Notes under the pieces: model-generated
What the model was told of the DNA's origin: nothing
The model's input: only the letters and a program-made list of their open reading frames with translations
The model's database searches: none
Origin: Arthrobacter sp. PM3
Lineage (GTDB): Bacteria > Actinomycetota > Actinomycetes > Actinomycetales > Micrococcaceae
Direction of reading: 5' to 3'
NCBI RefSeq assembly: GCF_003352915.1
Contig: NZ_CP022314.1
Coordinates: forward strand, 729,414-793,413
Length of the DNA: 64,000 nucleotides
Program-made: the position numbers and the translations under genes
Shown here: in pieces, positions 1 through 64,000 of the stretch
Layout: each line of letters starts with the position of its first letter
Position numbering within the stretch: position 1 is the stretch's first letter

Positions 1-27
1 CTCCAGCCCCGGCAATGATGCACGGAA

Positions 28-855
28 GTGGTGAATTTCTCAGTGACTGAAGAGAATCCAAGGCACGACGGCGGGATCATCCCGCCGCCGCCGTCGAGGC
101 CGCCGACGTCCGCCCTGCCCGTGGTTACCGTCACCCGGGAACAGGACACAACACCGCCCCCGGCGCCGTCCGCCGAGTCCGCCGGCGGTGCCGCGGAGAC
201 CGCGAAGAACCCCCCGGCAGCCAAAACCCTGCCGGGCAAGCTGTCCGGGAAGCTGTCCGGTGTCACGTTGCCCGGGTTGACGGCCGCCGTTTCACGCCGC
301 GCCCGCCCCCTGGTCCGCCGGATCCGCCGGCAGGGACCCAAGCGGCTTGGCGCGGCGGCGGCCGTGCTCGTGGTGCTCGCGCTTCTGGTGTGGTGGGCCG
401 TCGCCTCCTTCGCCGGTGGTCCGCAGTCTTCCGCGAACGGCGGCGGCACGGACCCGGCAGCGCCGTCGGCGGCGGCATCGGCCCCGGCCACGCGTGGCGC
501 CCTGCCGCTGGAAGGTGTCAGCCCCCTGGAGTTCCAGTTGCGTGATTGTTTCAAGGATTTCGATCCGGACGCCCAGCAGTCCACGATTGTGGACTGCAGC
601 ACGGCGCACTCGGCCCAGCTGGTCGCCGTCGAAAAATACGCGGCGGACGATTCCTATCCCGGCCGGGAAGCACTGAAGCAGAAAGCGCGCGGCGCCTGCA
701 AGGCCGCACCCCTGACCGAGAAGGCCGGCGACTACGACCTCAGCTACAAGCTGGCCTACCCGAGTTCGAGCAGCTGGGACAAGGGCGACCGCCGGGTTGA
801 CTGCTATGCCGTGACGGACGGCGGGAACGTCATCAAAGAGTCCTTGCTCCCCTAG
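28..855 (+). CDS. Septum-formation-like membrane protein
   Basis: A 275-residue protein with a Pro/Ala-rich cytoplasmic N-terminus, a basic stretch (about 85-105), one transmembrane helix (about 107-129) and an extracytoplasmic C-terminal domain. The C-terminal domain has four spaced cysteines (RDCF, VDCSTAH, GACKAAP, VDCYAV), the pattern of the actinobacterial septum-formation (DUF4190-associated) domain. GTG starts at 28, 31 and 43 are all possible, and none has a strong ribosome site. The family is found beside membrane or division proteins, but its biochemical role is unknown. It converges on clpB and shares a terminator with it. Confidence 0.7.
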   Translation: MVNFSVTEENPRHDGGIIPPPPSRPPTSALPVVTVTREQDTTPPPAPSAESAGGAAETAKNPPAAKTLPGKLSGKLSGVTLPGLTAAVSRRARPLVRRIRRQGPKRLGAAAAVLVVLALLVWWAVASFAGGPQSSANGGGTDPAAPSAAASAPATRGALPLEGVSPLEFQLRDCFKDFDPDAQQSTIVDCSTAHSAQLVAVEKYAADDSYPGREALKQKARGACKAAPLTEKAGDYDLSYKLAYPSSSSWDKGDRRVDCYAVTDGGNVIKESLLP

Positions 856-880
856 TGCTTGTGGTTAACGATGGTCAGAT

Positions 881-916
881 GCCGCCGGCAGCCGGGATTC
901 CCCGGCTGCCGGCGGC
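881..916. terminator. Bidirectional intrinsic terminator
   Basis: A perfect 16-bp stem (881-896 pairs with 901-916) with an ATTC loop, followed by an AT-rich ATTTAATTT tract. It lies between the convergent septum-like gene and clpB and can serve both strands. Confidence 0.85.
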
Positions 917-949
917 ATTTAATTTGGATGAGGCATCCAGGTCCGGCGG

Positions 950-3607
950 TTATTCCTTGCGGCGGACCGACAGCCCGCTGCCGGTCGACGCGAGGCCCGC
1001 AGGCCGGTCTGCGCCCGAAGCCCCGCCCATGGTCAGTTCCATGAGGTCCGGCGCGGTGTCCACCACGACTGTGTCGCCGTCGGAGATCTCCCCGGCCAGG
1101 ATGGCCTTGGCCAGCCGGTCGCCGATCTCGCGCTGGACCAGCCGGCGCAGGGGCCGGGCGCCGTACGCGGGGTCGAACCCGGTCACCGCCAGCCACGCAC
1201 GGGCGCCGTCGGTCACTTCAAGGTTCAGGCGGCGGCCCTTGAGCCGCTCGCCCAGCTCCTTGACTTGCAGTTCCACGATCCGGGACAGCTCCTCGACGCT
1301 TAGCGGGTCGAACAGCACCACTTCATCCAGCCGGTTCAGGAACTCGGGCTTGAAGGAGGCGTGGACGGTGGCCATGACGGCGTTCCTCTTGGCCTCGGCG
1401 TCCAGGTTGGGATCCACCAAAAACTGGCTGCCAAGGTTCGAGGTGAGCACCAGGATCACGTTGCGGAAGTCCACGGTGCGGCCCTGGCCGTCGGTGAGCC
1501 GGCCGTCGTCGAGGACCTGCAGGAGGATGTCGAAGACCTCCGGGTGGGCCTTTTCCACTTCGTCGAGCAGCAGCACCGAGTACGGGCGCCGGCGGACGGC
1601 CTCGGTCAGCTGGCCGCCCTCCTCGTAGCCGACGTAGCCGGGAGGTGCCCCGACCAGCCGCGCCACGGAGTGCTTCTCCGAGTATTCGGACATGTCGATC
1701 CGCACCATGGCGCGTTCGTCGTCGAACAGGAAGTCGGCGAGGGACTTGGCGAGCTCGGTCTTGCCCACGCCGGTGGGGCCGAGGAACAGGAAGGAGCCGG
1801 TGGGCCGGTTGGGGTCGCTGATTCCGGCGCGGGCGCGACGCACCGCGTCGGAGACGGCGGCGACGGCCTTGCTCTGGCCGATCAGCCGCTCGCCCAGGAC
1901 CTGTTCCATCTCCAGCAGCTTCTGGCTCTCGCCCTGGAGCATGCGCCCGGCGGGGATGCCGGTCCAGGCCGAGATCACCTCGGCGATGTCATCGGCGGTG
2001 ACCTCGTCGGCCACCATCTGCCCGGACTTGTCCGGCACGGCGGCCTCCGCCTCGGCGGCGGCGTTCAGCTCCCGCTCCAGAGCCGGGATTTCGCCGTAGA
2101 GGACCCGGGACGCCGTCTCGAGGTCACCCTCACGCTGGGCTTTGTCGGCCGCGGACCGGAGCTCGTCGAGCTTGGCGCGGAGGTCGCCCACCCGGTTCAG
2201 GCCGGCCTTCTCAGCTTCCCAGCGGGCGTTCAGGGCCGCAAGCTCTTCCTTCTTGTCGGCCATGTCGGCGCGAAGGGCCGCAAGGCGTTCCACGGAGGCG
2301 GGGTCGGTCTCGCCGGCCAGGGCCAGTTCCTCCATGGTCAGCCGGTCCACCTGCCGGCGCAGCTGGTCGATTTCCTCCGGGGCGGAGTCGATCTCCATGC
2401 GCAGCCGGGACGCGGCCTCGTCCACGAGGTCGATCGCCTTGTCCGGCAGCTGGCGGCCGGAGATGTACCGGTTCGACAGGGTCGCGGCCGCCACGAGCGC
2501 CGAGTCGGCGATCGAGACCTTGTGGTGGGCCTCGTAGCGTTCCTTGAGGCCGCGCAGGATGCCGATGGTGTCGTCCACGCTCGGCTCGCCGACGTAGACC
2601 TGCTGGAACCGGCGTTCCAGGGCGGGGTCCTTTTCGATGTTCTCGCGGTACTCGTCCAGCGTCGTGGCGCCGATCAGCCGCAGCTCGCCGCGGGCCAGCA
2701 TAGGCTTGAGCATGTTGCCGGCGTCCATGGAGCTGTCGCCGCTGGCCCCGGCACCGACCACAGTGTGGAGTTCGTCGATGAACGTGACAATCTGACCCTC
2801 GGAGCTCTTGATCTCCTCCAGAACGGCCTTGAGCCGTTCCTCGAATTCGCCGCGGTACTTCGCGCCGGCCACCATCGAGGCGAGGTCCAGGGCGATCAGG
2901 GTCTTGCCGCGGAGGCTTTCCGGCACGTCGCCTTCCACAATGCGCTGGGCGAGGCCTTCGACCACCGCCGTCTTGCCGACGCCGGGCTCGCCGATGATCA
3001 CCGGGTTGTTCTTGGTGCGGCGGCTCAGGACCTGGATGATCCGCCGGATCTCGGCATCACGGCCGATCACCGGGTCCAGCTTGCCCGAGCGGGCGACCGC
3101 GGTGAGGTCCGTGCCGTACTTCTCCAGCGCCTGGAACGAATTCTCGGGGTCGGCGTTGTCCACCTTGCGGTCGCCGCGGACGCCCGGCAGGGCGGCAAGG
3201 AGCGCCTCATGCGAGGCGCCCGCCTCGCGCAGAAGCCGCCCGACGCCGTCGCTCCCGGCCGCGAGCCCCAGCAGCAGGTGCTCGGTGGAGACGAAGCTGT
3301 CGCCGAGGCGCTCGGCCTCGTTCTGGGCGTTCTGGATGGCCTGCAGCCCGGCCCGGGACAGCTGCGCCTGCTGCACGCTGCTCCCGGAGGTGGACGGGAG
3401 GGCCTTGATGGCGGTGCTCGCCTGGACGCTGACAGCATCCGGGTCGGCCCCGGTGGCCCGAAGCAGCGCGACGGCGACGCCCTCCCGCTGGTCCATGAGC
3501 GCCTTGAGCAGATGGGCTGGTTCGAGCTGCGGGTTTCCTGCGGTCGAGGCGTTCATGGCCGCTGCAGCGAGAGCCTCCTGGCTCTTGGTGGTGAATTTGG
3601 CGTCCAA
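950..3607 (-). CDS. clpB: ATP-dependent disaggregase ClpB
   Basis: An 885-residue Hsp100 chaperone that extracts polypeptides from aggregates together with DnaK/DnaJ/GrpE in the cytoplasm. Visible domains are the N-terminal Clp repeat domain (1-150), AAA+ module 1 (Walker A GEPGVGKT, about 205), the coiled-coil M domain (about 410-530) and AAA+ module 2 (Walker A GPTGVGKT, about 610; GYVGYEEGG pore loop). The start is the TTG at 3607, because GGAAGGAG sits 6 nt upstream and the protein then begins with the conserved [12 protein letters not shown]. An upstream in-frame start would add 27 atypical residues. Control by HspR is likely from the inverted repeat just upstream. Length is normal for the family. 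Confidence 0.97.
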
Positions 3608-3637
3608 AGAGGGCTCCTTCCGGAATGGTCCTGATTT

Positions 3638-3666
3638 CAAAGTTGAGTCTACATCGCTCAACTTTG
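3638..3666 (-). promoter_or_regulatory. HAIR-like HspR operator upstream of clpB
   Basis: A perfect 10-bp inverted repeat, CAAAGTTGAG (3638-3647) and CTCAACTTTG (3657-3666), with a 9-bp spacer. Its TTGAG-N9-CTCAA core matches the HspR-associated inverted repeat (CTTGAGT-N7-ACTCAAG). It lies 31 bp upstream of the clpB start, where a repressor would block the heat-shock promoter. Confidence 0.8.
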
Positions 3667-3796
3667 CGATGGCAGCCGCACGCACCATGTTTGCCGACAG
3701 CGAAACGCCTGTCTAGGGGCGGAGTGCCCGCGGGGGTTCAAGGCAGATGGCGGGCACCTTGCCGGGGGCGGGAGCGGAGGCTTGCTTTCACCGGGG

Positions 3797-3918
3797 CGAG
3801 GGGCCGGGGCGAGGGGCCGGGGCGAGGGGCCGGGGCCTGGGGCCGGGGCGAGGGGCCGGGGCCTGGCGCCGGGGCGAGGGGCCGGGGCCTGGGTCTGGGT
3901 CTGGGTCTGTGTCTGGGT
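3797..3918. repeat. 13-bp G-rich minisatellite plus GGGTCT repeats
   Basis: Seven tandem copies of a 13-bp unit (CGAGGGGCCGGGG, with variants CCTGGGGCCGGGG and CCTGGCGCCGGGG) at 3797-3887, followed by about five imperfect 6-bp GGGTCT-type repeats to 3918. Many GGGG runs on the + strand give G-quadruplex potential. The 13-bp period and extreme composition argue against coding. This is part of the gene-free stretch 3667-4292. Confidence 0.85.
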
Positions 3919-3944
3919 ATCCCCCACCGCACCCCCACCGCAGG

Positions 3945-4178
3945 GGACATGCTCATTCCTCCCCGCCGCCCCGTGGGACATGCTCATTCTTCCCCGCCGC
4001 TCCCGGGGGACATGCCCTCCCCTCAGCCCATGGACTGGACATAGGACCACTATGTCCATCCCTCCGCCCCAAGACTGGACATGCGCCCTTGGCCGGGGCG
4101 CGAGGAATGAGCATGCCCCGCCGGCGACCCACGAAGAATGAGCATGCTCAGCACGACGGGGCAGAAACGGGCATGCCC
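3945..4178. repeat. Symmetrical array of CATG-centred palindromes (array 1)
   Basis: A central 23-bp element (4036-4058: TGGACATAG, 5-nt spacer, CTATGTCCA) is flanked by 10-bp RGRCATGYYC-type sites at 3945, 3976 and 4008 on the left and 4077, 4109 and 4140 on the right, plus one at 4169. Site centres lie 34.5, 66.5 and 97.5 bp from the core on both sides. Left sites read GGACATGCTC or GGACATGCCC. Outer right sites read GAGCATGCCC, GAGCATGCTC and GGGCATGCCC, so the block is an imperfect inverted repeat of about 205 bp. Function is unknown; a related array lies at 9593-9970. Confidence 0.9.
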
Positions 4179-4210
4179 GGCGGCCCGCGCCGCTGAACGG
4201 TCAGAAATCA

Positions 4211-4229
4211 CTTAACGTTGCTTAACGTT
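4211..4229 (+). promoter_or_regulatory. Candidate LacI-family operator, two CTTAACGTT repeats
   Basis: Two direct copies of CTTAACGTT, 10 bp apart (4211-4219 and 4221-4229), lie 63 bp upstream of the LacI-type regulator. AACGTT with a central CG is typical of LacI-family half-sites, so autoregulation is plausible. The site is inferred from position and sequence only. Confidence 0.45.
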
Positions 4230-4292
4230 CCGCAGCGTCCTTACTGTAACTGGAGTCACAGGAGCACAAATCGACGCGAAGGAGGGCCGGAC

Positions 4293-5351
4293 ATGCAGGA
4301 ACATGCCACAAACAACGTCATGGACGGCCGCGCGGCGCCGGTTTCTGCCGCGGCGGTAGCGCGGGCGGCCGGGGTATCCCCGGCGTCAGTGTCCTATGTC
4401 CTCAACGGCAAGGGCGGAGTCTCGCCCGAAACGCGGCGCCACATCATCCACGTGGCCAATGAGCTGGGCTTCAGGCCCCGTAAGCCCTCGCAGTCCACGG
4501 ACCCGCAGCGGACGCGGGTCATCGGACTGATCCTGCCCAACATCATCAACCCGATGTTCCCCCGTTGGGCCCAGGGCGTGATCTCCGCGGCGGCTGAATC
4601 CGGCTACGAGGTGTTCGTCGCCACCACCCAGGACGATCCCGCCACGCTCGCCCAGGTCACCTCGACGCTCGCGCACCGCAACGTGGACGGCATCATCCTC
4701 GCCGCGTCACTCCGGGACGACGCCACAGCCCTGCGGACCCTGCGTGCGGCCCGGATCCCCTACGTGTGCCTGTCCCGGCGGGCGGATTTCCTCGACTCTG
4801 ACTTCGTAGGGATCGACGACGACGCCGCAGCCACCGCGCTGATGCAGCACATGCTTAGCCACGGCTTCACCGAAATCGCCACGGTGATCGGCCCGCGGTT
4901 CTCCACGGCCTCCCTGGCCCGCGAACAAGCCTTTGTCCGGACCGCCGCCGCGGCCGGGATCACCATCAGCAGCGACCGCAAGATCAGCACCCGGGTCAAC
5001 AACGAGGGCGGCCGGCTGGCCGCCGAACGGCTGTTCTCCGCCGGGACCCCGCCGCAGGCCGTGGTGTGCGGCAGCGACGAACTTGCCATCGGCGTCATGG
5101 AATATGCGTTGTCCCGCGGGCTGCGTATCCCGGACGACGTCGCCGTCGCCGGCTGTGACGGCCTGCCCCACAGCCGCTCCGGGCTGATCAACCTAACCAG
5201 CATTGTCCAGCCGCAGCAGGAGATGGCCAACGAGGCCTTCGCCATGCTGCTCAAACGCATCGATTCCCCGTCCGCCACCTACACCTCCAAAGTGTGCCGG
5301 CACCGCCTGCACGTCGGCCGCACCTGCGGCTGCACGCCGGCCACGTCCTGA
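4293..5351 (+). CDS. LacI-family transcriptional regulator
   Basis: A 352-residue repressor-type regulator with an N-terminal helix-turn-helix and hinge (AAVARAAGVSPASVSYVLNGKGGVS, about 15-40) followed by a periplasmic-binding-like effector domain. The ATG at 4293 follows GAAGGAGGG at good spacing. The longer frame from 4218 has no ribosome site. It is the first gene of a co-oriented cluster with a sugar-acid permease, SDR, BKACE and glycerate kinase, so it probably senses the substrate or an intermediate of that pathway. The C-terminus carries a Cys pair (CRHRLHVGRTCGC) of unknown meaning. Confidence 0.92.
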   Translation: MQEHATNNVMDGRAAPVSAAAVARAAGVSPASVSYVLNGKGGVSPETRRHIIHVANELGFRPRKPSQSTDPQRTRVIGLILPNIINPMFPRWAQGVISAAAESGYEVFVATTQDDPATLAQVTSTLAHRNVDGIILAASLRDDATALRTLRAARIPYVCLSRRADFLDSDFVGIDDDAAATALMQHMLSHGFTEIATVIGPRFSTASLAREQAFVRTAAAAGITISSDRKISTRVNNEGGRLAAERLFSAGTPPQAVVCGSDELAIGVMEYALSRGLRIPDDVAVAGCDGLPHSRSGLINLTSIVQPQQEMANEAFAMLLKRIDSPSATYTSKVCRHRLHVGRTCGCTPATS

Positions 5352-5458
5352 CTCCCCGCACCACCCCAGACCCGCACCGTACCCGACCAGGGCTTCTCCA
5401 ATGCTGCCCGCTGTCCCCCAAACCCTGCCCCTTTACCCCGACCCAAGGACCCCGACCC

Positions 5459-6778
5459 ATGTCAGTTGTATCCGCACCAAAGAAGATGCGCACACCGCAG
5501 GAAATAAACGGCGTAATCCTCCGCCGCGTTATGCCGCTGCTGATCGGCGCCTACATCATGGCCTTCCTGGACCGAACCAACATCGGCATGGCCAAGGACC
5601 GGCTGGAAATCGACCTCGGCATCTCCGCCACCGCGTACGGAATCGGCGCGGGGCTGTTCTTCCTGACCTACGCCCTGTCCGAGATCCCGTCCAACCTGAT
5701 CATGCACAAGGTCGGGGCCCGCTTCTGGATCATGCGGATCATGATCACGTGGGGCCTGATCTCCGCCGGCATGGCCTTCGTCCAGGGCGAATGGTCCTTC
5801 TACATCATGCGGATGCTCCTGGGCGTGGCCGAGGCCGGCCTGTTCCCCGGCGTCATGTACTTCCTGACCCAGTGGTTCGTGGTGAAGGACCGGGCCAAGG
5901 CCAACGGGATGTTCCTGCTCGGTGTCTCCATCGCCAACATCGTCGGCGCCCCGCTGGGCGGCCTGCTCCTGACGCTGGACGGGCTCGGCGGCCTGCATGG
6001 CTGGCAGTGGATGTTCATCGTCGAGGGGCTCCCCGCCTGCATCCTTGCCTACGTGGTCTGGAAGAAGCTCCCGGACCGCCCCAGCCAGGCCAAGTTCCTC
6101 AGCCCCGAGGAGGCCGCCGACCTCGAGGCCCGGATCGCCGCCGAAGAGACCGCCGGCGCCGAAGCCTCCGGCAACCACCGGCTCCGCGATGCGCTCAAGG
6201 ACAAGCAGATCCTCCTCGTCGTCGGCGTCTACTTCACGCACCAGATCGCCGTCTACGCCCTGTCCTACTTCCTGCCCTCCATCATCGGCACGTACGGCAA
6301 GCTCAACCCGCTGCAGATCGGCCTGCTGACCGCGATCCCGTGGATCTACTCCGCCGCCGGCGCCCTGCTGGTCCCCCGCTTCGCCACCGACGGCCGGCGT
6401 TCCCGGGTGCTTGTCACCGGCACCATGACCGGCATCGTCGCCGGCTTCGCGCTCGGCGCCGTCGGCGGTCCGGTGCTTGGCATGATCGGCTTCTGCCTCG
6501 CCGCGTTCAACTTCTTCGCCCTCCAGCCGATCCTCTTCACCTACCCCGCCACCCGGCTCAGCGGCGCCGCCCTCGCCGGCGGGATCGCGTTCGTCAACAC
6601 GGTCGGTCTCTGCGGCGGCTTCCTCGGCCCCTACGTCATGGGCTTCATGCAGGACGCCACCGGCTCCAAGCTCTCCGGCCTGTGGTTCATCGTGGCCATG
6701 TGCGTGGTCGGCGCGCTGCTCTCCCTGCTGCTCAAGCGCGGCACGGAAAAGCCTGCCGCCGTCCCCGCGGCGCACTGA
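5459..6778 (+). CDS. MFS sugar-acid permease (anion:cation symporter family)
   Basis: A 439-residue polytopic permease with about 12 helices. The N-terminal signature (LIGAYIMAFLDRTNIGMAKDRL, then helices 2-3) is characteristic of the ACS family that imports glucarate, tartrate, 2-ketogluconate and related carboxylates with protons. The ATG at 5459 has AAGGA upstream. Long-frame N-terminal extensions from 5294 lack a ribosome site and are not hydrophobic. By context the substrate is the hydroxy acid oxidised by the next gene, possibly 2-deoxy-D-ribonate. The family assignment is firm, the substrate inferred. Confidence 0.93.
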   Translation: MSVVSAPKKMRTPQEINGVILRRVMPLLIGAYIMAFLDRTNIGMAKDRLEIDLGISATAYGIGAGLFFLTYALSEIPSNLIMHKVGARFWIMRIMITWGLISAGMAFVQGEWSFYIMRMLLGVAEAGLFPGVMYFLTQWFVVKDRAKANGMFLLGVSIANIVGAPLGGLLLTLDGLGGLHGWQWMFIVEGLPACILAYVVWKKLPDRPSQAKFLSPEEAADLEARIAAEETAGAEASGNHRLRDALKDKQILLVVGVYFTHQIAVYALSYFLPSIIGTYGKLNPLQIGLLTAIPWIYSAAGALLVPRFATDGRRSRVLVTGTMTGIVAGFALGAVGGPVLGMIGFCLAAFNFFALQPILFTYPATRLSGAALAGGIAFVNTVGLCGGFLGPYVMGFMQDATGSKLSGLWFIVAMCVVGALLSLLLKRGTEKPAAVPAAH

Positions 6779-6811
6779 CGCCCAGCCCCTGACGCCCTGC
6801 CCCACCGCCCC

Positions 6812-6850
6812 CCGCTCCGCTGACAGGCCTCGCGCCTGTCAGCGGAGCGG
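6812..6850 (+). terminator. Strong hairpin without U-tract inside the catabolic operon
   Basis: A perfect 16-bp stem (6812-6827 with 6835-6850) with a 7-nt loop sits between the permease and dehydrogenase genes. No T-run follows. It may be a partial terminator or an mRNA-stabilising hairpin that sets the permease level relative to the downstream enzymes. Confidence 0.6.
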
Positions 6851-6880
6851 CCCACCGAACTACCACTGCAAGGAAAACCC

Positions 6881-7645
6881 ATGGATTTCACCGCCAAGCG
6901 CGTCCTGGTCACGGCCGGAGCCAACGGCATCGGCCTGGCCATCGCCAACAAGTTCCGCGAACTCGGCGCCGCCGTCTTCGTCACCGATATAGACCCCGAC
7001 GCCGTCGAGAAGGCCCGCGTCAACGGCCTGCAGGCAGCAGTCAGCGACGTTTCGGACGAGAACCAGGTCCGCACCCTCATGGGCACGGTCCGGGACGGGC
7101 TCGGCGGCCTCGACGTCCTCGTCAACAATGCCGGGATTGCCGGGCCCACCGGCCCGCTGGAAACCCTGGACGCCGCGGCGTGGAAGGCCACGTTCGACGT
7201 CAACATCCACGGCCAGTTCTACTGCATCAAGCATGCGCTGCCGTTGCTCCGGCAGGGCCGCGACGCCTCGATCGTGAACCTCTCGTCCGCGGCCGGCCGG
7301 CTCGGCATGGCCGGCCGCAGCGCCTATTCTGCGTCCAAGTGGGCCGTCGTCGGGCTGACCAAGACCCTCGCGATCGAACTCGGCCCGGACCGGATCCGGG
7401 TCAACGCGATCTGCCCCGGCGCCGTCAATGGTCCCCGGATCGACGCCGTCATCGCCGCCAAGGCGCAGATGCTGGGGCGACCGGCCGACGAGGTCTCGGA
7501 GCTCTACCACAACCAGTCGTCGCTGGGCCGGCTGATCGAGGCCGAGGACATCGCCAACATGGCCGTCTTCGCCGCCAGCAGCATGGCCCGCAACGTCAAC
7601 GGCCAGGCCCTCGCCGTCGACGGCAACACCGAAAAGCTCTACTGA
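6881..7645 (+). CDS. SDR dehydrogenase, candidate 2-deoxy-D-ribonate 3-dehydrogenase
   Basis: A 254-residue classical short-chain dehydrogenase. Visible are the Rossmann glycine motif (TAGANGIGLA, 12-21), NNAG (about 84-87), the catalytic Ser in NLSSAAG, the YSASK catalytic Tyr/Lys pair (about 147-151) and the PG motif ICPGAVNGP. It uses NAD(P) in the cytoplasm to oxidise a secondary hydroxyl. AAGGAAAA precedes the ATG. With the adjacent BKACE and glycerate kinase, the simplest role is oxidation of a 3-hydroxy acid to a beta-keto acid, as in the deoxyribonate pathway known from proteobacteria. Specificity is inference. Confidence 0.9.
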   Translation: MDFTAKRVLVTAGANGIGLAIANKFRELGAAVFVTDIDPDAVEKARVNGLQAAVSDVSDENQVRTLMGTVRDGLGGLDVLVNNAGIAGPTGPLETLDAAAWKATFDVNIHGQFYCIKHALPLLRQGRDASIVNLSSAAGRLGMAGRSAYSASKWAVVGLTKTLAIELGPDRIRVNAICPGAVNGPRIDAVIAAKAQMLGRPADEVSELYHNQSSLGRLIEAEDIANMAVFAASSMARNVNGQALAVDGNTEKLY

Positions 7646-7663
7646 CCCGAAGGAGACTCTCCC

Positions 7664-8596
7664 ATGGCTGCTGTCCGCAAGGTCATCATCACCAGCGCCG
7701 TCACCGGCGCCATCCACACCCCGTCCATGTCCCCGCATCTGCCGGTCTCGCCCGATGAGATTGCCGACGCCGCGCTCGGCGCCGCAGAGGCCGGCGCCGC
7801 CATTGTGCACATGCACGCCCGCGATCCCAGGGACGGCCGCCCCTCGCAGGATCCGGAACACTTCGCGCCCATCCTGGACAAGCTCAAGCGCAACACCGAC
7901 GCCGTCATCAACATCACCACGGGCGGCTCGCCGCACATGAGCGTGGAGGAACGGATGCGGCCGGCGGCTCTCTTCAAGCCCGAGCTCGCCTCCCTCAACA
8001 TGGGCTCAATGAACTTCGGGCTGTACCCGATGCTGGAGCGCTTCACCGAATTCGGCCACGCCTGGGAACGCGAGGGTCTCGAAAAGAGCCGGGACCTCGT
8101 CTTCAAGAACACCTTCCAGGACATCGAAACGATTCTGGGGATCGGCAACGAGAACGGCACGCGCTTCGAATTCGAGTGCTACGACATCTCGCACCTGAAC
8201 AACCTCGCCCACTTCCACGCCCGCGGACTGGCCCGCGGCCCGCTGTTCGTCCAGTCTGTCTTTGGCTTGCTCGGCGGCATCGGCGCCCACCCCGAGGACC
8301 TGATGCACATGCGCCGCACCGCGGACCGGCTGCTGGGCCAGGACTACGAATGGTCCATCCTGGGTGCCGGCAAGAACCAGATGCCGCTGGCCACGATTGG
8401 CGCCGCCATGGGCTCCCACGTCCGTGTGGGACTGGAGGATTCCCTCTGGATCGGTCCCGGACAGCTCGCCGCTTCGAACGCCGAACAGGTCACCCGGATC
8501 CGCACCATCCTGGAGGCCCTCAACTTTGAGGTCGCCACGCCCGACGAGGCCCGGCAGATGCTGCAGCTCAAGGGCCGCGACAACGTGGGGTTCTGA
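7664..8596 (+). CDS. Beta-keto acid cleavage enzyme (BKACE, DUF849)
   Basis: A 310-residue TIM-barrel enzyme of the 3-keto-5-aminohexanoate cleavage family. It condenses a beta-keto acid with acetyl-CoA to give acetoacetate and a new acyl-CoA. The zinc-ligand motif VHMHARDP (about 46-53), ITTGGSPHMS and the C-terminal HVRVGLEDSLW block are all present. GAAGGAGA precedes the ATG. It follows the SDR gene by 18 bp and precedes glycerate kinase by 4 bp. That context suits cleavage of 3-keto-2-deoxyribonate to glyceryl-CoA and acetoacetate. The family is certain and the substrate inferred. Confidence 0.93.
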   Translation: MAAVRKVIITSAVTGAIHTPSMSPHLPVSPDEIADAALGAAEAGAAIVHMHARDPRDGRPSQDPEHFAPILDKLKRNTDAVINITTGGSPHMSVEERMRPAALFKPELASLNMGSMNFGLYPMLERFTEFGHAWEREGLEKSRDLVFKNTFQDIETILGIGNENGTRFEFECYDISHLNNLAHFHARGLARGPLFVQSVFGLLGGIGAHPEDLMHMRRTADRLLGQDYEWSILGAGKNQMPLATIGAAMGSHVRVGLEDSLWIGPGQLAASNAEQVTRIRTILEALNFEVATPDEARQMLQLKGRDNVGF

Positions 8597-8600
8597 TCCC

Positions 8601-9629
8601 GTGAACATCCTCGTGGCCCCGGACAGCTTCAAGGGCACGTTCAGCGCGGCCGAGGTCGCCGCGCACATCGCGGCGGGCATCCGGTCCGCCGGCGGCGCCG
8701 CCCGCGAACTGCCCGTGGCCGACGGCGGCGAGGGCACCTTCGAGGCGCTCGCCGCCGGGCTGGATGCCCGGCCCGTCCGGGTCGCCACCGTAGGTCCGTG
8801 GGGCGAACCGGTCGACGCGGTGATCGGGCTGACCGACGGCGGAACCGCCGTCGTCGAACTTGCGGCCGCGAGCGGCCTGAACCTGCCCTCCTGCACGGGC
8901 CGGGACCCGGTCGCGGCCAGCACCTACGGCACCGGCGTACTGATCGCGGAGGCCGCCCGCTACGGCGCACGGCGCATCCTGGTGGCGGCCGGCGGCTCGG
9001 CCACGACCGACGGCGGCGTCGGGGCCATCGCCGCAATCGAGGACCGCGGGGGGATTCTCGGCGCGGAGATCGTGGTCCTCAGCGACGTCACGACCCGTTT
9101 CAGCGACGCGGCCCGGGTTTTCGGTCCGCAGAAAGGCGCCGGGCAGGACACGGTCGGGCTGCTCACGCGCAGGCTGGACATGCTCGCCGAGTCGTTCGCC
9201 CACGACTACGGGCGTGATCCGCGGCCGGTGGACCGCACCGGCGCAGCCGGCGGGTTCTCCGGCGGCCTGTGGGCCCGCTACGGCGCCAGCCTGGTTTCGG
9301 GAGCGGATTATGTGCTGGACCTGCTGGGCTTCGATGCACACCTGGCCGGGAGCAGCGCGGTGGTGGTCGGCGAGGGCCGGCTGGATTCCCAGACCGGCCA
9401 GGGAAAGATCATTGCCGCCATCCTGGCCCGGGCAGGCACCACGCCCGTGTACGCCGTGGTGGGATCGGTGGATCCGGACTTTGGCGCCGCCGCCGACCGT
9501 TTTGCCGGCATCATCGTGGCCGGAACTCCTGCCGCAATGGCAGCCGCGGGCGCTGAACTGGCCGGGGTGGTCCCGCAGTCTCCCCGGCCGCGGGACATGC
9601 CCTCCGTTAGGGCTCACCAGTGGACATAG
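8601..9629 (+). CDS. Glycerate 2-kinase family, compact, tail encoded by the repeat array
   Basis: A 342-residue ATP-dependent glycerate kinase (GlxK/GarK type) yielding 2-phosphoglycerate. It shows VAPDSFKGTFSA at the start, ADGGEGTFE, GGSATTDGG and VFGPQKGA. The GTG at 8601 starts 4 bp after the BKACE stop. It is shorter than the usual 375-385 residues. About 25 residues are missing before FGPQKGA, where SDVTTRFS replaces the usual DVDNPL-like segment. The conserved C-terminus ends near 325, and the last 15 or so residues with the TAG stop come from repeat array 2. Activity is likely but untested for this trimmed form. Confidence 0.88.
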   Translation: MNILVAPDSFKGTFSAAEVAAHIAAGIRSAGGAARELPVADGGEGTFEALAAGLDARPVRVATVGPWGEPVDAVIGLTDGGTAVVELAAASGLNLPSCTGRDPVAASTYGTGVLIAEAARYGARRILVAAGGSATTDGGVGAIAAIEDRGGILGAEIVVLSDVTTRFSDAARVFGPQKGAGQDTVGLLTRRLDMLAESFAHDYGRDPRPVDRTGAAGGFSGGLWARYGASLVSGADYVLDLLGFDAHLAGSSAVVVGEGRLDSQTGQGKIIAAILARAGTTPVYAVVGSVDPDFGAAADRFAGIIVAGTPAAMAAAGAELAGVVPQSPRPRDMPSVRAHQWT

Positions 9630-9970
9630 GCCCACTCTGCGCATTCCTGGGCTCGAAGATTGGGCATGCCCCCGCGCGCCCGGCCTCAGGACTGGGCATG
9701 TCCCCCCATTGCCCCGCCCGAAGGCCGGGCATGTCCTCCGTGAGGGCCGACCAGTGGACATAGGCCCACTCTGCGCATTCCTGGGCTCGAAGATTGGGCA
9801 TGCCCCCGCGCGCCCGGCCTCAGGACTGGGCATGTCCCCCCATTGCCCCGCCCGAAGGCCGGGCATGTCCTCCGTGAGGGCCGACCAGTGGACATAGGCC
9901 CACTCTGCGCATTCCTGGGCTCGAAGGTTGGGCATGTCCCCGCGGGAGGGCGCGAAAAATGGGCATGTCC
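9593..9970. repeat. CATG-palindrome array 2 with 134-bp tandem repeats
   Basis: Same architecture as array 1. Three cores beginning TGGACATAGGCCCA (9621, 9755, 9889) are each flanked by GGGCATGYCC or GGACATGCCC sites centred 34.5 bp away on both sides (sites at 9593, 9662, 9727, 9796, 9861, 9930). Further sites lie at 9694, 9828 and 9961. The block is two full copies and a partial third of a 134-bp unit, nearly identical between copies. The right half of the core palindrome is degenerate compared with array 1. The gene-free stretch 9630-10132 otherwise holds only the regulatory motif at 10061-10090. Confidence 0.92.
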
Positions 9971-10060
9971 CTCGGAGAGGGACCGGGGCGGAAAGAGCGG
10001 TGCGGCGGCCGGGTCCCCCAAGGAACCGGCCACCGCACCAATCACTCCCACCAGGAAAGC

Positions 10061-10090
10061 TTGTCACATGTTTGACAAAATTGTCACACG
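10061..10090 (+). promoter_or_regulatory. 10-bp-phased TTGTCACA/TGACAA operator-like cluster
   Basis: Direct repeats TTGTCACA at 10061 and 10081 flank an inverted TTTGACAA at 10071, so the three motifs fall exactly 10 bp apart on one DNA face. TTGACA (10072-10077) could also be a -35 box, though no good -10 follows. The cluster lies just upstream of the AhpD-like gene and probably governs it. Confidence 0.5.
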
Positions 10091-10132
10091 ACGCTCCGCG
10101 GCGCAGTGAAGCTCGTCGGTAATGTGGATTCC

Positions 10133-10639
10133 ATGAACGAAACCGCGGCACCGCAGAATCCCGAGCACCGGAGGGTCTTTCTTGACAAGGAGCACCCCGC
10201 TGCTTGGCGCGCACTGAACGGGCTGGGCCTGAAGGCCAAGGAGGCGGCCGCCGAGGCCGGGCTGGACGGGAAGTTGATCGAGCTTCTGAATGTCCGCATC
10301 TCGCAGATCAACGGCTGCGCCTTCTGCCTGGACCTGCATGTGGGCGATGCCCTTAAGAACGGCGAATCGCCCCAACGCCTCGCGGTCCTGCCGGCATGGC
10401 GGGACACCCCGCTGTTCTCCGAGAAGGAACGCGCGGCCCTGACGCTTGCCGAGGCCATCACCTCCATTTCCGATGCCCACGCCCGCGATCACGAGGGCGC
10501 CCAGGCCCGGAAGCACCTGACGGCCGAGGAATTTTCCGCCGTCAGCTGGCTGGCCATCACGATGAACGCGTTCAACCGGGTCTCCATCGTCAGCCAGCAC
10601 CCGGTCCGTCCACCCCGCGGCGCAGCCGCCCAGGATTAA
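10133..10639 (+). CDS. AhpD-like carboxymuconolactone decarboxylase family protein
   Basis: A 168-residue all-helical protein of the AhpD/CMD superfamily. The redox motif C-x2-C-x3-H is visible as GCAFCLDLH (about 62-70), as in alkylhydroperoxidase D, where the cysteine pair reduces peroxides. The ATG at 10133 is preferred; a GTG at 10106 would add nine residues. It stands alone in its orientation, ahead of the convergent mod operon. A protective peroxidase-type role is likely, but the substrate and electron donor are not evident. The stop codon lies in a 22-bp tandem duplication (10622-10665). Confidence 0.85.
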   Translation: MNETAAPQNPEHRRVFLDKEHPAAWRALNGLGLKAKEAAAEAGLDGKLIELLNVRISQINGCAFCLDLHVGDALKNGESPQRLAVLPAWRDTPLFSEKERAALTLAEAITSISDAHARDHEGAQARKHLTAEEFSAVSWLAITMNAFNRVSIVSQHPVRPPRGAAAQD

Positions 10640-10665
10640 CCCTGCAGCCGCCCAGGATTAACCCC
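10622..10665. repeat. 22-bp tandem duplication across the stop codon
   Basis: Two adjacent, nearly identical 22-bp copies (10622-10643 and 10644-10665, beginning GCAGCCGCCCAGGATTAACC) cover the end and stop codon of the AhpD-like gene. This looks like recent slippage, with no sign of function. Confidence 0.8.
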
Positions 10666-10691
10666 GCGGAGCCCCCAAACGTGACCCGCAC

Positions 10692-11741
10692 CTACGCCGG
10701 GTAAATCGCCACCGCCGCGGCCTTGACCACGAAGTAGGCCTCCAGCCCCGGGGCCAGGCCGAGGTCCGCGGAGGCCGCCGGCGTGATGTCGGCCGCCAGG
10801 TCCCCTGCCCGGACGCGGACCTGGTCCCCGTGCGGTTCGAGGTCCGTGATCGTCACCCGGAACGAGTTCCGCGGGCTGCCGTGCGCCTCGCTGAGGAATA
10901 CGGAGACGGCCGACGGCGCAAAGGCGGCCACGCCGGCCTGCCCGGGGATCAGGGGGTCATCATGCTGCCCGGCAAATTCCAGGCCCTCGGCGGAACGGAT
11001 GCCGGCCGCGGTCACGGTTCCCGATACCAGGTTCAGCCCCGCCAGGCCGGCGGCGAAGCGGCTCCGCGGCCGCCGGAGCACCTCACGGACGGGGCCCTCC
11101 TCGCTGATCCGGCCGCCTTCCAGGACAATCACCCGGTCCGCGAGCATGTAGGCGTCCAGGACGTCATGGGTGACAATGACGGCGCGGCGCCCGGCGAGGA
11201 CGCGCTTGAGCAACCGGCGCAGCAGCGGCGCGGCGTGAACATCGAGGGCCGCCATGGGCTCATCGAGCAGCAGGAGGTCGGGGGCGGCGGCCAGCGCACG
11301 CGCCACGGCCACCCGCTGCGCCTGCCCGCCGGACAGTTCCCCGGGCCGCCGGGCTGCGAGCGCGGCGGCGTCGACTTCGGCCAGCCAGTGCCGCGCCGTT
11401 TCCCGGGCCGCGGCTATGCCCATGCCGGCGCTCCGGGGTCCGAAGGCGACGTTGTCCAGCGCGCTCAAGTGCGGAAACAACAGCGGCTCCTGCGCCAGGA
11501 GGGCCGTCCCGCGGCGGTGGGGCGCCGTCCACGTGTTCGCCCCGGGGCCGAGATCGAACAGGATCCTGCCGTCCACCTCGCACCTGCCGGCATCCGGGCG
11601 GAGCAGGCCCGCCATGACGGCGAGCAGCGTGGACTTGCCCGCTCCGTTGGGGCCCAGGACCGCGAGGGTTTCGCCCGCCGCCAGGCTCAGGGAGACGTCG
11701 AAGCCGCGGGCAGCGATGGCGGCATCAATCCGGACGCTCAC
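10692..11741 (-). CDS. modC: Molybdate ABC transporter ATP-binding protein ModC
   Basis: A 349-residue ATPase that energises molybdate import. It shows Walker [10 protein letters not shown] (about 31-39), signature [15 protein letters not shown], Walker B LLLLDEPM and the H-loop VTHD, followed by a C-terminal TOBE-type oxyanion-binding domain (about 285-349). Its GTG start overlaps the modB stop by GTGA, so the two are translationally coupled. It is the last gene of modE-like, modA, modB, modC. Confidence 0.94.
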
Positions 11742-12580
11742 GGCACCACCTTCTCCGGCGCCGACGGCAACTCCGGCGCCCCGCCTCCGCCGGTTCCCGG
11801 CGGGCGCCGGTAGGACAGTCCGACGACGGCGACGGCCACCGCGACTAGGACCAGTGAAAGCGCGACGGCGGCGTCGGCGTCGGTCTCACGCTGCAGGTAG
11901 ATCTCCAGCGGAAGGGTGCGGGTGACGCCCTGCAGGCTTCCGGCGAACGTGAGCGTGGCGCCGAACTCGCCCAGGCTGCGCGCGAAGGAGAGCACGGCTC
12001 CGGACGCGAGCCCCGGCAGCACCAGTGGAAGGGTCACCCGGCGCAGCACCGTGGTGGGGCGGGCCCCAAGCGTCGCGGCGACGGCCTCGTACCGGCTCCC
12101 GGCCGAGCGCAGCGCCCCCTCGAGGCTCACCACGAGGAACGGGAGCGCCACGAAGGCCTGGGCGAGGACCACCGCCGTCGTGGAAAACGCGATCTGGATG
12201 CCGGCGACCTGCAGCGAGCGCCCGAGCAGCCCCTGCCTGCCAAAGGTGTAAAGCAGCGCGATGCCCCCAACGACGGGCGGCAGGACCAGCGGCAGCAGGA
12301 CGAAGGAGCGCAGCAGCCGCTGCCCGCGGAACTGCGCGCGGGCCAGGACGAGCGCCAGCGGGACGCCAAGCACGAGGCACAGGACCGTGCTCGCCGCCGA
12401 GGTGCGCAGGCTCAGTCCCAGGGCGGTCAGGGACGCGTCCGAGGTGATCAACGGGACGAACTGCGCCCAGTTGACCCGCGCGACGACGGCGGCGAGGGGA
12501 AGGAGGACGAATACTGCCCCCACCGCGGCGACGCCATAGATCCACCGTGGAATCCCCGCGTACCCGCCGCCGTGCCTCAT
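11738..12580 (-). CDS. modB: Molybdate ABC transporter permease ModB
   Basis: A 280-residue inner-membrane permease with about six helices and the EAA-type cytoplasmic loop ([26 protein letters not shown], about residues 155-180) that docks the ATPase. The ATG at 12580 lies 7 bp past the modA stop. The longer frame to 12760 would overlap modA extensively and is not credible. Together with ModA and ModC it forms the high-affinity molybdate importer. Confidence 0.93.
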
Positions 12581-12587
12581 GCGGTGC

Positions 12588-13370
12588 TCACGGTGCGCCG
12601 AACCCGGCATCGGCCAGGACCTTTTTGCCCTCGGCGCCGGTGACCAGCGCGCTGAAGGCAGCCGCCAGTTCCTTGTTCCTGCTGGAACCCACGGTGGCGA
12701 TGGGGTACACGTTGACGGCCTTGCCCGCTTCGGCGAAGGGGATTCCCTTGACCTTGTCACCGGCGGCCTTCACGTCCGTGACATAGACGATGCCGGCGTC
12801 GGCCTCGCCCGAGGTCACCTTGCCCAGAACGTCGGTGACGGAGGATTCCTCGCTGACCGGTTTCAGCGTCACGCCGGTGGCTTTTTCGACGGCGGCCGTG
12901 GCGGCGCCGCAGGGCACCTGGCCGGCGCACACCACCACCCGGACGCCCGGGCGGGCGAGGTCGGCGAAGGACGCGATCGACGCCGGGTTGGCCGGCGGGA
13001 CTGCGATCGCCAGCACGTTGGTGGCGAAATTCGCGGCTGCACCATCCAGCAGACCGGCATCGGCGAGCTTGGTCATGTTCCTGGTGTCGGCCGACGCGAA
13101 CACATCGGCGGGGGCTCCCTGGCTGATTTGGGTGACGAGGTCGGAGGAGCCGGCGAAACTCAGAGCCACTTTGGTGCCCGGGTGGCCCTCTTCAAAGGTG
13201 GCCGCAAGCTTGGTGAAGGGTGCCTTGAGCGAGGCGGCGGCAAACACGGTGAGGGTCCTCCCGGAGTCCCCGGCTGCAGGATTCCGGTCTGCCGGTGCGG
13301 CGCAAGCTGCGGCGGCACCGGACACGGCCGCGGCCATGACGACGGCGGCAATCCTGTTGCCCAGCTTCAT
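12588..13370 (-). CDS. modA: Molybdate-binding lipoprotein ModA
   Basis: A 260-residue substrate-binding protein with a lipoprotein signal peptide (hydrophobic stretch 6-20, lipobox AAAAC). The mature protein has the ModA pattern: [31 protein letters not shown] and the DAGIVYVTD block that closes over the oxyanion. The ATG at 13370 overlaps the stop of the upstream regulator (ATGA). It captures molybdate outside the membrane and delivers it to ModBC. Confidence 0.95.
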
Positions 13371-13777
13371 GCGATGCCCTTTCCCTTGGGTGTTTCGATG
13401 ATCACGGTGGTGGCTTTCACGACGGCGGTCGCCACGGAGCCGAGCTCCAGCCCGAGGTCGCGCACGGCCTCGCTGCTCATCAGGGACACCACGCGGAACG
13501 GTCCGCACTGCAGCTCCACCTGCGCCATCACGGTGTCCGCCGTAATGGCGGTGACGAGTCCGACGAAACGGTTCCGGGCCGAACTTCCCACTTGGGCCGG
13601 ATCGTCGGGAAGCTGGGCCTGGTCCCGGGCCAGTTTCGCCAGTTCCAGGCCGTCCACTGCCAGGCGGCCGGCATCGTCCTTGAGAGGCGTCAGGCTTCCC
13701 TGCTCAATCCAGCGCCGGACGGTGTCGTCGCTGACGCCGAGGAACCGGGCCGCTTCGGAGACGCGAATATTAGGCAT
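13367..13777 (-). CDS. TOBE/helix-turn-helix molybdenum-responsive regulator
   Basis: A 136-residue protein with an N-terminal excisionase/MerR-like helix-turn-helix (VSEAARFLGVSDDTVRRWIEQG, 6-27) and a C-terminal TOBE (Mop) domain (about 66-130; ARNRFVGLVTAITADTVMAQVEL) that binds oxyanions such as molybdate. It is first in the mod operon and overlaps modA by ATGA, so it probably represses the operon when molybdate is bound. The ATG directly follows a TATAGT -10 box with no room for a ribosome site, suggesting a leaderless message. Confidence 0.88.
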   Translation of the reverse strand: MPNIRVSEAARFLGVSDDTVRRWIEQGSLTPLKDDAGRLAVDGLELAKLARDQAQLPDDPAQVGSSARNRFVGLVTAITADTVMAQVELQCGPFRVVSLMSSEAVRDLGLELGSVATAVVKATTVIIETPKGKGIA

Positions 13778-13783
13778 GCCCCC

Positions 13784-13809
13784 ACTATATTCCTCATTTG
13801 CGGAAGAAT
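13784..13809 (-). promoter_or_regulatory. mod operon promoter with overlapping inverted repeat
   Basis: On the minus strand, TATAGT (13789-13784) lies 6 nt before the ATG at 13777, the geometry of a leaderless promoter. An imperfect inverted repeat (ATTCCTC, 7-nt spacer, GAAGAAT; 13789-13809, 6 of 7 pairs) covers the region upstream of the -10 and is a candidate operator for the TOBE regulator. Confidence 0.5.
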
Positions 13810-13972
13810 CCGCCGCTCAGCACCGCAAAGGCCACGCAACGGTGCTGCCAGGACGGCGCGTCGGGTGCTGCCCTGCCCCGGCGGCCGTAAGACATTTGCC
13901 ATGGCCTGCGGCGGCGCACCACCGTAGGCTTTGGACTGGGGCGGAGCCGCGGTCAGGCGAGGGAGCACTGCC

Positions 13973-15310
13973 ATGAAGTGGGTCAGGCCGGGTCATCCGG
14001 AGTACGACGAAACACGAAAAGTCTTCAATACGATGATCGACCGCCATCCGGCCGTCATCGCCCGATGCGCAGGCCCGGCCGACGTCGCCGAGGCCCTGGC
14101 CTACGCCCGGTCGCACGGCCTCGACGTGGCCGTCCGCGCGGGAGGCCATTCGGTGGCCGGGATGTCCACCAATGAGGGCGGCCTGGTGGTGGACGTCCGC
14201 CCGATGAAATCGATCACCGTGGACCCGGACGGGCAGACCGCCACTGTCGGGGCCGGAGTGACGTGGGGCGAGTTCGACCGTGCCACCCAGGAACACGGCC
14301 TGGCCACCACCGGCGGCCGGGCCTCCACCACCGGTGTCGCGGGGTTCACCCTGGGCGGCGGCTCCGGCTGGCTGGAGCGCAGCTACGGATTCGCCTGCGA
14401 CAACCTGGTTTCCGTCAACCTCGTGACCGCGGACGGGGAGCGCGTCACGGCGAGCGCTGCTGAGAACCCGGAGCTGTTCTGGGCCCTGCACGGCGGAGGC
14501 GGCAACTTCGGCGTGGCCACGGAGTTTACGTTCAAACTGCACCGGCTCGGCCCCCAGGTCATGGCCGGGCTCATGCTCTGGCCAGGTGCCGCCGCTGCGG
14601 AGATCAGCCGCGGCTACCGGGACATCGCCCTGGCCGCGCCCGACGCCGTCGGCGGCGCACTGGTGTACCTCACCGCCCCGCCGGAGCCGTTTGTCCCCGA
14701 CGACATGGTGGGCAACCTCGCCGTGGGAATGGCGTTCCTCTACGCCGGGGACCCGGCCGAAGGCGCCGAACACGCCGAGGCGTTCCGCGCGCTCGGCCCG
14801 GCCGTGGACCTTGTGGACGAGATGAATTATGCCGATTTCCAGTGCATGATCGATGACCCGCCCAACCTTTATCACTACTGGAGTGCCGACTACCACGATG
14901 AGTTGCCGGATGCCGCCCTGGACGTGACAGTGGACGCGGCCCGGCACCTTCCCGAGCCGTATTCCCAGCAGCTTATTGTCCGCTGGGGCGGCGCGGTCGC
15001 CGGCCCGGCAGCCGCCGGCACTCCGCTGCAGAACCGCGCCGCCCAGTGGGTTACCCACCCCTATGGAATGGAGGCAACGCCGGCGGCCGCGCAGGACGCC
15101 AAGGCGTGGGTGAAGAAGTTCCGGGCGGACATCGCGCCGTACGCCAACGGCGGGGTCTGGCTGAACTTCGTCGGGGACGAGGGCCAGGACCGCGTCCGGG
15201 CCGCGTTCGGCGAGGAAAACTATGCCCGGCTGGCGCGGGTGAAGCGCGAGTTCGACCCCGGGAACGTCTTCCACGGCAACCAGAACATCCGTCCCGCCGC
15301 CGCGGTGTGA
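13973..15310 (+). CDS. FAD-binding (PCMH/BBE-type) oxidoreductase
   Basis: A 445-residue berberine-bridge-like flavoenzyme. The N-terminal PCMH FAD domain shows RAGGHSVAGMS, whose His is the usual 8-alpha covalent FAD attachment site, then the VTWGEFD and GVAGFTLGGGSGWLERSYG blocks. The C-terminal BBE segment ends YARLARVKREFDPGNVFHGNQNI. The second (cysteinyl) FAD linkage of bicovalent members is absent, because GGRASTTG has no Cys. It probably oxidises a sugar or alcohol with O2. The substrate cannot be told from the neighbours. Start is the ATG at 13973. Confidence 0.88.
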   Translation: MKWVRPGHPEYDETRKVFNTMIDRHPAVIARCAGPADVAEALAYARSHGLDVAVRAGGHSVAGMSTNEGGLVVDVRPMKSITVDPDGQTATVGAGVTWGEFDRATQEHGLATTGGRASTTGVAGFTLGGGSGWLERSYGFACDNLVSVNLVTADGERVTASAAENPELFWALHGGGGNFGVATEFTFKLHRLGPQVMAGLMLWPGAAAAEISRGYRDIALAAPDAVGGALVYLTAPPEPFVPDDMVGNLAVGMAFLYAGDPAEGAEHAEAFRALGPAVDLVDEMNYADFQCMIDDPPNLYHYWSADYHDELPDAALDVTVDAARHLPEPYSQQLIVRWGGAVAGPAAAGTPLQNRAAQWVTHPYGMEATPAAAQDAKAWVKKFRADIAPYANGGVWLNFVGDEGQDRVRAAFGEENYARLARVKREFDPGNVFHGNQNIRPAAAV

Positions 15311-15347
15311 CCCCGGAGGCGGACCGGACCGGCGTTAGACTGCCTCC

Positions 15348-16217
15348 ATGGCCGTCTATGTCGATCCGCCGCTCTGGCCTGCCCACGGAACCCGCTTCTC
15401 CCACCTCGTGTCGGACACGTCCCTCGAGGAGCTGCACGCTTTCGCCGCCGCCGCCGGCATCCCGGAACGGGCGTTCGACGGCGACCACTATGACGTGGCC
15501 GAGGCCCGCTACGGGGACCTCGTCGCGGCCGGGGCCGTCCCCGTGGAAGGCCGGGTCCTGGTGCGCAAGCTGGTTGCGAGCGGCCTGCGCATCCCGGCCC
15601 GGCGGCGCGGGAAAGCACTCCGGGTTCCGCTCCTGAACCGCTGGAACGAAGTCCTCCCCGGCCACGATGCGCTCTTCCTTGACCTGCTGGACCGCTGGGG
15701 CGAAGACCACCGGAAGTACCACGGCCGCACCCACCTGCTTGCCGTGCTGGAAGCTCTCGACCTGCTGACGGAGCCGGCCCGCCCGGCCCGGACCGTGCTG
15801 CTCGCTGCCTGGTTTCACGATGCCGTCTACCGCGGCATCGCCGGCGAGGATGAGGAAGAGTCGGCCAGGCTGGCCGGCGACCGGCTACACCTCGCCGGAC
15901 TCCCGGCCGGCGAGGTGGACGAGGTGGTGCGCCTGGTGCTGATGACGGCGGACCACCGCCCGGATCCCGGAGACGACGCCGGCGCCCTGCTCAGCGACGC
16001 CGATCTCTCCGTGCTCGGCGGGGAACCGGAGGCCTATGCCCGGTACGTGGCCGCCGTCCGGGAAGACTTCGCCCACATCGGCGACGCCGACTTCGCCGCC
16101 GGCCGCGCCGCCGTCGTCCGCCAGCTGCTGCAGCTCGATCCGCTCTTCCACACGGAGCGCGGCCGTGCCCTGTGGCTGGACGCCGCCCGGAGGAACCTGC
16201 AGGGCGAACTCAGCTGA
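15348..16217 (+). CDS. DUF4031 plus HD-type phosphohydrolase-like fusion
   Basis: A 289-residue two-part protein. Residues 1-85 are a DUF4031 domain (MAVYVDPPLWPAHGTRFSHLVSD). The rest resembles predicted metal-dependent HD phosphohydrolases: DHRKYHGRTHL (about 125), WFHDAVY (about 150), then DEEESARLAG and MTADH with a late DADLSVLG. The His and Asp residues fit a metal site. HD relatives act on nucleotides or phosphoesters, but the substrate here is unknown. It is monocistronic and converges on the SRPBCC gene. Confidence 0.82.
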   Translation: MAVYVDPPLWPAHGTRFSHLVSDTSLEELHAFAAAAGIPERAFDGDHYDVAEARYGDLVAAGAVPVEGRVLVRKLVASGLRIPARRRGKALRVPLLNRWNEVLPGHDALFLDLLDRWGEDHRKYHGRTHLLAVLEALDLLTEPARPARTVLLAAWFHDAVYRGIAGEDEEESARLAGDRLHLAGLPAGEVDEVVRLVLMTADHRPDPGDDAGALLSDADLSVLGGEPEAYARYVAAVREDFAHIGDADFAAGRAAVVRQLLQLDPLFHTERGRALWLDAARRNLQGELS

Positions 16218-16224
16218 GCGTTAC

Positions 16225-16698
16225 TCACGCGGCGATGCTGAGGTGGCTCGCCAGCCGGTCGAAGGAATCCCGCCAGCCCTCGCCGTGACGGTCGCGGCTG
16301 GCCGCGGACTCGAACGGGCCCTGGGTGAACGTCATCTGGGTGCCCCCGTCGATCTCCTCCAGCCGGATGGTCACCTCGGTCTCAAAGCCGCGGGTGCCGT
16401 CCGGCTTGTCCCAGGCGTGCGTGAACACGAACAGGTGCGGCGGCTCGACGTCGGTGTGGACGCCGCTCCACCAGTATTCCTGCCCGGTGCTGTCCTGGAC
16501 CATGCAGGCGCGGTACAGTCCGCCGACTTCGAGGTCGGCGTCAATGCTCTCCCGCGGCACGTGAAAGCCCCGCGGGCCCCACCAGTCCGGAGCCTGGTCG
16601 GGGTCCGTCAGCGCGGACCAGACCACCCCGAGCGGTGCCCTGAACTCGCGGACAATGACCAACATGAGGTCCGTGTCGCCGGACGCCTGTTCGCTCAT
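16225..16698 (-). CDS. SRPBCC/AHSA1-type START-fold protein
   Basis: A 157-residue protein of the activator-of-Hsp90-like (AHSA1) SRPBCC family: REFRAPLGVVWSALTDPDQAPDWWGPRGF near the start and FTQGPFES then GWRDSFDRLASHL near the end. These proteins form a hydrophobic ligand cavity; their function is usually unassigned. The ATG at 16698 has GGGAGAGG just upstream. Reading frames extending to 17130 pass through yccF and are rejected. Confidence 0.88.
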   Translation of the reverse strand: MSEQASGDTDLMLVIVREFRAPLGVVWSALTDPDQAPDWWGPRGFHVPRESIDADLEVGGLYRACMVQDSTGQEYWWSGVHTDVEPPHLFVFTHAWDKPDGTRGFETEVTIRLEEIDGGTQMTFTQGPFESAASRDRHGEGWRDSFDRLASHLSIAA

Positions 16699-16760
16699 GA
16701 ACCTCTCCCTCGGTTTCCTCGCACGTGGCGGCGGCTGTGTCCGCAGGCCGCCCGGCCGCC

Positions 16761-17174
16761 CTAGCGGCGGCTGTGGCTGTAGGCCGTGACGAAGGGCCTG
16801 CTGGACGGGACGATCTGTTTGCCCAGCGGCATCAGCGACACCGGGATGAGCTTGAGGTTGGCGATGGCCAGCGGGATGCCGATGATCGTGATGGCCATGG
16901 CGAAAGCCGTGATGACGTGCCCGATCGCCATCCAGATGCCGGCCACCACCAGCCAGATGACATTTCCCAACAGGGTGAAGACGCCGTTGCCGCCCGGCTT
17001 GTCCACCACCATGCGCCCGAACGGCCACAACGTGTAGGAAGCGATGCGGAACGAGGCCACTCCCCACGGGATGGTGACGACCAGCAGGCAGCAGACGACG
17101 CCGGCGAGGAAGTATCCGAGGGCCAGCCACAGGCCGCCGAAGAGCAGCCAGATGATGTTCAGGAGTGTCTTCAT
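16761..17174 (-). CDS. yccF: YccF-family inner membrane protein
   Basis: A 137-residue integral membrane protein with four hydrophobic segments and the duplicated YccF (DUF307) motif: NIIWLLFGGLWLALGYFLAG and GNVIWLVVAGIWMAIGHVITA, each followed by a TIPWG/TIIGIP turn. The family is widespread but its function is unknown. It lies 62 bp upstream of the SRPBCC gene on the same strand and may be co-transcribed. Confidence 0.9.
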   Translation of the reverse strand: MKTLLNIIWLLFGGLWLALGYFLAGVVCCLLVVTIPWGVASFRIASYTLWPFGRMVVDKPGGNGVFTLLGNVIWLVVAGIWMAIGHVITAFAMAITIIGIPLAIANLKLIPVSLMPLGKQIVPSSRPFVTAYSHSRR

Positions 17175-17252
17175 GGATCCATTCTCGCCCGTCGGAGTGA
17201 CATTCGACCTAGGGGTTGGCCCGGAAAAATCCCTGAGTTTCGGCTACCGCCC

Positions 17253-17804
17253 TTACGCGTCCGGCTGCTTGACCATGGCGGCTTCAACACTGATCTTGAC
17301 CTTGTCGCTGACCAGCAGGCCGCCGGCCTCGAGGGCGGCGTTCCAGGTCAGGCCGAATTCCTTGCGGCTGATGTCCGCCTCGGCACTGAACCCGGCCCGG
17401 GTGGCGCCGAACGGGTCCACCGCAACGCCGGTGTACTCGACTTCGAGCTCCACGGGTTTGGTGACGCCGCGGATCGTGAGGTCTCCGGTCAGCACGTAGT
17501 CGTCCCCGTCACCCCGGATCCCGGTGGCCCGGAATGTCATGTCCGGGTAGGTTTCGACGTCGAAGAAGTCCGCGCCGCGGACGTGGGCGTCACGGTTGGC
17601 GTCGCCCGAGTCGAAGCTGGCGGTCTTGATCGTGGCGTGCAGGCTGGCGTCGGCGAGTGAATCGTGCACCCTGGCCTCGGCAGAAGCCTCGTTGAACCGG
17701 CCGCGGACCTTGCTGATGCCCGCATGGCGGACGCTGAAGCCGACTTCACTGTGGGACATGTCCAGCGTCCACACTCCGGGGGTCAAACCTTCGGGCAGAG
17801 TCAC
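17253..17804 (-). CDS. YceI-like lipocalin-fold protein
   Basis: A 183-residue YceI-family protein. It opens GVWTLDMSHSEVGFSVRHAGISKVRGRF, the family signature, and carries GADFFDVETYPDMTFRATGI and LTIRGVTKPVELEVEY. The beta-barrel binds polyisoprenoids or similar lipids. No signal peptide is present, so it is cytoplasmic, as is common for actinobacterial members. Length is standard. AAGGAGAC lies upstream of the ATG. Physiological role is unknown. Confidence 0.92.
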   Translation of the reverse strand: MTLPEGLTPGVWTLDMSHSEVGFSVRHAGISKVRGRFNEASAEARVHDSLADASLHATIKTASFDSGDANRDAHVRGADFFDVETYPDMTFRATGIRGDGDDYVLTGDLTIRGVTKPVELEVEYTGVAVDPFGATRAGFSAEADISRKEFGLTWNAALEAGGLLVSDKVKISVEAAMVKQPDA

Positions 17805-18047
17805 AACGGTCTCCTTCGAGCCGGGGCGGGCCTGTCCCGCCGGGACGGTCGGGGTGTTTCCCCACCCAGCATGCTAACGAGGAAGCCCCGCGCGGGCTAG
17901 GTCCCGCCGGCTCTTGACGCCCGGCGCCTGCTCTGGCCATCGCCCCACGGCCGGGTTAGTCTGGCCTGTAAATGCCGGGTAATCACCCAATTTCACGGCA
18001 GTACGCAAACCAACAACACTGTTCAAACCATCCTGATCGACCAAGTG

Positions 18048-19163
18048 ATGCGAGGAAACGTGGCCGGGACCCTGGGGAAACGTGGCAAGGCGGGTGCGGG
18101 CGCGGCCCTGTTGGGTCTGGTCCTGCTGCTGTCCGCCTGCGTTCCCGGACCGCCGGAGCCCTCGCCGCGCCCGAGCCCCGGCACGACCTCGCCGGGCCCG
18201 GCGCCGTCCGGACCGCCGTCGCCGACTGCCGCACCGTCCCCCGGAGAGACCGTGCACTTCACCGCCCAGGGGGACATCGGGATCAGCTCGGGCGCCAGGA
18301 AGGTGCTCGACGTCGTGGCCGGACTCCAGCCCCAGTTCAACCTGGCGCTGGGCGACTTCGCGTACAAGGCCGGGTTCGAGCAGGAGTTCTGCGACATGGT
18401 CACCGGCCGCCTCGGCGGGGAGTTCCCCTACCAACTGCTGACCGGAAACCACGAGAGCGACGGCCGCGACGGCGACATCGGAAAGTACGTCCAGTGCCTG
18501 CCCAACAGGATGCCCGGACTCCAGGGGGAATACGGCACGCAATGGCGCATGGACGTCCCGGAGCAAAATCCCGTCGTCCGCTTCATTCTCGTCTCCCCGG
18601 GCATCGACTTCGCCGACGGACAGCCGCTGGACTACTCACGGGACAGCGAACGCTGGCGCTGGACCGTAGACGCGATCGACGACGCCAAATCGCGGAACAT
18701 CGCGTGGACCGTGGTGGGCATGCACACCCCCTGCCTGAGCGTCGGCAACTACGACTGCCAGGCCGGGCAGGAGTTCACGAACATGCTGATCGAGAAAAAG
18801 GTGGATCTGGTCCTGTCCGGCCATGACCACGTCTACCAGCGGACACACCAGCTGGCCACCGGAGCGAACTGCCGGGAACTCGTTCCCGCCAGCTTCACCG
18901 CCGGCTGCCTGGCGGACACCGGCTCCTCGATGACCCAGGGTTCCGGCACCGTGTTCGCCACTGTCGGCGTCGGCGGCGTCGGGCTGTACAACGTGAAGAC
19001 CGACGACCCGGAAATGCGCTACTTTGCCAGCACGTCCGGGAAGAACCAGGATCCGGCCCTCGGGACACTGGATGTCACGGCCACGCCGGAGGAACTGGCC
19101 GCCCGGTTCGTTCCCGCCGACGGCTACACCTTTACGGATACGTTCACGCTCCGGCGCGGGTAG
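18048..19163 (+). CDS. Calcineurin-like metallophosphoesterase lipoprotein
   Basis: A 371-residue exported protein with a lipoprotein signal (LLGLVLLLSAC, lipobox Cys about 29), a Pro/Ser-rich linker (30-65) and a metallophosphoesterase domain. Metal-binding motifs are visible in order: GDIG (variant first motif), LALGDFAY, LLTGNHE, VVGMHTPC and LSGHDHVYQR. It would hydrolyse phosphoesters outside the cell; the substrate is unknown. The ATG at 18048, its neighbour GTG at 18045 and GTG 18060 are all possible starts, and none has an ideal ribosome site. Confidence 0.88.
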   Translation: MRGNVAGTLGKRGKAGAGAALLGLVLLLSACVPGPPEPSPRPSPGTTSPGPAPSGPPSPTAAPSPGETVHFTAQGDIGISSGARKVLDVVAGLQPQFNLALGDFAYKAGFEQEFCDMVTGRLGGEFPYQLLTGNHESDGRDGDIGKYVQCLPNRMPGLQGEYGTQWRMDVPEQNPVVRFILVSPGIDFADGQPLDYSRDSERWRWTVDAIDDAKSRNIAWTVVGMHTPCLSVGNYDCQAGQEFTNMLIEKKVDLVLSGHDHVYQRTHQLATGANCRELVPASFTAGCLADTGSSMTQGSGTVFATVGVGGVGLYNVKTDDPEMRYFASTSGKNQDPALGTLDVTATPEELAARFVPADGYTFTDTFTLRRG

Positions 19164-19264
19164 GCGGCCCGGTGCGGGACCGCCAGGCGCGGGCCAGGCG
19201 AGGGCCAGGCGCGCCGGCTGGAAGCCGGCACCGCTCAAGAAGGGACCGCTCAGGAAGGGACCGC

Positions 19265-20332
19265 TCAGGCCGGCACCCAGATGCTGATCCAGTCGAGGGA
19301 GACGTGGCCCTGGGCCGTGGGCGCCGGGCAGCCGGTCAGGCAGGACTCGGTCTGCAGGATCAAGTGCATGGGGGTGGTGGGCGCCTTGTTGCTGACGCCC
19401 AGCGAACGACCGTCAAGGAAGAACTCGACCCGGCCCGGGCTCCATTCCATCGTGGCCACATGCCAGGACGTGACGGACTGGTCGGAATCGAACTTTTCAA
19501 ACGCGTCCGCGCCGTTCCGGTCATAATGCACGGCACCGTAGATGATCTTGGCCAGGTCCCCTTCCGGGAAGTCGACCTCGCCGTCCCGGGGCCAGACGCC
19601 GCTGTCCGGCCACAGAAGCCACGCCGTCTTGAATCCCGGGATCGCGTCGGCCCGGTAGCGCACCGAATACCGGCCGTAGAGCAGGCTGTTGGCCCGCGGC
19701 GGGTTGGAGCTGGCGTTGGGGATCTTGGGCGTGGGCGCCGCCCCCATGATGATCCCGTTTTCCGTGTGCAGGTACCAGTCGAGTGTGCCGTTGCGGACGC
19801 TGAGAACTTTGGACGGGTAGTAGCCGGTCTTGCCCCCGTTTTTCTGCCCCGCCGTGTCCGGCGTGCCGTCCTTGTAGCCGGCGCTCCACCGTGAGCTGTA
19901 GAGCGGGCCGGGAAAACCGCCCACCGGGACGTCACCGGCGGAGAAGTCCTCGACGAAGACCTGCTTCCAGCCGGGAAGATCGCCCGTCATGGACACGTCA
20001 GTGGTCCGGACCGGACCCGGCGCCGCACCTGCCCCCGCCGGCGGCGCGGAACCGGCGCCAGGTTCCGCGGCCGCCGGCGGTGCGGAGGCAGCGGGCGCCG
20101 GAGCAGCGGGCGCTGCGGCTGGAGGCGTCGCTGCAGGCGTCGCCGGAGGGGTTGCCGGCTGGCTGTTTGGAGAGGCCGAAACCGAGGTGAACAGCGGCCG
20201 CTCGGCGACAGGTGCGGTCACGCTGCCGCACCCGGCCAGCGCCAGGACCACGGCCGGGACCGGCAAGAAGCGAAAAAAATGGAGGCGTCGGCTGCGGATC
20301 GGCACTCGCCCCCTGTCAACGGGTGTCCGCAT
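19265..20332 (-). CDS. GH16-like secreted glycan hydrolase lipoprotein
   Basis: A 355-residue lipoprotein (VVLALAGC lipobox near 35) with an Ala/Pro-rich linker (about 55-105) and a glycoside hydrolase family 16 jelly-roll domain. The catalytic ExDxxE motif is seen as GEVDFPEG (about 265), with W-rich substrate sites and WHVATMEWSPGRVEFFLDG after it. Relatives cleave beta-1,3 or 1,4 glucans, galactans or bacterial exopolysaccharide. It diverges from the glycosyltransferase cluster that starts at 20555, so trimming or remodelling of that polymer is plausible. Confidence 0.85.
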   Translation of the reverse strand: MRTPVDRGRVPIRSRRLHFFRFLPVPAVVLALAGCGSVTAPVAERPLFTSVSASPNSQPATPPATPAATPPAAAPAAPAPAASAPPAAAEPGAGSAPPAGAGAAPGPVRTTDVSMTGDLPGWKQVFVEDFSAGDVPVGGFPGPLYSSRWSAGYKDGTPDTAGQKNGGKTGYYPSKVLSVRNGTLDWYLHTENGIIMGAAPTPKIPNASSNPPRANSLLYGRYSVRYRADAIPGFKTAWLLWPDSGVWPRDGEVDFPEGDLAKIIYGAVHYDRNGADAFEKFDSDQSVTSWHVATMEWSPGRVEFFLDGRSLGVSNKAPTTPMHLILQTESCLTGCPAPTAQGHVSLDWISIWVPA

Positions 20333-20461
20333 CCGGCTAGTCTCGCATGCGGGCAGCGGTCCATCAACCGAATCCGCAGTTTTTTAGTTGAAACTACAAG
20401 TTAATCCAAGGTTAATGCAAGGTGCCGTGATCAAACTTTAATCCTGGGGCAAATAACTAAG

Positions 20462-20470
20462 TTGTCCACA
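20462..20470 (+). promoter_or_regulatory. Single DnaA-box-like site in the 20333-20554 divergent region
   Basis: TTGTCCACA, the high-GC form of the DnaA box, occurs once in the relatively AT-rich 222-bp region between the GH16 gene and the glycosyltransferase operon. There is no second box, so it is not an origin. It may be chance or a regulatory site. Confidence 0.35.
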
Positions 20471-20554
20471 ACTGTCGGGCGTGTGCATCGGGTCTGTTTC
20501 CGGGTCGAGCTACCGGGAAGCGCTGCAGTTGGGGCGAGCAGAATACTTCTTTGA

Positions 20555-21418
20555 GTGGTGAGGCCAGTGTCCATCCCTAATCTCAAGCCGACCGCGCGCC
20601 CCCAAACGACGCCCCCGCCGGCGAATCCCTCCGTCAGCGTGGTGATACCCACGCTGAACGAGGCAATGAACCTGCCTTGGGTGCTGCGGCGCATGCCCTC
20701 ATACGTCGATGAGGTGGTTATTGTCGACGGCCGCTCCCTGGACGGCACCGTGGAAGTTGCCCAGGCTTTGCGCCTGGACGTCGTGGTGGTGAAAGAACCC
20801 CGCCCCGGCAAGGGAAATGCCGTGCGCGCCGGATTCGCGGCCGCTTCCGGCGACATCATTGTCATGCTCGACGGCGACGGCAGCATGGATCCCCAGGAAA
20901 TCGGCTGGCTGGTGACTCCCCTGCAGCACGAATACGACTTCGTCAAAGGATCCCGCTATGTGACCGGCGGCGGCTCGGACGATCTGACCTGGTTGCGCAG
21001 CGGCGGGAACAAGATGCTCACCGGCCTCGCCAACGCCGTGCTGCACAGCGACTACTCGGACCTTTGCTACGGCTACATCGCCCTGCGCCGCGAATGCGTT
21101 GACATCCTGGAGCTGGAGTCGGACGGGTTTGAGATCGAAACGGAACTCATCGTCCGGGCCTCGAGGGCCGGCCTGCGCATTGCCGAGGTTCCCAGCCATG
21201 AACTGTCCCGCATTTCCGGCCAGTCAAACCTGCACACGTTCCGGGACGGCTGGCGGGTGCTGCGCACACTGGCGCGCGAGCGCGTGAGCTGGGAGGCCCC
21301 CACCGCCGGGGCACGCCCCGAGGCCCTGCGCCGGGTCAAATACAAGTACCCGAACGAGGCGTTCCCGCACGTTCCCACCGATCCCAGCAGCGTGCTGGGC
21401 GTACGGGCAGGTGACTGA
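20555..21418 (+). CDS. Family 2 glycosyltransferase (DPM1/GtrB-like)
   Basis: A 287-residue GT-A enzyme: VSVVIPTLNEAMNLPWVLRRMP at the start, VIVDGRSLDGT, then MLDGDGSMDP (metal-binding DxD-like) and YGYIALRREC. It resembles dolichol/undecaprenyl-phosphate glycosyltransferases but lacks their C-terminal membrane helices, so it is cytoplasmic or peripheral. It is the first gene of the surface-glycan operon and its end overlaps the next frame. Start is uncertain among GTG 20555, 20558 and 20567, none with a clear ribosome site. Donor and acceptor are unknown. Confidence 0.9.
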   Translation: MVRPVSIPNLKPTARPQTTPPPANPSVSVVIPTLNEAMNLPWVLRRMPSYVDEVVIVDGRSLDGTVEVAQALRLDVVVVKEPRPGKGNAVRAGFAAASGDIIVMLDGDGSMDPQEIGWLVTPLQHEYDFVKGSRYVTGGGSDDLTWLRSGGNKMLTGLANAVLHSDYSDLCYGYIALRRECVDILELESDGFEIETELIVRASRAGLRIAEVPSHELSRISGQSNLHTFRDGWRVLRTLARERVSWEAPTAGARPEALRRVKYKYPNEAFPHVPTDPSSVLGVRAGD

Positions 21419-21419
21419 A

Positions 21420-22418
21420 ATGTCCCTGAATCCGGGCCTGCCGGCCGTATCCGTCGTCATTTGCTCCTATTCCGAAGACCGCTGGGACCTGCTGATGGGG
21501 GCCCTGGACTCGGTCCGGACCCAGACCGTCCCGGCCAAGCAGACGATCGTCGTCGTCGACTACAACGTGGACCTCTACAAGCGGCTCATCTTCAGCGTCC
21601 CTGACGCGGTGATTGTCGAGAACACCGGCCCCAAGGGCCTCTCCGGCGCCCGGAACACCGGCACCGCCGTCGCGAAGGCCGAGATCGTGGCGTTCCTGGA
21701 CGACGACGCCGAAGCCGCACCGGACTGGCTCGAACGGCTCGCGGCCCTGTACGACGACCCCGGCGTCCTCGCCGTCGGCGGCCGGGTGGAACCGATCTGG
21801 GAAGCCGGACGACCGGGCCACTTCGCCAACGAGCTCGACTGGATCGTCGGCTGCACCTACCGGGGCATGCCCAAGGTTGCCGCCGAGGTCCGCAACGTGA
21901 TCGGCGCGAACATGTCCTTCCGCGCCGACGTCCTTGACCGTGTCGGCGGCTTCAACACCGCCCTGGGCCGCCAGGACGCCGTGCCGCTGGGCTGCGAAGA
22001 AACCGAGCTGTGCATCCGCGCCGTCATCGGCGCCCCGGGATCGCGCGTGGTCTACGAGCCCGCGGCCCTGGTGCACCACCACGTTCCGGCCGGGCGCGGC
22101 ACCCTGCGGTACATGCTGGCGCGCTCCTGGTCAGAAGGTATTTCCAAGGCCCAGGTCAGCAAGGTGGTCGGCCACAAGCGGGCGCTCGGCCCCGAACGGC
22201 GGTATGTCCGGCAGGTCCTGCCCCGTGCGGTGTTTGCCGGCGTCCGCAGCTGGCTCAGCGGTGAGGACCGGGCCGGGCTCGGCCGGGCGGCAGCCATCGT
22301 CGCCGTCCTCACCGCCACGGCGGCCGGCTACGTGCGCGGCCGCCGCCTGCCCGTTGCTCCCGCGCCGCTGAAACCGGCCCCGGTGCCGGCCGAAGAGCCC
22401 TGGAGGGAAGTCCAGTGA
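21420..22418 (+). CDS. Family 2 glycosyltransferase
   Basis: A 332-residue GT-A enzyme with VSVVICSYSEDRWDLLMGALDSV, GLSGARNTGTAVAKAEIVAFLDDDAEA (DDD metal motif, about 95) and a C-terminal extension with ETELCIRA and HHHVPAGR acceptor-side motifs. The ATG at 21420 follows AGGTGA at 5 nt and the previous stop by 1 nt. GTG 21411 would overlap. Probably adds one sugar of the repeating unit. Substrate unknown. Confidence 0.9.
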   Translation: MSLNPGLPAVSVVICSYSEDRWDLLMGALDSVRTQTVPAKQTIVVVDYNVDLYKRLIFSVPDAVIVENTGPKGLSGARNTGTAVAKAEIVAFLDDDAEAAPDWLERLAALYDDPGVLAVGGRVEPIWEAGRPGHFANELDWIVGCTYRGMPKVAAEVRNVIGANMSFRADVLDRVGGFNTALGRQDAVPLGCEETELCIRAVIGAPGSRVVYEPAALVHHHVPAGRGTLRYMLARSWSEGISKAQVSKVVGHKRALGPERRYVRQVLPRAVFAGVRSWLSGEDRAGLGRAAAIVAVLTATAAGYVRGRRLPVAPAPLKPAPVPAEEPWREVQ

Positions 22419-22517
22419 CCGGCGCCGGCGAGGCGTCCGTCCCAGAACCCGGCACGGTGCCCACCCTGCACCGGGAACCACCCGACCGCCCGAACCCGAC
22501 CCCAGAAAGTTTGGATT

Positions 22518-23618
22518 ATGAGCCAGTCTGAACGCGACGTGAAACAGCCGATGAGTGCGTCCGCAGGAGCCTCCTTCGACGTCCATGGGATCGTAGGAAT
22601 CGATGTGGAGGCCGGGACACCGGGGGAACCGCAACTCCGTGACATGCTCGCCCCGTTCCTGGGGAACTCCAGCGCGCCCCGGCGGATCACCGTCGGCGGG
22701 AAGGTCTCGCCGGTGTCCAGCCAGTCACACGCGGAGGACGCCTACCGCTTCACCGGCGAATCCCTCTACATCCCGGCGGACCGGGTCCAGATCCTCGAGA
22801 CGAAGGACGGGTACCGGATCGAAGGCGCCGGCGAGCTGCTGACCTCCGTCATCCCCCTGCTGGACCGCCTCTGCGTGCAGGAGGAAACCGCGATGATCCA
22901 CGCCGCCGTGGTGGACTTCCGCGGCTCCGGGGTACTCCTGCCGGCCTGGGGCGGGGTCGGTAAGACCAGCACCGTGGCGAAACTGGTGGCCATGCCCGAC
23001 GTAAGGTTCATGGCCGACGACTGGGCCTTCATGGGTTCCGGCGGCATGCTCATGGGCTACGCCAAACCGATGTTCATCAAACCCCATCATCGCGCCATCT
23101 ACCCGGACATGTTCCGGGGGACGCGCAAACCCCTGGCCCCCGGCTGGCTGACAACCCCTGTCGCCCACCTGGCCACGGCGGTCCATCCGGTCATAGTCCG
23201 GTATCCAAAAACGGCCGCCTTCACCCGCCGCTGGTCCCCCGAGCACCGGATGGTGCAGCCGGAACATGTCTTCGGCGCGCAGCGGATCTCCTCCGCGGCG
23301 CCAACGCAGCTGGCCATCTTCCTCGAGCGCTTCGACGGTGCCGACGCACGGCTGGAGGCACGCAGCGCGGAGTGGATGACATCGCGGATCGTCGGCAACT
23401 TCCATTCGGAACTGCCCATGGTGTCGCGGCGGCTCGTCGAGGCCCTCGGCGCCACCAGCCTCGTTCCCCTCGAGGCCCACTTCGGCCAGAAGGCCGCCGT
23501 GGTGCGCCGCGCCTTGGAAGACGTCCCCTGCTGGCTGCTCCGGCTGCCCGCCGCCTGGTCCGCGGACCAGGCATCCGACTTCATCGCAAACCTGGTCCGC
23601 TCAAAACTGGATGAGTGA
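22518..23618 (+). CDS. HPr-kinase-like P-loop protein in glycan cluster
   Basis: A 366-residue protein with little similarity in its first 120 residues, then a P-loop domain like the catalytic half of HprK/P. It shows Walker A AWGGVGKTST (about 138-147) and the HprK-type acidic motif FMADDWAF (about 160-167), preceded by MIHAAVVDF as in HprK-like proteins. Such proteins recur in exopolysaccharide loci but their targets are unknown. It is not a genuine HPr kinase by context, since no PTS genes lie nearby. Its stop overlaps the start region of the fusion gene. Confidence 0.7.
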   Translation: MSQSERDVKQPMSASAGASFDVHGIVGIDVEAGTPGEPQLRDMLAPFLGNSSAPRRITVGGKVSPVSSQSHAEDAYRFTGESLYIPADRVQILETKDGYRIEGAGELLTSVIPLLDRLCVQEETAMIHAAVVDFRGSGVLLPAWGGVGKTSTVAKLVAMPDVRFMADDWAFMGSGGMLMGYAKPMFIKPHHRAIYPDMFRGTRKPLAPGWLTTPVAHLATAVHPVIVRYPKTAAFTRRWSPEHRMVQPEHVFGAQRISSAAPTQLAIFLERFDGADARLEARSAEWMTSRIVGNFHSELPMVSRRLVEALGATSLVPLEAHFGQKAAVVRRALEDVPCWLLRLPAAWSADQASDFIANLVRSKLDE

Positions 23619-25720
23619 GGCGGTTCCACGTGAGCGATCTGAAGGTGTCGGTTGTGGTTCCGGCGCGCAATGCCGCAGCCTGGCTGGGCGAGTGCCTGGA
23701 ATCAATCCGCAGCCAACACCCGCACGAAATGATCGTTGTCGACGGCTGCTCGACGGATGACACGGCCGCGATCGCGCGCGCGTGCGGCGCCACCGTCATA
23801 TCCGACGAGGGCGCCGGCCTGCCGGCGGCACGGATGCTCGGCGCCCGGACCGCGACCGGCGACGTCGTCGCCCTGATCGACGCCGACGTCGTCCTGCCGC
23901 CGGACAGCCTGCGCCGGCTGCTGGCCGAGTTCGAGGCCGGCGGCTACGACGGTCTGCAGTTCGGCCTGGCCAGCGAAGCCGACGGTCCCGGGTATTGGGG
24001 GGCGGCGCTGGCCTGGCACCACAACCACAGCCGCGTGCGCGGCTGGTTCGGCGTCAGCGCCACCCTGATGCGCCGCGACGTGCTCCTCGCGGTCGGGTTC
24101 GACGACGACTTCCGCTCCGGCGAGGACGTGGAGCTGCGGATCCGCCTGGAGCAGGCAGGCTACCGGCTCGGGGTGTCCGACTCGGTCGTGGTCAGGCACC
24201 GGTTCGGCGACACGTTTGACTTCGCCCGCGACCAGTGGCTCCAGGACGGGGCCGGGATGGCCCGGACCGTCCGCAAGCACCGGCGTCATGGCTGGATGGT
24301 GTTGGTGCCGCTGCTGGCCACCGTGCGCGGGGCGGGCATGTCCTTGTTCCGGGCTCCCCGCTTCCTGCCGTACTGGGTGTGTTTCTTCCTCTACAACTAC
24401 GGCGCCATGTTCGGCGAGATCCTGCGCCCGGCCAATAAACCCATCTCGGTCGGCGGAAATGCGGCCTGGCTGGCGGCCGCGAGGATCGCGCCCATGGTGA
24501 CGGGGTTCCTGTTCTGGGCGCTCGCGGCCCTCGTGCTCCCGCCCGCGCAACTGGGCCTGGGCTCGGCGGTAGTGTCCGCCGCCCTCCTTACAGTGCAGCT
24601 GGGGATGTTCGGCGTCGGCCCCGCCACGCTGACCCTCCTGCCCTCGGAATCCGACGGCGGCAGGCGCCTCATCGCGACAAGCCTGCTGACCGTCGCCACG
24701 TTCTCCCTCCTCGGCGCCGGCCTGCTGGTCGCCATCACACGCTGGATCGGCACGGGCGTCGGCGAGGCCTGGGACGATCCCCTGGTCACGATCCTGTTCG
24801 TCGCCACTGCGCTCCTGGCCGCGAGCGCCTACCAACTGGACCACGTGGGTGTCGCCCAGGAACGCGCGGACCGGACCCTGGTCCGGAGCCTCGCGCAAAG
24901 CTTCGTGCAGCTGGCCTTCCTGGCCGCCGCGTTCGCGGTCGGCTTCCGTGACCTGGCCGTGGTGGTGGCCGCCGTTGCCGCCGGCGCTCTGGCCAGCGTC
25001 CTCGTGGGCCTGCGCCAGCTGGGACGGGCAAAGGTTTCCCCGGACTGGCGGCACGGTCTCCGGCCGCGTCCGGCGCTGAAGCTCCTGAAGCCGGGCCTGC
25101 CCAACCACGCCCTCATGCTCGCCGACCGCGCCCCCGGCTACCTGCTCCCGCTCATTGTCGCGTCCACCTTGGGCCCGTCCTCGACGGCCGCCTGGTACAT
25201 GGTGTGGATGATGGCCTCGGCGGTGTTCTTCGTGCCGCAGTCGGCCGGCTTCACCCTGCAGACGGCCCTCGCCGGGACACGGGCCAGGCCCGGCCTGGTC
25301 AGCTCCGCGCTCCGCGCCAGCCTCCTGCTGACTCTCGCCGCAGGCCTCCTCCTGATACTTGCCGGCCCGTTCCTCCTGGGGTTCCTCGGTCCGCAGTATG
25401 CGTCCGCCTGGGTCCTGCTGCCGGTCCTCGTTCCGGCCTTGCTGCTGAGCTGCGTGACCCAGGTCTACTACGGGCTGTGCCGGGCCCAAGGGCGGCTTCT
25501 CGAAGCCATCGTCGTCGCCACGTTGGCCGCGATCCTGGTCGTGGCACCCGCCGCGGCCGTGGCCCAGCAATCCGGCCTCACCGGCGTCTCCGTGCTCTGG
25601 GCAGTGGCCCAGGCGGCGGCTGCGCTCATCGCCGCCCGGCGTCTGGTCCTCCTGACCCGGGCGAAACACGCCGCCACCACAGGCGAGCGTCCTTCAGCGG
25701 CACGCCACCAGCCGACCTGA
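23615..25720 (+). CDS. GT2 glycosyltransferase fused to a Wzx-type flippase
   Basis: A protein of 701 residues from GTG 23615 (696 from GTG 23630, which has a better-placed GAGGCGG). Residues 1-235 are a complete GT-A domain: SVVVPARNAAAWLGECLESI, VDGCSTDDT, ALIDADVVLP and GEDVELRIRLEQAGY. From about 285 onward there are 12 or so hydrophobic helices resembling MATE-like polysaccharide flippases (LMLADRAPGYLLPLIVAS and following). The fusion suggests one polypeptide that adds a sugar and exports the lipid-linked glycan. I know of separate proteins for these steps; the fusion looks unusual. Confidence 0.82.
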   Translation: MRRFHVSDLKVSVVVPARNAAAWLGECLESIRSQHPHEMIVVDGCSTDDTAAIARACGATVISDEGAGLPAARMLGARTATGDVVALIDADVVLPPDSLRRLLAEFEAGGYDGLQFGLASEADGPGYWGAALAWHHNHSRVRGWFGVSATLMRRDVLLAVGFDDDFRSGEDVELRIRLEQAGYRLGVSDSVVVRHRFGDTFDFARDQWLQDGAGMARTVRKHRRHGWMVLVPLLATVRGAGMSLFRAPRFLPYWVCFFLYNYGAMFGEILRPANKPISVGGNAAWLAAARIAPMVTGFLFWALAALVLPPAQLGLGSAVVSAALLTVQLGMFGVGPATLTLLPSESDGGRRLIATSLLTVATFSLLGAGLLVAITRWIGTGVGEAWDDPLVTILFVATALLAASAYQLDHVGVAQERADRTLVRSLAQSFVQLAFLAAAFAVGFRDLAVVVAAVAAGALASVLVGLRQLGRAKVSPDWRHGLRPRPALKLLKPGLPNHALMLADRAPGYLLPLIVASTLGPSSTAAWYMVWMMASAVFFVPQSAGFTLQTALAGTRARPGLVSSALRASLLLTLAAGLLLILAGPFLLGFLGPQYASAWVLLPVLVPALLLSCVTQVYYGLCRAQGRLLEAIVVATLAAILVVAPAAAVAQQSGLTGVSVLWAVAQAAAALIAARRLVLLTRAKHAATTGERPSAARHQPT

Positions 25721-25731
25721 ATCGAGAAATC

Positions 25732-27612
25732 ATGACACATAGAACGGCTGGGAGCCCCCCGGCGCACGCCGCCAACCGGCACGACCCCCGGGTGCGCGAC
25801 GGCGCCGCCAAACCGCCCACCCACCGCAACCTTGGACTGACCCCCACGTGGCATGTCGGCGCCCTCGCCGCGGCCGCCGCAGTGGCCCTCGTCCTCGGCG
25901 TCTGGAGCATGACGCAGGTCGATCCCACGCGGATCGGCGGGTCCGGACTCATTGATGTCCTCCCGCCGGCCTACTTCGTCGCCCTCGCTCTCAGCCTGAC
26001 CGGGTTTGTGGCCTCGCTGAGCCTCCGCCGCCTCGTTCCGGCCCTCCTGACGTGGCAAATCATGGTCACGGTGGTCGTGCTGCACGGCGCCGACGCCGTC
26101 ATCCATGGCCTGCCGCGGCTTGAGGCCAGCTACCGGCATCTGGGCATCGCCGACACCATCGCCCAGTCAGGGCAGCTGAATCCGAACCTGGACGCCTACT
26201 TCAACTGGCCAGGATTCTTCAATCTGCTCGCCATGCTGTCCGGCGCAACCGGGACCAAGGACCTCATGGGCATCGCCACGTGGGCGCCGGTCGGAATCAA
26301 CATCCTCCTGCTGGCACCCCTGCTGGCCCTGGCCCGGCGCCTGACCGCCAATCCGCGCCAGGCGTGGGCGGCCGTCTGGATCTTCTACCTGGCCAGCTGG
26401 ATCGGGCAGGACTATCTGTCGCCGCAGGGCTATTCGTTCCTCCTCCTCGTCACGCTGGTGGCCTGCCTGCTGTGCGTCTTTGGCGGATGGGCCTGGCCCC
26501 CGGACCGCACCCGGTCCTCCCGGTGGCTGACCCGGAATGTCACCAGGCTGGACGGCGCTGTTCCCCGGCAGGGCATCATCGAGCCGTCACCGAGGGACGC
26601 GGCGGTGCTCGTGGTGGTCTGCGGGCTGCTGCTGCTGGCCATGACGACTTCACATCAGCTCACCCCGTTTGCCGCGATCCCCATCCTGGCGGCGCTGCTG
26701 CTGACCGGCCGCCTGCGGCTGCGCTTCCTGCCGGTACTTGCCGTTGTCCTGCCTGTCGGCTGGCTGTTCTTTGCGGCATCGACTTTCCTTGAAGGACACT
26801 TCGGCCAGCTGTTCAGCGCCCTCGGTGACATCGGCGCGAACAGCTTCGGCGCCCTGAGCACCCGGGTCTCCGGCAGCGACGCCCACGTGTTCGTCGTCTA
26901 CACGCGCATGGCCGAGGTCGCGCTGGTCTGGATTCTCGCGGCCATCGGCGCTTTCATGGGCTACCGGCGGAAAGCGCCGTGGCTGGCCGCCGCGGCCGGG
27001 GCCCTTGCCCCGCTGGTCCTCATTCCGCTCCAGCCATACGGCGGTGAACTGCTCCTGCGGCTGTATCTGTTCAGCCTGCCGTTCGCCGTCTGCCTGGCGG
27101 TGCTGCCGCTGATGTCTGACCGGTCGGCCGGGCTGAGCCTCCGGCGCGCCGTCGGGCTGCTGCTGATGGGCGCCGTCCTGGCCACGACCACGATCGTTTC
27201 GCGCTACGGAAACGACAGCATGGAGAGCTTCAATGACGACGAGATCGCTGTCGTGAACCACCTCTATGCCACCGCGCCCACCGGTGCCGTCCTCATCGAG
27301 GCGGTCCGCAACACCCCGTGGAGATTCCAGCACTACGCGGAGTACGACTACCGGGCGCTCGTGCCTGCCGAGCCCATTCCCGACGCCCCGCCGCTCAGCT
27401 GCGACGCCGCCAACCAGATCGCCCGCAAGGCGGGCGCGTACCTGATCATTACCGAAAGCCAGCAGGCGGCGGCCGAACTCCGCGGCTCAACCCCTACCGG
27501 CGACCTTCAACGTTTTATCGCCACATGCGCCACCAGTCCGGGCTGGACGAAGGTATATGAGAACGCCGGCGGCGTGATTTTTCACATCGAAGGAGTTAGC
27601 AATGCCAAGTGA
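25732..27612 (+). CDS. Large polytopic membrane protein, GT-C or polymerase-like
   Basis: A 626-residue protein with about 10-12 helices between residues 40 and 490 and a soluble C-terminal tail (about 500-626). The first external loop holds an HGADAVIHGLPRLEASY to NLDAYFNWPGF block with acidic and aromatic residues, the style of GT-C glycosyltransferases or Wzy polymerases. The ATG at 25732 follows the fusion gene by 11 bp. It would use or polymerise lipid-linked sugars at the outer face. No family signature is decisive. Confidence 0.7.
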   Translation: MTHRTAGSPPAHAANRHDPRVRDGAAKPPTHRNLGLTPTWHVGALAAAAAVALVLGVWSMTQVDPTRIGGSGLIDVLPPAYFVALALSLTGFVASLSLRRLVPALLTWQIMVTVVVLHGADAVIHGLPRLEASYRHLGIADTIAQSGQLNPNLDAYFNWPGFFNLLAMLSGATGTKDLMGIATWAPVGINILLLAPLLALARRLTANPRQAWAAVWIFYLASWIGQDYLSPQGYSFLLLVTLVACLLCVFGGWAWPPDRTRSSRWLTRNVTRLDGAVPRQGIIEPSPRDAAVLVVVCGLLLLAMTTSHQLTPFAAIPILAALLLTGRLRLRFLPVLAVVLPVGWLFFAASTFLEGHFGQLFSALGDIGANSFGALSTRVSGSDAHVFVVYTRMAEVALVWILAAIGAFMGYRRKAPWLAAAAGALAPLVLIPLQPYGGELLLRLYLFSLPFAVCLAVLPLMSDRSAGLSLRRAVGLLLMGAVLATTTIVSRYGNDSMESFNDDEIAVVNHLYATAPTGAVLIEAVRNTPWRFQHYAEYDYRALVPAEPIPDAPPLSCDAANQIARKAGAYLIITESQQAAAELRGSTPTGDLQRFIATCATSPGWTKVYENAGGVIFHIEGVSNAK

Positions 27613-27985
27613 ACGCAGCTACGTGACTTACACGACGGCGGCCGTCGCCGTCGCCGCCATCCCGCTTTCGTTCGTCGGGCCCGAGGGCCTGCGCCTGGCG
27701 GTGATCGGCCTGCTGATGCTGGCCGGGCCCGGGACAGCGCTGGTCCTGCTCCTGCGTCTGGACCCGCCGCGTTCGGCGCAGGCCACCGGCGCACTCCCCC
27801 TCAGCATCGCCATCGCCATCGCCACCAGCCTCGCTATGTCCACCCTCGTGGCGACAGCCATGATCTATGCGCGGCTCTGGTCACCGCCGGCAGGCGTCTG
27901 CATCCTCGCGCTCGTCACCCTCGCCTTCCTGGGCCTTGAGCTCAGGAGGCCGCGGCGCGCCGTGTCACAGGTGCGTGCGAAATGA
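27602..27985 (+). CDS. Small membrane protein of the glycan operon
   Basis: A 127-residue protein with three or four hydrophobic segments (about 11-27, 30-52, 60-86, 95-112) and a basic C-terminus. It overlaps the upstream polytopic gene by 11 bp and the next small gene by ATGA, so translational coupling is likely. GAAGGAG precedes the ATG. I recognise no family. It may be an accessory subunit of the membrane glycan machinery. Confidence 0.75.
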   Translation: MPSERSYVTYTTAAVAVAAIPLSFVGPEGLRLAVIGLLMLAGPGTALVLLLRLDPPRSAQATGALPLSIAIAIATSLAMSTLVATAMIYARLWSPPAGVCILALVTLAFLGLELRRPRRAVSQVRAK

Positions 27986-28161
27986 TCGTCTTCCTGACCG
28001 GGCTGGCCACGGTCTCGGCCCTCGTGACCTGCGATGTGCTGCGCGTCCTGAAGCCGGACAAGGCCCTCCCCCGGCCCGTACTGATCATCACCGCAGCCCT
28101 GCTGGCGATCGTCGCAGTCTCCGCGGTGGTGCGCCTGGTGCAGCTGACACAGCTGGCGTGA
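27982..28161 (+). CDS. 59-residue membrane peptide
   Basis: An ORF of 59 codons plus stop, starting at an ATG whose ATGA overlaps the stop of the 127-residue gene. It encodes two hydrophobic helices (about 1-22, 33-55) separated by a short charged loop (LKPDKALPRP). Coding is supported by the overlap, by strong GC bias at third positions and by the tail-to-tail packing of the operon. Function unknown; possibly a small partner of the preceding membrane proteins. Confidence 0.65.
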   Translation: MIVFLTGLATVSALVTCDVLRVLKPDKALPRPVLIITAALLAIVAVSAVVRLVQLTQLA

Positions 28162-28173
28162 ACTCGCCCAGCC

Positions 28174-28197
28174 GTGCCGGCGCCATGGCGCCGGCAC
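28174..28197. repeat. 24-bp perfect palindrome
   Basis: A gap-free palindrome (each half GTGCCGGCGCCA, or its complement) between the 59-codon gene and the secreted jelly-roll gene. In RNA it would form a 10-bp stem with a CAUG loop. No U-run follows, so it is more likely an mRNA-processing or stability hairpin, or a protein site, than a terminator. Confidence 0.7.
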
Positions 28198-28235
28198 ACC
28201 TGAACAAATCCACCCCAGCACGGAAAGTACTGTCC

Positions 28236-28964
28236 ATGAGAAAACTCAAAGCCCTCAGCATGGCGGGAACGCTCGGATTGCTCGTAGCCGGTTCCCTTGT
28301 TTTTGGCTCCGCCCAGGCCGCTACCGCTGCAACCTGCAGCCCCGCGCCGACCAACTCCTATCCCGGAACGGTCGTGCTGGCCACAGGATTCGAGGCGGGC
28401 GGCTGGTGCGGCCTGATTCCCCAGGTAGGGGGCACGGGCACGGCCACTATTTCCAGCTCCACGAAACACGCCGGCTCGAAATCGGCCAAGCTCCACGTCA
28501 CCACGGACTCCGGCTCGCTCGCCAACCTTTCTTCCCCGGCCTTTGCCTCGGGAACCAAGACCTCGTACGCGGACGGCTGGTTCAACATCACCGTTGCCGG
28601 TGTTTCGGGCAATGACGTCCCATACTTCCGGTTCTTTTCCGGCTCCACCCGGGTTGCCGACATTTACCGGTACAACAGCAACGGGCAGCTGTGGCTCCGG
28701 GTGACGTCGCCCAGCGGCTCCTTCGTGTACACCAAGCTGGTCTCCTCAAGCATTTCCCTGAGCGCCTGGCACCACGTGAGCATGCGGGTGACGGCCAACG
28801 GCAGCTCAACCACCATCCAGGTATGGTTCGACGGCGTCCAGCGGTACAGCAGTTCCAGCGTCAGCATGCTCGGCAGCAGCCTGAGCAAGGTTCAGCTGGG
28901 GGCCGAGCATTACCGGCAAAAGGGCGACGAATACATCGACGACGTCATCATCAAGCGCTCCTAG
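28236..28964 (+). CDS. Secreted LamG-like jelly-roll protein
   Basis: A 242-residue exported protein. A signal peptide (1-33, cleavage after AQAATA or similar) precedes a concanavalin-A-like beta-sandwich: VVLATGFEAGGWCGLI, HAGSKSAKLHVTTDSG, YADGWFNITV, WHHVSMRVTANGSSTTIQVWFDGVQRY and YIDDVIIKRS. Similar folds bind or cleave polysaccharides; no catalytic residues are recognisable. As the last gene of the surface-glycan operon it probably acts on, or anchors to, the exported polymer. Confidence 0.8.
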   Translation: MRKLKALSMAGTLGLLVAGSLVFGSAQAATAATCSPAPTNSYPGTVVLATGFEAGGWCGLIPQVGGTGTATISSSTKHAGSKSAKLHVTTDSGSLANLSSPAFASGTKTSYADGWFNITVAGVSGNDVPYFRFFSGSTRVADIYRYNSNGQLWLRVTSPSGSFVYTKLVSSSISLSAWHHVSMRVTANGSSTTIQVWFDGVQRYSSSSVSMLGSSLSKVQLGAEHYRQKGDEYIDDVIIKRS

Positions 28965-28975
28965 GCAAGCGAACG

Positions 28976-29010
28976 GCGGGCAGCCTCACTCCGACGACTT
29001 GGCTGCCCGC
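28976..29010. terminator. Hairpin between convergent genes, inside the trpF 3' end
   Basis: A 10-bp perfect stem (28976-28985 with 29001-29010) with a 15-nt loop. It lies at the junction of the glycan operon and the convergent trpF and includes the trpF stop codon. No U-run follows on either strand, so termination strength is uncertain. Confidence 0.5.
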
Positions 29011-29612
29011 ACGAAATCCCCGATTTTGGCCAGGTCCTTGACGCCGCGCGCCGACTCGACCCCCGAGGAGACGTCGACGCCCCACGCACCGGCTTCCGCG
29101 GCCGCGCGGGCCACATTGGCCGGGTCGAGGCCGCCGGCCAGGAGCCACTTCCGTCCAGTGAGGGATCCAGCCAAGGATCCGGACACGGATTTGGCCCGGA
29201 CGGAGCCGTAGTCCCAGGCTTCGCCGGAGCCGGGGACAGCGGCATCGATCAGGAGCAGCTCCTCGCCCCAGTCCTCGAAGGCTTCCGGGGAGGCTGCCAT
29301 GGTGACGGCCCGGATGAGCTTCATCCCGGCGTCGTGCACTGTCCGGACGTCCGCCGCCGAACGGTCGCCGTGGAGCTGGACCCAGTCCAGGCCCGCCTCG
29401 CGGGCCACGGCGACGGCGTCGGCCGCGGATTCGTGCCGGAACACCCCCACGGCCGGCAGTCCGGCCGGGACATCGGCGAGCAGAATCCTGACCTGTTCCG
29501 GCGTGACCTGGCGCGGGCTGCGGGTCAGGACGAAGCCGACCGCGTCCGCGCCCGCCCGGGCCGCGGTGCGCACTGATTCCGGGGTGCTCAGGCCGCAGAC
29601 TTTGACGAACAT
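28986..29612 (-). CDS. trpF: Phosphoribosylanthranilate isomerase TrpF
   Basis: A 208-residue TIM-barrel enzyme of tryptophan synthesis, converting N-(5-phosphoribosyl)anthranilate to CdRP. Motifs are FVKVCGLSTPESV with the catalytic Cys (about 5), GFVLTRSPRQVT, VGVFRHES, VQLHGDRS, LIDAAVPGSGEAWDY with the catalytic-region Asp, and LAGGLDPANV. It is monocistronic and away from other trp genes, as is often the case in actinobacteria. Length is normal. Confidence 0.95.
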   Translation of the reverse strand: MFVKVCGLSTPESVRTAARAGADAVGFVLTRSPRQVTPEQVRILLADVPAGLPAVGVFRHESAADAVAVAREAGLDWVQLHGDRSAADVRTVHDAGMKLIRAVTMAASPEAFEDWGEELLLIDAAVPGSGEAWDYGSVRAKSVSGSLAGSLTGRKWLLAGGLDPANVARAAAEAGAWGVDVSSGVESARGVKDLAKIGDFVRAAKSSE

Positions 29613-29732
29613 TCGGGCTCCTTTTGAACGCTTCCTGCCTTGACGTTAGCAAGACCGGGCATCCGCCGCCGACTTCACGACGGCTCCGGTTCGATCGTCC
29701 GGCACGGTGGTCCGGCCCGATAGGCTGAGGCG

Positions 29733-30368
29733 ATGCAGATCATCCGCTATGCCGAGCTCAATGCAACCCCCTGGCGCAACGGCGGCGGGGTGACCCGCGA
29801 ACTGGCACGGCACCCCCGGGCCGCGTCGGGGCAAAACGGCGCGGACAGCACCCCGTCGGACTGGCGCATCAGCATTGCCGAGGTCGCCTCGGCCGGGCCC
29901 TTCTCCGCCTTCACCGGCATGGACCGCGTGCTGACCGTCATTGACGGCGAGTTGCTGCTCCTGAGCGTGGACGGAGCCGAGCACCCGCTGGAGAAGTACC
30001 GCCCATTCCGGTTCTCCGGCGACGCGGACTCCGCGGGCGCACTTCCCACGGGCGACATCATGGACCTGAACGTCATTACCCGCAACGGCGCCTATAGGGG
30101 TTACACGTCCATCGTCGAACTCTCGAAGAAGCGCGCCTATCCGCTGTTCGCGGGCCAGTTCGGCATCCTGCTGCAGGGCCAGGCCAGCGTCAGTCCCGCC
30201 CCGGCAGCCCCCGTGGAACCGCCGGCCGCCGGCGCATCCGCGCCCGAGCGGATCGAGCTGAGCCGTTACGACGCCGTCGTCGGTGCGGATGCGCAGACGC
30301 CGGAAGTCCTCGGCCGCGGCTTCCTGGCGGTCGTCTCCATCGACGCGGTAGAGGCGGCGGCGCGGTAG
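29733..30368 (+). CDS. hutD: HutD-family cupin protein
   Basis: A 211-residue bicupin with the HutD signature: ATPWRNGGGVTREL, DWRISIAEVASAGPFSAFTGMDRVLTVIDG and FSGD, then DIMDLNVITRNG. HutD occurs with histidine-utilisation genes and is thought to limit urocanate or formylglutamate build-up, but no hut genes are present in this window. It converges on the potC-like permease gene. Family recognition is strong; function here is not. Confidence 0.88.
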   Translation: MQIIRYAELNATPWRNGGGVTRELARHPRAASGQNGADSTPSDWRISIAEVASAGPFSAFTGMDRVLTVIDGELLLLSVDGAEHPLEKYRPFRFSGDADSAGALPTGDIMDLNVITRNGAYRGYTSIVELSKKRAYPLFAGQFGILLQGQASVSPAPAAPVEPPAAGASAPERIELSRYDAVVGADAQTPEVLGRGFLAVVSIDAVEAAAR

Positions 30369-30391
30369 CGTCCACCGGCGCCCGGCAACGA

Positions 30392-31219
30392 TTAGCCCTT
30401 CTCGGCCTTCACCCGCGCCCCGCCGACACCGACCGACTCCCCGGAGAGCCGCTGCGCGAGCCAGATGGGCACGATCGAGACCACGATCAGCACGACGGCG
30501 ACGACGTTGACCACGGGCGCCTGGTTCGGGCGGAACAGGTTCTGCAGGATCCAGATCGGCAGCGTGGTCTCCCCCGCCCCGATGGTGAACGTGGTGACGA
30601 TGATCTCGTCGAAGCTCAGCGCGAAGGCCAGCAGCCCGCCGGCCAGCAGCGCAGAACGCAGTTGCGGGAAGGTCACCAGGTTGAACGTGGTGAAGACGCC
30701 GGCGCCGAGGTCGGCGGACGCTTCCTCCAGCCCGGGGCTCATGCGCCGGAGCCGGGCAATGACGTTGTTGAACACCGTCACCATGCAGAAGGTGGCGTGC
30801 GCGATCACGACCGTCCAAAGGCTCAGCGGGACGCCGAGGATGGTGGTGAACATGTTGTTCAGGGCGATGCCGGTGACGACGCCGGGCAGCGCGATCGGCA
30901 GGATCACCAGGAGGTTGATGACGTCCCGGCCAAAAAACGCGTACCGCTGCAGTGACAGCGCCAGCAGCGTCCCCAGCACCAGCGAGACGACGGTTGCGAC
31001 CACGGCCACCCACAGGGAGGACACGACGGCCTCGCGGACGCCCGGGGAGTCGAAGGCCTTGCCCCACCACTCCAGGGTGAAGCCTTTGGGCGGCCAGCCG
31101 AATGTCCGGTCCGCATTGAACGAGTTCACCACCACCAGCAGCAGCGGCGTGTAGATGAACAGGAACACGAGCGCGGTGATGACGCCCAGGACCACTTTGG
31201 CGCTGCGGGAAAGTCTCAT
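30392..31219 (-). CDS. potC: Polyamine-type ABC transporter permease (PotC-like)
   Basis: A 275-residue permease with six helices and a binding-protein-dependent transport loop (ARLRRMSPGLEEASADLGAGVFTTFNLVTFPQL, about 150-180). It matches the PotC half of spermidine/putrescine importers. It is the last gene of an operon ordered potA, potD, potB, potC and starts 13 bp after potB. Substrate may be a polyamine or a related amine; this follows from similarity only. Confidence 0.88.
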   Translation of the reverse strand: MRLSRSAKVVLGVITALVFLFIYTPLLLVVVNSFNADRTFGWPPKGFTLEWWGKAFDSPGVREAVVSSLWVAVVATVVSLVLGTLLALSLQRYAFFGRDVINLLVILPIALPGVVTGIALNNMFTTILGVPLSLWTVVIAHATFCMVTVFNNVIARLRRMSPGLEEASADLGAGVFTTFNLVTFPQLRSALLAGGLLAFALSFDEIIVTTFTIGAGETTLPIWILQNLFRPNQAPVVNVVAVVLIVVSIVPIWLAQRLSGESVGVGGARVKAEKG

Positions 31220-31232
31220 GGTGCTCCTCGCG

Positions 31233-32162
31233 CTACAGGTTGTTCAGGGCGCCGGTACGGCGGACGATGAAGAGGTAGAACATGATGATGGCGATCGGCA
31301 CCAGCGAGACCGCCGCGGCGAACGGCAGGTTGTTCGCCGCGCCGACGTTGGCGTAGACCACGGTGCCGAGCATCTGCGTGGTCCCGCCGACAATTTGCGC
31401 CGTGATGTAGTCGCCCAGGGACAGGGAAAACGTGAAGATCGTGCCCGCGATGATGGAGGGGACCAGCAGCGGAAGCATGACAAGGCGCATGGTGGTCAGC
31501 GGTTTCGCGCCGAGGTCCCCGGAGGCCTCCAGCAGGGAGTCCGGCACCCGGTCAAAGCCGGCATAGATCGGCAGGATCATGTACGGCAGCCAGATGTAGG
31601 ACAGGGTCAGGATGACGGCGGTCTCGCCGTACCCCGGCGATGACAGGCCGATCGGCGCCCCCAGCCATTCCAGCAGCCCGCCCTCGGCCAGGACATTCCG
31701 CCAGGCGTACGCCTTGACCAGGTAGCTGGCCCACAGCGGCATCAGCACGGCCACCACGAGCAGTTTCTCCCAGCGGGCGGGAGCCACCTTGGCGATGAAG
31801 AACGCGATGGGCAGCGCCAGGACCATGTCGATCAGGGTGACCGCCACCGCGATCCATAAGGTGCGCAGCGTGATCCGCTGGTACACCGGGTCGGTCAGGA
31901 CCGTGACGATGTTCTCGGTGGTCCACTCCGTGGACACCTGCCCGGTGAAGGTGTCCACGGTCCAGAACGCTGTGACCAGCAGTGCGGCCAGGGCCGCAAT
32001 GTAGACCAGCACCAGCCACAGCGCCGGTGCCGTGAGCAGCCCGGCAAGCCGAAGCCGGGGCGAACGGTGCAGCAGTGCCGAGAACGTGTTGGCCTTCGCC
32101 CGGGGCACGTCCCCGGCTGTGCGGGGTGCCCCGGGCGGAAGCTGCTGGATCTGTTGTGCCAT
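31233..32162 (-). CDS. potB: Polyamine-type ABC transporter permease (PotB-like)
   Basis: A 309-residue permease with six helices after a 30-residue N-terminal tail. The EAA loop is DRVPDSLLEASGDLGAKPLTTMRLVMLPLLVPS (about 210-240). It pairs with the PotC-like protein to form the channel. A 7-bp hairpin lies between the potD stop and this ATG and may set the stoichiometry of binding protein over permease. Confidence 0.88.
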   Translation of the reverse strand: MAQQIQQLPPGAPRTAGDVPRAKANTFSALLHRSPRLRLAGLLTAPALWLVLVYIAALAALLVTAFWTVDTFTGQVSTEWTTENIVTVLTDPVYQRITLRTLWIAVAVTLIDMVLALPIAFFIAKVAPARWEKLLVVAVLMPLWASYLVKAYAWRNVLAEGGLLEWLGAPIGLSSPGYGETAVILTLSYIWLPYMILPIYAGFDRVPDSLLEASGDLGAKPLTTMRLVMLPLLVPSIIAGTIFTFSLSLGDYITAQIVGGTTQMLGTVVYANVGAANNLPFAAAVSLVPIAIIMFYLFIVRRTGALNNL

Positions 32163-32177
32163 CTCGCCTTAGTTTCT

Positions 32178-32195
32178 GCCGGCCGCCGGGCCGGC
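32178..32195 (-). terminator. Small intercistronic hairpin between potD and potB
   Basis: A 7-bp GC stem (GCCGGCC with GGCCGGC) and a 4-nt loop, with no U-run. Such hairpins after a binding-protein gene commonly stabilise the upstream message. Confidence 0.4.
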
Positions 32196-32235
32196 TGGTG
32201 ATGTGCAGGTTCGCTGCCGCGTGGGGGGGTCGGAC

Positions 32236-33423
32236 TCAGCCCTTGATTTCCGTCCAGGCCTTGGTCCATTCCGAGTAGTCGGTACACTTGACGTCCTTGC
32301 GGCCGTCCAGGCATGCCGCCACCGGGGTGGTCCAGTACCAGATCTTTTCGGCGTAGGCCTCGTCACCGGAGTGGTAGGTCTCGCAGTGCTTGGGGTCCTT
32401 GGTCTGCCCGCAGGCCTTGGCATTGGCCGGCGACTCGCCGAAGTACTCCGCCACCTGAGCGTTCACCTTGGGGCTGGCGATGTAGTCAAGCCACTTGTAC
32501 GCGCAGTTCGGGTTCTTGGTCTTGGACCCGATCATCCACGTGTCCGACCACCCCGTGGCGCCCTCCGACGGAAGGAAGGCTGCAACCTTGGCGCCGTTGG
32601 CCTCGGCGAGGTTCGCCCCCACCTGCCAGGTGGTGCCGACCACGGTGCTGCCGGACGTGAAGGCCTGGACTTCCTTGACGACGTCGCTCCAGTACTCGCC
32701 GACGTGCGTGCGCTGCTGCTTGAGCAGGTCGACGGCGGCGGCCAGCTGGTCCTTGTCCAGTGCGTAGGGGTTCTTGATGCCCAGCTCCGGCTTGTGCGCC
32801 ATGAGGTAGACGCCGGCGTCGGCGATGTAGATGGGCGAATCGTAGGCCGTGACCTTGCCGGTGTTCTTGGCGGCGTCGTCAAACACGGCGTTCCACGAGG
32901 TGGGCGCCGGGGTGACCTTGTCCGTGGAGTACATCAGCAGGTTGGCGCCCCAGCCGTGGGGCATCCCGTAGTTCACACCGTCAACTGTGTTCCAGGCCTT
33001 GTCCTTCAGGAACGGGTAGATGTCCGGGTAGTTCTTGAGCAGGCTCATGTTGACCGGCTGCACATCCTGCCCGGCGACGAGCCGCAGCGAGGCATCGCCG
33101 GAGGCCGAGATGACGTCGTACTGTCCGGTGCGCATCAGGGTCACGGCCTCGTCCGAGGTGCCGAAGGGCTTGAAACTGACCTTGCACCCGGTTTCCTGTT
33201 CGAACGGGTGCACCCAGTCCACCGCGGGGTCGTTGCTGCCGTCCTCCACATACCCGGGCCAGCCGAGGATGGACAGCTGGCCCTCGCCGGCGCCGATCTC
33301 GGTCTTGGCCGGCTGCGCCGACGGCGAGGAGCCCCCTCCGCCGCTGGTTCCGCAGCCGGCGAGCGCCAGCGCTGCCGCCGCAACCGCCCCGATCACGAGG
33401 GAGGCTTTTGTTCTGGGTGCCAT
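32236..33423 (-). CDS. potD: Polyamine-type ABC transporter binding lipoprotein (PotD-like)
   Basis: A 395-residue binding protein with a lipoprotein signal (VAAAALALAGC, Cys about 24) and a type II periplasmic fold. Motifs such as LSILGWPGYVEDGSNDPAVDWVHPFEQETGCKV, YDVISASGDASLRL, and the late MIGSKTKNPNCAYKWLDYIASP match the PotD/PotF group. The ATG at 33423 opens just after the potA stop. It captures the ligand outside the membrane and delivers it to PotBC. Confidence 0.9.
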   Translation of the reverse strand: MAPRTKASLVIGAVAAAALALAGCGTSGGGGSSPSAQPAKTEIGAGEGQLSILGWPGYVEDGSNDPAVDWVHPFEQETGCKVSFKPFGTSDEAVTLMRTGQYDVISASGDASLRLVAGQDVQPVNMSLLKNYPDIYPFLKDKAWNTVDGVNYGMPHGWGANLLMYSTDKVTPAPTSWNAVFDDAAKNTGKVTAYDSPIYIADAGVYLMAHKPELGIKNPYALDKDQLAAAVDLLKQQRTHVGEYWSDVVKEVQAFTSGSTVVGTTWQVGANLAEANGAKVAAFLPSEGATGWSDTWMIGSKTKNPNCAYKWLDYIASPKVNAQVAEYFGESPANAKACGQTKDPKHCETYHSGDEAYAEKIWYWTTPVAACLDGRKDVKCTDYSEWTKAWTEIKG

Positions 33424-33462
33424 GATCCTTACCTTTCGAGGTGGGTTGAAGAGATGGAGTGG

Positions 33463-34536
33463 TCAGCCGCCGTGCGCCGGAAGCCAGACGACGGCGTCGT
33501 CGTCCCAGCTGACGGTGACGGGCCGGCCCACCAGCTCCGCGTCGCTGCCGGGAAGCGTCTCCGGGACGAGCGCGACGACGGCGGGACCGCCGTCGAGCTG
33601 GACCCGCACCTGGGTGGCGTGCCCGACGTACACGAACGACGTCACGATCCCCGGCCGTGAGGTGGTGCCGGGCCGGTGGTCCGGTTCCCCGGACCAGGCG
33701 AGGCGCAGGCGCTCGGGGCGGATGCACAGCGGCTCCTCCCGGCCGTAGACGGCCCGGGCCTGGGCGGCGTCGAAAATGTTGGAGGTGCCGACGAAATTGG
33801 CCACGAAGACGCCGCCGGGGTGCTCGTAGATCTGGTGCGCGGTGCCGATCTGCTCGATGCTGCCGTTGTTGAAGACGCCGATCCTGTCACTCATGGTCAG
33901 GGCTTCTTCCTGATCGTGGGTGACGAAGATGAACGTGATGCCCAGCGAGCGCTGCAGCTCCTTGAGCTCGACCTGCATCTGCTGCCGGAGCTTCAGGTCA
34001 AGGGCACCGAGCGGCTCGTCCAGCAGGAGGACTTTCGGCTCAACGACCAGCGCCCGGGCCAGGGCAACCCGCTGCCGCTGCCCGCCGGAGAGCTGGGCGG
34101 GCTTGCGGCCGACGAACTTCCCCAGCTGGACGCGGTCCAGGGCCTCCCTGGCCCGTTCCCGGCGCTGGTTGCCGGGCATGCCGCGCACCCGCAGCCCGTA
34201 GGCGACGTTGTCCACGAGGGACATGTGCGGGAACAAGGCGTAGTCCTGGAAGACCGTGTTGACGTCCCGCTGGAACGGCGCCATCCCCGTGACGTCCTTG
34301 CCTTCGAGTTCGATGCTGCCGGAGGTCGGCAGTTCGAAGCCGGCGATGAGCCGCAGGACCGTGGTCTTGCCGGAGCCGGACGGGCCCAGCATGGAGAAGA
34401 ACTCCCCTTGCCGGATGTCCAGGTCCACGCCGTTGACCGCGACGGCGTCCCCGAAGACTTTGGTGAGCTTGCGAAGGCGGATTGCCGGGACCTCTTCGGT
34501 CCCGGTGGAGGTGCCAGCGGCCAGTGTTTCGGTCAT
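33463..34536 (-). CDS. potA: Polyamine-type ABC transporter ATPase (PotA-like)
   Basis: A 357-residue ATPase with Walker [10 protein letters not shown] (about 52-60), signature [15 protein letters not shown], Walker [13 protein letters not shown]-loop VTHDQEE and a C-terminal TOBE regulatory region (about 270-357). The ATG at 34536 is preferred over the 29-residue extension from 34623. It is first in the potADBC operon and diverges from the FadR-type regulator across a 184-bp region. Confidence 0.92.
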
Positions 34537-34720
34537 GCGGTGCGCCTTAGGTCGTTGCCGGATCATCCACGGGAAAGCCACGCAGCCGAATGTGATCCAG
34601 TCCACACCGGGCTGCTGGCCCAAATGCTATTACTTCATAGGTTTTATGTATAGACCCCCCGGCAAAGCCCGGATTAGGATGGCATCAGCCCGGATACCGG
34701 CGTAGGGAAGGGAGGCCCTG
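34537..34720. promoter_or_regulatory. Divergent promoter region of potA and FadR-type regulator
   Basis: This 184-bp intergenic region contains the only AT-rich patch nearby (34626-34656: TATTACTTCATAGG then TTTTATGTATAGAC). TATGTATAGA offers -10-like sequence on the + strand. A regulator site is expected here, but I see no clean palindrome. Confidence 0.4.
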
Positions 34721-35461
34721 GTGCTGCTGTCACCCAAAGACGCCTCCCGAAGCCTGGCGGCCGTGTTCACCCCCATCAAGTCCCGCGGACTCGTCGACGA
34801 GGTGTGCGGCCGGATCGAACAGGCGGTGGAAACCGGGCTCCTGACCAGCGGACAGCGGCTGCCCAACGAAACCGAACTTGCCGCCGCACTCGGCGTGTCT
34901 GCGGTGACGGCGCGGGAGGCCCTGTCCCAGCTGCGGGCCTCGGGCATCATCCGGACCGCCCGCGGCCGCAGCGGCGGAAGCTTCATCGCCGACAACGTGC
35001 TCCCCTCCCGGGAACGGGCCCTGGCGCAACTGCACGGGCTGAGCCGGCTGCAAATCAGGGACCTGGCCCTGCACTACCAGGCGATCGCCGCCGCGTGCGC
35101 TGGCGTCGCCGCCCGGCGCTCCGACGCCGCCGACATCGCCACGCTGCGCTCGTTCATCCCCGCCATGGACGATGACCCGCTCAGCTGGCGCCTGGCGCTC
35201 TCCGAGTTCCTGCTCGAAGTCGCGGCCATTGCCCGCTCCGCCCGGCTCGCCCGGGAACTGATCCGGCTGCAGGCCGATCTCGGCACCCTCACCCTGCTGC
35301 CCTGCGCCGACGCGGGCTACCGCGGGCGCACCACGCTGCTGCTGGAGGACGTGGCGGCGGCCATCGAAGCCCACCAGCCAGGGGCCTCGGAAACCGGGGT
35401 CAAGGCCCTCATCTCCGCCACGACGGACTGGCTGCTCACCGAGCAGGCCAAACGCTATTGA
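34721..35461 (+). CDS. FadR/GntR-family regulator (FCD type)
   Basis: A 246-residue regulator with an N-terminal winged helix (DEVCGRIEQAVETGLLTSGQRLPNETELAAALGVSAVTAREALSQLRASGII, about 25-75) and an all-helical FCD-like effector domain. GGGAGG precedes the GTG start. Divergence from the potADBC operon and linkage to a Cache-domain protein suggest it controls uptake of an amine or acid. Its stop codon opens a four-copy 14-bp repeat. Confidence 0.88.
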   Translation: MLLSPKDASRSLAAVFTPIKSRGLVDEVCGRIEQAVETGLLTSGQRLPNETELAAALGVSAVTAREALSQLRASGIIRTARGRSGGSFIADNVLPSRERALAQLHGLSRLQIRDLALHYQAIAAACAGVAARRSDAADIATLRSFIPAMDDDPLSWRLALSEFLLEVAAIARSARLARELIRLQADLGTLTLLPCADAGYRGRTTLLLEDVAAAIEAHQPGASETGVKALISATTDWLLTEQAKRY

Positions 35462-35513
35462 CCACGGAATGTTGACCCCGGAACTTTGACCCCAGAACGT
35501 TGACCACAGGATC
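35458..35513 (+). repeat. Four tandem 14-bp TTGACC repeats
   Basis: Four consecutive 14-bp units beginning TTGACC[AC]C[GA]G (35458, 35472, 35486, 35500) fill most of the gap between the regulator and the Cache gene and include the regulator's stop codon. Each TTGACC could act as a -35 box or a binding half-site. Confidence 0.8.
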
Positions 35514-35540
35514 CCGGCCCTTCGAGCTAAGGCAGCGACC

Positions 35541-36320
35541 ATGACCAAAACCACCTCCACCGCAGGTCAGGCGGCAGGTTCACCCGACGCACCGGACTAC
35601 CCGAGGACGTCAGGCCCAAGTTTGTCGGGTCCGGGACCTGCCGGACGGGCCGCCGCCGAGCTCGACGCCACGATCGCCGGCATCGAGCACCGGCTGGCCG
35701 CGTGGGCCGCCGAGGCCGGAGCGGCCTTGGCCGCCCTGTCCGGAAAGGTCACCGGCACGGCCGTGGACAAGCTCATCCGGCCGGTCGTCGAGGAGCTCGT
35801 GCAGCTGCCGGACGGCTATGCTGCGGGCGCCGGGTTCATCGCCAACGCCGGACTCCTCGGGCCCGGGCGCAGCTACATCGCCTGGTGGCAGGGCCCGGAC
35901 CTGGAACCCGTAGACGCCCTGGCCAACTTCAGCCCCAACTCCATCAGCCGCTACGTCAAGGCCGAGTGGTTCCGGATCCCCGTCGAAACAGGCCAGGCGC
36001 ATGTCACCGGGCCGTACGTGGATTTCCTCTGCAGCGACGAGTACGTCCTGACCTTCACCCACCCGGTTTTCACCCGGCCGGACGGCCCTGTGGCGGGAAT
36101 TGTGGGCATCGACGTCACAGTCCAGCGGCTTGAACGCGGCGCCATGCCGGCGCTGCGGCGCATCGGGGCCCGGGCCACCCTGGTCAACGCCGACGGCCGG
36201 GCGGTCGTCTCAGCCGCGCCCGACATCGACGCCGGCGACCTCACCGCGCCGGAGGCGCCGTGCACGCACTACTCCGTGGGGCGCACGTTCACGGTCTGGA
36301 GCGATGCCGCCGGGCTGTGA
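35541..36320 (+). CDS. Soluble Cache (PDC)-domain protein
   Basis: A 259-residue protein with no signal peptide or membrane helix. Residues about 60-220 match a PDC/Cache ligand-sensing fold: YAAGAGFIANAGLL, YIAWWQG, YVKAEWFRIPVETGQAHVTGPYVDFLCSDEYVLTFTHPVF and VAGIVGIDVTVQRLE. Cache domains are normally extracellular parts of chemoreceptors or kinases, whereas here the domain stands alone and appears cytoplasmic. Linkage to a FadR-type regulator and an ABC importer suggests it senses the transported ligand, or binds it enzymatically. Confidence 0.78.
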   Translation: MTKTTSTAGQAAGSPDAPDYPRTSGPSLSGPGPAGRAAAELDATIAGIEHRLAAWAAEAGAALAALSGKVTGTAVDKLIRPVVEELVQLPDGYAAGAGFIANAGLLGPGRSYIAWWQGPDLEPVDALANFSPNSISRYVKAEWFRIPVETGQAHVTGPYVDFLCSDEYVLTFTHPVFTRPDGPVAGIVGIDVTVQRLERGAMPALRRIGARATLVNADGRAVVSAAPDIDAGDLTAPEAPCTHYSVGRTFTVWSDAAGL

Positions 36321-36401
36321 CGCCGGCGGTGCCGCATTGCCCGCCCCGCCGCGGCGCGGGACTTGCTAAACTTGGGCCCCAAGGCCCGCTGTTCCGGGCC
36401 T

Positions 36402-36442
36402 CCGGACGACGGTTCAGTACCCGGCACGCGACAAGACTGGCC
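36402..36442 (+). promoter_or_regulatory. Guanidine-III (ykkC-III) riboswitch
   Basis: The three conserved blocks of the guanidine-III aptamer occur in order and spacing: CCGGACGA (36402-36409), GTACCCGG (36417-36424) and GACAAGAC (36430-36437). TTCAGT and ACTGGCC pair as the variable stem. The aptamer ends 1 nt before the CAGGAG ribosome site (36444-36449) of the SMR exporter gene, the usual layout for translational activation by guanidinium. Confidence 0.88.
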
Positions 36443-36455
36443 ACAGGAGCTTGTC

Positions 36456-36779
36456 ATGTCGTGGCTGATACTCGTTCTTTCCGGGGCGCTGGAGGCCGTC
36501 TGGGCCGCCGCCCTGCACCGCACCGCGCAGGCAACGGGCCGCCGCAGGATCGTCCCCGCCCTCGTCTTCCTCGTCTCGGTCCTGGCCAGCACCGGGGGCC
36601 TCGCCGTCGCCCTGCAGAGCATCCCGACCGGCACCGGCTACGCCGTGTGGGTGGGCGTCGGCGTTGTGCTGACGTCGGCGTACGCCATCATCACCAAAGT
36701 TGAACGAGCAACACTTTCCCGGCTCCTGCTGCTCGGCGGCATCGCCGCCGGCGTCGTCGGGCTGAAGCTGGTGGCATGA
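36456..36779 (+). CDS. SMR guanidinium exporter subunit (Gdx/SugE-like)
   Basis: A 107-residue four-helix small multidrug resistance protein. The helix-1 motif LEAVWAAAL, carrying the essential Glu with WA next to it, is the Gdx (SugE) form rather than the EmrE form. GYAVWVGVG in helix 3 and the ending GLKLVA also fit. The ATG has CAGGAG 7 nt upstream, directly under the guanidine-III riboswitch. Together with the next gene it probably forms a heterodimeric guanidinium/proton antiporter. Confidence 0.9.
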   Translation: MSWLILVLSGALEAVWAAALHRTAQATGRRRIVPALVFLVSVLASTGGLAVALQSIPTGTGYAVWVGVGVVLTSAYAIITKVERATLSRLLLLGGIAAGVVGLKLVA

Positions 36780-37159
36780 TGACGACGACACCGCGCACGG
36801 CACACCGGCCGGCCCCGGCCCTCGCCTGGCTGGTCCTGCTCGCCTCCGCCGTCCTGGAGGCCGTCTGGGCTACCGCCTTGGGCCTGTCCGACGGCTTCAG
36901 CCGGCCGCTGCCGACCCTCGTGTTCGCGGTGGCCGCCACCTTGAGCATGGCCGGGCTCGGCCTGGCCGTGAGGCGTATTCCGCTCGGCACGGCCTACGCC
37001 GTCTGGGTGGGAATCGGCGCGGCGCTGACGGTCGGCTGGGCGATGGCCACCGGCGTCGAACCCGCCAGCCCGCTTAAGCTGCTGTTCATCGCCGCCATTG
37101 TCGGCTGCGCAGCGGGCCTGAAGCTCCTGCCGGCCGGTGAAGCGGCAGCCCCGGAATAG
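36776..37159 (+). CDS. SMR guanidinium exporter partner subunit (Gdx-like)
   Basis: A 127-residue SMR protein with four helices, helix-1 motif LEAVWATALGLSDGFSRP, GTAYAVWVGIG in helix 3 and a short charged tail. It overlaps the first SMR gene (ATGATGA at 36776), so the two are translated together. Paired SMR genes usually encode antiparallel heterodimers. Control by the upstream riboswitch is inferred for both. Confidence 0.9.
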   Translation: MMTTTPRTAHRPAPALAWLVLLASAVLEAVWATALGLSDGFSRPLPTLVFAVAATLSMAGLGLAVRRIPLGTAYAVWVGIGAALTVGWAMATGVEPASPLKLLFIAAIVGCAAGLKLLPAGEAAAPE

Positions 37160-37220
37160 CAGCGCGCGCCCGGCGGTTCTTGGCAGGGACGGAACCACCC
37201 ACAGCGCGAACGGAGACCAC

Positions 37221-38231
37221 ATGACGGCAACACCAGTCCAGCTCGGCGACGGCCTCACAGTCAGCCCCCTGGGCTTCGGCGGCATGGCCCTGACCCCTGT
37301 CTACGGGGACGTGGACCCGGCCGAAGCCCTGAAAACCCTGCACCACGCGCTCGACGCCGGCGTCACGTTCCTGGACACCGCCGACATTTACGGCGGCGGC
37401 AGCAACGAGGAACTGATCGGACAGCTGCTCCGGGAACGGCGCGGCGAGGTCCAGCTGGCCACCAAGTTCGGCCTCGTGGGGACCCCGTCGGCCGGCTACA
37501 CGGATATCCGCGGCGACGCCGCCTACGTGAGACAGGCTGCGGACCGCAGCCTGCAGCGGCTCGGCACCGACGTGATCGACCTCTACTACCTGCACCGCCG
37601 TGACCTCCGCGTTCCGATTGTGGAAACCGTGGAGGCCATGGCGGAGCTGGTGCGCGCCGGCAAGGTGCGGCACCTGGGCCTGTCCGAAGTGACGGCCGAG
37701 GAGCTGCGGGAGGCCAGCAGCGTCCACCCGATCGCCGCGGTCCAGAGCGAGTGGTCCATCTGGAGCCGCGACGTGGAACGCAACGTGGTTCCTGCCGCGG
37801 CGTCGCTGGGCGTGGGCTTCGTTCCCTACTCGCCGCTGGGACGGGGATTCCTCACCGGCACCGTGGACGCCTCGAAACTGGGCAGCAACGACTTCCGCCG
37901 CAACATCCCCCGCTTCGCCGAAACCGCGCTGGACGCCAACCAGGCCGTGGTCGCCGCGGTCCGGGCTGTCGCCGCCGAACTCAGCAACCCGGGACACACC
38001 GCGACTCCGGCCCAGGTGGCGCTGGCCTGGCTACTCGCCCAGGGCCGCAAACTCGGGTTGCCCGTGGTCCCGATTCCCGGCACGCGCCAGGCGGGCCGGA
38101 TCGACGAGAACCTGGGCGCCCTGGCGCTCGAGTTGACGCCGGCCCAGCTCGGGACGCTCGACGCCGCGGCGGACGCCGTGGTCGGCTCCCGGGCGGCCGA
38201 CCCGAGCTGGGTCTCCCAGGGCCGCGAATAG
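37221..38231 (+). CDS. Aldo-keto reductase
   Basis: A 336-residue NADPH-dependent (beta/alpha)8 oxidoreductase. The catalytic tetrad is visible: Asp and Tyr in FLDTADIYGGG, Lys in LATKFGL and His in LYYLHRRD. The C-terminal cofactor site IPGTRQAGRIDENLGA is typical of potassium-channel-beta-like and AKR13 enzymes. The ATG at 37221 follows CGGAGA. The carbonyl substrate is unknown. Not obviously linked to the neighbouring genes. Confidence 0.92.
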   Translation: MTATPVQLGDGLTVSPLGFGGMALTPVYGDVDPAEALKTLHHALDAGVTFLDTADIYGGGSNEELIGQLLRERRGEVQLATKFGLVGTPSAGYTDIRGDAAYVRQAADRSLQRLGTDVIDLYYLHRRDLRVPIVETVEAMAELVRAGKVRHLGLSEVTAEELREASSVHPIAAVQSEWSIWSRDVERNVVPAAASLGVGFVPYSPLGRGFLTGTVDASKLGSNDFRRNIPRFAETALDANQAVVAAVRAVAAELSNPGHTATPAQVALAWLLAQGRKLGLPVVPIPGTRQAGRIDENLGALALELTPAQLGTLDAAADAVVGSRAADPSWVSQGRE

Positions 38232-38251
38232 GCCGTCCTAGACTGAAGCCC

Positions 38252-38902
38252 ATGGACTCGCTTATTCACTCGTTACGTGACATCACCATCCGCAGGATTT
38301 CAGTCAGCGAGATGGACAACAACGTGTACCTGCTGACCGCGAAAGCCTCTGGTGCCCAGCTCCTGATCGATGCGGCCGATGACTTGGCCGCCATCCAGGG
38401 GCTGCTCGCCGACGCCGCCGCGGATACGGCCGCGACGCCGAAGCTGGCGCTGATCGCCACCACCCACCAGCACTGGGACCACGTCCGCGCGCTGCCGGGC
38501 CTCGTGGAAGCCACCGGGGCGAGGACCGCCGCCGGGACCCTGGATGCTCCGGAGCTGCCGGTGCCGGTGGACGTACTGCTCGATCACGGGGACGTCGGCA
38601 ACTTCGACGGTTTCGACGTGACGGCAGTGCACCTGCGCGGGCATACACCCGGCTCGGTGGCGCTCGTGTACCAGGACCCGGCGGGCCCGGCGCACATCTT
38701 CTCCGGCGACTCGCTGTTTCCCGGCGGCGTGGGCAACACGCAGAAGGACCCGGAACGGTTTGCCCGGCTGATCACCGACGTGAGCGAGCGGCTGTTCGAC
38801 GTCTACCCGGATGACACCGTGGTGCACCCCGGCCACGGCAGGCCCACCACCCTGGGCGCGGAACGGCCGCACCTGGACGAGTGGCGCACCCGCGGCTGGT
38901 AG
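38252..38902 (+). CDS. Metallo-beta-lactamase-fold hydrolase
   Basis: A 216-residue MBL hydrolase. Metal ligands appear in order: THQHWDH (HxHxDH), LRGHTPGS, FSGDSLF and VHPGHG, the glyoxalase II-like pattern. It is cytoplasmic and short for a glyoxalase II, so a general thioester or lactone hydrolase is as likely. It starts 20 bp after the aldo-keto reductase and may be co-transcribed; a joint role in aldehyde detoxification is conceivable. Confidence 0.88.
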   Translation: MDSLIHSLRDITIRRISVSEMDNNVYLLTAKASGAQLLIDAADDLAAIQGLLADAAADTAATPKLALIATTHQHWDHVRALPGLVEATGARTAAGTLDAPELPVPVDVLLDHGDVGNFDGFDVTAVHLRGHTPGSVALVYQDPAGPAHIFSGDSLFPGGVGNTQKDPERFARLITDVSERLFDVYPDDTVVHPGHGRPTTLGAERPHLDEWRTRGW

Positions 38903-39054
38903 CTGGCGCCAGGCTTTGTGACTTGCGTAGCGAAGATCCTGGGGCCACGACCGCCGGTTCCCTGACCGTGGAGCCGCGCCGGCGAGGGCCCCGACCCGAG
39001 CTTGCGAGGGCCGGGAGCCGGTGCGGACTTGCGAGGTTAGGGAGCGGTTGGGGA

Positions 39055-40929
39055 TTAGCGGCCGCGGCGCTCGTTCGAGGCCGGGGCCGACGCGCGGCGC
39101 GGGCCGCTGCGGGCCGGACGCCCGTTGCCGGAGCGGCCGTTGCCGCCGCCGGCGTACGACCCGCCCGACGTGCCGCCGGTGTTGGAAGACCACACCGTGG
39201 CCGCGCCACCGGACTTGGCACCACTGGACTTGGCACCGGCGGCAGCCCGCTGGCCCGTGGCCGGACGCCCGCCGCGCTGGCCGCCGGCCGATGCGCCCGT
39301 GCGGGGAGCACCGCTGCGGGGAGCAGAAGCCCCACGGGTGTCGCTGCGTCCGTCTGCGGCGCGGCCGTCGGAGCCGCGGCCGGCCGCGGCACGCCCGCCG
39401 GCGGCCGGGACGTCGTTGTGGTGCGCGTACGCCGTGGCGCGGCCGCGACCCCGGGCGTTGCGGCGCTCGGCGCGCGCGGCGTCGGCACGGTCCTGGTTCT
39501 GCTCCGCGACGCGGTCCGCGGCGTCGCGCGCGGCGGCCCGGCCCTCGTAAGCGACAGCGCGGCGCTCGGCGCGGGGAAGGTCGGTGCGGGGCGCCTCGGC
39601 GGACACCCGTCCGCGTCCACCCCGGCCGCCGCGGCCACCCGCCGTGGGTGCAGCCTGGCGGCGGGCGCGCTTGCGCTCGGCGTTGGCGCCGGTGGAGGTG
39701 CCGCCGCCGTGGTTCATCTTGGCGGCCAGCAGCGCGGCGCGGGTGCGGGGATCGATCTTCTCGGCCATTTCGCCGACGAGCTCGGCCACCAGCGGGGAGT
39801 TGGCGGTGACGCGCTCAAAATTGACGTCGACGCCGGCGGCCTTCATGAGCTTCTTGACGTCCGCCTGCTGTTCCGGCAGGGTCAGCGTGACCACGGTGCC
39901 GTCGGAACCGGCGCGGGCGGTACGGCCGGAGCGGTGCAGGTAGGCCTTGTGCTCCGTGGGCGGATCGACGTGGATGACGAGTTCGACGTCGTCCACGTGG
40001 ACGCCGCGGGCCGCGACGTCGGTGGCCACCAGGACGCGGACGTCGCCGGAGGAGAACTCGGCCAGGTTGCGGTCGCGGGCGTTCTGCGAGAGGTTGCCGT
40101 GCAGGTCGACGGCGGGGATGCCGGCGTCGGTGAGCGTCTTGGCCAGCTTGCGGGCGTGGTGCTTGGTACGCATGAAGAGCACACGGCGCCCGGCGCCCGA
40201 GGCGAGTTCGACGATCAGCTGCTTCTTGACGGTCTGGTCGTTGACCACCAGGACGTGGTGCTCCATGGTGGTCACCGCGGCCTGCGGGTCGTCCACGGAG
40301 TGGGTCAGCGGGTTGGACAGGTAGCGCTGGACGATCTTGTCGACGCCGTTGTCCAGCGTGGCGGAGAAGAGCAGGCGCTGGCCCTGGCTGGGCGTCATGT
40401 CCATGAGCTTCTTGACCACGGGGAGGAAGCCGAGGTCAGCCATGTGGTCGGCCTCGTCCAGGACGGTGATTTCGACGGCCTCGAGGGTCAGGATGCGCTG
40501 GCGGATCAGGTCCTCCAGGCGGCCGGGGCAGGCGATGACGATGTCGACGCCGGCGCGCAGCGCCTTCTCCTGGCGGGCCTGGGAGATGCCGCCGTAGATG
40601 ACGGTGGTGGTCAGGCCGGCGGCCTTGGCCAGCGGCTCGATCGTCGCGTTGATCTGGGTGGCGAGCTCGCGGGTGGGGGCGAGGACCAGGCCCATGGGGC
40701 GGCCCGGCTTGCGGAAGTAGCCGGCCTCGCGCTCGGCGAGCCGTGCCACGAGCGGGATGGCGAAGGCGATGGTCTTGCCGGAGCCGGTGCGGCCGCGGCC
40801 CAGGACGTCGCGTCCGGCCAGGGTGTCCGGCAGGGTCTTGACCTGGATGGGGAACGGTTCAACGATCCCCTGGGCGGTGAGGGTGTCGGCGAGGGCCTTG
40901 GGCGTGCCGAGGGCAGCAAAAGTAGTCAT
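39055..40929 (-). CDS. DEAD-box RNA helicase with Gly/Arg-rich tail
   Basis: A 624-residue helicase: Q motif (IVEPFPIQVKTLP), Walker A GRTGSGKT, PTRELATQI, VLDEADHMADLGF, SATLDN, and HRSGRTARAG. The C-terminal 230 residues are low-complexity, rich in Arg, Gly and Ala, with GGRGGRGGRGR-type repeats that bind RNA non-specifically. Such enzymes remodel ribosomal or mRNA structures, often in the cold. ATG 40929 (MTTFAALG) is preferred; a TTG at 40938 would add three residues. A long 5' leader precedes it. Confidence 0.93.
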   Translation of the reverse strand: MTTFAALGTPKALADTLTAQGIVEPFPIQVKTLPDTLAGRDVLGRGRTGSGKTIAFAIPLVARLAEREAGYFRKPGRPMGLVLAPTRELATQINATIEPLAKAAGLTTTVIYGGISQARQEKALRAGVDIVIACPGRLEDLIRQRILTLEAVEITVLDEADHMADLGFLPVVKKLMDMTPSQGQRLLFSATLDNGVDKIVQRYLSNPLTHSVDDPQAAVTTMEHHVLVVNDQTVKKQLIVELASGAGRRVLFMRTKHHARKLAKTLTDAGIPAVDLHGNLSQNARDRNLAEFSSGDVRVLVATDVAARGVHVDDVELVIHVDPPTEHKAYLHRSGRTARAGSDGTVVTLTLPEQQADVKKLMKAAGVDVNFERVTANSPLVAELVGEMAEKIDPRTRAALLAAKMNHGGGTSTGANAERKRARRQAAPTAGGRGGRGGRGRVSAEAPRTDLPRAERRAVAYEGRAAARDAADRVAEQNQDRADAARAERRNARGRGRATAYAHHNDVPAAGGRAAAGRGSDGRAADGRSDTRGASAPRSGAPRTGASAGGQRGGRPATGQRAAAGAKSSGAKSGGAATVWSSNTGGTSGGSYAGGGNGRSGNGRPARSGPRRASAPASNERRGR

Positions 40930-41104
40930 GTGTTTCAAAGGTCTTTCAGGCGGTATCCGTGCGGATATCGGCCCCCGGCGCCGGTTGGCCCAGGGGTTCG
41001 CCGAAGAAAAGTCAGGTGGTCAACCGGGCTGCTGCCAAAGTTCGGCAGGCGGCCGCCGGGACCAAATGGAACGCGTTCATCGACGCAGGATGTGCCTCTC
41101 ACAT

Positions 41105-41184
41105 GAAAAAACCCACTACCTGCCAGAAGATTTCCGAAGAAATCCGGCAGGAGCTCCGGCGGCTAAACCGGAACCGGTAGTGGG
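41105..41184 (-). terminator. Branched intrinsic terminator upstream of the helicase gene
   Basis: On the minus strand a 9-bp closing stem (CCCACTACC, 41184-41176, with GGTAGTGGG, 41120-41112) encloses two smaller hairpins and is followed directly by six T (41111-41106). One inner hairpin has GATTTC/GAAATC around a CGAA loop within CTGCC/GGCAG. It terminates the 101-residue gene or attenuates the helicase. The 40930-41262 gap holds only this element and the 175-nt helicase leader. Confidence 0.75.
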
Positions 41185-41262
41185 CATCACTGCACATCAA
41201 GTTTCACCAGTCTACCATCCGGCCGGGCCGGGCCCCGTGTCGGCCGCCGTTGGGGCAGCTCC

Positions 41263-41568
41263 CTAGCCGGCCAAGGTAGGGGCCTGGAACAGCGGCATAT
41301 GGGACGGCTGGGCAGGCGTTCGGACCGGTGTCCGGGACGCCACCTTGGCCGTGGCCGGGTCCGCCGCCCGCAGGATGACGAGCGCCTCGGCGTCGATCAG
41401 CCGCCGCGTTCCCGTCCGGGAATCCAGGATCCAGAACAGATCCATAGCCGTGACCGTCTGGGTAACCGTGCCCCGGTGAAAAAGCTTGCCGTTGTGCCAG
41501 GCTTCGATCTCGTCGCCCACGTTCAGCTCACTCGAGCGGCGGATGTGCCGTGCCTCTTCAACGTCCAT
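41263..41568 (-). CDS. Conserved hypothetical protein, 101 residues
   Basis: A small cytoplasmic protein: MDVEEARHIRRSSELNVGDEI start, then a beta-rich core (EIEAWHNGKLFHRGTVTQTV, LFWILDSRTGTRRLID) and a variable tail. The core resembles a small SH3-like barrel, but I cannot name a family. The ATG at 41568 is chosen because the longer frame overlaps the divergent methyltransferase promoter. Followed by a strong branched terminator. Confidence 0.6.
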   Translation of the reverse strand: MDVEEARHIRRSSELNVGDEIEAWHNGKLFHRGTVTQTVTAMDLFWILDSRTGTRRLIDAEALVILRAADPATAKVASRTPVRTPAQPSHMPLFQAPTLAG

Positions 41569-41779
41569 GATCAATGCCTTCCCCAGCGGTCCAACGTCGT
41601 GTGCCCAGCATTCACGACGCACGTTTCGGGATGGTTTCCGGAGCGTGATTTCCGTGTGTCCGCCAGCGCTGGGCGGCCGTTGTGGACCGCCCACAGCGTT
41701 TGCCGCCGGCGTTGTTGACCGCAGTTGCGTCGCGGAGGAGCATGGTGGGCGGGCAGGGCGGCGAGAGGAGACGGACACG

Positions 41780-42790
41780 ATGCCGGGCATGGTCGCTGCT
41801 GGATTCTTTCGGGCCATCCAACTGGCTTTGTTCCCCCTCGCCGTCGCGGCGTACATCGCTACCGTCCCGCGGATGCTCGCCTACAGCCGGCGCACGGGAG
41901 TCTCGGCCACCTTGTTTGCCTCCCTCTACACCCGCTGCATGCAGCACCGGCTGCAGACACGGCCTGATGACCCTGCTGCCCGGCTCCTGGCGGTCATGCC
42001 GAATGTGTCCCGCGAAGGGCTCCGGCTGGAGACGGCACCCACCCTGGTGGGTCACCTGCTGACAGGCTACGTGCCCAGGATTTACCGCTACCCGTACCGG
42101 GGGCCGGCCCCGATGCGCCACCAGTCGACCGCACGCACCACGTACTACGACGCCGCCCTCCAGCGCCACCTGGCCGGCGTGGACCAACTCGTGATTCTCG
42201 GGGCGGGATTCGACACCCGGGTGTTCCGGCTGCCGCCGGGGAACCGCATGCGCTGCTTTGAAATCGACACGCCCCGGACCCAGGCCTACAAGATCGCGAT
42301 GCTCAAGAAAGCGGGCCTGCCCACGCATCTGGCCACCTATGTGAGCGCCGATTTCGAGACCGAGGACTGGATGGAAAAACTGGTGACGGCGGGCTTTGAT
42401 CCCGGCAGGCCCGCGTTCTTCATCTGGGAGGCGGTGACCATGTACCTGGACCGGGCCTCCGTGGAGGCGACACTGCGCAGGATCGCCGGCACCGCACCCG
42501 GCAGCGCCGTGGCCTTCGACTACTTCTCCACAGAAATCCTCGCCTCGGGATCGCCCTACATGCGGTACGCCAGGGCCGCGACGAACTACGTCGGCGAGCC
42601 GCTGAGCTTCGGCATCGACAACACTCCCCCGGCCAGGAAGAGCGCCTCCGACTTTGTCGGCTCCTTTGGGCTGATCCTTGAAGAACACAGGAATTTCGGC
42701 CGGGAGACCCGGTGGCGGTCCGCGCCGGCCGGGTTCGTCACCGCCGTCGTGCCCGCCGGCAGCGGACACAGCCGCCAGGAAGAGGGATAA
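41780..42790 (+). CDS. Class I methyltransferase, LCMT/PPM1-like
   Basis: A 336-residue SAM-dependent methyltransferase of the leucine-carboxyl-methyltransferase-like group common in actinobacteria. Visible are STARTTYYDAAL, VILGAGFDTRVFRLP (SAM motif I), FEIDTPRTQAYK, and FIWEAVTMYLD. A hydrophobic segment near residues 8-28 may anchor it to the membrane. GAGGAG lies upstream of the ATG. The substrate is unknown. It is followed by a second methyltransferase 2 bp on. Confidence 0.88.
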   Translation: MPGMVAAGFFRAIQLALFPLAVAAYIATVPRMLAYSRRTGVSATLFASLYTRCMQHRLQTRPDDPAARLLAVMPNVSREGLRLETAPTLVGHLLTGYVPRIYRYPYRGPAPMRHQSTARTTYYDAALQRHLAGVDQLVILGAGFDTRVFRLPPGNRMRCFEIDTPRTQAYKIAMLKKAGLPTHLATYVSADFETEDWMEKLVTAGFDPGRPAFFIWEAVTMYLDRASVEATLRRIAGTAPGSAVAFDYFSTEILASGSPYMRYARAATNYVGEPLSFGIDNTPPARKSASDFVGSFGLILEEHRNFGRETRWRSAPAGFVTAVVPAGSGHSRQEEG

Positions 42791-42792
42791 CC

Positions 42793-43461
42793 ATGACAGA
42801 CCACAGCCCCGAGCATCACAGCGAGCCTGCGGAGCGGGTCAGCACCGCCCGGCTATGGGACGAAAAATACAGCAGCCGCCCCAGGATGTGGAGCGGGCAG
42901 CCGAATCCGCAGCTCATCGCGGAGGCCTCGCACCTGCCGCCCGGGGAGGCGCTGGACCTGGGCTGCGGCGAGGGTGCGGACGCCATCTGGCTTGCGGCCC
43001 GCGGCTGGTCCGTGATCGCCCTGGACGTCTCCGCCGTCGCGCTGGAACGCGCCGCCGCCCATGCCGAGGAACGCGGGCAGTCCGCCCGCATCGAGTGGGT
43101 GCAGCAGGATCTCGCCACGTGGGTCCCGGACCGGCTGTTCGACCTCGTCACCGCCCAGTTCCTGCACTCCACCCAGATGCCGTGGCAGCAGGCGCTGCAA
43201 CTCGCGGCCGCCGCGGTCCGCACCGGCGGGACACTGCTGATCGTCGGCCACCACCCCGACGGACTGCCGCCGTGGGGCGGACACCACACCGCGGAAAAGT
43301 TCTTCACCGCCGAGGAGCTCGCCCGCGAACTCCGCATCGAGGAGCCCGCGTGGCGCCTGGAGGTCCTGGACAGCCGGCACCGCAGCGTCACCGGGCCCGA
43401 AGGCGAAGCCGCAGCCCTCACCGACGCCGTCCTGAGGGCCACGCGCCTGGCCGCCCAGTAG
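42793..43461 (+). CDS. Class I SAM-dependent methyltransferase
   Basis: A 222-residue methyltransferase with TARLWDEKYSSRPRMWSGQPN, motif I ALDLGCGEGADAIWLA (about 55-70), VIALDVS and FDLVTAQFLH. The N-terminal pattern is shared with thiopurine- and tellurite-resistance-like methyltransferases. It starts 2 bp after the previous methyltransferase stop, so the pair is probably an operon. Substrate unknown. Confidence 0.88.
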   Translation: MTDHSPEHHSEPAERVSTARLWDEKYSSRPRMWSGQPNPQLIAEASHLPPGEALDLGCGEGADAIWLAARGWSVIALDVSAVALERAAAHAEERGQSARIEWVQQDLATWVPDRLFDLVTAQFLHSTQMPWQQALQLAAAAVRTGGTLLIVGHHPDGLPPWGGHHTAEKFFTAEELARELRIEEPAWRLEVLDSRHRSVTGPEGEAAALTDAVLRATRLAAQ

Positions 43462-43481
43462 CGTACCGGCAGCCCCAGGAG

Positions 43482-43498
43482 GCTGCATGTGATGCAGC
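43482..43498 (+). promoter_or_regulatory. Inverted repeat upstream of the Asp23 locus
   Basis: A perfect 7-bp inverted repeat (GCTGCAT, 3-nt spacer, ATGCAGC) 97 bp upstream of the first Asp23 gene and 20 bp past the methyltransferase stop. It could be an operator for the envelope-stress locus or a weak terminator. Confidence 0.4.
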
Positions 43499-43594
43499 TC
43501 ACTCCGATTCGACCGTGAGGATTTCCGCTCCGGGCCCGTCTTACTGATGACGGCGCCACGGAGCGCCTTCCTCAACCGATCAGGAGTGATTGCC

Positions 43595-44011
43595 TTGACC
43601 ACCCAGACACACACCCCGGCAGACAGCCGCGGCGAGACCAACGTCGCCGACGCCGTCGTAGCCAAGATTGCCGGCATCGCCATCCAGGAAATCGAGGGGG
43701 TGCACGCCCTCGGCGGCGGAGCCGCCCGCGCCTTGGGTACCCTGCGTGAGAAAGTCGGGCAAAAAGACCTCACCCAAGGCGTCGCCGTGGAGGTCGGGCA
43801 GACCCAGGTCGCGGTGGACATCACCCTCGTGGTCGAGTACCCGTACCCGCTCCAGCAGGTCGCGGACAAAGCCCGCAACGCCGTCTACACAGCCATCGAA
43901 GACCTCGTCGGCATGGAAGTCACCGAGGTCAACATCACCGTCACCGACATCCACGTGCCGAGCGATGACGAGGGCGCGGACGACACCCGCACCGAGTCGA
44001 GGGTGGCTTGA
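43595..44011 (+). CDS. Asp23/Gls24 envelope stress protein
   Basis: A 138-residue Asp23 (DUF322) protein: TNVADAVVAKIAGIAIQEIEGVHALGGG, VDITLVVEYPYPLQQVADKARNAVYTAIEDLVGMEVTEVNITVTDIHV. In Firmicutes Asp23 coats the inner membrane and responds to cell-wall stress. The TTG at 43595 is chosen because AGGAG lies 8 nt upstream. First gene of a nine-gene locus ending at 47670 with its own ECF sigma factor. Overlaps the DUF2273 gene by 4 bp. Confidence 0.92.
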   Translation: MTTQTHTPADSRGETNVADAVVAKIAGIAIQEIEGVHALGGGAARALGTLREKVGQKDLTQGVAVEVGQTQVAVDITLVVEYPYPLQQVADKARNAVYTAIEDLVGMEVTEVNITVTDIHVPSDDEGADDTRTESRVA

Positions 44012-44199
44012 GCCCCACGGTGGGCGGCCTGGCCATCGGCGCAGTCCTGGCCGTCGTCACCCTCGCGTTCGGGTTCTGGGGCTTCCTGCTCACGGCCCTT
44101 TGCATGGGGGCAGGGGCCGCACTGGGCCGCTCCGCCGAGGGCCGGCTGGATCTCGGCGGAGTGCTGGACGCCCTGCGCGGCAAGCGTTCGTCCTCATGA
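44008..44199 (+). CDS. DUF2273-type small membrane protein
   Basis: A 63-residue protein with two helices (about 7-38) and a short charged tail ending LGGVLDALRGKRSSS, matching the DUF2273 family that accompanies Asp23 genes. It begins with a GTG or TTG-type start overlapping the Asp23 stop and overlaps the next gene by ATGA. Probably helps anchor the Asp23-family proteins to the membrane. Confidence 0.85.
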   Translation: MSPTVGGLAIGAVLAVVTLAFGFWGFLLTALCMGAGAALGRSAEGRLDLGGVLDALRGKRSSS

Positions 44200-44585
44200 C
44201 CCGGGCGGGGCACACCCGGATCACCCCGGCAGCCCTGCGGCATACCGTCGAAACGATCGCGGCCCGCGCCTTCGGCGTTCCACGGTCCGGCGTCGCGGCG
44301 GTGCTGGAGGACGACTCCGGCCGGCTCGGCGCGACAATCTCCGTGCACCTGGCGCTTCCGCCGCTGCTGGGCACCGGGTTTGAGTCCTCGGGGTTTGAGG
44401 GCTCTGTGCTTGAGCGGTCGCGGGCGGCCAGGGCAACCATCATGGCCCGCGGCCTGGACCTCACCGGCAGGACCCTGGGCAGGGTGGATATCCGGCTCCG
44501 CGGGGCGAAACAGGCCGCCGGCACCGCCAGGGTCGACCCGCCGAACAGGCCGCACGGGAACCGCAAAGAACGGACGATCGCATGA
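44196..44585 (+). CDS. Asp23/Gls24-like protein
   Basis: A 129-residue protein with an Asp23-like domain: TRITPAALRHTVETIAARAFGVP then LGATISVHLALPP and GLDLTGRTLGRVDIRLRGAK. Similarity to Asp23 is weaker than in the first gene. ATG 44196 overlaps the DUF2273 stop, and the TGA at 44583 overlaps the next ATG (ATGA), so translation is coupled through the locus. Confidence 0.75.
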   Translation: MTRAGHTRITPAALRHTVETIAARAFGVPRSGVAAVLEDDSGRLGATISVHLALPPLLGTGFESSGFEGSVLERSRAARATIMARGLDLTGRTLGRVDIRLRGAKQAAGTARVDPPNRPHGNRKERTIA

Positions 44586-45167
44586 GCCAGGACAAATCCG
44601 TCCGGCGCCTGGTGCGCCGGGAAACCCATTCCTCCCGGGCCCTCCCTCCCGTCCGTGCTGACGGCAGGTATCTGTACGGCAGTCTTCCTCTGGTTGGCGC
44701 TCGAAAGCGTCCTGGCGCTGCTGCGGGAGAGCCCGCTCCTGATCAGCCCCGACGGACTGGGGCGCTGGCTCGCCGGCGTGCCGGACCGCACCGTTCCCGC
44801 CGGCCTGGTGGCCGCAGGTGCGGGCCTGGCTGCCCTTGGGCTTTCCCTGCTCGCCACCGCGGTGGCGCGCGGCCGCCGCGCCCGGCATGCCTTGCGCAGC
44901 GGGCGCAGCGCCGTGGTGGCGGACGCCGGGGTCATCGCATCGGCGCTGTCACGCCGGGCACGCCTCAGCGCGGGGCTGGCGGCCGGGCAGGTGACCACCA
45001 CCGTGGGCCAACGGGCCGTCCGTGTCCTGGTCCGCCCGACGTCGGGCGCTGCCGTTGACCGGAATGCGATCGCCGCCGCCGTGGATGACGAACTGGCCAC
45101 GTACTCCCTCAACCGCCGCCTCACACCCATAATCCACATCTCCACGGAAGGAGCGCCGGGCCAATGA
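44582..45167 (+). CDS. Membrane protein of the Asp23 locus, apparent frameshift near its start
   Basis: From ATG 44582 (overlapping the previous stop) the frame reads MSQDKSVRRLVRRETHSSRAL, typical of DUF6286-like proteins of this locus. The expected hydrophobic part (VLTAGICTAVFLWLALESVLALL) and the rest to 45167 lie in another frame, open from GTG 44655 (170 residues). A one-base insertion in the C-rich stretch about 44640-44655 would explain this. Either it is a sequencing error, a real mutation, or the protein starts at GTG 44655. Topology: two helices, then a soluble domain ending LTPIIHIS. Confidence 0.6.
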
Positions 45168-45769
45168 GCCGGACCAACAGGGCACTGAACCGGATCCTGC
45201 TGGCTTTGGCCGGGCTGGTGCTGCTCGCGGCCGGGGCCGCGACAGCCGCCGCCGGGATCCAGCCGGATATTGCGGCGGCATGGACGGCCACAGCATCCGC
45301 CCTCGGGGAGCAGGCCCGAAGCCTGCTCGGCTCCGCACCGCTCGCGGGCACTGCCCGCAGCTGGTGGGCCGTGGCAGGGGTCGCCGGCCTCCTCCTGGCG
45401 GCCGGGTTCAGCATCGCCTGGCTCGCCTCGCAGGGCGGCGGCCGGACACCCCGGCTCGCCCGCGACTCCGACGGCGACGCCGGCACCACCGTGGTCGAAA
45501 CCGGACTCATCGCGGCGGCCGTCAAGCAGGCCCTCGACGGCAACCGCCTCGTGCTGGGGACCTCGGTCACGGCGTGGGAAACAAGGGGCGGCACGGGGCT
45601 TCGACTGCAGCTTCAGGCCCGGCAGGGAGCATCCCCGCGGGAGATCGCGGACACCGCAGACGAGCTTGTCCGGGGAATCGACGCCCTGCTGGGTCATCCC
45701 CTGCCCGTTGTGGTGCGAATCATCAGCGGGACCAGAACCAGGGTGGCCGCGCCTGATCGCGCCCGCTAG
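45164..45769 (+). CDS. Alkaline-shock membrane anchor-like protein (AmaP-like)
   Basis: A 201-residue protein with two helices (about 11-30 and 65-87) enclosing a short loop, followed by a cytoplasmic domain (TVVETGLIAAAVKQALDGNRLVLGTSVTAWE). The arrangement matches AmaP, the membrane anchor of Asp23 in Staphylococcus. ATG 45164 overlaps the previous stop by 4 bp. It would tether the Asp23-family proteins of this locus. Confidence 0.8.
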   Translation: MSRTNRALNRILLALAGLVLLAAGAATAAAGIQPDIAAAWTATASALGEQARSLLGSAPLAGTARSWWAVAGVAGLLLAAGFSIAWLASQGGGRTPRLARDSDGDAGTTVVETGLIAAAVKQALDGNRLVLGTSVTAWETRGGTGLRLQLQARQGASPREIADTADELVRGIDALLGHPLPVVVRIISGTRTRVAAPDRAR

Positions 45770-45819
45770 GCAGGGCGTACCGGCTGCTTCACCAAAGTAT
45801 TCCGAGGAAGGAAAACATC

Positions 45820-46008
45820 ATGGGATCCGACAACAAGGCCAACGACACGGTCATCCACCACATCGGGGCCGCCAAAGATGGTGCCCGCGGGACGGCGGGC
45901 GATGGCAACGCCAAGCGCGACGCCCAGGACCAGCAAGCCCGGGCGACGGCGCAGGAGGTCCGGGACCGGGCCGGAGCCCAGGACGGGGAAGGCCTCAGCG
46001 GGGAGTAG
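45820..46008 (+). CDS. Small hydrophilic protein of the stress locus
   Basis: A 62-residue, highly charged protein without hydrophobic segments (Asp, Lys, Ala, Gly and Gln rich), probably disordered. GAGGAAGGAAAA upstream of the ATG is a convincing ribosome site. I recognise no family; composition recalls stress-induced hydrophilins and CsbD-like proteins. Flanked by the AmaP-like gene and the ECF sigma gene. Confidence 0.65.
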   Translation: MGSDNKANDTVIHHIGAAKDGARGTAGDGNAKRDAQDQQARATAQEVRDRAGAQDGEGLSGE

Positions 46009-46025
46009 GTCCCGCACGACAGCCC

Positions 46026-46637
46026 ATGACTGACCACGTGACTGGTTCATCCCCGCCCCCGTCCCCGGCCCCGCATCAGCTCGACCTCGTCCCGGACGCG
46101 CTGCTGGCCGGACGCGCCGCCGACGGCGACACAGCCGCCTTTGAGGCGCTTGCGCGCCGGCACGGCCCGGTCATGCGGGCCTGCGCCCGCCGCATGACCG
46201 GATCCCTCGCCGACGCCGACGACGTCGTGCAGGAATCGTTGATGCATGCCTGGAAGCAGCTCGACACCCTGCGTGACGGCGCCGCCGTGAAGAGCTGGCT
46301 GCTGCGGATCACCGGCAGCCGCAGCATCGACTATCTGCGCCGTCGAAAGACCCACGCCGACCTCGGCGATGTGGACCAGGGCGTGGAGGCCGGTGCGGGC
46401 GCCGCCCGTCAGGACCACCCGGAAACCGCCGCACTCAGCGGCTCCCGGATGGACGCCCTCAAGGCCGCGCTGGCCGCCCTGCCCGAGGAACAGCGCCGCT
46501 GCTGGGTACTGAAGCAGTTCAATGACCAAAGCTATGAGGAAATTGCGCAGACCTTGAACATCAGCACCGCCAGCGTCCGTGGCCGCCTGGCCCGGGCACG
46601 GATCACCCTGGCCCGCGAAATGGAGGAGTGGCGATGA
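46026..46637 (+). CDS. ECF-type RNA polymerase sigma factor
   Basis: A 203-residue sigma-70 family factor: region 2 (AFEALARRHGPVMRACARRMTGSLADADDVVQESLMHAWKQ, about 38-80; SIDYLRRRK) and region 4 (ALAALPEEQRRCWVLKQFNDQSYEEIAQTLNISTASVRGRLARAR, about 145-190). It overlaps the next gene by ATGA, and that gene carries an anti-sigma-like zinc motif. It probably directs expression of this envelope-stress locus. Confidence 0.9.
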   Translation: MTDHVTGSSPPPSPAPHQLDLVPDALLAGRAADGDTAAFEALARRHGPVMRACARRMTGSLADADDVVQESLMHAWKQLDTLRDGAAVKSWLLRITGSRSIDYLRRRKTHADLGDVDQGVEAGAGAARQDHPETAALSGSRMDALKAALAALPEEQRRCWVLKQFNDQSYEEIAQTLNISTASVRGRLARARITLAREMEEWR

Positions 46638-47254
46638 GCACCCCCGGCGACATCCTCGGCTGCGGGCACAGCCTGGCAGACCTGAGCGAATATCTGGACA
46701 CCGGACAGATCAATGATCCCGGCCACCTGGCGGACTGCCCCGAGTGCCAGGCCGGGCTGGCATCGCTGCGCCGGCTCTCGGCCCTCGGCAACGAACTGCT
46801 CGAGGCGGACACCGCCGCGTCCGGCAGCGGGAACGACGACTGGATGAAGACCATCCTGGGCAACCTGCGGCTCGAACTGCGGCCGGGCAGGGACATCCCC
46901 CTGCGCACCGACACCTCCGGAGACATCCTCACCGAGACAGAGGGGGCCGTTTCGGCGCTGATCCGGTCCGTCGCCGATTCCCTGCCCGGCACGGCCGCCG
47001 GCAAGTGCCGGCTGCACGGGGACGTCACCGAACCCGGGGCGCCGGTCACCGTCGCCGTGGACCTCGCGGTGGTCTACGGGCATCCGCTGGATGAGCGCGC
47101 CGCGACACTGCGCCGGATGCTGGCCGCGACCCTCGCCCGGCAGACGGAACTGAACATCACGGCAATCGATGTCACCATCACCGACGTCCTGGAGCCGCGG
47201 CTCCCGGAACCCCCCTCCCCCGGCCACCCGTCGATCCCGCAGGAGAAGCCATGA
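46634..47254 (+). CDS. Zinc-finger anti-sigma-like domain fused to Asp23 domain
   Basis: A 206-residue protein. Residues 1-55 resemble the ZAS anti-sigma domain, with H-x3-C-x2-C seen as HLADCPEC and an upstream Cys/His (GCGHSL). Residues about 95-190 are Asp23-like: SGDILTETEGAVSALIRSVADSLPGTAAGKCRL and VAVDLAVVYGHPLDERAATLRRMLAATLARQTELNITAIDVTITDVL. GGAGG lies 7 nt before ATG 46634. Linked to the ECF sigma gene by ATGA, it may bind that sigma factor and connect it to the Asp23 layer. Confidence 0.8.
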   Translation: MSTPGDILGCGHSLADLSEYLDTGQINDPGHLADCPECQAGLASLRRLSALGNELLEADTAASGSGNDDWMKTILGNLRLELRPGRDIPLRTDTSGDILTETEGAVSALIRSVADSLPGTAAGKCRLHGDVTEPGAPVTVAVDLAVVYGHPLDERAATLRRMLAATLARQTELNITAIDVTITDVLEPRLPEPPSPGHPSIPQEKP

Positions 47255-47670
47255 CCGAGCCATTACCTCCCGGCAGTGCCACCCCCGGGGTGCCGTCCGG
47301 CGGAGGACTGTCTGCCGCACTGCAAGAGATTATCCAGTCCGTGGACGGCGTGACGGCCGTATACCCGGCGCGCCCGCTCTGGCAGACGATCGCAGGTGCG
47401 GCCAGGTCCGCCGTCAGCGGGGAGCGGCAATGGGCGGTCGACGTCGACACTTCCGGCGGCGCGACGACGGTCCGGACACGCATCGGCGTGAGCGGTGCCC
47501 GCCCGGCGCCCGAGGTGGCCCGGGCCGTGGCCGCGGCGGTGCGCCGGCACCTGGACCCGGGCACCGCGACCGTCAACGTCGGGATCGTCCGGATCGGTGC
47601 CGACCAGCCCGCCACTGGCCAGACCGGCTCCGGCGGCCTCGAGGACGGCGCCGCCGGGCCAAAAACATGA
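47251..47670 (+). CDS. Asp23-locus protein, function unknown
   Basis: A 139-residue protein with LSAALQEIIQSVDGVTAVYPARPLWQTIAGA followed by a small alpha/beta domain (WAVDVDTSGGATTVRTRIGVSG, ARAVAAAVRRHLD, ATVNVGIVRIG). The pattern recalls a diverged Asp23 domain, and similar short proteins end Asp23 loci in other actinobacteria. It overlaps the previous gene by ATGA and is the last gene of the locus. Confidence 0.75.
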   Translation: MTEPLPPGSATPGVPSGGGLSAALQEIIQSVDGVTAVYPARPLWQTIAGAARSAVSGERQWAVDVDTSGGATTVRTRIGVSGARPAPEVARAVAAAVRRHLDPGTATVNVGIVRIGADQPATGQTGSGGLEDGAAGPKT

Positions 47671-47684
47671 CAAAAGACAACGGG

Positions 47685-47718
47685 CGACAACTGGAGCTAA
47701 GATATTCGACAGTTGTCG
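47685..47718 (+). promoter_or_regulatory. 9-bp inverted repeat around a -10-like TAAGAT
   Basis: Perfect 9-bp arms CGACAACTG (47685-47693) and CAGTTGTCG (47710-47718) surround TAAGAT (47697-47702). There is no T-run. It lies 15 bp past the last Asp23-locus gene, in the 375-bp gap 47671-48045 ahead of cycA. The rest of that gap is GC-rich and shows no other clear element. Confidence 0.45.
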
Positions 47719-48045
47719 ACCCGTCCCGGCGCTGTGTGATCCGCGCCATGGGGTGCCGGCGTCCGCAACGGGGACCCGCCGCCGTCGCCGCTTTTCCGCC
47801 CGGACCTGCGGCGAATGTTGTTTCCGCCCCGCGCCACGCATGACGCGGGGCGGCCGGACGGACCGGGCAAGCGGCGGCCCGGCAGGCAGAGGGCCGGGAC
47901 GGGGTGGCAGCAGGGCGGCGAAATATCGGCCCTAATCTTGATTCACCCGCCAAAACTGTTACCTCCGTCACACCCTGACGGATCCGTGCGGAGCGCAACG
48001 CGGAACCCCGCCCGCTGCGCCCGCCTGTGACAAGGAAGAAGACTC

Positions 48046-49563
48046 ATGTCTGAACGCACCACCACGGCCGCTCCGGCCACCGCAGCATCTGACACCGCAG
48101 CATCTGACACCGCCAACCGCGACTCCGGCGCCGGGAGCCACAGCCGCGAGCCGCACCTCGCCCGCGCCCTCGGCAACCGCCACATCCAATTGCTTGCCAT
48201 CGGCGGTGCCATCGGCACCGGCCTGTTCATGGGATCCGGCAAGACCATCTCCCTCGCCGGCCCGTCCGTCATTTTCGTCTACATGATCATCGGCTTCATG
48301 CTGTTCTTCGTCATGCGCGCCATGGGCGAGATCCTGCTGTCCAACCTGAGCTACAAGTCGTTCAGTGACTTCGCGGGCGACCTGCTGGGCCCCTGGGCCG
48401 GCTTCTTCACCGGCTGGTCCTACTGGTTCTTCTGGGTCGTCACCGGCGTGGCGGACATCGTGGCCATCGCCGGGTACGTGGACAAGCTCGCGCCGGGCAC
48501 GCCGCTGTGGATCCCGGCCCTCATCACGCCCCTTGTGCTGGTGCTCCTGAACCTCCCCACGGTCAAGGCATTCGGTGAGGCCGAGTTCTGGTTCGCCATC
48601 ATCAAGGTCGTGGCCATCGTGGCCCTGATCATCACCGGCGCGGTCATGATCGCCACCCACTTCACGTCCCCGGGCGGCGCGGAGGCCAGCCTCGCCAACA
48701 TGTGGAACGACGGCGGCATGTTCCCGCACGGCATGTTCGGCTTCATCCTCGGCTTCCAGATCGCCATCTTCGCCTTCGCCGGCATCGAACTGGTGGGCAC
48801 CGCCGCTGCCGAGACCAAGGACCCCGAGAAGAACCTCCCGCGCGCCATCAACTCCATCCCGGTCCGGGTGCTCCTCTTCTACGTCGGCGCCCTGGTGGTC
48901 ATCATGGCGGTCAACCCGTGGCGCACCATCGACCCGGGAAGCAGCCCGTTCATCGGCATGTTCACCCTGGCGGGTCTGGGGATCGCCGCCGTCGTCATCA
49001 ACCTGGTTGTCCTGACCTCCGCGGCCTCCAGCGCCAACTCCGGCATCTACTCCACGTCCCGCATGGTCTACGGCCTCGCCCAGGACGGCAACGCGCCGAA
49101 GGCTTTCGGCAAGCTGAGCGTCCGCAAGGTCCCGCAGAACGCGCTGCTGTTCTCCTGCATCTTCCTGCTGGCCGGGCTTGTCCTGCTCTACTCGGGCGAC
49201 TCCGTGATCGGCGCCTTCACGATCGTCACCTCGGTGGCGTCCGTGCTGACCATGTTCGTCTGGTCCATGATCCTGATCAGCTACATCGTCTTCCGCCGCC
49301 GCCGGCCGTCCCTGCACGCGGCGTCGTCCTTCAAGATGCCCGGCTCCGCCTTCATGCCTTACGTGGTGCTGGCGTTCTTCGCCTTCATGCTCGTGGCGCT
49401 GGCCCAGGCCGATGACACCCGCCTGGCGCTCGTCGTGGCCCCCGTGTGGTTCCTGCTGCTGGGTGCAGCCTGGTACTTCAACCGGAAATCACCGCTGCAG
49501 CAGGCACGGATTGTGGAATGGCAGGCCGTCCGCTCCGAGGAGCAGGCCCGCGCAACAGTCTGA
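48046..49563 (+). CDS. cycA: D-serine/D-alanine/glycine permease CycA
   Basis: A 505-residue amino acid permease of the AAT/APC family with 12 helices. The block RHIQLLAIGGAIGTGLFMGSGKTISLAGPS and FVYMIIGFMLFFVMRAMGEILLSNL matches E. coli CycA nearly residue for residue, as does YKSFSDFAGDLLGPWAGFFTGW. It imports D-alanine, D-serine and glycine with protons. N-terminal 35 residues are Ala/Thr rich and variable. AAGGAAGAA precedes the ATG. Followed by a strong terminator. Confidence 0.92.
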   Translation: MSERTTTAAPATAASDTAASDTANRDSGAGSHSREPHLARALGNRHIQLLAIGGAIGTGLFMGSGKTISLAGPSVIFVYMIIGFMLFFVMRAMGEILLSNLSYKSFSDFAGDLLGPWAGFFTGWSYWFFWVVTGVADIVAIAGYVDKLAPGTPLWIPALITPLVLVLLNLPTVKAFGEAEFWFAIIKVVAIVALIITGAVMIATHFTSPGGAEASLANMWNDGGMFPHGMFGFILGFQIAIFAFAGIELVGTAAAETKDPEKNLPRAINSIPVRVLLFYVGALVVIMAVNPWRTIDPGSSPFIGMFTLAGLGIAAVVINLVVLTSAASSANSGIYSTSRMVYGLAQDGNAPKAFGKLSVRKVPQNALLFSCIFLLAGLVLLYSGDSVIGAFTIVTSVASVLTMFVWSMILISYIVFRRRRPSLHAASSFKMPGSAFMPYVVLAFFAFMLVALAQADDTRLALVVAPVWFLLLGAAWYFNRKSPLQQARIVEWQAVRSEEQARATV

Positions 49564-49580
49564 CCCGTGCGTCATACGCA

Positions 49581-49613
49581 GGAGCCCCGGCCGGATCTTC
49601 CGGCCGGGGCTCC
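49581..49613. terminator. Strong terminator between cycA and the convergent MFS gene
   Basis: A perfect 14-bp GC-rich stem (49581-49594 with 49600-49613) and a 5-nt loop, followed by TTTGCGTT on the + strand. It lies 18 bp past the cycA stop and can also end the convergent exporter gene. Confidence 0.88.
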
Positions 49614-49634
49614 TTTGCGTTCGGGGCGCGGCCG

Positions 49635-51062
49635 TCAGGCCCGGACGACGGCGACGCGGGGCGCGACGGCCACGGCTGCGGCGCCGATCGCCGCCGTCAG
49701 CGCGAAGACGCCGGCAAACGGCGCCGCCGGCGCCGCGGACGCGAACGCGGCGAACACGATCCCCGTGCCGGCCAGGGCCAGCGCGCCGCCGAGCGAATCC
49801 GAGATGGACATCGCCGAACTGTTAAACCCCTCGGTGTCCTTGGTGGACAGGGCCAGCGTCATGACGCTCAGCCGCGGATACATGAGCCCCATGCCGCCCC
49901 CGGCAAAGATCCAGCCGGCGATCGCGACGGCGGCCGGCCAGGCCAGGACGGTCGTCACGAGGGCCAGGACAACGGCGCCGAGGACCATCGCCGAGCCGGT
50001 CCGCACCGCCCGCCGGTCCGGCAGGCGGGACCCCAGCCTGCCCTGGACGGCGGAAGCCGCGGCCCAGGCGATGGCGCCGCCGGTCAGCGTGAGGCCGGCA
50101 AACGTGGGCGCGAACGCATACCGTTCCACGAGCAGGTAGGGCAGGTAGACTTCGGCGCCGAAGAAGGCGGCGGACGCGAGCCCGCGGGTCAGGATGACGC
50201 TCGGCAGGCCGCGGCGGGCAGTCAGGGTTCCGCGCGGCATGAGGGGACGGACGGCCAGGAGTGCGACGGCGACGGCCGCCCCCGCCAGGACGCCGCCGGC
50301 CCCCGCGACCTCCGCGGACAGGTTCAAGCCGAGAACGGAGACGGCCGCGAGCGCCGCCAGGCCAAGCTTGGCGAGGCCGGCGGCCGGACGCGCGCCGACT
50401 GCGGACGGCTCCGCGGACGGCTCGCGGGCCGCGGCTCCGTGCAGTCCGCGCAGGGCCGGGGCGGTCAGCAGCAGGGCCGGGACCACCAGGCCCACGACGC
50501 CGAGGAACACCCAGTGCCAGCTGGCCAGCTGCGCCACGAGGCCGGCGGCGAACGGGCCCACCAGGGAGGGAATGACCCAGGCCGCGGAGAAGGCGGCGAA
50601 GATTTTCGGGTGCAACACCGGCGGGTAGACCCGGGCAATGACCACGTAGAGGGCCACCGTAAGCCCGCCGCCGCCCAGTCCCTGCACCAGCCGACCGGAC
50701 ACGAGCACCGGCATGTTCGCGGCGGTCCCGGCGATCAGCAGGCCGAGCACGAACATTCCGACGGCGGCCAGGAGCGGCGCCACGGGCCCCTTGCGGTCCG
50801 ACCAGCTGCCGGCGGCCACCATCCCGATCACCCCGGTGGCCAGCGGACCGGCAAACGCCAGCGCGTAGAGGCCTGCGCCGTCCAGCTCCCGGCTGACCAG
50901 CGGCATGATGGTGGTCACCGCGAGGGATTCGAAGGCCGCCAGGAACACCAGGGCACAGGCTCCGAGGGTCACCAGCAGGTAGCTGCGGTGGAAAATGCCG
51001 GCTGATGCAGGGACGGACTCCTGGCTGGATTCCCGGCTGGCGGGCGGGTCGGTTCGGGGCAC
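49635..51062 (-). CDS. MFS drug-type exporter
   Basis: A 475-residue polytopic transporter with about 14 helices: SYLLVTLGACALVFLAAFESLAVTTIMPLVSREL at helix 1, then GSWSDRKGPVAPLLAA (motif A-like) and VLVSGRLVQGLGGGGLTVALYVVIARVYPP (motif C region). It resembles the DHA2 group of proton-driven exporters. The GTG at 51062 follows GGAAG closely; the upstream frame to 51473 overlaps the neighbouring regulator. Substrate unknown. Confidence 0.85.
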   Translation of the reverse strand: MPRTDPPASRESSQESVPASAGIFHRSYLLVTLGACALVFLAAFESLAVTTIMPLVSRELDGAGLYALAFAGPLATGVIGMVAAGSWSDRKGPVAPLLAAVGMFVLGLLIAGTAANMPVLVSGRLVQGLGGGGLTVALYVVIARVYPPVLHPKIFAAFSAAWVIPSLVGPFAAGLVAQLASWHWVFLGVVGLVVPALLLTAPALRGLHGAAAREPSAEPSAVGARPAAGLAKLGLAALAAVSVLGLNLSAEVAGAGGVLAGAAVAVALLAVRPLMPRGTLTARRGLPSVILTRGLASAAFFGAEVYLPYLLVERYAFAPTFAGLTLTGGAIAWAAASAVQGRLGSRLPDRRAVRTGSAMVLGAVVLALVTTVLAWPAAVAIAGWIFAGGGMGLMYPRLSVMTLALSTKDTEGFNSSAMSISDSLGGALALAGTGIVFAAFASAAPAAPFAGVFALTAAIGAAAVAVAPRVAVVRA

Positions 51063-51121
51063 CTTCCACAGCCTACAAGAGCCGCGCGTGCCGCCGCCGG
51101 GAAAGCTCCCCGGCCACCCCG

Positions 51122-52153
51122 TCAGCCGGCCGCGTCGAGCCCCTGGGCCGGGACCACGACGGCGCCGCTCGCCCTCGAGTCCGGGTTCAGCATCCAGCCC
51201 ACGCGCTTCACGGTGCTCAGCATGACCACGCTTTCCACCAGCTCGATTCCCGGCACTTTCTGCTGCAGGGCGAGCTCGACGTTCATGACGTCTGCCAGGG
51301 TCTGCAGCCACATGACGATCACGAAGTTCGTGGGACCGGTGGTGGAGGCACTGAGCCGGACGTTGCGCATGGTCCGCAGCTCGGCGGCGGCAGCCTCGTG
51401 CCGGCCGGCGGGGACATTGACGAACCACTGGCAGGTCACCGGGAAGGCCGAGAACTTCTGCGCCACCTCGCACCGGAAGGACAGGATGCCGCTGGCGAGC
51501 ACGCGGTTGAGCTGGCGCTGGACGGTGGCCGGGTGCCGGCCCAGCCCGCGGGCGATCTCAGCCGCCGTGGCCCGGCCGTCCCTGGCCAGGAACGGCAGGA
51601 GCGCCAGGTGGCTTTCCGGCAGCGCCTCCCGGGCGGCGGCCTGGGTGACTCCGGTGGCGTCGGGCCCGGCCAGTGACCGCACCGCGGCCTGCTGGGCACG
51701 GGTCAGCACGTTGAGCCGCCACGAACCGCCGCTCGCGTGCAGCCGGGTGCACAGGGCGGTCTGGTATTTCAGCAGGCCCTCGATCTCCTTCAGCCGGGAG
51801 ACAACCTTCAGGCTGAAGTCCTCCAGGGAGGGCGTAATGACGGTCAGCATGAGGTCCCGGTTGCTGGCGGCCTCCTCGACGGTGATGATTTCGGGCACCT
51901 CGGCGAGCCTGGCAGTGACATCCTCGCGGCGGTGCATTTCGCAGTCCACTGCCACAAACGCCAGGCACATCTGCTGGGGATCCCCGATCAGATGTGCGGT
52001 CACCCACGAGGCGCCGGCCGAGCGCAGCCGTTCCCAGCGGGCCGCGAGAGTGGTGGCATGGACGCCCAGCACCTCGGCGGCGTCGGCCCAGCTCAGGCGC
52101 GGGGCGATTTGCAGGACGTTGATCAGCGCGAGGTCGTCTTCGCTAAGTTCCAT
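51122..52153 (-). CDS. Two-module Lrp/AsnC-family regulator
   Basis: A 343-residue protein, about twice the usual Lrp length. Each half has a winged helix (LSEDDLALINVLQIAPRLSWADAAEVLGVHATTLAARWERL, then LLPFLARDGRATAAEIARGLGRHPATVQRQLNRVLASGIL) and an Lrp ligand-like domain. AGGAGGA precedes ATG 52153. Divergence from the M20 amidohydrolase gene across 157 bp suggests it controls amide or N-acyl amino acid use. Confidence 0.88.
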   Translation of the reverse strand: MELSEDDLALINVLQIAPRLSWADAAEVLGVHATTLAARWERLRSAGASWVTAHLIGDPQQMCLAFVAVDCEMHRREDVTARLAEVPEIITVEEAASNRDLMLTVITPSLEDFSLKVVSRLKEIEGLLKYQTALCTRLHASGGSWRLNVLTRAQQAAVRSLAGPDATGVTQAAAREALPESHLALLPFLARDGRATAAEIARGLGRHPATVQRQLNRVLASGILSFRCEVAQKFSAFPVTCQWFVNVPAGRHEAAAAELRTMRNVRLSASTTGPTNFVIVMWLQTLADVMNVELALQQKVPGIELVESVVMLSTVKRVGWMLNPDSRASGAVVVPAQGLDAAG

Positions 52154-52310
52154 CCGGCACCCTTCCTCCTGCACGAAACGTGTGAAAACAGGTGCTTGGT
52201 GCATTTTTCCAGCCCTTTGGCCACCTGTGAGTCATGTCACTCCAGAATAGACGCAAGCGGTCCCTCCCGGACCCGCCCCAGCTACTGACAAGCGACCCAG
52301 AGGAGAACAC

Positions 52311-53567
52311 GTGCCGATCACCGCAGACGCCCGGGACATGCAGGCGGACCTCGCCCGGTTCCGCCATGAACTGCACCGGGAGCCCGAGATCGGCCTGGTG
52401 CTGCCCCGCACCCAGGAAAAGGTGCTCAAGGCCCTGGACGGTCTGCCCTATGAAATCACGCTGGGCCAGGACACGACGTCGGTCACCGCGGTGCTGCGCG
52501 GCGAGGCTCCCGGGACCGGCACCCGGCCGGCCGTGCTCCTGCGCGCGGACATGGACGGCCTGCCCGTGCAGGAAAAGACGGGGGTGGACTACACGTCCAG
52601 GATCGACGGCGCCATGCACGCCTGCGGCCACGACCTCCACACGTCCATGCTGGCCGGGGCCGCCACCCTCCTGGCCGACAACCGGCACCGACTGGCCGGC
52701 GACGTCGTCCTCATGTTCCAGCCCGGCGAGGAAGGCTTCGACGGCGCCAGCCACATGATCCGCGAAGGCGTGCTGGAGGCCGCCGGCCGGCGCGTGGACG
52801 CCGCCTACGGCATGCACGTCTTTTCCGCCCTGGAACCGCACGGCACGTTCTGCACCAAGCCCGGCGTCATGCTCAGCGCCTCCGACGGCCTGGTGGTCAC
52901 CGTGCTCGGCGCCGGCGGGCACGGCTCGGCCCCGCACTCGGCCAAGGACCCGGTGACAGCGGCCGCCGAGATAGTCACCGCCCTCCAGGTCATGGTCACC
53001 CGCCAGTTCAACATGTTCGATCCCGTGGTCCTGTCCGTGGGCGTTCTCCAGGCCGGCACCAAACGCAACATCATCCCGGAGACGGCACGCATCGAAGCCA
53101 CTATCAGGACCTTCTCGGAGGAATCCCGGCAGAAGATGATGGACAGCGTGCCGCGCCTGCTGCGGGGCATCGCCGCGGCACACGGGCTGGAGGTCGACGT
53201 CGACTACCAGCAGGAGTATCCGCTCACCATCACGGACGAGGACGAAACGCACACCGCGGAAGCCGTCATTGCCGGCATGTTCGGCGATTCCCGGCTCTCC
53301 CGCTGGGCCACCCCGCTCAGCGGCTCCGAAGACTTCTCCCGGGTCCTCGCCGAGGTTCCCGGCACGTTCATCGGGCTCAGCGCCGTCCCCCGCGGCGCCG
53401 ACCACGCCGCGTCCGCGTTCAACCACTCCCCCTACGCCACGTTCGACGACGGCGTCCTGGCTGACGGCGCCGCACTCTACGCGGAGCTCGCCATCTCGAG
53501 GCTGGCCGTGCTGGCGGCAGCGGACGCTCCCGCTGCCCCCGTCGGCGCCTCCTCCACCCTTTCCTAG
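52311..53567 (+). CDS. M20-family amidohydrolase
   Basis: A 418-residue metallo-amidohydrolase like hippurate and N-acyl-amino-acid hydrolases. Metal motifs: ADMDGLP, MHACGHDLHT (CGHDxH), QPGEEGFDGA (catalytic EE), YGMHV, and the dimerisation domain with GGHGSAPH. GAGGAG precedes the GTG. It would release amino acids or small acids from amides in the cytoplasm. Next gene is an MHS permease 24 bp on, probably supplying its substrate. Confidence 0.92.
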   Translation: MPITADARDMQADLARFRHELHREPEIGLVLPRTQEKVLKALDGLPYEITLGQDTTSVTAVLRGEAPGTGTRPAVLLRADMDGLPVQEKTGVDYTSRIDGAMHACGHDLHTSMLAGAATLLADNRHRLAGDVVLMFQPGEEGFDGASHMIREGVLEAAGRRVDAAYGMHVFSALEPHGTFCTKPGVMLSASDGLVVTVLGAGGHGSAPHSAKDPVTAAAEIVTALQVMVTRQFNMFDPVVLSVGVLQAGTKRNIIPETARIEATIRTFSEESRQKMMDSVPRLLRGIAAAHGLEVDVDYQQEYPLTITDEDETHTAEAVIAGMFGDSRLSRWATPLSGSEDFSRVLAEVPGTFIGLSAVPRGADHAASAFNHSPYATFDDGVLADGAALYAELAISRLAVLAAADAPAAPVGASSTLS

Positions 53568-53591
53568 CCCCGATCCCAGAGGGAAAAGACC

Positions 53592-54881
53592 ATGATCACC
53601 ACCGCCGCCGCACCAACGGAAACCCGGACGTCCACCCGCAAGACCATCATCGGCACCGGCATCGGCAACGCCGTGGAATGGTACGACTGGGCCATCTACG
53701 CCACCTTCACGCCGTTCATTGCCAGCCAGCTGTTCAGCAAGTCGGATCCCGCGTCCGCGGTGCTGTCCACGCTGGCGATTTTCGCCGTCGGGTTCGTTGC
53801 CCGCCCCTTCGGCGGATTCCTGTTCGGCTGGATCGGTGACCGGATCGGCCGCAAGGCGTCCATGACCCTGGCCGTGGGGCTGGCGTCGCTGGGCAGCCTC
53901 ATGATCGGCATCGCCCCGACCTTCGCGGCAGTGGGTGCCTGGGCTTCGCTCATGCTGCTGGTGGCGCGCCTGGTCCAGGGCCTGGCGCACGGCGGCGAGC
54001 TGCCGTCGTCCCAGACCTACCTGTCCGAAATGGCGCCGAAGGAGCACCGCGGCTTCTGGGCCACCCTGATCTACACCTCCGGCACGGTGGGAATCCTGTT
54101 CGGAACCCTGCTGGGCGCGGTGCTGAACATGACCCTGAGCACCGAGGTCATGAATGCGTGGGGCTGGCGCATCCCGTTCCTGATCGGCGCGGCCATGGGC
54201 CTCTACGCGCTCATCATGCGCTCCCGGCTGCACGAGACCGACGTGTTCGAAGGCGAAGCGTCCTCGGACAAGCGCGCCCCGATCTGGCCGCAGATCGTCC
54301 GTCACCGCAAGCAGGCCCTGCAGGTGATCGGCCTGACCGTCGGCCTGACCGTCATCTACTACATCTGGGGTGTCGTCGCCCCGAGCTACGCGACCACCGC
54401 GCTGAAGATCGACCGCGGCGAAGCCCTGTGGGCCGGGGTGATCGGGAACATCGTCTTCATCGCGGCGCTGCCCTTCTGGGGCAAACTCGCGGACCGGATC
54501 GGCCGCAAGAAGGTGCTGTGGGCCGGGGCGATCGGCGCCGGCGTCCTGCACTTCCCGATGACCGCCTTGCTCAAGGATTCCGCCTGGCAGCTGGCTGTCA
54601 GCATGTCCGTGATGCTGATCTTCATCGCAGCCAGCGCGGCAATCGTTCCGGCGGTCTACGCCGAGCTGTTCCCGACGAGCATCCGCACCGTCGGCGTCGG
54701 GGTGCCGTACTCCATCTGCGTGGCCGTGTTCGGCGGCACCGCCCCCTACCTCCAGCAGTGGCTCGGCACGTCCCTGCAGATGCCGCAGCTGTTCAACGTG
54801 TACGCGGTGGTGCTGCTCGCGATCTCCGCGGTGTTCGTCTTCACCATCCCGGAAACCAAGGGCAAGGACCTCACCGCCTGA
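53592..54881 (+). CDS. MFS metabolite:H+ symporter (MHS family)
   Basis: A 429-residue permease with 12 helices and the MHS signature at the start: TIIGTGIGNAVEWYDWAIYATFTPFIASQLF, then RPFGGFLFGWIGDRIGRK (motif A). It resembles KgtP/ShiA/ProP importers of organic acids and betaines. Co-oriented with the M20 amidohydrolase and divergent from the two-module Lrp regulator, so it probably imports the amide substrate. Confidence 0.92.
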   Translation: MITTAAAPTETRTSTRKTIIGTGIGNAVEWYDWAIYATFTPFIASQLFSKSDPASAVLSTLAIFAVGFVARPFGGFLFGWIGDRIGRKASMTLAVGLASLGSLMIGIAPTFAAVGAWASLMLLVARLVQGLAHGGELPSSQTYLSEMAPKEHRGFWATLIYTSGTVGILFGTLLGAVLNMTLSTEVMNAWGWRIPFLIGAAMGLYALIMRSRLHETDVFEGEASSDKRAPIWPQIVRHRKQALQVIGLTVGLTVIYYIWGVVAPSYATTALKIDRGEALWAGVIGNIVFIAALPFWGKLADRIGRKKVLWAGAIGAGVLHFPMTALLKDSAWQLAVSMSVMLIFIAASAAIVPAVYAELFPTSIRTVGVGVPYSICVAVFGGTAPYLQQWLGTSLQMPQLFNVYAVVLLAISAVFVFTIPETKGKDLTA

Positions 54882-54891
54882 TCCCCTTGGG

Positions 54892-56166
54892 TCAGCCGCC
54901 GACGAACCGGTCCTGCCCGGCCCGGTACCCGAACACGGCAGCGAGCGACCCGACCAGCAGGAACAGCACGCCCGCCGCGGCAAAGGACCCCGTGGCCTGG
55001 TGCAGCTGGCCGACCATCAGGGTGCCGGTGGAGCCGACCCCGTAGCCTACGCCCTGCATCATGCCGGACAGGTGGGCCGCGGTGTGGCCGCCGCGGGTGC
55101 GGACCATGATCATGGTCAGGGCCACGGCCGTCAGGCTGCCCTGGCCCAGGCCCAGCAGCCCGGTCCACAGCCAGATAAGGTCCAGCGGGCCGAAGATGCT
55201 CAGTGCGAACCCGCCGCCGGTCATGAGGGCCACCACCGTGTTGATGGCCCGCTGGTCACGGAACCGGGTGGCCAGGGCCGGGGCGAACAGGGATCCAAGC
55301 ATCTGCAGCACGATCGAGGCGGAGACGATCAGCCCGGCCGTGCCGCCGTCCACGCCGCGCTCGCGCAGGATCGGGGCCAGCCAGGCGAAAACGCTGAAGG
55401 ACATCATGGCCTGCAGGACCATGAACAGGGTCACCTGCCAGGCGACCGCGGAGCGCCACACGTTGACGCCGTCGGCCGTTCGGGGCTGCGGGGCGGGCCG
55501 GGCCCGGCGCGCCAGCGGCAGGAAGAGGAAGAGGACGACGGCGGCGGGCAGCGCCCAGAACCACAGCGCCGCCGTCCACTGGCCGGTCGCCCGGAACACC
55601 GGGTACGTGAAGCCGGCCCCGAGGGCCGCCGAGGCGCAGATCGCCGTCGTGTACAGGCCGCCCATCAGGCCCAGCCGGTGCGGGAAGTCCCGCTTCACGA
55701 CGCCGGGCAGCAGCACGTTGCACAGCGAGATCGCCGCGCCGCACGCCGCGGTTCCGCCGAGCAGGGCCGGCAGGTGGCCAGCCGCGGGCAGCTCCACGGG
55801 CCGCAGCAGCAGCCCGGCCGTGAGCACCGCCATGGCACCGAGCAGCACACGCTCCGCGCCGAACCGGCGGGCCAGCCACGGGGCCACGGGGGCGAACACG
55901 CCCAGGAGCGTCACCGGCACGGTGGTGAGCACCGTGACCGCCCAGCCCGGCAGGCCGGCGTCGGCCGTCACCTCGGGCAAGACGGCCGCGAAACTGGAAA
56001 ATACGGTGCGGAGGTTCAGCCCGATCAGGACCAGGCACACGGCCAGGTAGGCGAGCGTGCGCCGGCCGGCGGCGCGGGCCGGCCCGGCGTCGGCGCGGAT
56101 GGCGGCGGCCCGGGTGACGGCGCCTGCGGAAAGATCCTGTTCGTCAGTCTTCTCTGCTGAGGTCAC
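54892..56166 (-). CDS. MFS transporter, CynX/NimT family
   Basis: A 424-residue permease with about 12 helices: LAYLAVCLVLIGLNLRTVFSSFAAVLPEVTADAGLPG, the opening of the CynX/YycB (cyanate/2-nitroimidazole transporter) family, and AVTVLTTVPVTLLGVFAPVAPWLARRFG. The GTG at 56166 begins the protein; an upstream extension to 56223 is not supported. Converges on the MHS gene and diverges from trmB. Substrate unknown. Confidence 0.88.
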   Translation of the reverse strand: MTSAEKTDEQDLSAGAVTRAAAIRADAGPARAAGRRTLAYLAVCLVLIGLNLRTVFSSFAAVLPEVTADAGLPGWAVTVLTTVPVTLLGVFAPVAPWLARRFGAERVLLGAMAVLTAGLLLRPVELPAAGHLPALLGGTAACGAAISLCNVLLPGVVKRDFPHRLGLMGGLYTTAICASAALGAGFTYPVFRATGQWTAALWFWALPAAVVLFLFLPLARRARPAPQPRTADGVNVWRSAVAWQVTLFMVLQAMMSFSVFAWLAPILRERGVDGGTAGLIVSASIVLQMLGSLFAPALATRFRDQRAINTVVALMTGGGFALSIFGPLDLIWLWTGLLGLGQGSLTAVALTMIMVRTRGGHTAAHLSGMMQGVGYGVGSTGTLMVGQLHQATGSFAAAGVLFLLVGSLAAVFGYRAGQDRFVGG

Positions 56167-56265
56167 CGCCCCATTCTTGCAGTCCGCCCCGGCTGCGGCG
56201 CCGCACGGGGGCCAGCGGAGCACCCCGGGGCGGTCCGGTCCGCAAACTCAACTATTCTGGAAAGG

Positions 56266-57222
56266 ATGAGTGAATCCCCAGAATCCCCCGCTTTGCCGGC
56301 CGTTCCGGAGTCCGAAGCTCCGGACGAGGCGCGGCTGCCGCGCCCGGTAACACCGGGCAGCCAGGCCTCGTTCGGCACGTACGGCGGCCGTCCGGTCAGT
56401 TTCGTGCGCCGCGGCACGCGCCTGCAGGGACGCCGCCAGGCCGCCTGGGTGGAGCACTCCGGACGTTGGGCGCTCGATGTCCCCCGCCATGTCGCCAACA
56501 CGTCCGTGCACCCGGAGTACGTCTTTGATGCGGAGGCCGAGTTCGGCCGCAAGGCCCCGCTCATTGTGGAGATCGGCTCCGGGCTGGGCGACGCCGTCTG
56601 CCACGCCGCGGAGGAGAACCCGGACAAGGACTTCCTGGCCGTGGAGGTCTACACCCCCGGCCTGGCCAACACCCTGATCAAGATCAACAGCCGCAAGCTG
56701 ACCAATGTCCGGGTCGTGGAGGCAAACGCCCCGGAGGTGCTCGCGACCATGCTCCCGGCCGGTTCAGTCACGGAACTGTGGGTGTTCTTCCCCGACCCCT
56801 GGCACAAGTCTCGGCACCACAAGCGCCGCCTCATCCAGCCGGCGTTCGCCGGCCTCGCCGCCCGGGCCGTCAAGCCCGGCGGCCTGTTCCGGATCGCGAC
56901 CGACTGGTCCAACTACGCCGTCCACGTCCGCGAGGTCATGGCGGCCTCCGCGGAGTTCGAGAACCTCCACGAGGGCGAACGCGCCGGTACCGACAGCCCC
57001 CTGACCCAGGTATGGGAGTCGGGCGTCGAATCCCGTGTGGGCGGAGCGCCCGTCAAGGAGGGCCGGGCACCGGTCAGCACGGAGCACACCGGACCCAACG
57101 AGGGCGTCGACAGCACCGGCGGCTGGGCCCCCCGGTTTGACGGCCGGATCCTGACCAGCTTTGAGAACAAGGCGCACGAGGCCGGCCGCATGATCTTCGA
57201 CCTCTGCTACCGCCGCCGCTAG
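56266..57222 (+). CDS. trmB: tRNA (guanine-N7)-methyltransferase TrmB
   Basis: A 318-residue SAM enzyme that makes m7G46 in tRNA variable loops. Motif I is VEIGSGLGDAVCHAAEENPDKDFLAVEVY, and the family signature WVFFPDPWHKSRHHKRRLIQ is complete, with ATDWSNYA and GRMIFDL later. It is longer than E. coli TrmB (239) owing to an N-terminal extension (1-60) and an insert near 250-280, both common in actinobacteria. GGAAAGG precedes the ATG. Confidence 0.95.
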   Translation: MSESPESPALPAVPESEAPDEARLPRPVTPGSQASFGTYGGRPVSFVRRGTRLQGRRQAAWVEHSGRWALDVPRHVANTSVHPEYVFDAEAEFGRKAPLIVEIGSGLGDAVCHAAEENPDKDFLAVEVYTPGLANTLIKINSRKLTNVRVVEANAPEVLATMLPAGSVTELWVFFPDPWHKSRHHKRRLIQPAFAGLAARAVKPGGLFRIATDWSNYAVHVREVMAASAEFENLHEGERAGTDSPLTQVWESGVESRVGGAPVKEGRAPVSTEHTGPNEGVDSTGGWAPRFDGRILTSFENKAHEAGRMIFDLCYRRR

Positions 57223-57424
57223 GCATCGCCCGGTCCATGGATCGCCGGGCGCGGGAAATCTGTTCCAAAACGCCGCCGCGTGGCACGATTACGGAAGGCG
57301 GCGGCCGGGACGCTCTGGTTCCGGAACGGACCGCCCGGGTAGCACTAAGGAAACGATCATCAAAAGGGAAATAAGGGAAGCGGCGGACGTCGCCGAGGAC
57401 GTCACCAATTCAAAGCCGCTCGAA

Positions 57425-58177
57425 GTGGTGGCACGCGCGGGGTTCGCCGTGTCGGGGTTGCTGCACTTCCTCATCGGTCTGGTCGCGATCCGGATCGCCA
57501 TGGGCGGCCAGGGCCAGGCCGACGTCAGCGGCGCCGTGGAAGAGCTGGCCGGGCAGCCGATGGGACCGGTGCTGCTCTGGAGCGCCTTCACCGCCTGCGT
57601 GGCGCTGGCCATCTGGCAGACCAGCGATGCCATCTTCGACTTCGAGCATCTGGAGACGAAGAAGAAAGTCGCGAAGAAGCTGAAGGCGGCCCTGCAGGCG
57701 GTGGTGTACGCCGGGTTCGCCCTCACGCTGGCATCGGTGGCCCTCGGCGCCCACGCCGATCACCGCCAGTCCACCAGCGACCTGACGATCAACCTCATGA
57801 AGGCGCCCGGCGGCGTTGCCCTCCTGATCGTTATCGGCGCCGCGGTTGCCATCACCGGGATCGTCTACGCGATCCGCGGCTTCAGGAAGTCCTTCCTCAA
57901 GTACCTGCGCATGCCGTCCCGGAAGCATGCGCGCACAGCGGTCACGGTCGTCGGCGTCGTCGGCTACGCCGCCAAGGGCTTCGCGCTGCTGCTCGTGGGC
58001 CTGCTCATCATCATTGCCACTGTGAAGGCGCACCCCGAGGAATCCACCGGTCTGGACGGCAGCCTGAAAGCGCTGCGCGAACAGCCGTTCGGTGTGTACC
58101 TGCTCGCCGCCGTCGGTGTCGGCCTGATCTGCTACGGCATTTTCATGGCGGTGCGGGCCAGGCTCGCGAAGATGTAG
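57425..58177 (+). CDS. DUF1206 membrane protein
   Basis: A 250-residue (from the first standard start, GTG 57425) integral membrane protein with three copies of a helical hairpin repeat, DUF1206: ARAGFAVSGLLHFLIGLVAIRIA, AVVYAGFALTLASVAL and VVGYAAKGFALLLVGLLIII. Function unknown. The usual N-terminal leader of the family continues upstream in frame (IKREIREAADVAEDVTNSKPLEV), and AAGGAAAC sits there, but the only codons at the right place are ATC (57356, 57359). The true start is therefore uncertain. Confidence 0.82.
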   Translation: MVARAGFAVSGLLHFLIGLVAIRIAMGGQGQADVSGAVEELAGQPMGPVLLWSAFTACVALAIWQTSDAIFDFEHLETKKKVAKKLKAALQAVVYAGFALTLASVALGAHADHRQSTSDLTINLMKAPGGVALLIVIGAAVAITGIVYAIRGFRKSFLKYLRMPSRKHARTAVTVVGVVGYAAKGFALLLVGLLIIIATVKAHPEESTGLDGSLKALREQPFGVYLLAAVGVGLICYGIFMAVRARLAKM

Positions 58178-58198
58178 GTCCCGGCCTGGACTTAGGGC

Positions 58199-58879
58199 CT
58201 AACCCTGCGGCACGGCGATAACGGCCACGGCCTGCTGCTGGGCGTTGCGCATCTCGACACTGGCGATCCTGGCCAGCTGCACTGGCGTCGCCCCGGTGAT
58301 CCGGACCCTCCCGGTGGGCGTGGCCGTCCACGCGCAGGCGCGGTCTTCGCCGCCGTCGCGGTCCTTCACCCACAAGGAGAGCGTCCCGTCGACGGGCAGG
58401 CTGCGGCCGTCCACCGCGAGTTCGGTGCCCCATGTCTTCTTCACGAGTCCGACGGTGACCTGCAGCCCGCTGCCGTCCGCCACGGAGTAGCTCGCGTCCG
58501 GCCTGGCGGGCGGGTTCAGCACCGGACCGGCCAGGACCCCGAGCGCCAGGCACGCCGCTGCGGCGCCGACCACGGCGGCCACCCACCGGCGCCGCACTTT
58601 CCGGCGGCGCACGGAGAGCTCGTCGAGGAGCCGGCGCGGGACGGGTTCGGGCGCCACCGGCGCCGCCCCGCCCGGGACTGCCGCGGCCGCCGCGGTGAGC
58701 GCGACGGCGTCGGGCACCGGGACGGCGTCGAGGAGCGCCGGGATGCTGGCGAGTTCGTCGAGTTCCTTGCGGCAGTCCGCGCACACCGCCAGGTGCGCAT
58801 CGAAGGCCGCGGCCTCGGCCGGCTCCAGCCCGCCGAGCAGGTACGCGCCGAGGAGTTCATGGAGCCCGTTCCCGTTCAC
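58199..58879 (-). CDS. RskA-like anti-sigma factor
   Basis: A 226-residue membrane anti-sigma factor. The N-terminal zinc-binding ZAS domain has LLGAYLLGGLEPAEAAAFDAHLAVCADCRKEL (H-x3-C-x2-C), then a Pro-rich linker, a helix at about 100-120 and an extracytoplasmic RskA domain (YSVADGSGLQVTVGLVKKTWGTELAV). It inhibits the ECF sigma encoded just upstream, whose stop overlaps its start. Release is normally by regulated proteolysis. Confidence 0.92.
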   Translation of the reverse strand: MNGNGLHELLGAYLLGGLEPAEAAAFDAHLAVCADCRKELDELASIPALLDAVPVPDAVALTAAAAAVPGGAAPVAPEPVPRRLLDELSVRRRKVRRRWVAAVVGAAAACLALGVLAGPVLNPPARPDASYSVADGSGLQVTVGLVKKTWGTELAVDGRSLPVDGTLSLWVKDRDGGEDRACAWTATPTGRVRITGATPVQLARIASVEMRNAQQQAVAVIAVPQG

Positions 58880-59385
58880 CGCTGCACCCCCATTTCGTCA
58901 AGGATCGACCGCAGTGCCCGCACGGCGTAGAACGCCCGGGATTTCACGGTGCCGCCGGGGATCTTCAAGTGGACGGACGCCTCCTGCACTGTGTAGCGGC
59001 GGTAGTGGAGGGCTACGAGGACATCGCGGTGTTCAGCGCTGAGCCGCAGCAGCGCCTCCTCCATCAGGACTTTGTTGAGCAGGTCATCGATGCGTCCCGC
59101 GGCGTCTGTGCCGTACGGGGGGTCCGGGACGTCACGTTCACCTGTTTCCTGCGGGCGCCGCTGGGCCTTGCGGTAGTTGTCGATCATGATGTTCCGGGCC
59201 GTCCGGAACAGGTAGCTGCGCAGGCTGCCGGTGATCTGCGGCGCCTGCTGCCAGACCCGCAGCACCGTCTCCTGGACGACGTCGTCCGCGAGCTGAGGAT
59301 CCCGGGAAGCGCTGAGGACAAACCGCTTCAGGGCCGCCCCGTGGTCGCGGTAGATCGCGGCCACCACGTCCTCGTCCAGCGGCAT
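58876..59385 (-). CDS. ECF sigma factor (SigK/SigL-like)
   Basis: A 169-residue ECF sigma: region 2 FVLSASRDPQLADDVVQETVLRVWQQ and SYLFRTARNIMIDNYRKAQ, region 4 LRLSAEHRDVLVALHYRRYTVQEASVHLKIPGGTVKSRAFYAVRALR. The gene overlaps its anti-sigma gene (ATGA or GTGA). A TGAACC-N16-CGT promoter lies upstream on each strand, so it probably activates its own operon and the divergent lipoprotein gene. Confidence 0.93.
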   Translation of the reverse strand: MPLDEDVVAAIYRDHGAALKRFVLSASRDPQLADDVVQETVLRVWQQAPQITGSLRSYLFRTARNIMIDNYRKAQRRPQETGERDVPDPPYGTDAAGRIDDLLNKVLMEEALLRLSAEHRDVLVALHYRRYTVQEASVHLKIPGGTVKSRAFYAVRALRSILDEMGVQR

Positions 59386-59423
59386 GTCCCACCTCCCGCG
59401 TGCAGTTCTCCTGCCCCTGTATG

Positions 59424-59448
59424 ACGCACGGGTGCGCCTATTGGTTCA
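59424..59448 (-). promoter_or_regulatory. ECF promoter for the sigma/anti-sigma operon
   Basis: On the minus strand TGAACC (59448-59443), a 16-bp spacer, then CGTCAT (from 59426). This matches the SigK/SigL-type consensus TGAACC-N16-18-CGT. It lies about 40 bp upstream of the sigma gene start and mirrors the promoter on the other strand. Confidence 0.75.
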
Positions 59449-59475
59449 GTGTGCCGCAAATTCCGGCCGGTCACG

Positions 59476-59504
59476 TGAACCGTTTGCCCGGCGGCGCCGT
59501 CGTA
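59476..59504 (+). promoter_or_regulatory. ECF promoter for the secreted-repeat lipoprotein
   Basis: TGAACC (59476-59481), a 16-bp spacer, and CGTCGTA (59498-59504). Same elements and spacing as the opposite-strand promoter of the sigma operon. It lies about 70 bp upstream of the lipoprotein ATG. Confidence 0.75.
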
Positions 59505-59573
59505 TCCGGTAGCGCCGGACCTGTCGGGTTGGCCCGGCTCGGGTCAAGGAACAGCAATAAACAAGGAGCAGCA

Positions 59574-60116
59574 ATGAAGAAGCACCTCAGCATTGGCTTG
59601 TCCGCTTTCGCCCTCGCCGCGCTTCTCTCCGGCTGTGGCGGCGGCGCCACCACCACAACAACGACGGCGGCATCCACCAGCGCAGCGGCCAGTTCGGCAC
59701 CGACCTCCACCAGCGCCGCGGCCGGTTCGGCACCGGCATCCACGTCGGCGGCGGTGCTCTCGGTGGGACAATCGTCCGCGGGCCAGATCGTGGTGGGCAG
59801 CACCGGACTGAGCGTCTACTACTTCACCAAGGACACCGCGAACTCCGGCACCAGCGCCTGCACCGGCGACTGCCTGGTCTCGTGGCCGGCGGTCACCTCG
59901 ACGTCGGCGACCCCCGCCGTCGACGGCGTCACGGGCAAGATCGGCACCATTCCCACCGCCGACGGCAAGATGCAGGTGACCATCAACGGGATGCCCGTCT
60001 ACTACTTCGCCAAGGACCAGGCCCCCGGCGACATCCTGGGCCAGGGCGTCGGCGGGGTCTGGTACCTGGTTGCACCCTCCGGGGACATGATCAAGACCTC
60101 GACGGGCGGCTACTAG
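59574..60116 (+). CDS. Secreted-repeat lipoprotein (COG4315, Lipoprotein_15)
   Basis: A 180-residue exported lipoprotein (LAALLSGCGGG lipobox), a Thr/Ser/Ala-rich linker (about 25-60), and two copies of a repeat with YYF/TKDT and CTGDCLVSWPAV then PVYYFAKDQAPGDILGQGVGGVWYLV. The family is linked to SigK-type sigma factors in actinobacteria. Function unknown, possibly haem or redox related by genomic association. ACAAGGAG precedes the ATG. Confidence 0.9.
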   Translation: MKKHLSIGLSAFALAALLSGCGGGATTTTTTAASTSAAASSAPTSTSAAAGSAPASTSAAVLSVGQSSAGQIVVGSTGLSVYYFTKDTANSGTSACTGDCLVSWPAVTSTSATPAVDGVTGKIGTIPTADGKMQVTINGMPVYYFAKDQAPGDILGQGVGGVWYLVAPSGDMIKTSTGGY

Positions 60117-60134
60117 GCGGCTGGCGGGAGGGCT

Positions 60135-60167
60135 GCGGGATGCCGGCCGGAAGCGGCGGCATCCCGC
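60135..60167 (+). terminator. Hairpin after the lipoprotein gene
   Basis: An 11-bp perfect stem (60135-60145 with 60157-60167) with an 11-nt loop, 18 bp past the stop codon. No T-run, so it is a likely but weak terminator. Confidence 0.6.
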
Positions 60168-60230
60168 CTCGGCAGGCCCGGAGTGACCAGCGCTCAGGCT
60201 GCGGCGAGACTGGCGCCTGAACAGTCGGCT

Positions 60231-60255
60231 TATGATGGGGGAAGCGCGTCGACGA
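60231..60255 (+). promoter_or_regulatory. -10 box and operator of the LacI-family regulator gene
   Basis: TATGAT (60231-60236) resembles a -10 box, and GCGCGTCGACGA (60244-60255) lies at the expected transcription start. The same 12 bp occurs in front of the alpha-glucosidase gene at 61423-61434, indicating a shared operator. Confidence 0.65.
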
Positions 60256-60326
60256 GCGCGGCCGGCAGGCTATGGTGCTGGCGCAGACGGCTGCGGCCGA
60301 GACCAGTCCGAGGGGGGAACTTACAC

Positions 60327-61346
60327 ATGGCGGCGACGATGGCCGATGTTGCGCGTGCCGCCGGGGTCTCCAGGAGCACGGTCTCATACGTGCTAAGCGG
60401 TACCCGGCCGATCTCGGACATGACGCGGGAGAGGATTCTCCGCGCCATGAAGGAACTGAATTACACGCCGAACGTCTTGGCTCAGGGCCTGGCCGGCAGA
60501 CGCACGGGAATCATCGCCCTGATCTTTCCGCTCAGCGAGGTCGGGTTCAATCCCACGGAAATTGAGTACATCCGCGCGGCATCTGAGCAAGCCCGCGAAG
60601 ACGGCTACAACCTTCTCCTTTGGCCCTTCGGTGCGGACGAAATTGAGGAAGTGCGCAAGGTGGTCAATCAAGGCCTTGTTGAGGGCGTCGTCCTCATGGA
60701 GGTCCTGACGGCCGACGAGCGCGTACCGTTCCTGATTGAATCTGACATTCCGTTCACGATGATCGGGCGGACAGCGGATCCCCGTGACTTGGCCTATGTG
60801 GACACCGATTTTGAGGCAAGCGGTTCGATGGCCGTAGACCATGTGGCCGGGCTGGGCCACACAGAGATTGGTTTCCTTGCCCGGACCCAGGACGATCTGG
60901 ATGCCGGGCACGGCCCTGCCGTCAGGACGCGCGACGCCGTCCTCGCCGAAGCCGGGAAATTGGGCATCCGGGCGCACATCTTCACGGCGTCGCCGACGTT
61001 CCCGGCAGGCTGGGATGCCTTGAAAGAAATCAGACGAACGGCCCCGGGCCTGACGGCCCTCCTTGAACTCAATGAACCGGCAACCCTTGGACTCATGGCG
61101 GCCGCCGCCGAGCAGGGAATCCGGATTCCGGAGGATCTTTCCATCGTTGCCGTGAACGCAAGCGAGACCACCGCACAGATGAGCAAGCCCGCGCTGACCA
61201 GCGTGTCTCCGACCCACGGCGATCTAGCCCGGCTCGCAGTCAAGTACCTGGTCCGGCGCCTCCGCGGCGAAGACCAGTCCGCCTTTCAGACACTGGTCGA
61301 GCCCAAACTGATTGAACGCGGCAGCACAGCCGTCGCCCGGTCCTAA
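60327..61346 (+). CDS. LacI-family regulator of the alpha-glucosidase locus
   Basis: A 339-residue LacI protein: MADVARAAGVSRSTVSYVLSGTRPISDMTRERILRAMKELNYTPN at the start (helix-turn-helix and hinge), then a periplasmic-binding-like sugar domain. AGGGGGG precedes ATG 60327. It lies just upstream of an alpha-glucosidase and a sugar ABC transporter, and shared GCGTCGA operators sit in front of both itself and the enzyme gene. It is probably a repressor released by a maltose- or trehalose-type sugar. Confidence 0.92.
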   Translation: MAATMADVARAAGVSRSTVSYVLSGTRPISDMTRERILRAMKELNYTPNVLAQGLAGRRTGIIALIFPLSEVGFNPTEIEYIRAASEQAREDGYNLLLWPFGADEIEEVRKVVNQGLVEGVVLMEVLTADERVPFLIESDIPFTMIGRTADPRDLAYVDTDFEASGSMAVDHVAGLGHTEIGFLARTQDDLDAGHGPAVRTRDAVLAEAGKLGIRAHIFTASPTFPAGWDALKEIRRTAPGLTALLELNEPATLGLMAAAAEQGIRIPEDLSIVAVNASETTAQMSKPALTSVSPTHGDLARLAVKYLVRRLRGEDQSAFQTLVEPKLIERGSTAVARS

Positions 61347-61382
61347 GCGGCCTAGCCGCCCGCACCCTTCCCGGTGTGACTC

Positions 61383-61460
61383 TTGACACCCGCCCCTACT
61401 CCTCCTAATCTCGATTATTGACGCGCGTCGACGAAGCGCGTCGACAACCCGCGTCGATTG
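61383..61460 (+). promoter_or_regulatory. Sigma-70 promoter with three 13-bp-spaced LacI operators
   Basis: TTGACA (61383-61388), 17 bp and TAATCT (61406-61411) form a good housekeeping promoter. Three GCGTCGA motifs at 61425, 61438 and 61451, exactly 13 bp apart, follow at the predicted start site. The first 12-mer GCGCGTCGACGA is identical to that before the lacI gene. TCGATT also recurs at 61411, 61454 and 61471. Confidence 0.75.
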
Positions 61461-61558
61461 AATTATTGCCTCGATTGACTCATTGCCGAGTCCATCCGTC
61501 CTCGCCCGGCTCCGGAGCTTCATCCCGGCGCTCCGGAAGGCAGAACAGGAAGCAACCC

Positions 61559-63253
61559 TTGAGCACCAAACCCGCGAATATCCCTGCCGACAGCAAGGAA
61601 GTGTCGGATGCAGACTGGTGGCGCCAAGCGGCCGTCTATCAGATCTACCCGCGCAGCTTTTCCGACTCCAACGGGGACGGCCTGGGCGACATCAACGGCA
61701 TCACCGCCAAGGTCCCCTACCTGGACAAGCTCGGGGTCGACGCCGTCTGGCTTTCCCCGTTCTACCCCTCGGCGCTGGCTGACGGCGGTTACGACGTCGA
61801 CGACTACCGCGACGTCGACCCCAAGCTGGGCACATTGGCCGACTTCGACAAGATGGTGGCCGCCCTGCACGCCGCGGGCATCAAGCTTGTAGTGGACATC
61901 GTTCCCAACCACTCCTCGGACCGGCACGAATGGTTCAAGGAAGCCCTGGCCGCCCCGAAGGGCTCGGCAGCACGGGACCGCTACATTTTCCGCGATGGCC
62001 TGGGCGAAAACGGCGATCTGCCGCCTTCGGACTGGGATTCCAAGTTCGGCGGCCGTGCGTGGGAGCGCGTTACCGAACCTGACGGCACCCCCGGGCAGTG
62101 GTACCTGCACATCTTCGCGAAGGAGCAGCCGGACTTCAACTGGGACAACCCCGAGGTCCGCGAGGACTTCCTGGAAACCCTGCGCTTCTGGTCCGACCGC
62201 GGCGTGGACGGCTTCCGCATTGACGTCGCCCACGCCCTGACGAAGGATCTGTCTGAGCCTCTTCCGTCCAAGACCGAGCTTCCGGTGGAAGGCAGCGGGG
62301 TTGATGGGCTGGCGGATGGTTCCCATCCGTTCTGGGACCGCGACGAGGTGCACGGGATCTACGCGGAGTGGCGCAAGGTGTTCAATGAGTACACCCCGCC
62401 CCGGACCGGCGTCGCCGAAGCCTGGGTGCACGCGGACCGCCGTGCCCGCTATGCCAGCCCCGAAGGGCTGGGCCAGGCCTTCAACTTCGACCTCCTGCAG
62501 GCCGATTTCGACGCCGAACAGTTCCGCAGCATCATCATCAAGAACCTCGCCGAGGCTGCAGCATCCGGCGCATCCTCCACGTGGGTGTTCTCCAACCACG
62601 ACGTTATCCGGCATGCCACCCGGTACGGGCTGCCCGACGGCACCGGTCGGAACGGCCCGGCCCGGGCGTGGCTGAAGTCCGCGGGCAGCGAGCCGGCGTT
62701 GGACCGGGCCCTCGGCGAACGCAGGGCCCGCGCGGCCACCCTGCTCATGCTCGCCCTGCCCGGCTCGGCCTACCTGTACCAGGGCGAGGAGCTGGGCCTG
62801 CATGAAGTCGTCGACATTCCCGCTACAGACCGGCAGGATCCTGCCTTCTTCCGCAACCCGGGGGTTGAAATCGGCCGTGACGGGTGCCGCGTTCCGCTGC
62901 CCTGGACCTCCGAAGGTGTCGCCTTCGGCTTCGGCGAGGCGGCGCCGCATCTGCCCCAGCCCGATTGGTTCAGCACCTACGCCGTGGCGAGCCAGGAAAT
63001 GGAGCCCGGCTCCACTCTTGCGCTGTACCGCGAGGCGCTACGGCTCCGGGGCAGCCTCCAGACCGACGAACTACTCAAATGGCTGGATGCGTCCCACGAT
63101 TCGGTGCTGCACTTCACCCGTCCCAACGGATGGCAATCGGTGACCAACTTCGGCACCGCGCCCGTGAAACTGCCCGCCGGCACCGTTGTCCTCAGCAGCG
63201 GCCCGCTGACGGATGGAAACCTTCCGGCGGACACCACCGCCTGGATTATTTGA
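61559..63253 (+). CDS. GH13 alpha-glucosidase
   Basis: A 564-residue glycoside hydrolase family 13 enzyme: QIYPRSFSDSNGDGLGDINGI, DIVPNHSSDRHEWF (region I), GVDGFRIDVAHAL with the nucleophile Asp (region II), GVAEAWV with the general acid Glu (region III), and VFSNHDVIRHATRYG (region IV). It hydrolyses alpha-glucosidic bonds of maltose-type oligosaccharides in the cytoplasm. The TTG at 61559 follows AGGAAG. It is first in an operon with a sugar ABC transporter binding protein under a LacI-type repressor. Confidence 0.93.
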   Translation: MSTKPANIPADSKEVSDADWWRQAAVYQIYPRSFSDSNGDGLGDINGITAKVPYLDKLGVDAVWLSPFYPSALADGGYDVDDYRDVDPKLGTLADFDKMVAALHAAGIKLVVDIVPNHSSDRHEWFKEALAAPKGSAARDRYIFRDGLGENGDLPPSDWDSKFGGRAWERVTEPDGTPGQWYLHIFAKEQPDFNWDNPEVREDFLETLRFWSDRGVDGFRIDVAHALTKDLSEPLPSKTELPVEGSGVDGLADGSHPFWDRDEVHGIYAEWRKVFNEYTPPRTGVAEAWVHADRRARYASPEGLGQAFNFDLLQADFDAEQFRSIIIKNLAEAAASGASSTWVFSNHDVIRHATRYGLPDGTGRNGPARAWLKSAGSEPALDRALGERRARAATLLMLALPGSAYLYQGEELGLHEVVDIPATDRQDPAFFRNPGVEIGRDGCRVPLPWTSEGVAFGFGEAAPHLPQPDWFSTYAVASQEMEPGSTLALYREALRLRGSLQTDELLKWLDASHDSVLHFTRPNGWQSVTNFGTAPVKLPAGTVVLSSGPLTDGNLPADTTAWII

Positions 63254-63310
63254 CCCTTCACCACCGCCCCGCCGGAATGCCGGCCCGGGTTCACTGACAA
63301 AGGAGTGTTC

Positions 63311-64000
63311 ATGAAAGCAAAGCTGACAGCCACGGCGGCACTGATGGCCGCAGGCGCGTTGGCGTTGTCCGCCTGCGGCGGCAACGCGAGCGGCGGCACC
63401 ACAGCCGGCGGCGATGCCGCGGCCAATATGGATGGCCGTGGCCCGATCACGTATGTCCAGGGCAAGGACAACAGCAACGTGGTCCGCCCGCTGATTGAGA
63501 AGTGGAACGCCGCGCACCCGAACGAGAAGGTCACCTTCAAGGAGCAGACGGACCAGGCCGATCAGCAGCACGATGATCTCGTCCAGCACTTCCAGGCCAA
63601 GGACGCCGGTTACGACGTGGCCAGTGTTGACGTTGTCTGGACCGCCGAATTCGCCGCGAAGGGCTGGCTGCAGCCGCTGAAGGACAAGGCCGCGCTCGAC
63701 ACCTCGGCCATGCTCAAGCCCACCGTCGACGCCGCTTCCTACAAGGGCACGCTGTACGCGGCGCCGGTCTCCTCCGACGGCGGCATCCTGTACTACCGCA
63801 AGGATCTGGTGCCGACGCCCCCGAAGACCTGGGACGAGATGATGGGCATGTGCTCGGTTGCCAAGGCCAACAACATGGGCTGCTACTCGGGCCAGTTCAA
63901 GAAGTACGAGGGCCTGACGGTCAACGCGTCCGAGGCGATCAACTCCGCCGGCGGCGCCGTGCTGGATGCCAACGGCAAGCCCAGCCTGCTGACCGCGGAA
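63311..64000 (+). CDS. Sugar ABC transporter binding lipoprotein (partial)
   Basis: The first 230 codons of a binding protein; the gene runs off the window. A lipoprotein signal (LMAAGALALSACGGN) is followed by a type-I binding-protein fold: ITYVQGKDNSNVVRPLIEKWNAAHPNEKVTFKEQ, YDVASVDVVWTAEFAAKGWLQPL, and LYYRKDLVPTPPKTWDEM, as in maltose/trehalose binding proteins. AAGGAG precedes ATG 63311. It delivers the sugar whose hydrolysis is carried out by the upstream alpha-glucosidase. Confidence 0.9.
   Translation, partial: MKAKLTATAALMAAGALALSACGGNASGGTTAGGDAAANMDGRGPITYVQGKDNSNVVRPLIEKWNAAHPNEKVTFKEQTDQADQQHDDLVQHFQAKDAGYDVASVDVVWTAEFAAKGWLQPLKDKAALDTSAMLKPTVDAASYKGTLYAAPVSSDGGILYYRKDLVPTPPKTWDEMMGMCSVAKANNMGCYSGQFKKYEGLTVNASEAINSAGGAVLDANGKPSLLTAE

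What the first reader, a model, noticed from the sequence alone, without database searches (positions are those of the whole stretch)
3945..4178. Exactly symmetrical array of CATG palindromes around a 23-bp core
Seven palindromic sites (consensus RGRCATGYYC) flank a perfect inverted core (TGGACATAG, 5 nt, CTATGTCCA, centre 4047). Site centres are 34.5, 66.5 and 97.5 bp from the core on both sides, with one more at +126.5 and a degenerate GGGTATCCCC near -127. Spacers differ while the geometry does not, which suggests selection for position. The 31-32 bp steps are about three helical turns. I know of no named element with this layout. It could be a multimeric binding platform, a REPIN-like mobile repeat, or a transcribed structure.
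Basis: seen in the sequence. Interest (0 to 1): 0.85.

Follow-up and report, generated by a model that had tools for sequence, protein, structure and literature searches.

The report
Repeat arrays tied to a nuclease
The symmetrical array is one of dozens of scattered DNA repeats in this soil bacterium; the same repeats sit on both sides of one gene for a DNA-binding nuclease, and related nuclease genes in other bacteria are often bracketed by their own, different repeats, which suggests an undescribed repeat-plus-nuclease partnership.

Summary
The array (window 3945-4178) belongs to a dispersed intergenic element: core TGGACATAG-N5-CTATGTCCA with CATG palindromes at exactly ±34.5 bp. The host genome has 33 strict and 64 relaxed copies (0 control hits); 46 of 160 genomes of the genus carry it. 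Left and right arms do not covary, so a protein reading duplex DNA fits better than a hairpin.
The new part: in 23 of 24 located orthologues, arrays flank both sides of one gene, encoding an AbiEi-like winged helix fused to a Vsr/homing-endonuclease-like domain. In a sister clade, 3 of 4 orthologues examined are bracketed by a different palindrome (degenerate copies beside the fourth); it was found in 10 of 19 array-negative and 0 of 18 array-positive genomes. Of 25 further homologue loci in the order, 17 have mutually similar flanks beyond a 95% null. In another family, two copies of a 92-bp element bracket the nuclease and nine more are scattered.
Most likely the protein binds the element and its nuclease spreads or remodels it, working like RAYT-REPIN with an unrelated enzyme. 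Association is shown; binding, cutting and mobility are inferred.

The parts
4036..4058 (.). Inverted core TGGACATAG-GACCA-CTATGTCCA, centre 4047
   Evidence: same core class in 33 strict copies of this genome
4008..4086 (.). Minimal element (79 bp): CATG palindrome at -34.5, core, CATG palindrome at +34.5
   Evidence: this unit recurs with fixed spacing in 46 of 160 genomes of the genus
3945..3954 (.). CATG site, centre -97.5
3976..3985 (.). CATG site, centre -66.5
4008..4017 (.). CATG site, centre -34.5 (fixed position)
4077..4086 (.). CATG site, centre +34.5 (fixed position)
4109..4118 (.). CATG site, centre +66.5
4140..4149 (.). CATG site, centre +97.5
4169..4178 (.). CATG site, centre +126.5; the last array site before lacI, with a site within about 10 nt of this place (measured from lacI) in several relatives
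9593..9970 (.). Second array of the same family: three cores 134 bp apart, TGGACATAG with degenerate right arm, CATG sites at ±34.5

Best explanation
The array is a cluster of a dispersed intergenic repeat whose partner is a gene elsewhere in the genome (own copy G000:C1:4306274-4307081, outside the window, reading frame broken). The partner encodes an AbiEi-like winged-helix DNA-binding domain fused to a Vsr/homing-endonuclease-like nuclease domain. Proposed mechanism: copies of the protein bind the inverted core and the flanking palindromes on duplex DNA, probably as a symmetrical multimer; the nuclease nicks or cuts the bound element or an empty site, and repair copies, expands or moves it (tandem units, presence/absence at one place, upkeep of motifs while spacers turn over). 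Shown: the repeat family, its geometry, its intergenic 3'-end bias, presence or absence at one orthologous place, both-side flanking of the gene, a different repeat beside the sister-clade orthologue, recurrence of bracketing in other families, predicted fold. Inferred: that the protein binds the element, cuts, and drives its spread.
Against: No target-site duplication or excision product was seen. The own nuclease copy is frame-broken although 64 copies persist. G485 has no sites within 600 nt on the 3' side (sites resume further out). In G407 (28 copies) the place I fetched did not hold the orthologue; G355, G380, G382 and G009 were not shown to have or lack it. G106, outside the array clade, has 0 canonical cores yet arrays beside its nuclease. 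8 of 25 further homologue loci show no flank similarity above the null, and 4 of 25 control regions do; among 18 second homologues only 6 pass (noisy null). The family-2 repeat was found in only 10 of 19 array-negative genomes, and G198, which has it, lies outside the family-2 clade. Flanking arrays could also be operators for autoregulation. The Pfam match to MTES_1575 is under the curated cut-off in 4 of 4 proteins, and residues 211-240 of the model have pLDDT of only 61-65. Offset -12 shows arm covariation (z 3.2) and -19 a hint (z 2.3).
Confidence: 0.6

Rival explanations
1. Domesticated DNA-binding system: the protein binds the arrays to shape the chromosome (insulating convergent genes, looping, nucleoid organisation) or to regulate genes; its nuclease activity is secondary or silent and the repeats are kept for host function.
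For: Convergent and 3'-end bias; core spacers at the orthologous clpB-lacI place are hardly more alike than at other places for most relatives while motifs and spacing persist; arrays vertical within one clade.
Against: Whole arrays are absent at that place in two relatives and the copy number is 0, 1 and 3 in the subclade G355, G380, G364; nuclease residues are invariant; tandem 134-bp copies look like recent amplification.
Confidence: 0.2
2. Autoregulation plus coincidence: flanking arrays are only operators of an AbiEi-type regulator, and the dispersed copies are decoys or by-products of an unrelated mobile element.
For: AbiEi and its relative Rv2827c bind pairs of 23-bp inverted repeats in their own promoters (PMC7319586, abstract and section 14 read). 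The upstream element lies near the promoter.
Against: Copies also lie downstream of the gene and tens are dispersed; bracketing recurs with unrelated sequences in other families.
Confidence: 0.1
3. Hairpin-forming RNA or DNA structure (bidirectional terminator, mRNA stabiliser or cruciform).
For: The array RNA folds better than 200 of 200 shuffles, z -4.3; convergent-gene preference.
Against: Arm complementarity is near the within-genome shuffled expectation at nearly all offsets; fixed sequence and ±34.5 spacing are not needed for a terminator.
Confidence: 0.05
4. True REPIN/REP element mobilised by a RAYT or IS200/IS605 Y1 transposase.
For: Similar behaviour: dispersed, extragenic, bracketing a partner gene.
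Against: PF01797 found in 0 of 35 genomes, 22 of them with arrays, while the same search rings in 5 of 14 control genomes.
Confidence: 0.02

Closest known systems
REPIN-RAYT system (Pseudomonas and others; PMC3116915, passages read)
   Same: Short palindromic extragenic repeats, many dispersed copies, clusters beside a single-copy partner gene, each partner gene with its own repeat flavour.
   Different: Partner is a winged-helix plus Vsr-like nuclease, not a Y1 (HUH) transposase; the element is a fixed-geometry symmetrical unit (79 bp here, 92 in G645) apparently read as duplex.
AbiEi antitoxins / Rv2827c (type IV toxin-antitoxin; PMC7319586, abstract and one section read)
   Same: N-terminal fold match (6y8q) and Pfam AbiEi_4; AbiEi proteins bind paired inverted repeats beside their own gene.
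   Different: Here a nuclease domain is fused; repeats are on both sides of the gene and dispersed genome-wide. A neighbouring AbiEii toxin gene was not searched for.
Vsr-like homing endonuclease I-Bth0305I (3r3p) and Vsr (1cw0)
   Different: No intron or intein was noted; the associated DNA is a dispersed palindromic repeat.
MITEs, BOX, RUP, ERIC and similar small dispersed repeats (recalled)
   Same: Short, intergenic, multicopy.
   Different: No full-length transposon parent was seen; the partner gene stays in one gene neighbourhood and is bracketed by copies.

Membership tests
REPIN/REP with RAYT | Y1 (HUH) transposase partner in the genome | tested here: not met
   PF01797 in 0 of 35 genomes, 22 of them array-bearing
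REPIN/REP with RAYT | Repeats lie beside the partner gene | tested here: met
   Met in form, with a different partner: 23 of 24 loci on both sides
REPIN/REP with RAYT | Hairpin-forming palindrome is the conserved feature | tested here: inconclusive
   The element is palindromic and can fold, but arms do not covary within genomes except at offset -12
REPIN/REP with RAYT | Repeats mainly extragenic | tested here: met
   0 of 231 cores inside predicted genes, 19 at edges unclassified
AbiEi type IV antitoxin | AbiEi winged-helix N-terminal domain | tested here: met
   PF13338 above cut-off in 3 of 4 proteins; 6y8q match E 6e-5
AbiEi type IV antitoxin | Operon with a DUF1814 AbiEii toxin | not tested
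   Neighbouring reading frames were printed but not searched for this family
Vsr-like homing endonuclease | Vsr-like nuclease fold with conserved acidic residues | tested here: met
Vsr-like homing endonuclease | Site-specific cleavage that leads to homing | not testable with these tools
   Needs biochemistry
MITE of an insertion sequence | Target-site duplications | tested here: inconclusive
   None apparent beside 11 copies in G645 by eye; clpB-lacI junction not resolved

The most novel reading that the evidence does not exclude
A widespread, undescribed class of bacterial repeat system: AbiEi-winged-helix/Vsr-like nucleases, each with a private, fixed-length symmetrical DNA element that brackets its gene and is copied around the genome by the nuclease (a gene-drive-like homing of tiny non-coding elements), convergent with RAYT-REPIN and co-diverging element by element with the protein across Micrococcales.
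Probability: 0.5. Interest if true: 0.92.

Novelty: categorically new. Interest (0 to 1): 0.85.

Why it matters
In the protein listing, relatives of this nuclease are named 'type IV toxin-antitoxin system AbiEi family antitoxin domain-containing protein', 'DUF559', 'very-short-patch-repair endonuclease' or hypothetical. Linking them to dispersed repeats turns both into a testable pair: protein, presumed cognate DNA and natural specificity variants in different lineages. If the nuclease copies the element, it is a second, independently evolved solution to what RAYT-REPIN does, and bears on the open question of how short non-autonomous repeats persist in bacteria with a partner that does not move itself. 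It would also offer nucleases with long, strongly geometric DNA targets.

Tried and rejected
Hairpin or RNA function: tested by arm covariation in 82 non-redundant cores of 231 (signal at -3 (z 3.5) and -12 (z 2.7), hints at -13 and -16) and again with shuffles within each of 8 genomes, 115 cores (gone except -12, with -19 at z 2.3). The first signal came mostly from lineage-specific consensus.

RAYT or IS200/IS605: not found. The window array against plasmids and the second array against phages: no match; an exact core-plus-one-site pattern in viral contigs: no match. Rfam at gathering threshold: only an unrelated riboswitch in the window. PDB by sequence with the nuclease alignment: none.

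Neighbour-gene survey (and 98 proteins): no gene class dominated, but MTES_1575 and AbiEi domains led to the finding. PF18741 presence as such does not separate array-bearing from array-less genomes: 46 of 46 have it, because several proteins per genome carry the domain; subfamily and flanks do.

Literature: (all 10 searches). None of the titles and abstract starts listed described these repeats or linked them to an AbiEi/MTES_1575 protein. PMC12306157 lists an Arthrobacter genome in a table of REP counts (one passage seen). The library lacks most subscription papers, and several searches required all terms together, so prior description elsewhere is possible.

Full report
WHAT IS THERE. The window lies in a 4.35-Mb single-contig genome (G000:C1:729414-793413). 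The reported array is present at the given coordinates. It lies between clpB (minus strand, predicted 950-3607) and a LacI-type regulator (plus strand, predicted 4389-5351, probably starting further upstream). A second array of the same family lies at 9593-9970: three cores 134 bp apart, each with CATG sites at ±34.5.

NOT CHANCE. TGGACATAG: 45 places in the genome against 2 for the reversed pattern. GGRCATGYCC: 236 against 22. The 73-nt pattern with both ±34.5 sites: 33 copies with at most 3 mismatches of 26, control 0; a relaxed form (20 fixed bases, at most 3 mismatches): 64 copies, control 0. Because TGGACATAG was searched without regard to flanks, one search is a fair test of spacing: 35 of 45 places have a CATG palindrome at +34.5 and 32 at -34.5; the other 10 have none within 150 bp. 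In named genomes found by the core alone (duplicates dropped), 79 of the 86 strand-wise readings from Arthrobacter and Pseudarthrobacter records have a site at +34.5, and 0 of the 16 readings from other genera.

GEOMETRY. The inner unit is fixed (CATA at ±5.5, CATG at ±34.5, a 29-bp step). Outer steps are drawn from a small set: 32 (70), 29 (47), 33 (20), 31 (19), 23 (11), 34 (10), 22 (9), then rarer ones. The symmetry out to ±97.5 in the window is thus a special case.

DUPLEX, NOT HAIRPIN. In 69 and 82 non-redundant cores the two arms match about as often as unrelated arms do at most positions. With shuffles inside each of 8 genomes (115 cores) the excess disappears apart from offset -12 (z 3.2) and a hint at -19 (z 2.3). 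Two copies of one motif in fixed register point to a symmetrical protein on double-stranded DNA. The array can fold as RNA (z -4.3), as a near-palindrome would.

WHERE COPIES LIE. With a simple codon-usage gene finder, 0 of 231 distinct cores fall inside genes (19 at locus edges not classified). By intergenic region, 78 are convergent, 68 codirectional and 13 divergent; in the window's own 65 gene pairs the figures are 10, 45 and 10. The window array is one of the uncommon divergent cases.

PRESENCE, ABSENCE AND TURNOVER. LacI orthologues were sought in 42 genomes and found in 14 at E <= 1e-60. In G368 and G383 (L114, L116) the clpB-lacI space has no array although G368 has 40 and G383 25 copies in its genome; the window and L112, L113, L117-L121 and L123 have arrays there. 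Three loci (L122, L124, L125) were not anchored and L115 has other DNA there.

DISTRIBUTION. 17 of 395 family genomes (16 of them in the genus, own included) match the strict pattern; 46 of 160 genus genomes match the relaxed one, with 1-60 copies, the other 114 with 0, controls 0. On a ClpB tree of 31 genomes all 18 array-bearing ones fall in one clade (94/85, not a fully supported fork) together with three that lack arrays (G009, G382, G355); four changes suffice against 10.1 for shuffled labels (one search was an earlier version with one bad row).

THE PARTNER GENE. A Pfam survey of proteins next to arrays (68 from this genome, 98 from others, a selection of the 247 predicted there) showed MTES_1575 (PF18741) in 4 and AbiEi_4 (PF13338) in 3 of the 98. 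I fetched more such loci and asked for CATG sites on both sides. Of 35 loci given, 28 held a protein matching the family motif; 24 are family 1. In 23 of these 24 there are at least 3 sites within 600 nt upstream and at least 3 downstream; G485 has 8 upstream and none within 600 nt downstream. Five loci had been fetched because they held arrays and three more (G000, G368, G208) had a known array next to them; of the remaining 16, 15 are flanked on both sides. The four sister-clade loci, treated alike, have 0-2 sites per side. Flanking holds even in G364 and G106, which have 3 and 0 canonical cores by pattern. The gene has the same kind of neighbours across species (I read them as typA and a ferredoxin gene, without a family search).

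A SISTER REPEAT FAMILY. In four array-negative genomes with an orthologue at the same place (G177, G344, G386, G360; about 50% identity for the three aligned), the gene is bracketed by another palindrome, TGCGCAGGGACWGTCCCTGCGCA, about 108 nt before and 16-19 nt after it. Mismatches upstream and downstream are 2 and 3 (G344), 3 and 5 (G386), 2 and 1 (G360), 6 and 5 (G177); on the flanks of the 24 family-1 loci it is not found within 6 mismatches. With at most 3 mismatches it occurs in 10 of 19 genomes without canonical arrays (G106 among the 19) and in 0 of 18 array-bearing ones, controls 0. Its 24 copies again form a symmetrical unit, GCGC-type sites at ±8.5 (exact in 27 of 48 halves) and ±31.5 (20 of 48). 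Six of the seven genomes in the tree that have it form one clade (95/99); G198 lies outside. In both families inner plus outer offset is 40 (5.5+34.5; 8.5+31.5), an unexplained regularity.

GENERALITY. A profile of the protein finds homologues (E <= 1e-30) in 49 of 218 genomes of the order. Of 30 fetched loci, 3 were family-1 genes and 2 lay at contig ends (dropped); the other 25 comprise 5 from the genus, 4 from the family and 16 from other families. In 17 of 25 the up- and downstream flanks are more alike than 95% of 600 mismatched pairs, and in 8 more than 99%, against 4 of 25 for regions 1 kb further out; nominal p 8e-11, the mismatched pairs not being independent. Of 13 loci printed, chosen mostly for high scores, several show 80-110-bp elements with inverted ends in unrelated sequences. 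In G645 the arm was found 25 times (control 3), and 11 distinct elements were recognised as inverted pairs: 92 bp in 10, 93 in one, ends conserved and middle variable; two of them bracket the nuclease gene. Of 18 second homologues, 6 pass a noisier null (20 stretches were fetched, two of them not tested), among them the second homologue in the host genome itself (G000:C1:256359-257165), bracketed by a third, unrelated element.

MECHANISM. AbiEi proteins bind paired inverted repeats in their own promoters (PMC7319586, abstract and one section), and homing endonucleases drive the mobility of their own reading frames (PMC3943268, abstract start in a listing). The simplest reading of a fusion flanked by, and changing together with, a dispersed symmetrical element is that the protein binds the element and its nuclease drives copying or rearrangement. 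That is inference: no binding, cleavage or transposition was observed, and no target duplication was seen.

COMPARISON. The system works like REPIN-RAYT (PMC3116915 passages: RAYTs single-copy, repeat clusters beside each, one repeat flavour per RAYT). It is not a member: Y1 transposase was found in 0 of 35 genomes. I rate it categorically new because neither enzyme nor element belongs to a named repeat system that my searches turned up; a stricter reader could call it a new variant of repeat-plus-partner systems.

Noticed in passing
window 36379-36445: Guanidine-III riboswitch, 58.4 bits.
   Followed up: no
window about 3639-3665: Inverted repeat AAAGTTGAG...CTCAACTTT upstream of clpB, kept in several relatives; resembles the HspR/HAIR heat-shock operator (name recalled).
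   Followed up: partly
window 3791-3907: Copies in register of 13-bp tandem repeats (CCGGGGCGAGGGG and variants) directly beside the array; not seen in the L112 relative.
   Followed up: no
window 9627-9629: The TAG in the first TGGACATAG of the second array is the stop codon of the reading frame that I read as glycerate kinase (a Gly_kinase match is among the neighbours).
   Followed up: no
G000:C1:4306274-4307081 (L040, L295): The host's own partner nuclease gene is split over two overlapping frames, apparently at a run of C; mutation or assembly error cannot be told apart here.
   Followed up: partly
G000:C1:256359-257165 (L375): A second homologue in the same genome, bracketed by an unrelated element of about 82 bp beginning near CCGTCCGGGGGC.
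   Followed up: partly
upstream of the nuclease gene, 41 loci: A DnaA-box-like TTGTCCACA (at most 1 mismatch; consensus recalled) lies within 150 bp upstream in 16 of 41 loci, 4 of 41 downstream, 0 and 1 of 25 in far regions; a link to replication is possible.
   Followed up: partly
both element families: Inner plus outer site offset equals 40 bp in both families although sequences and steps differ.
   Followed up: no
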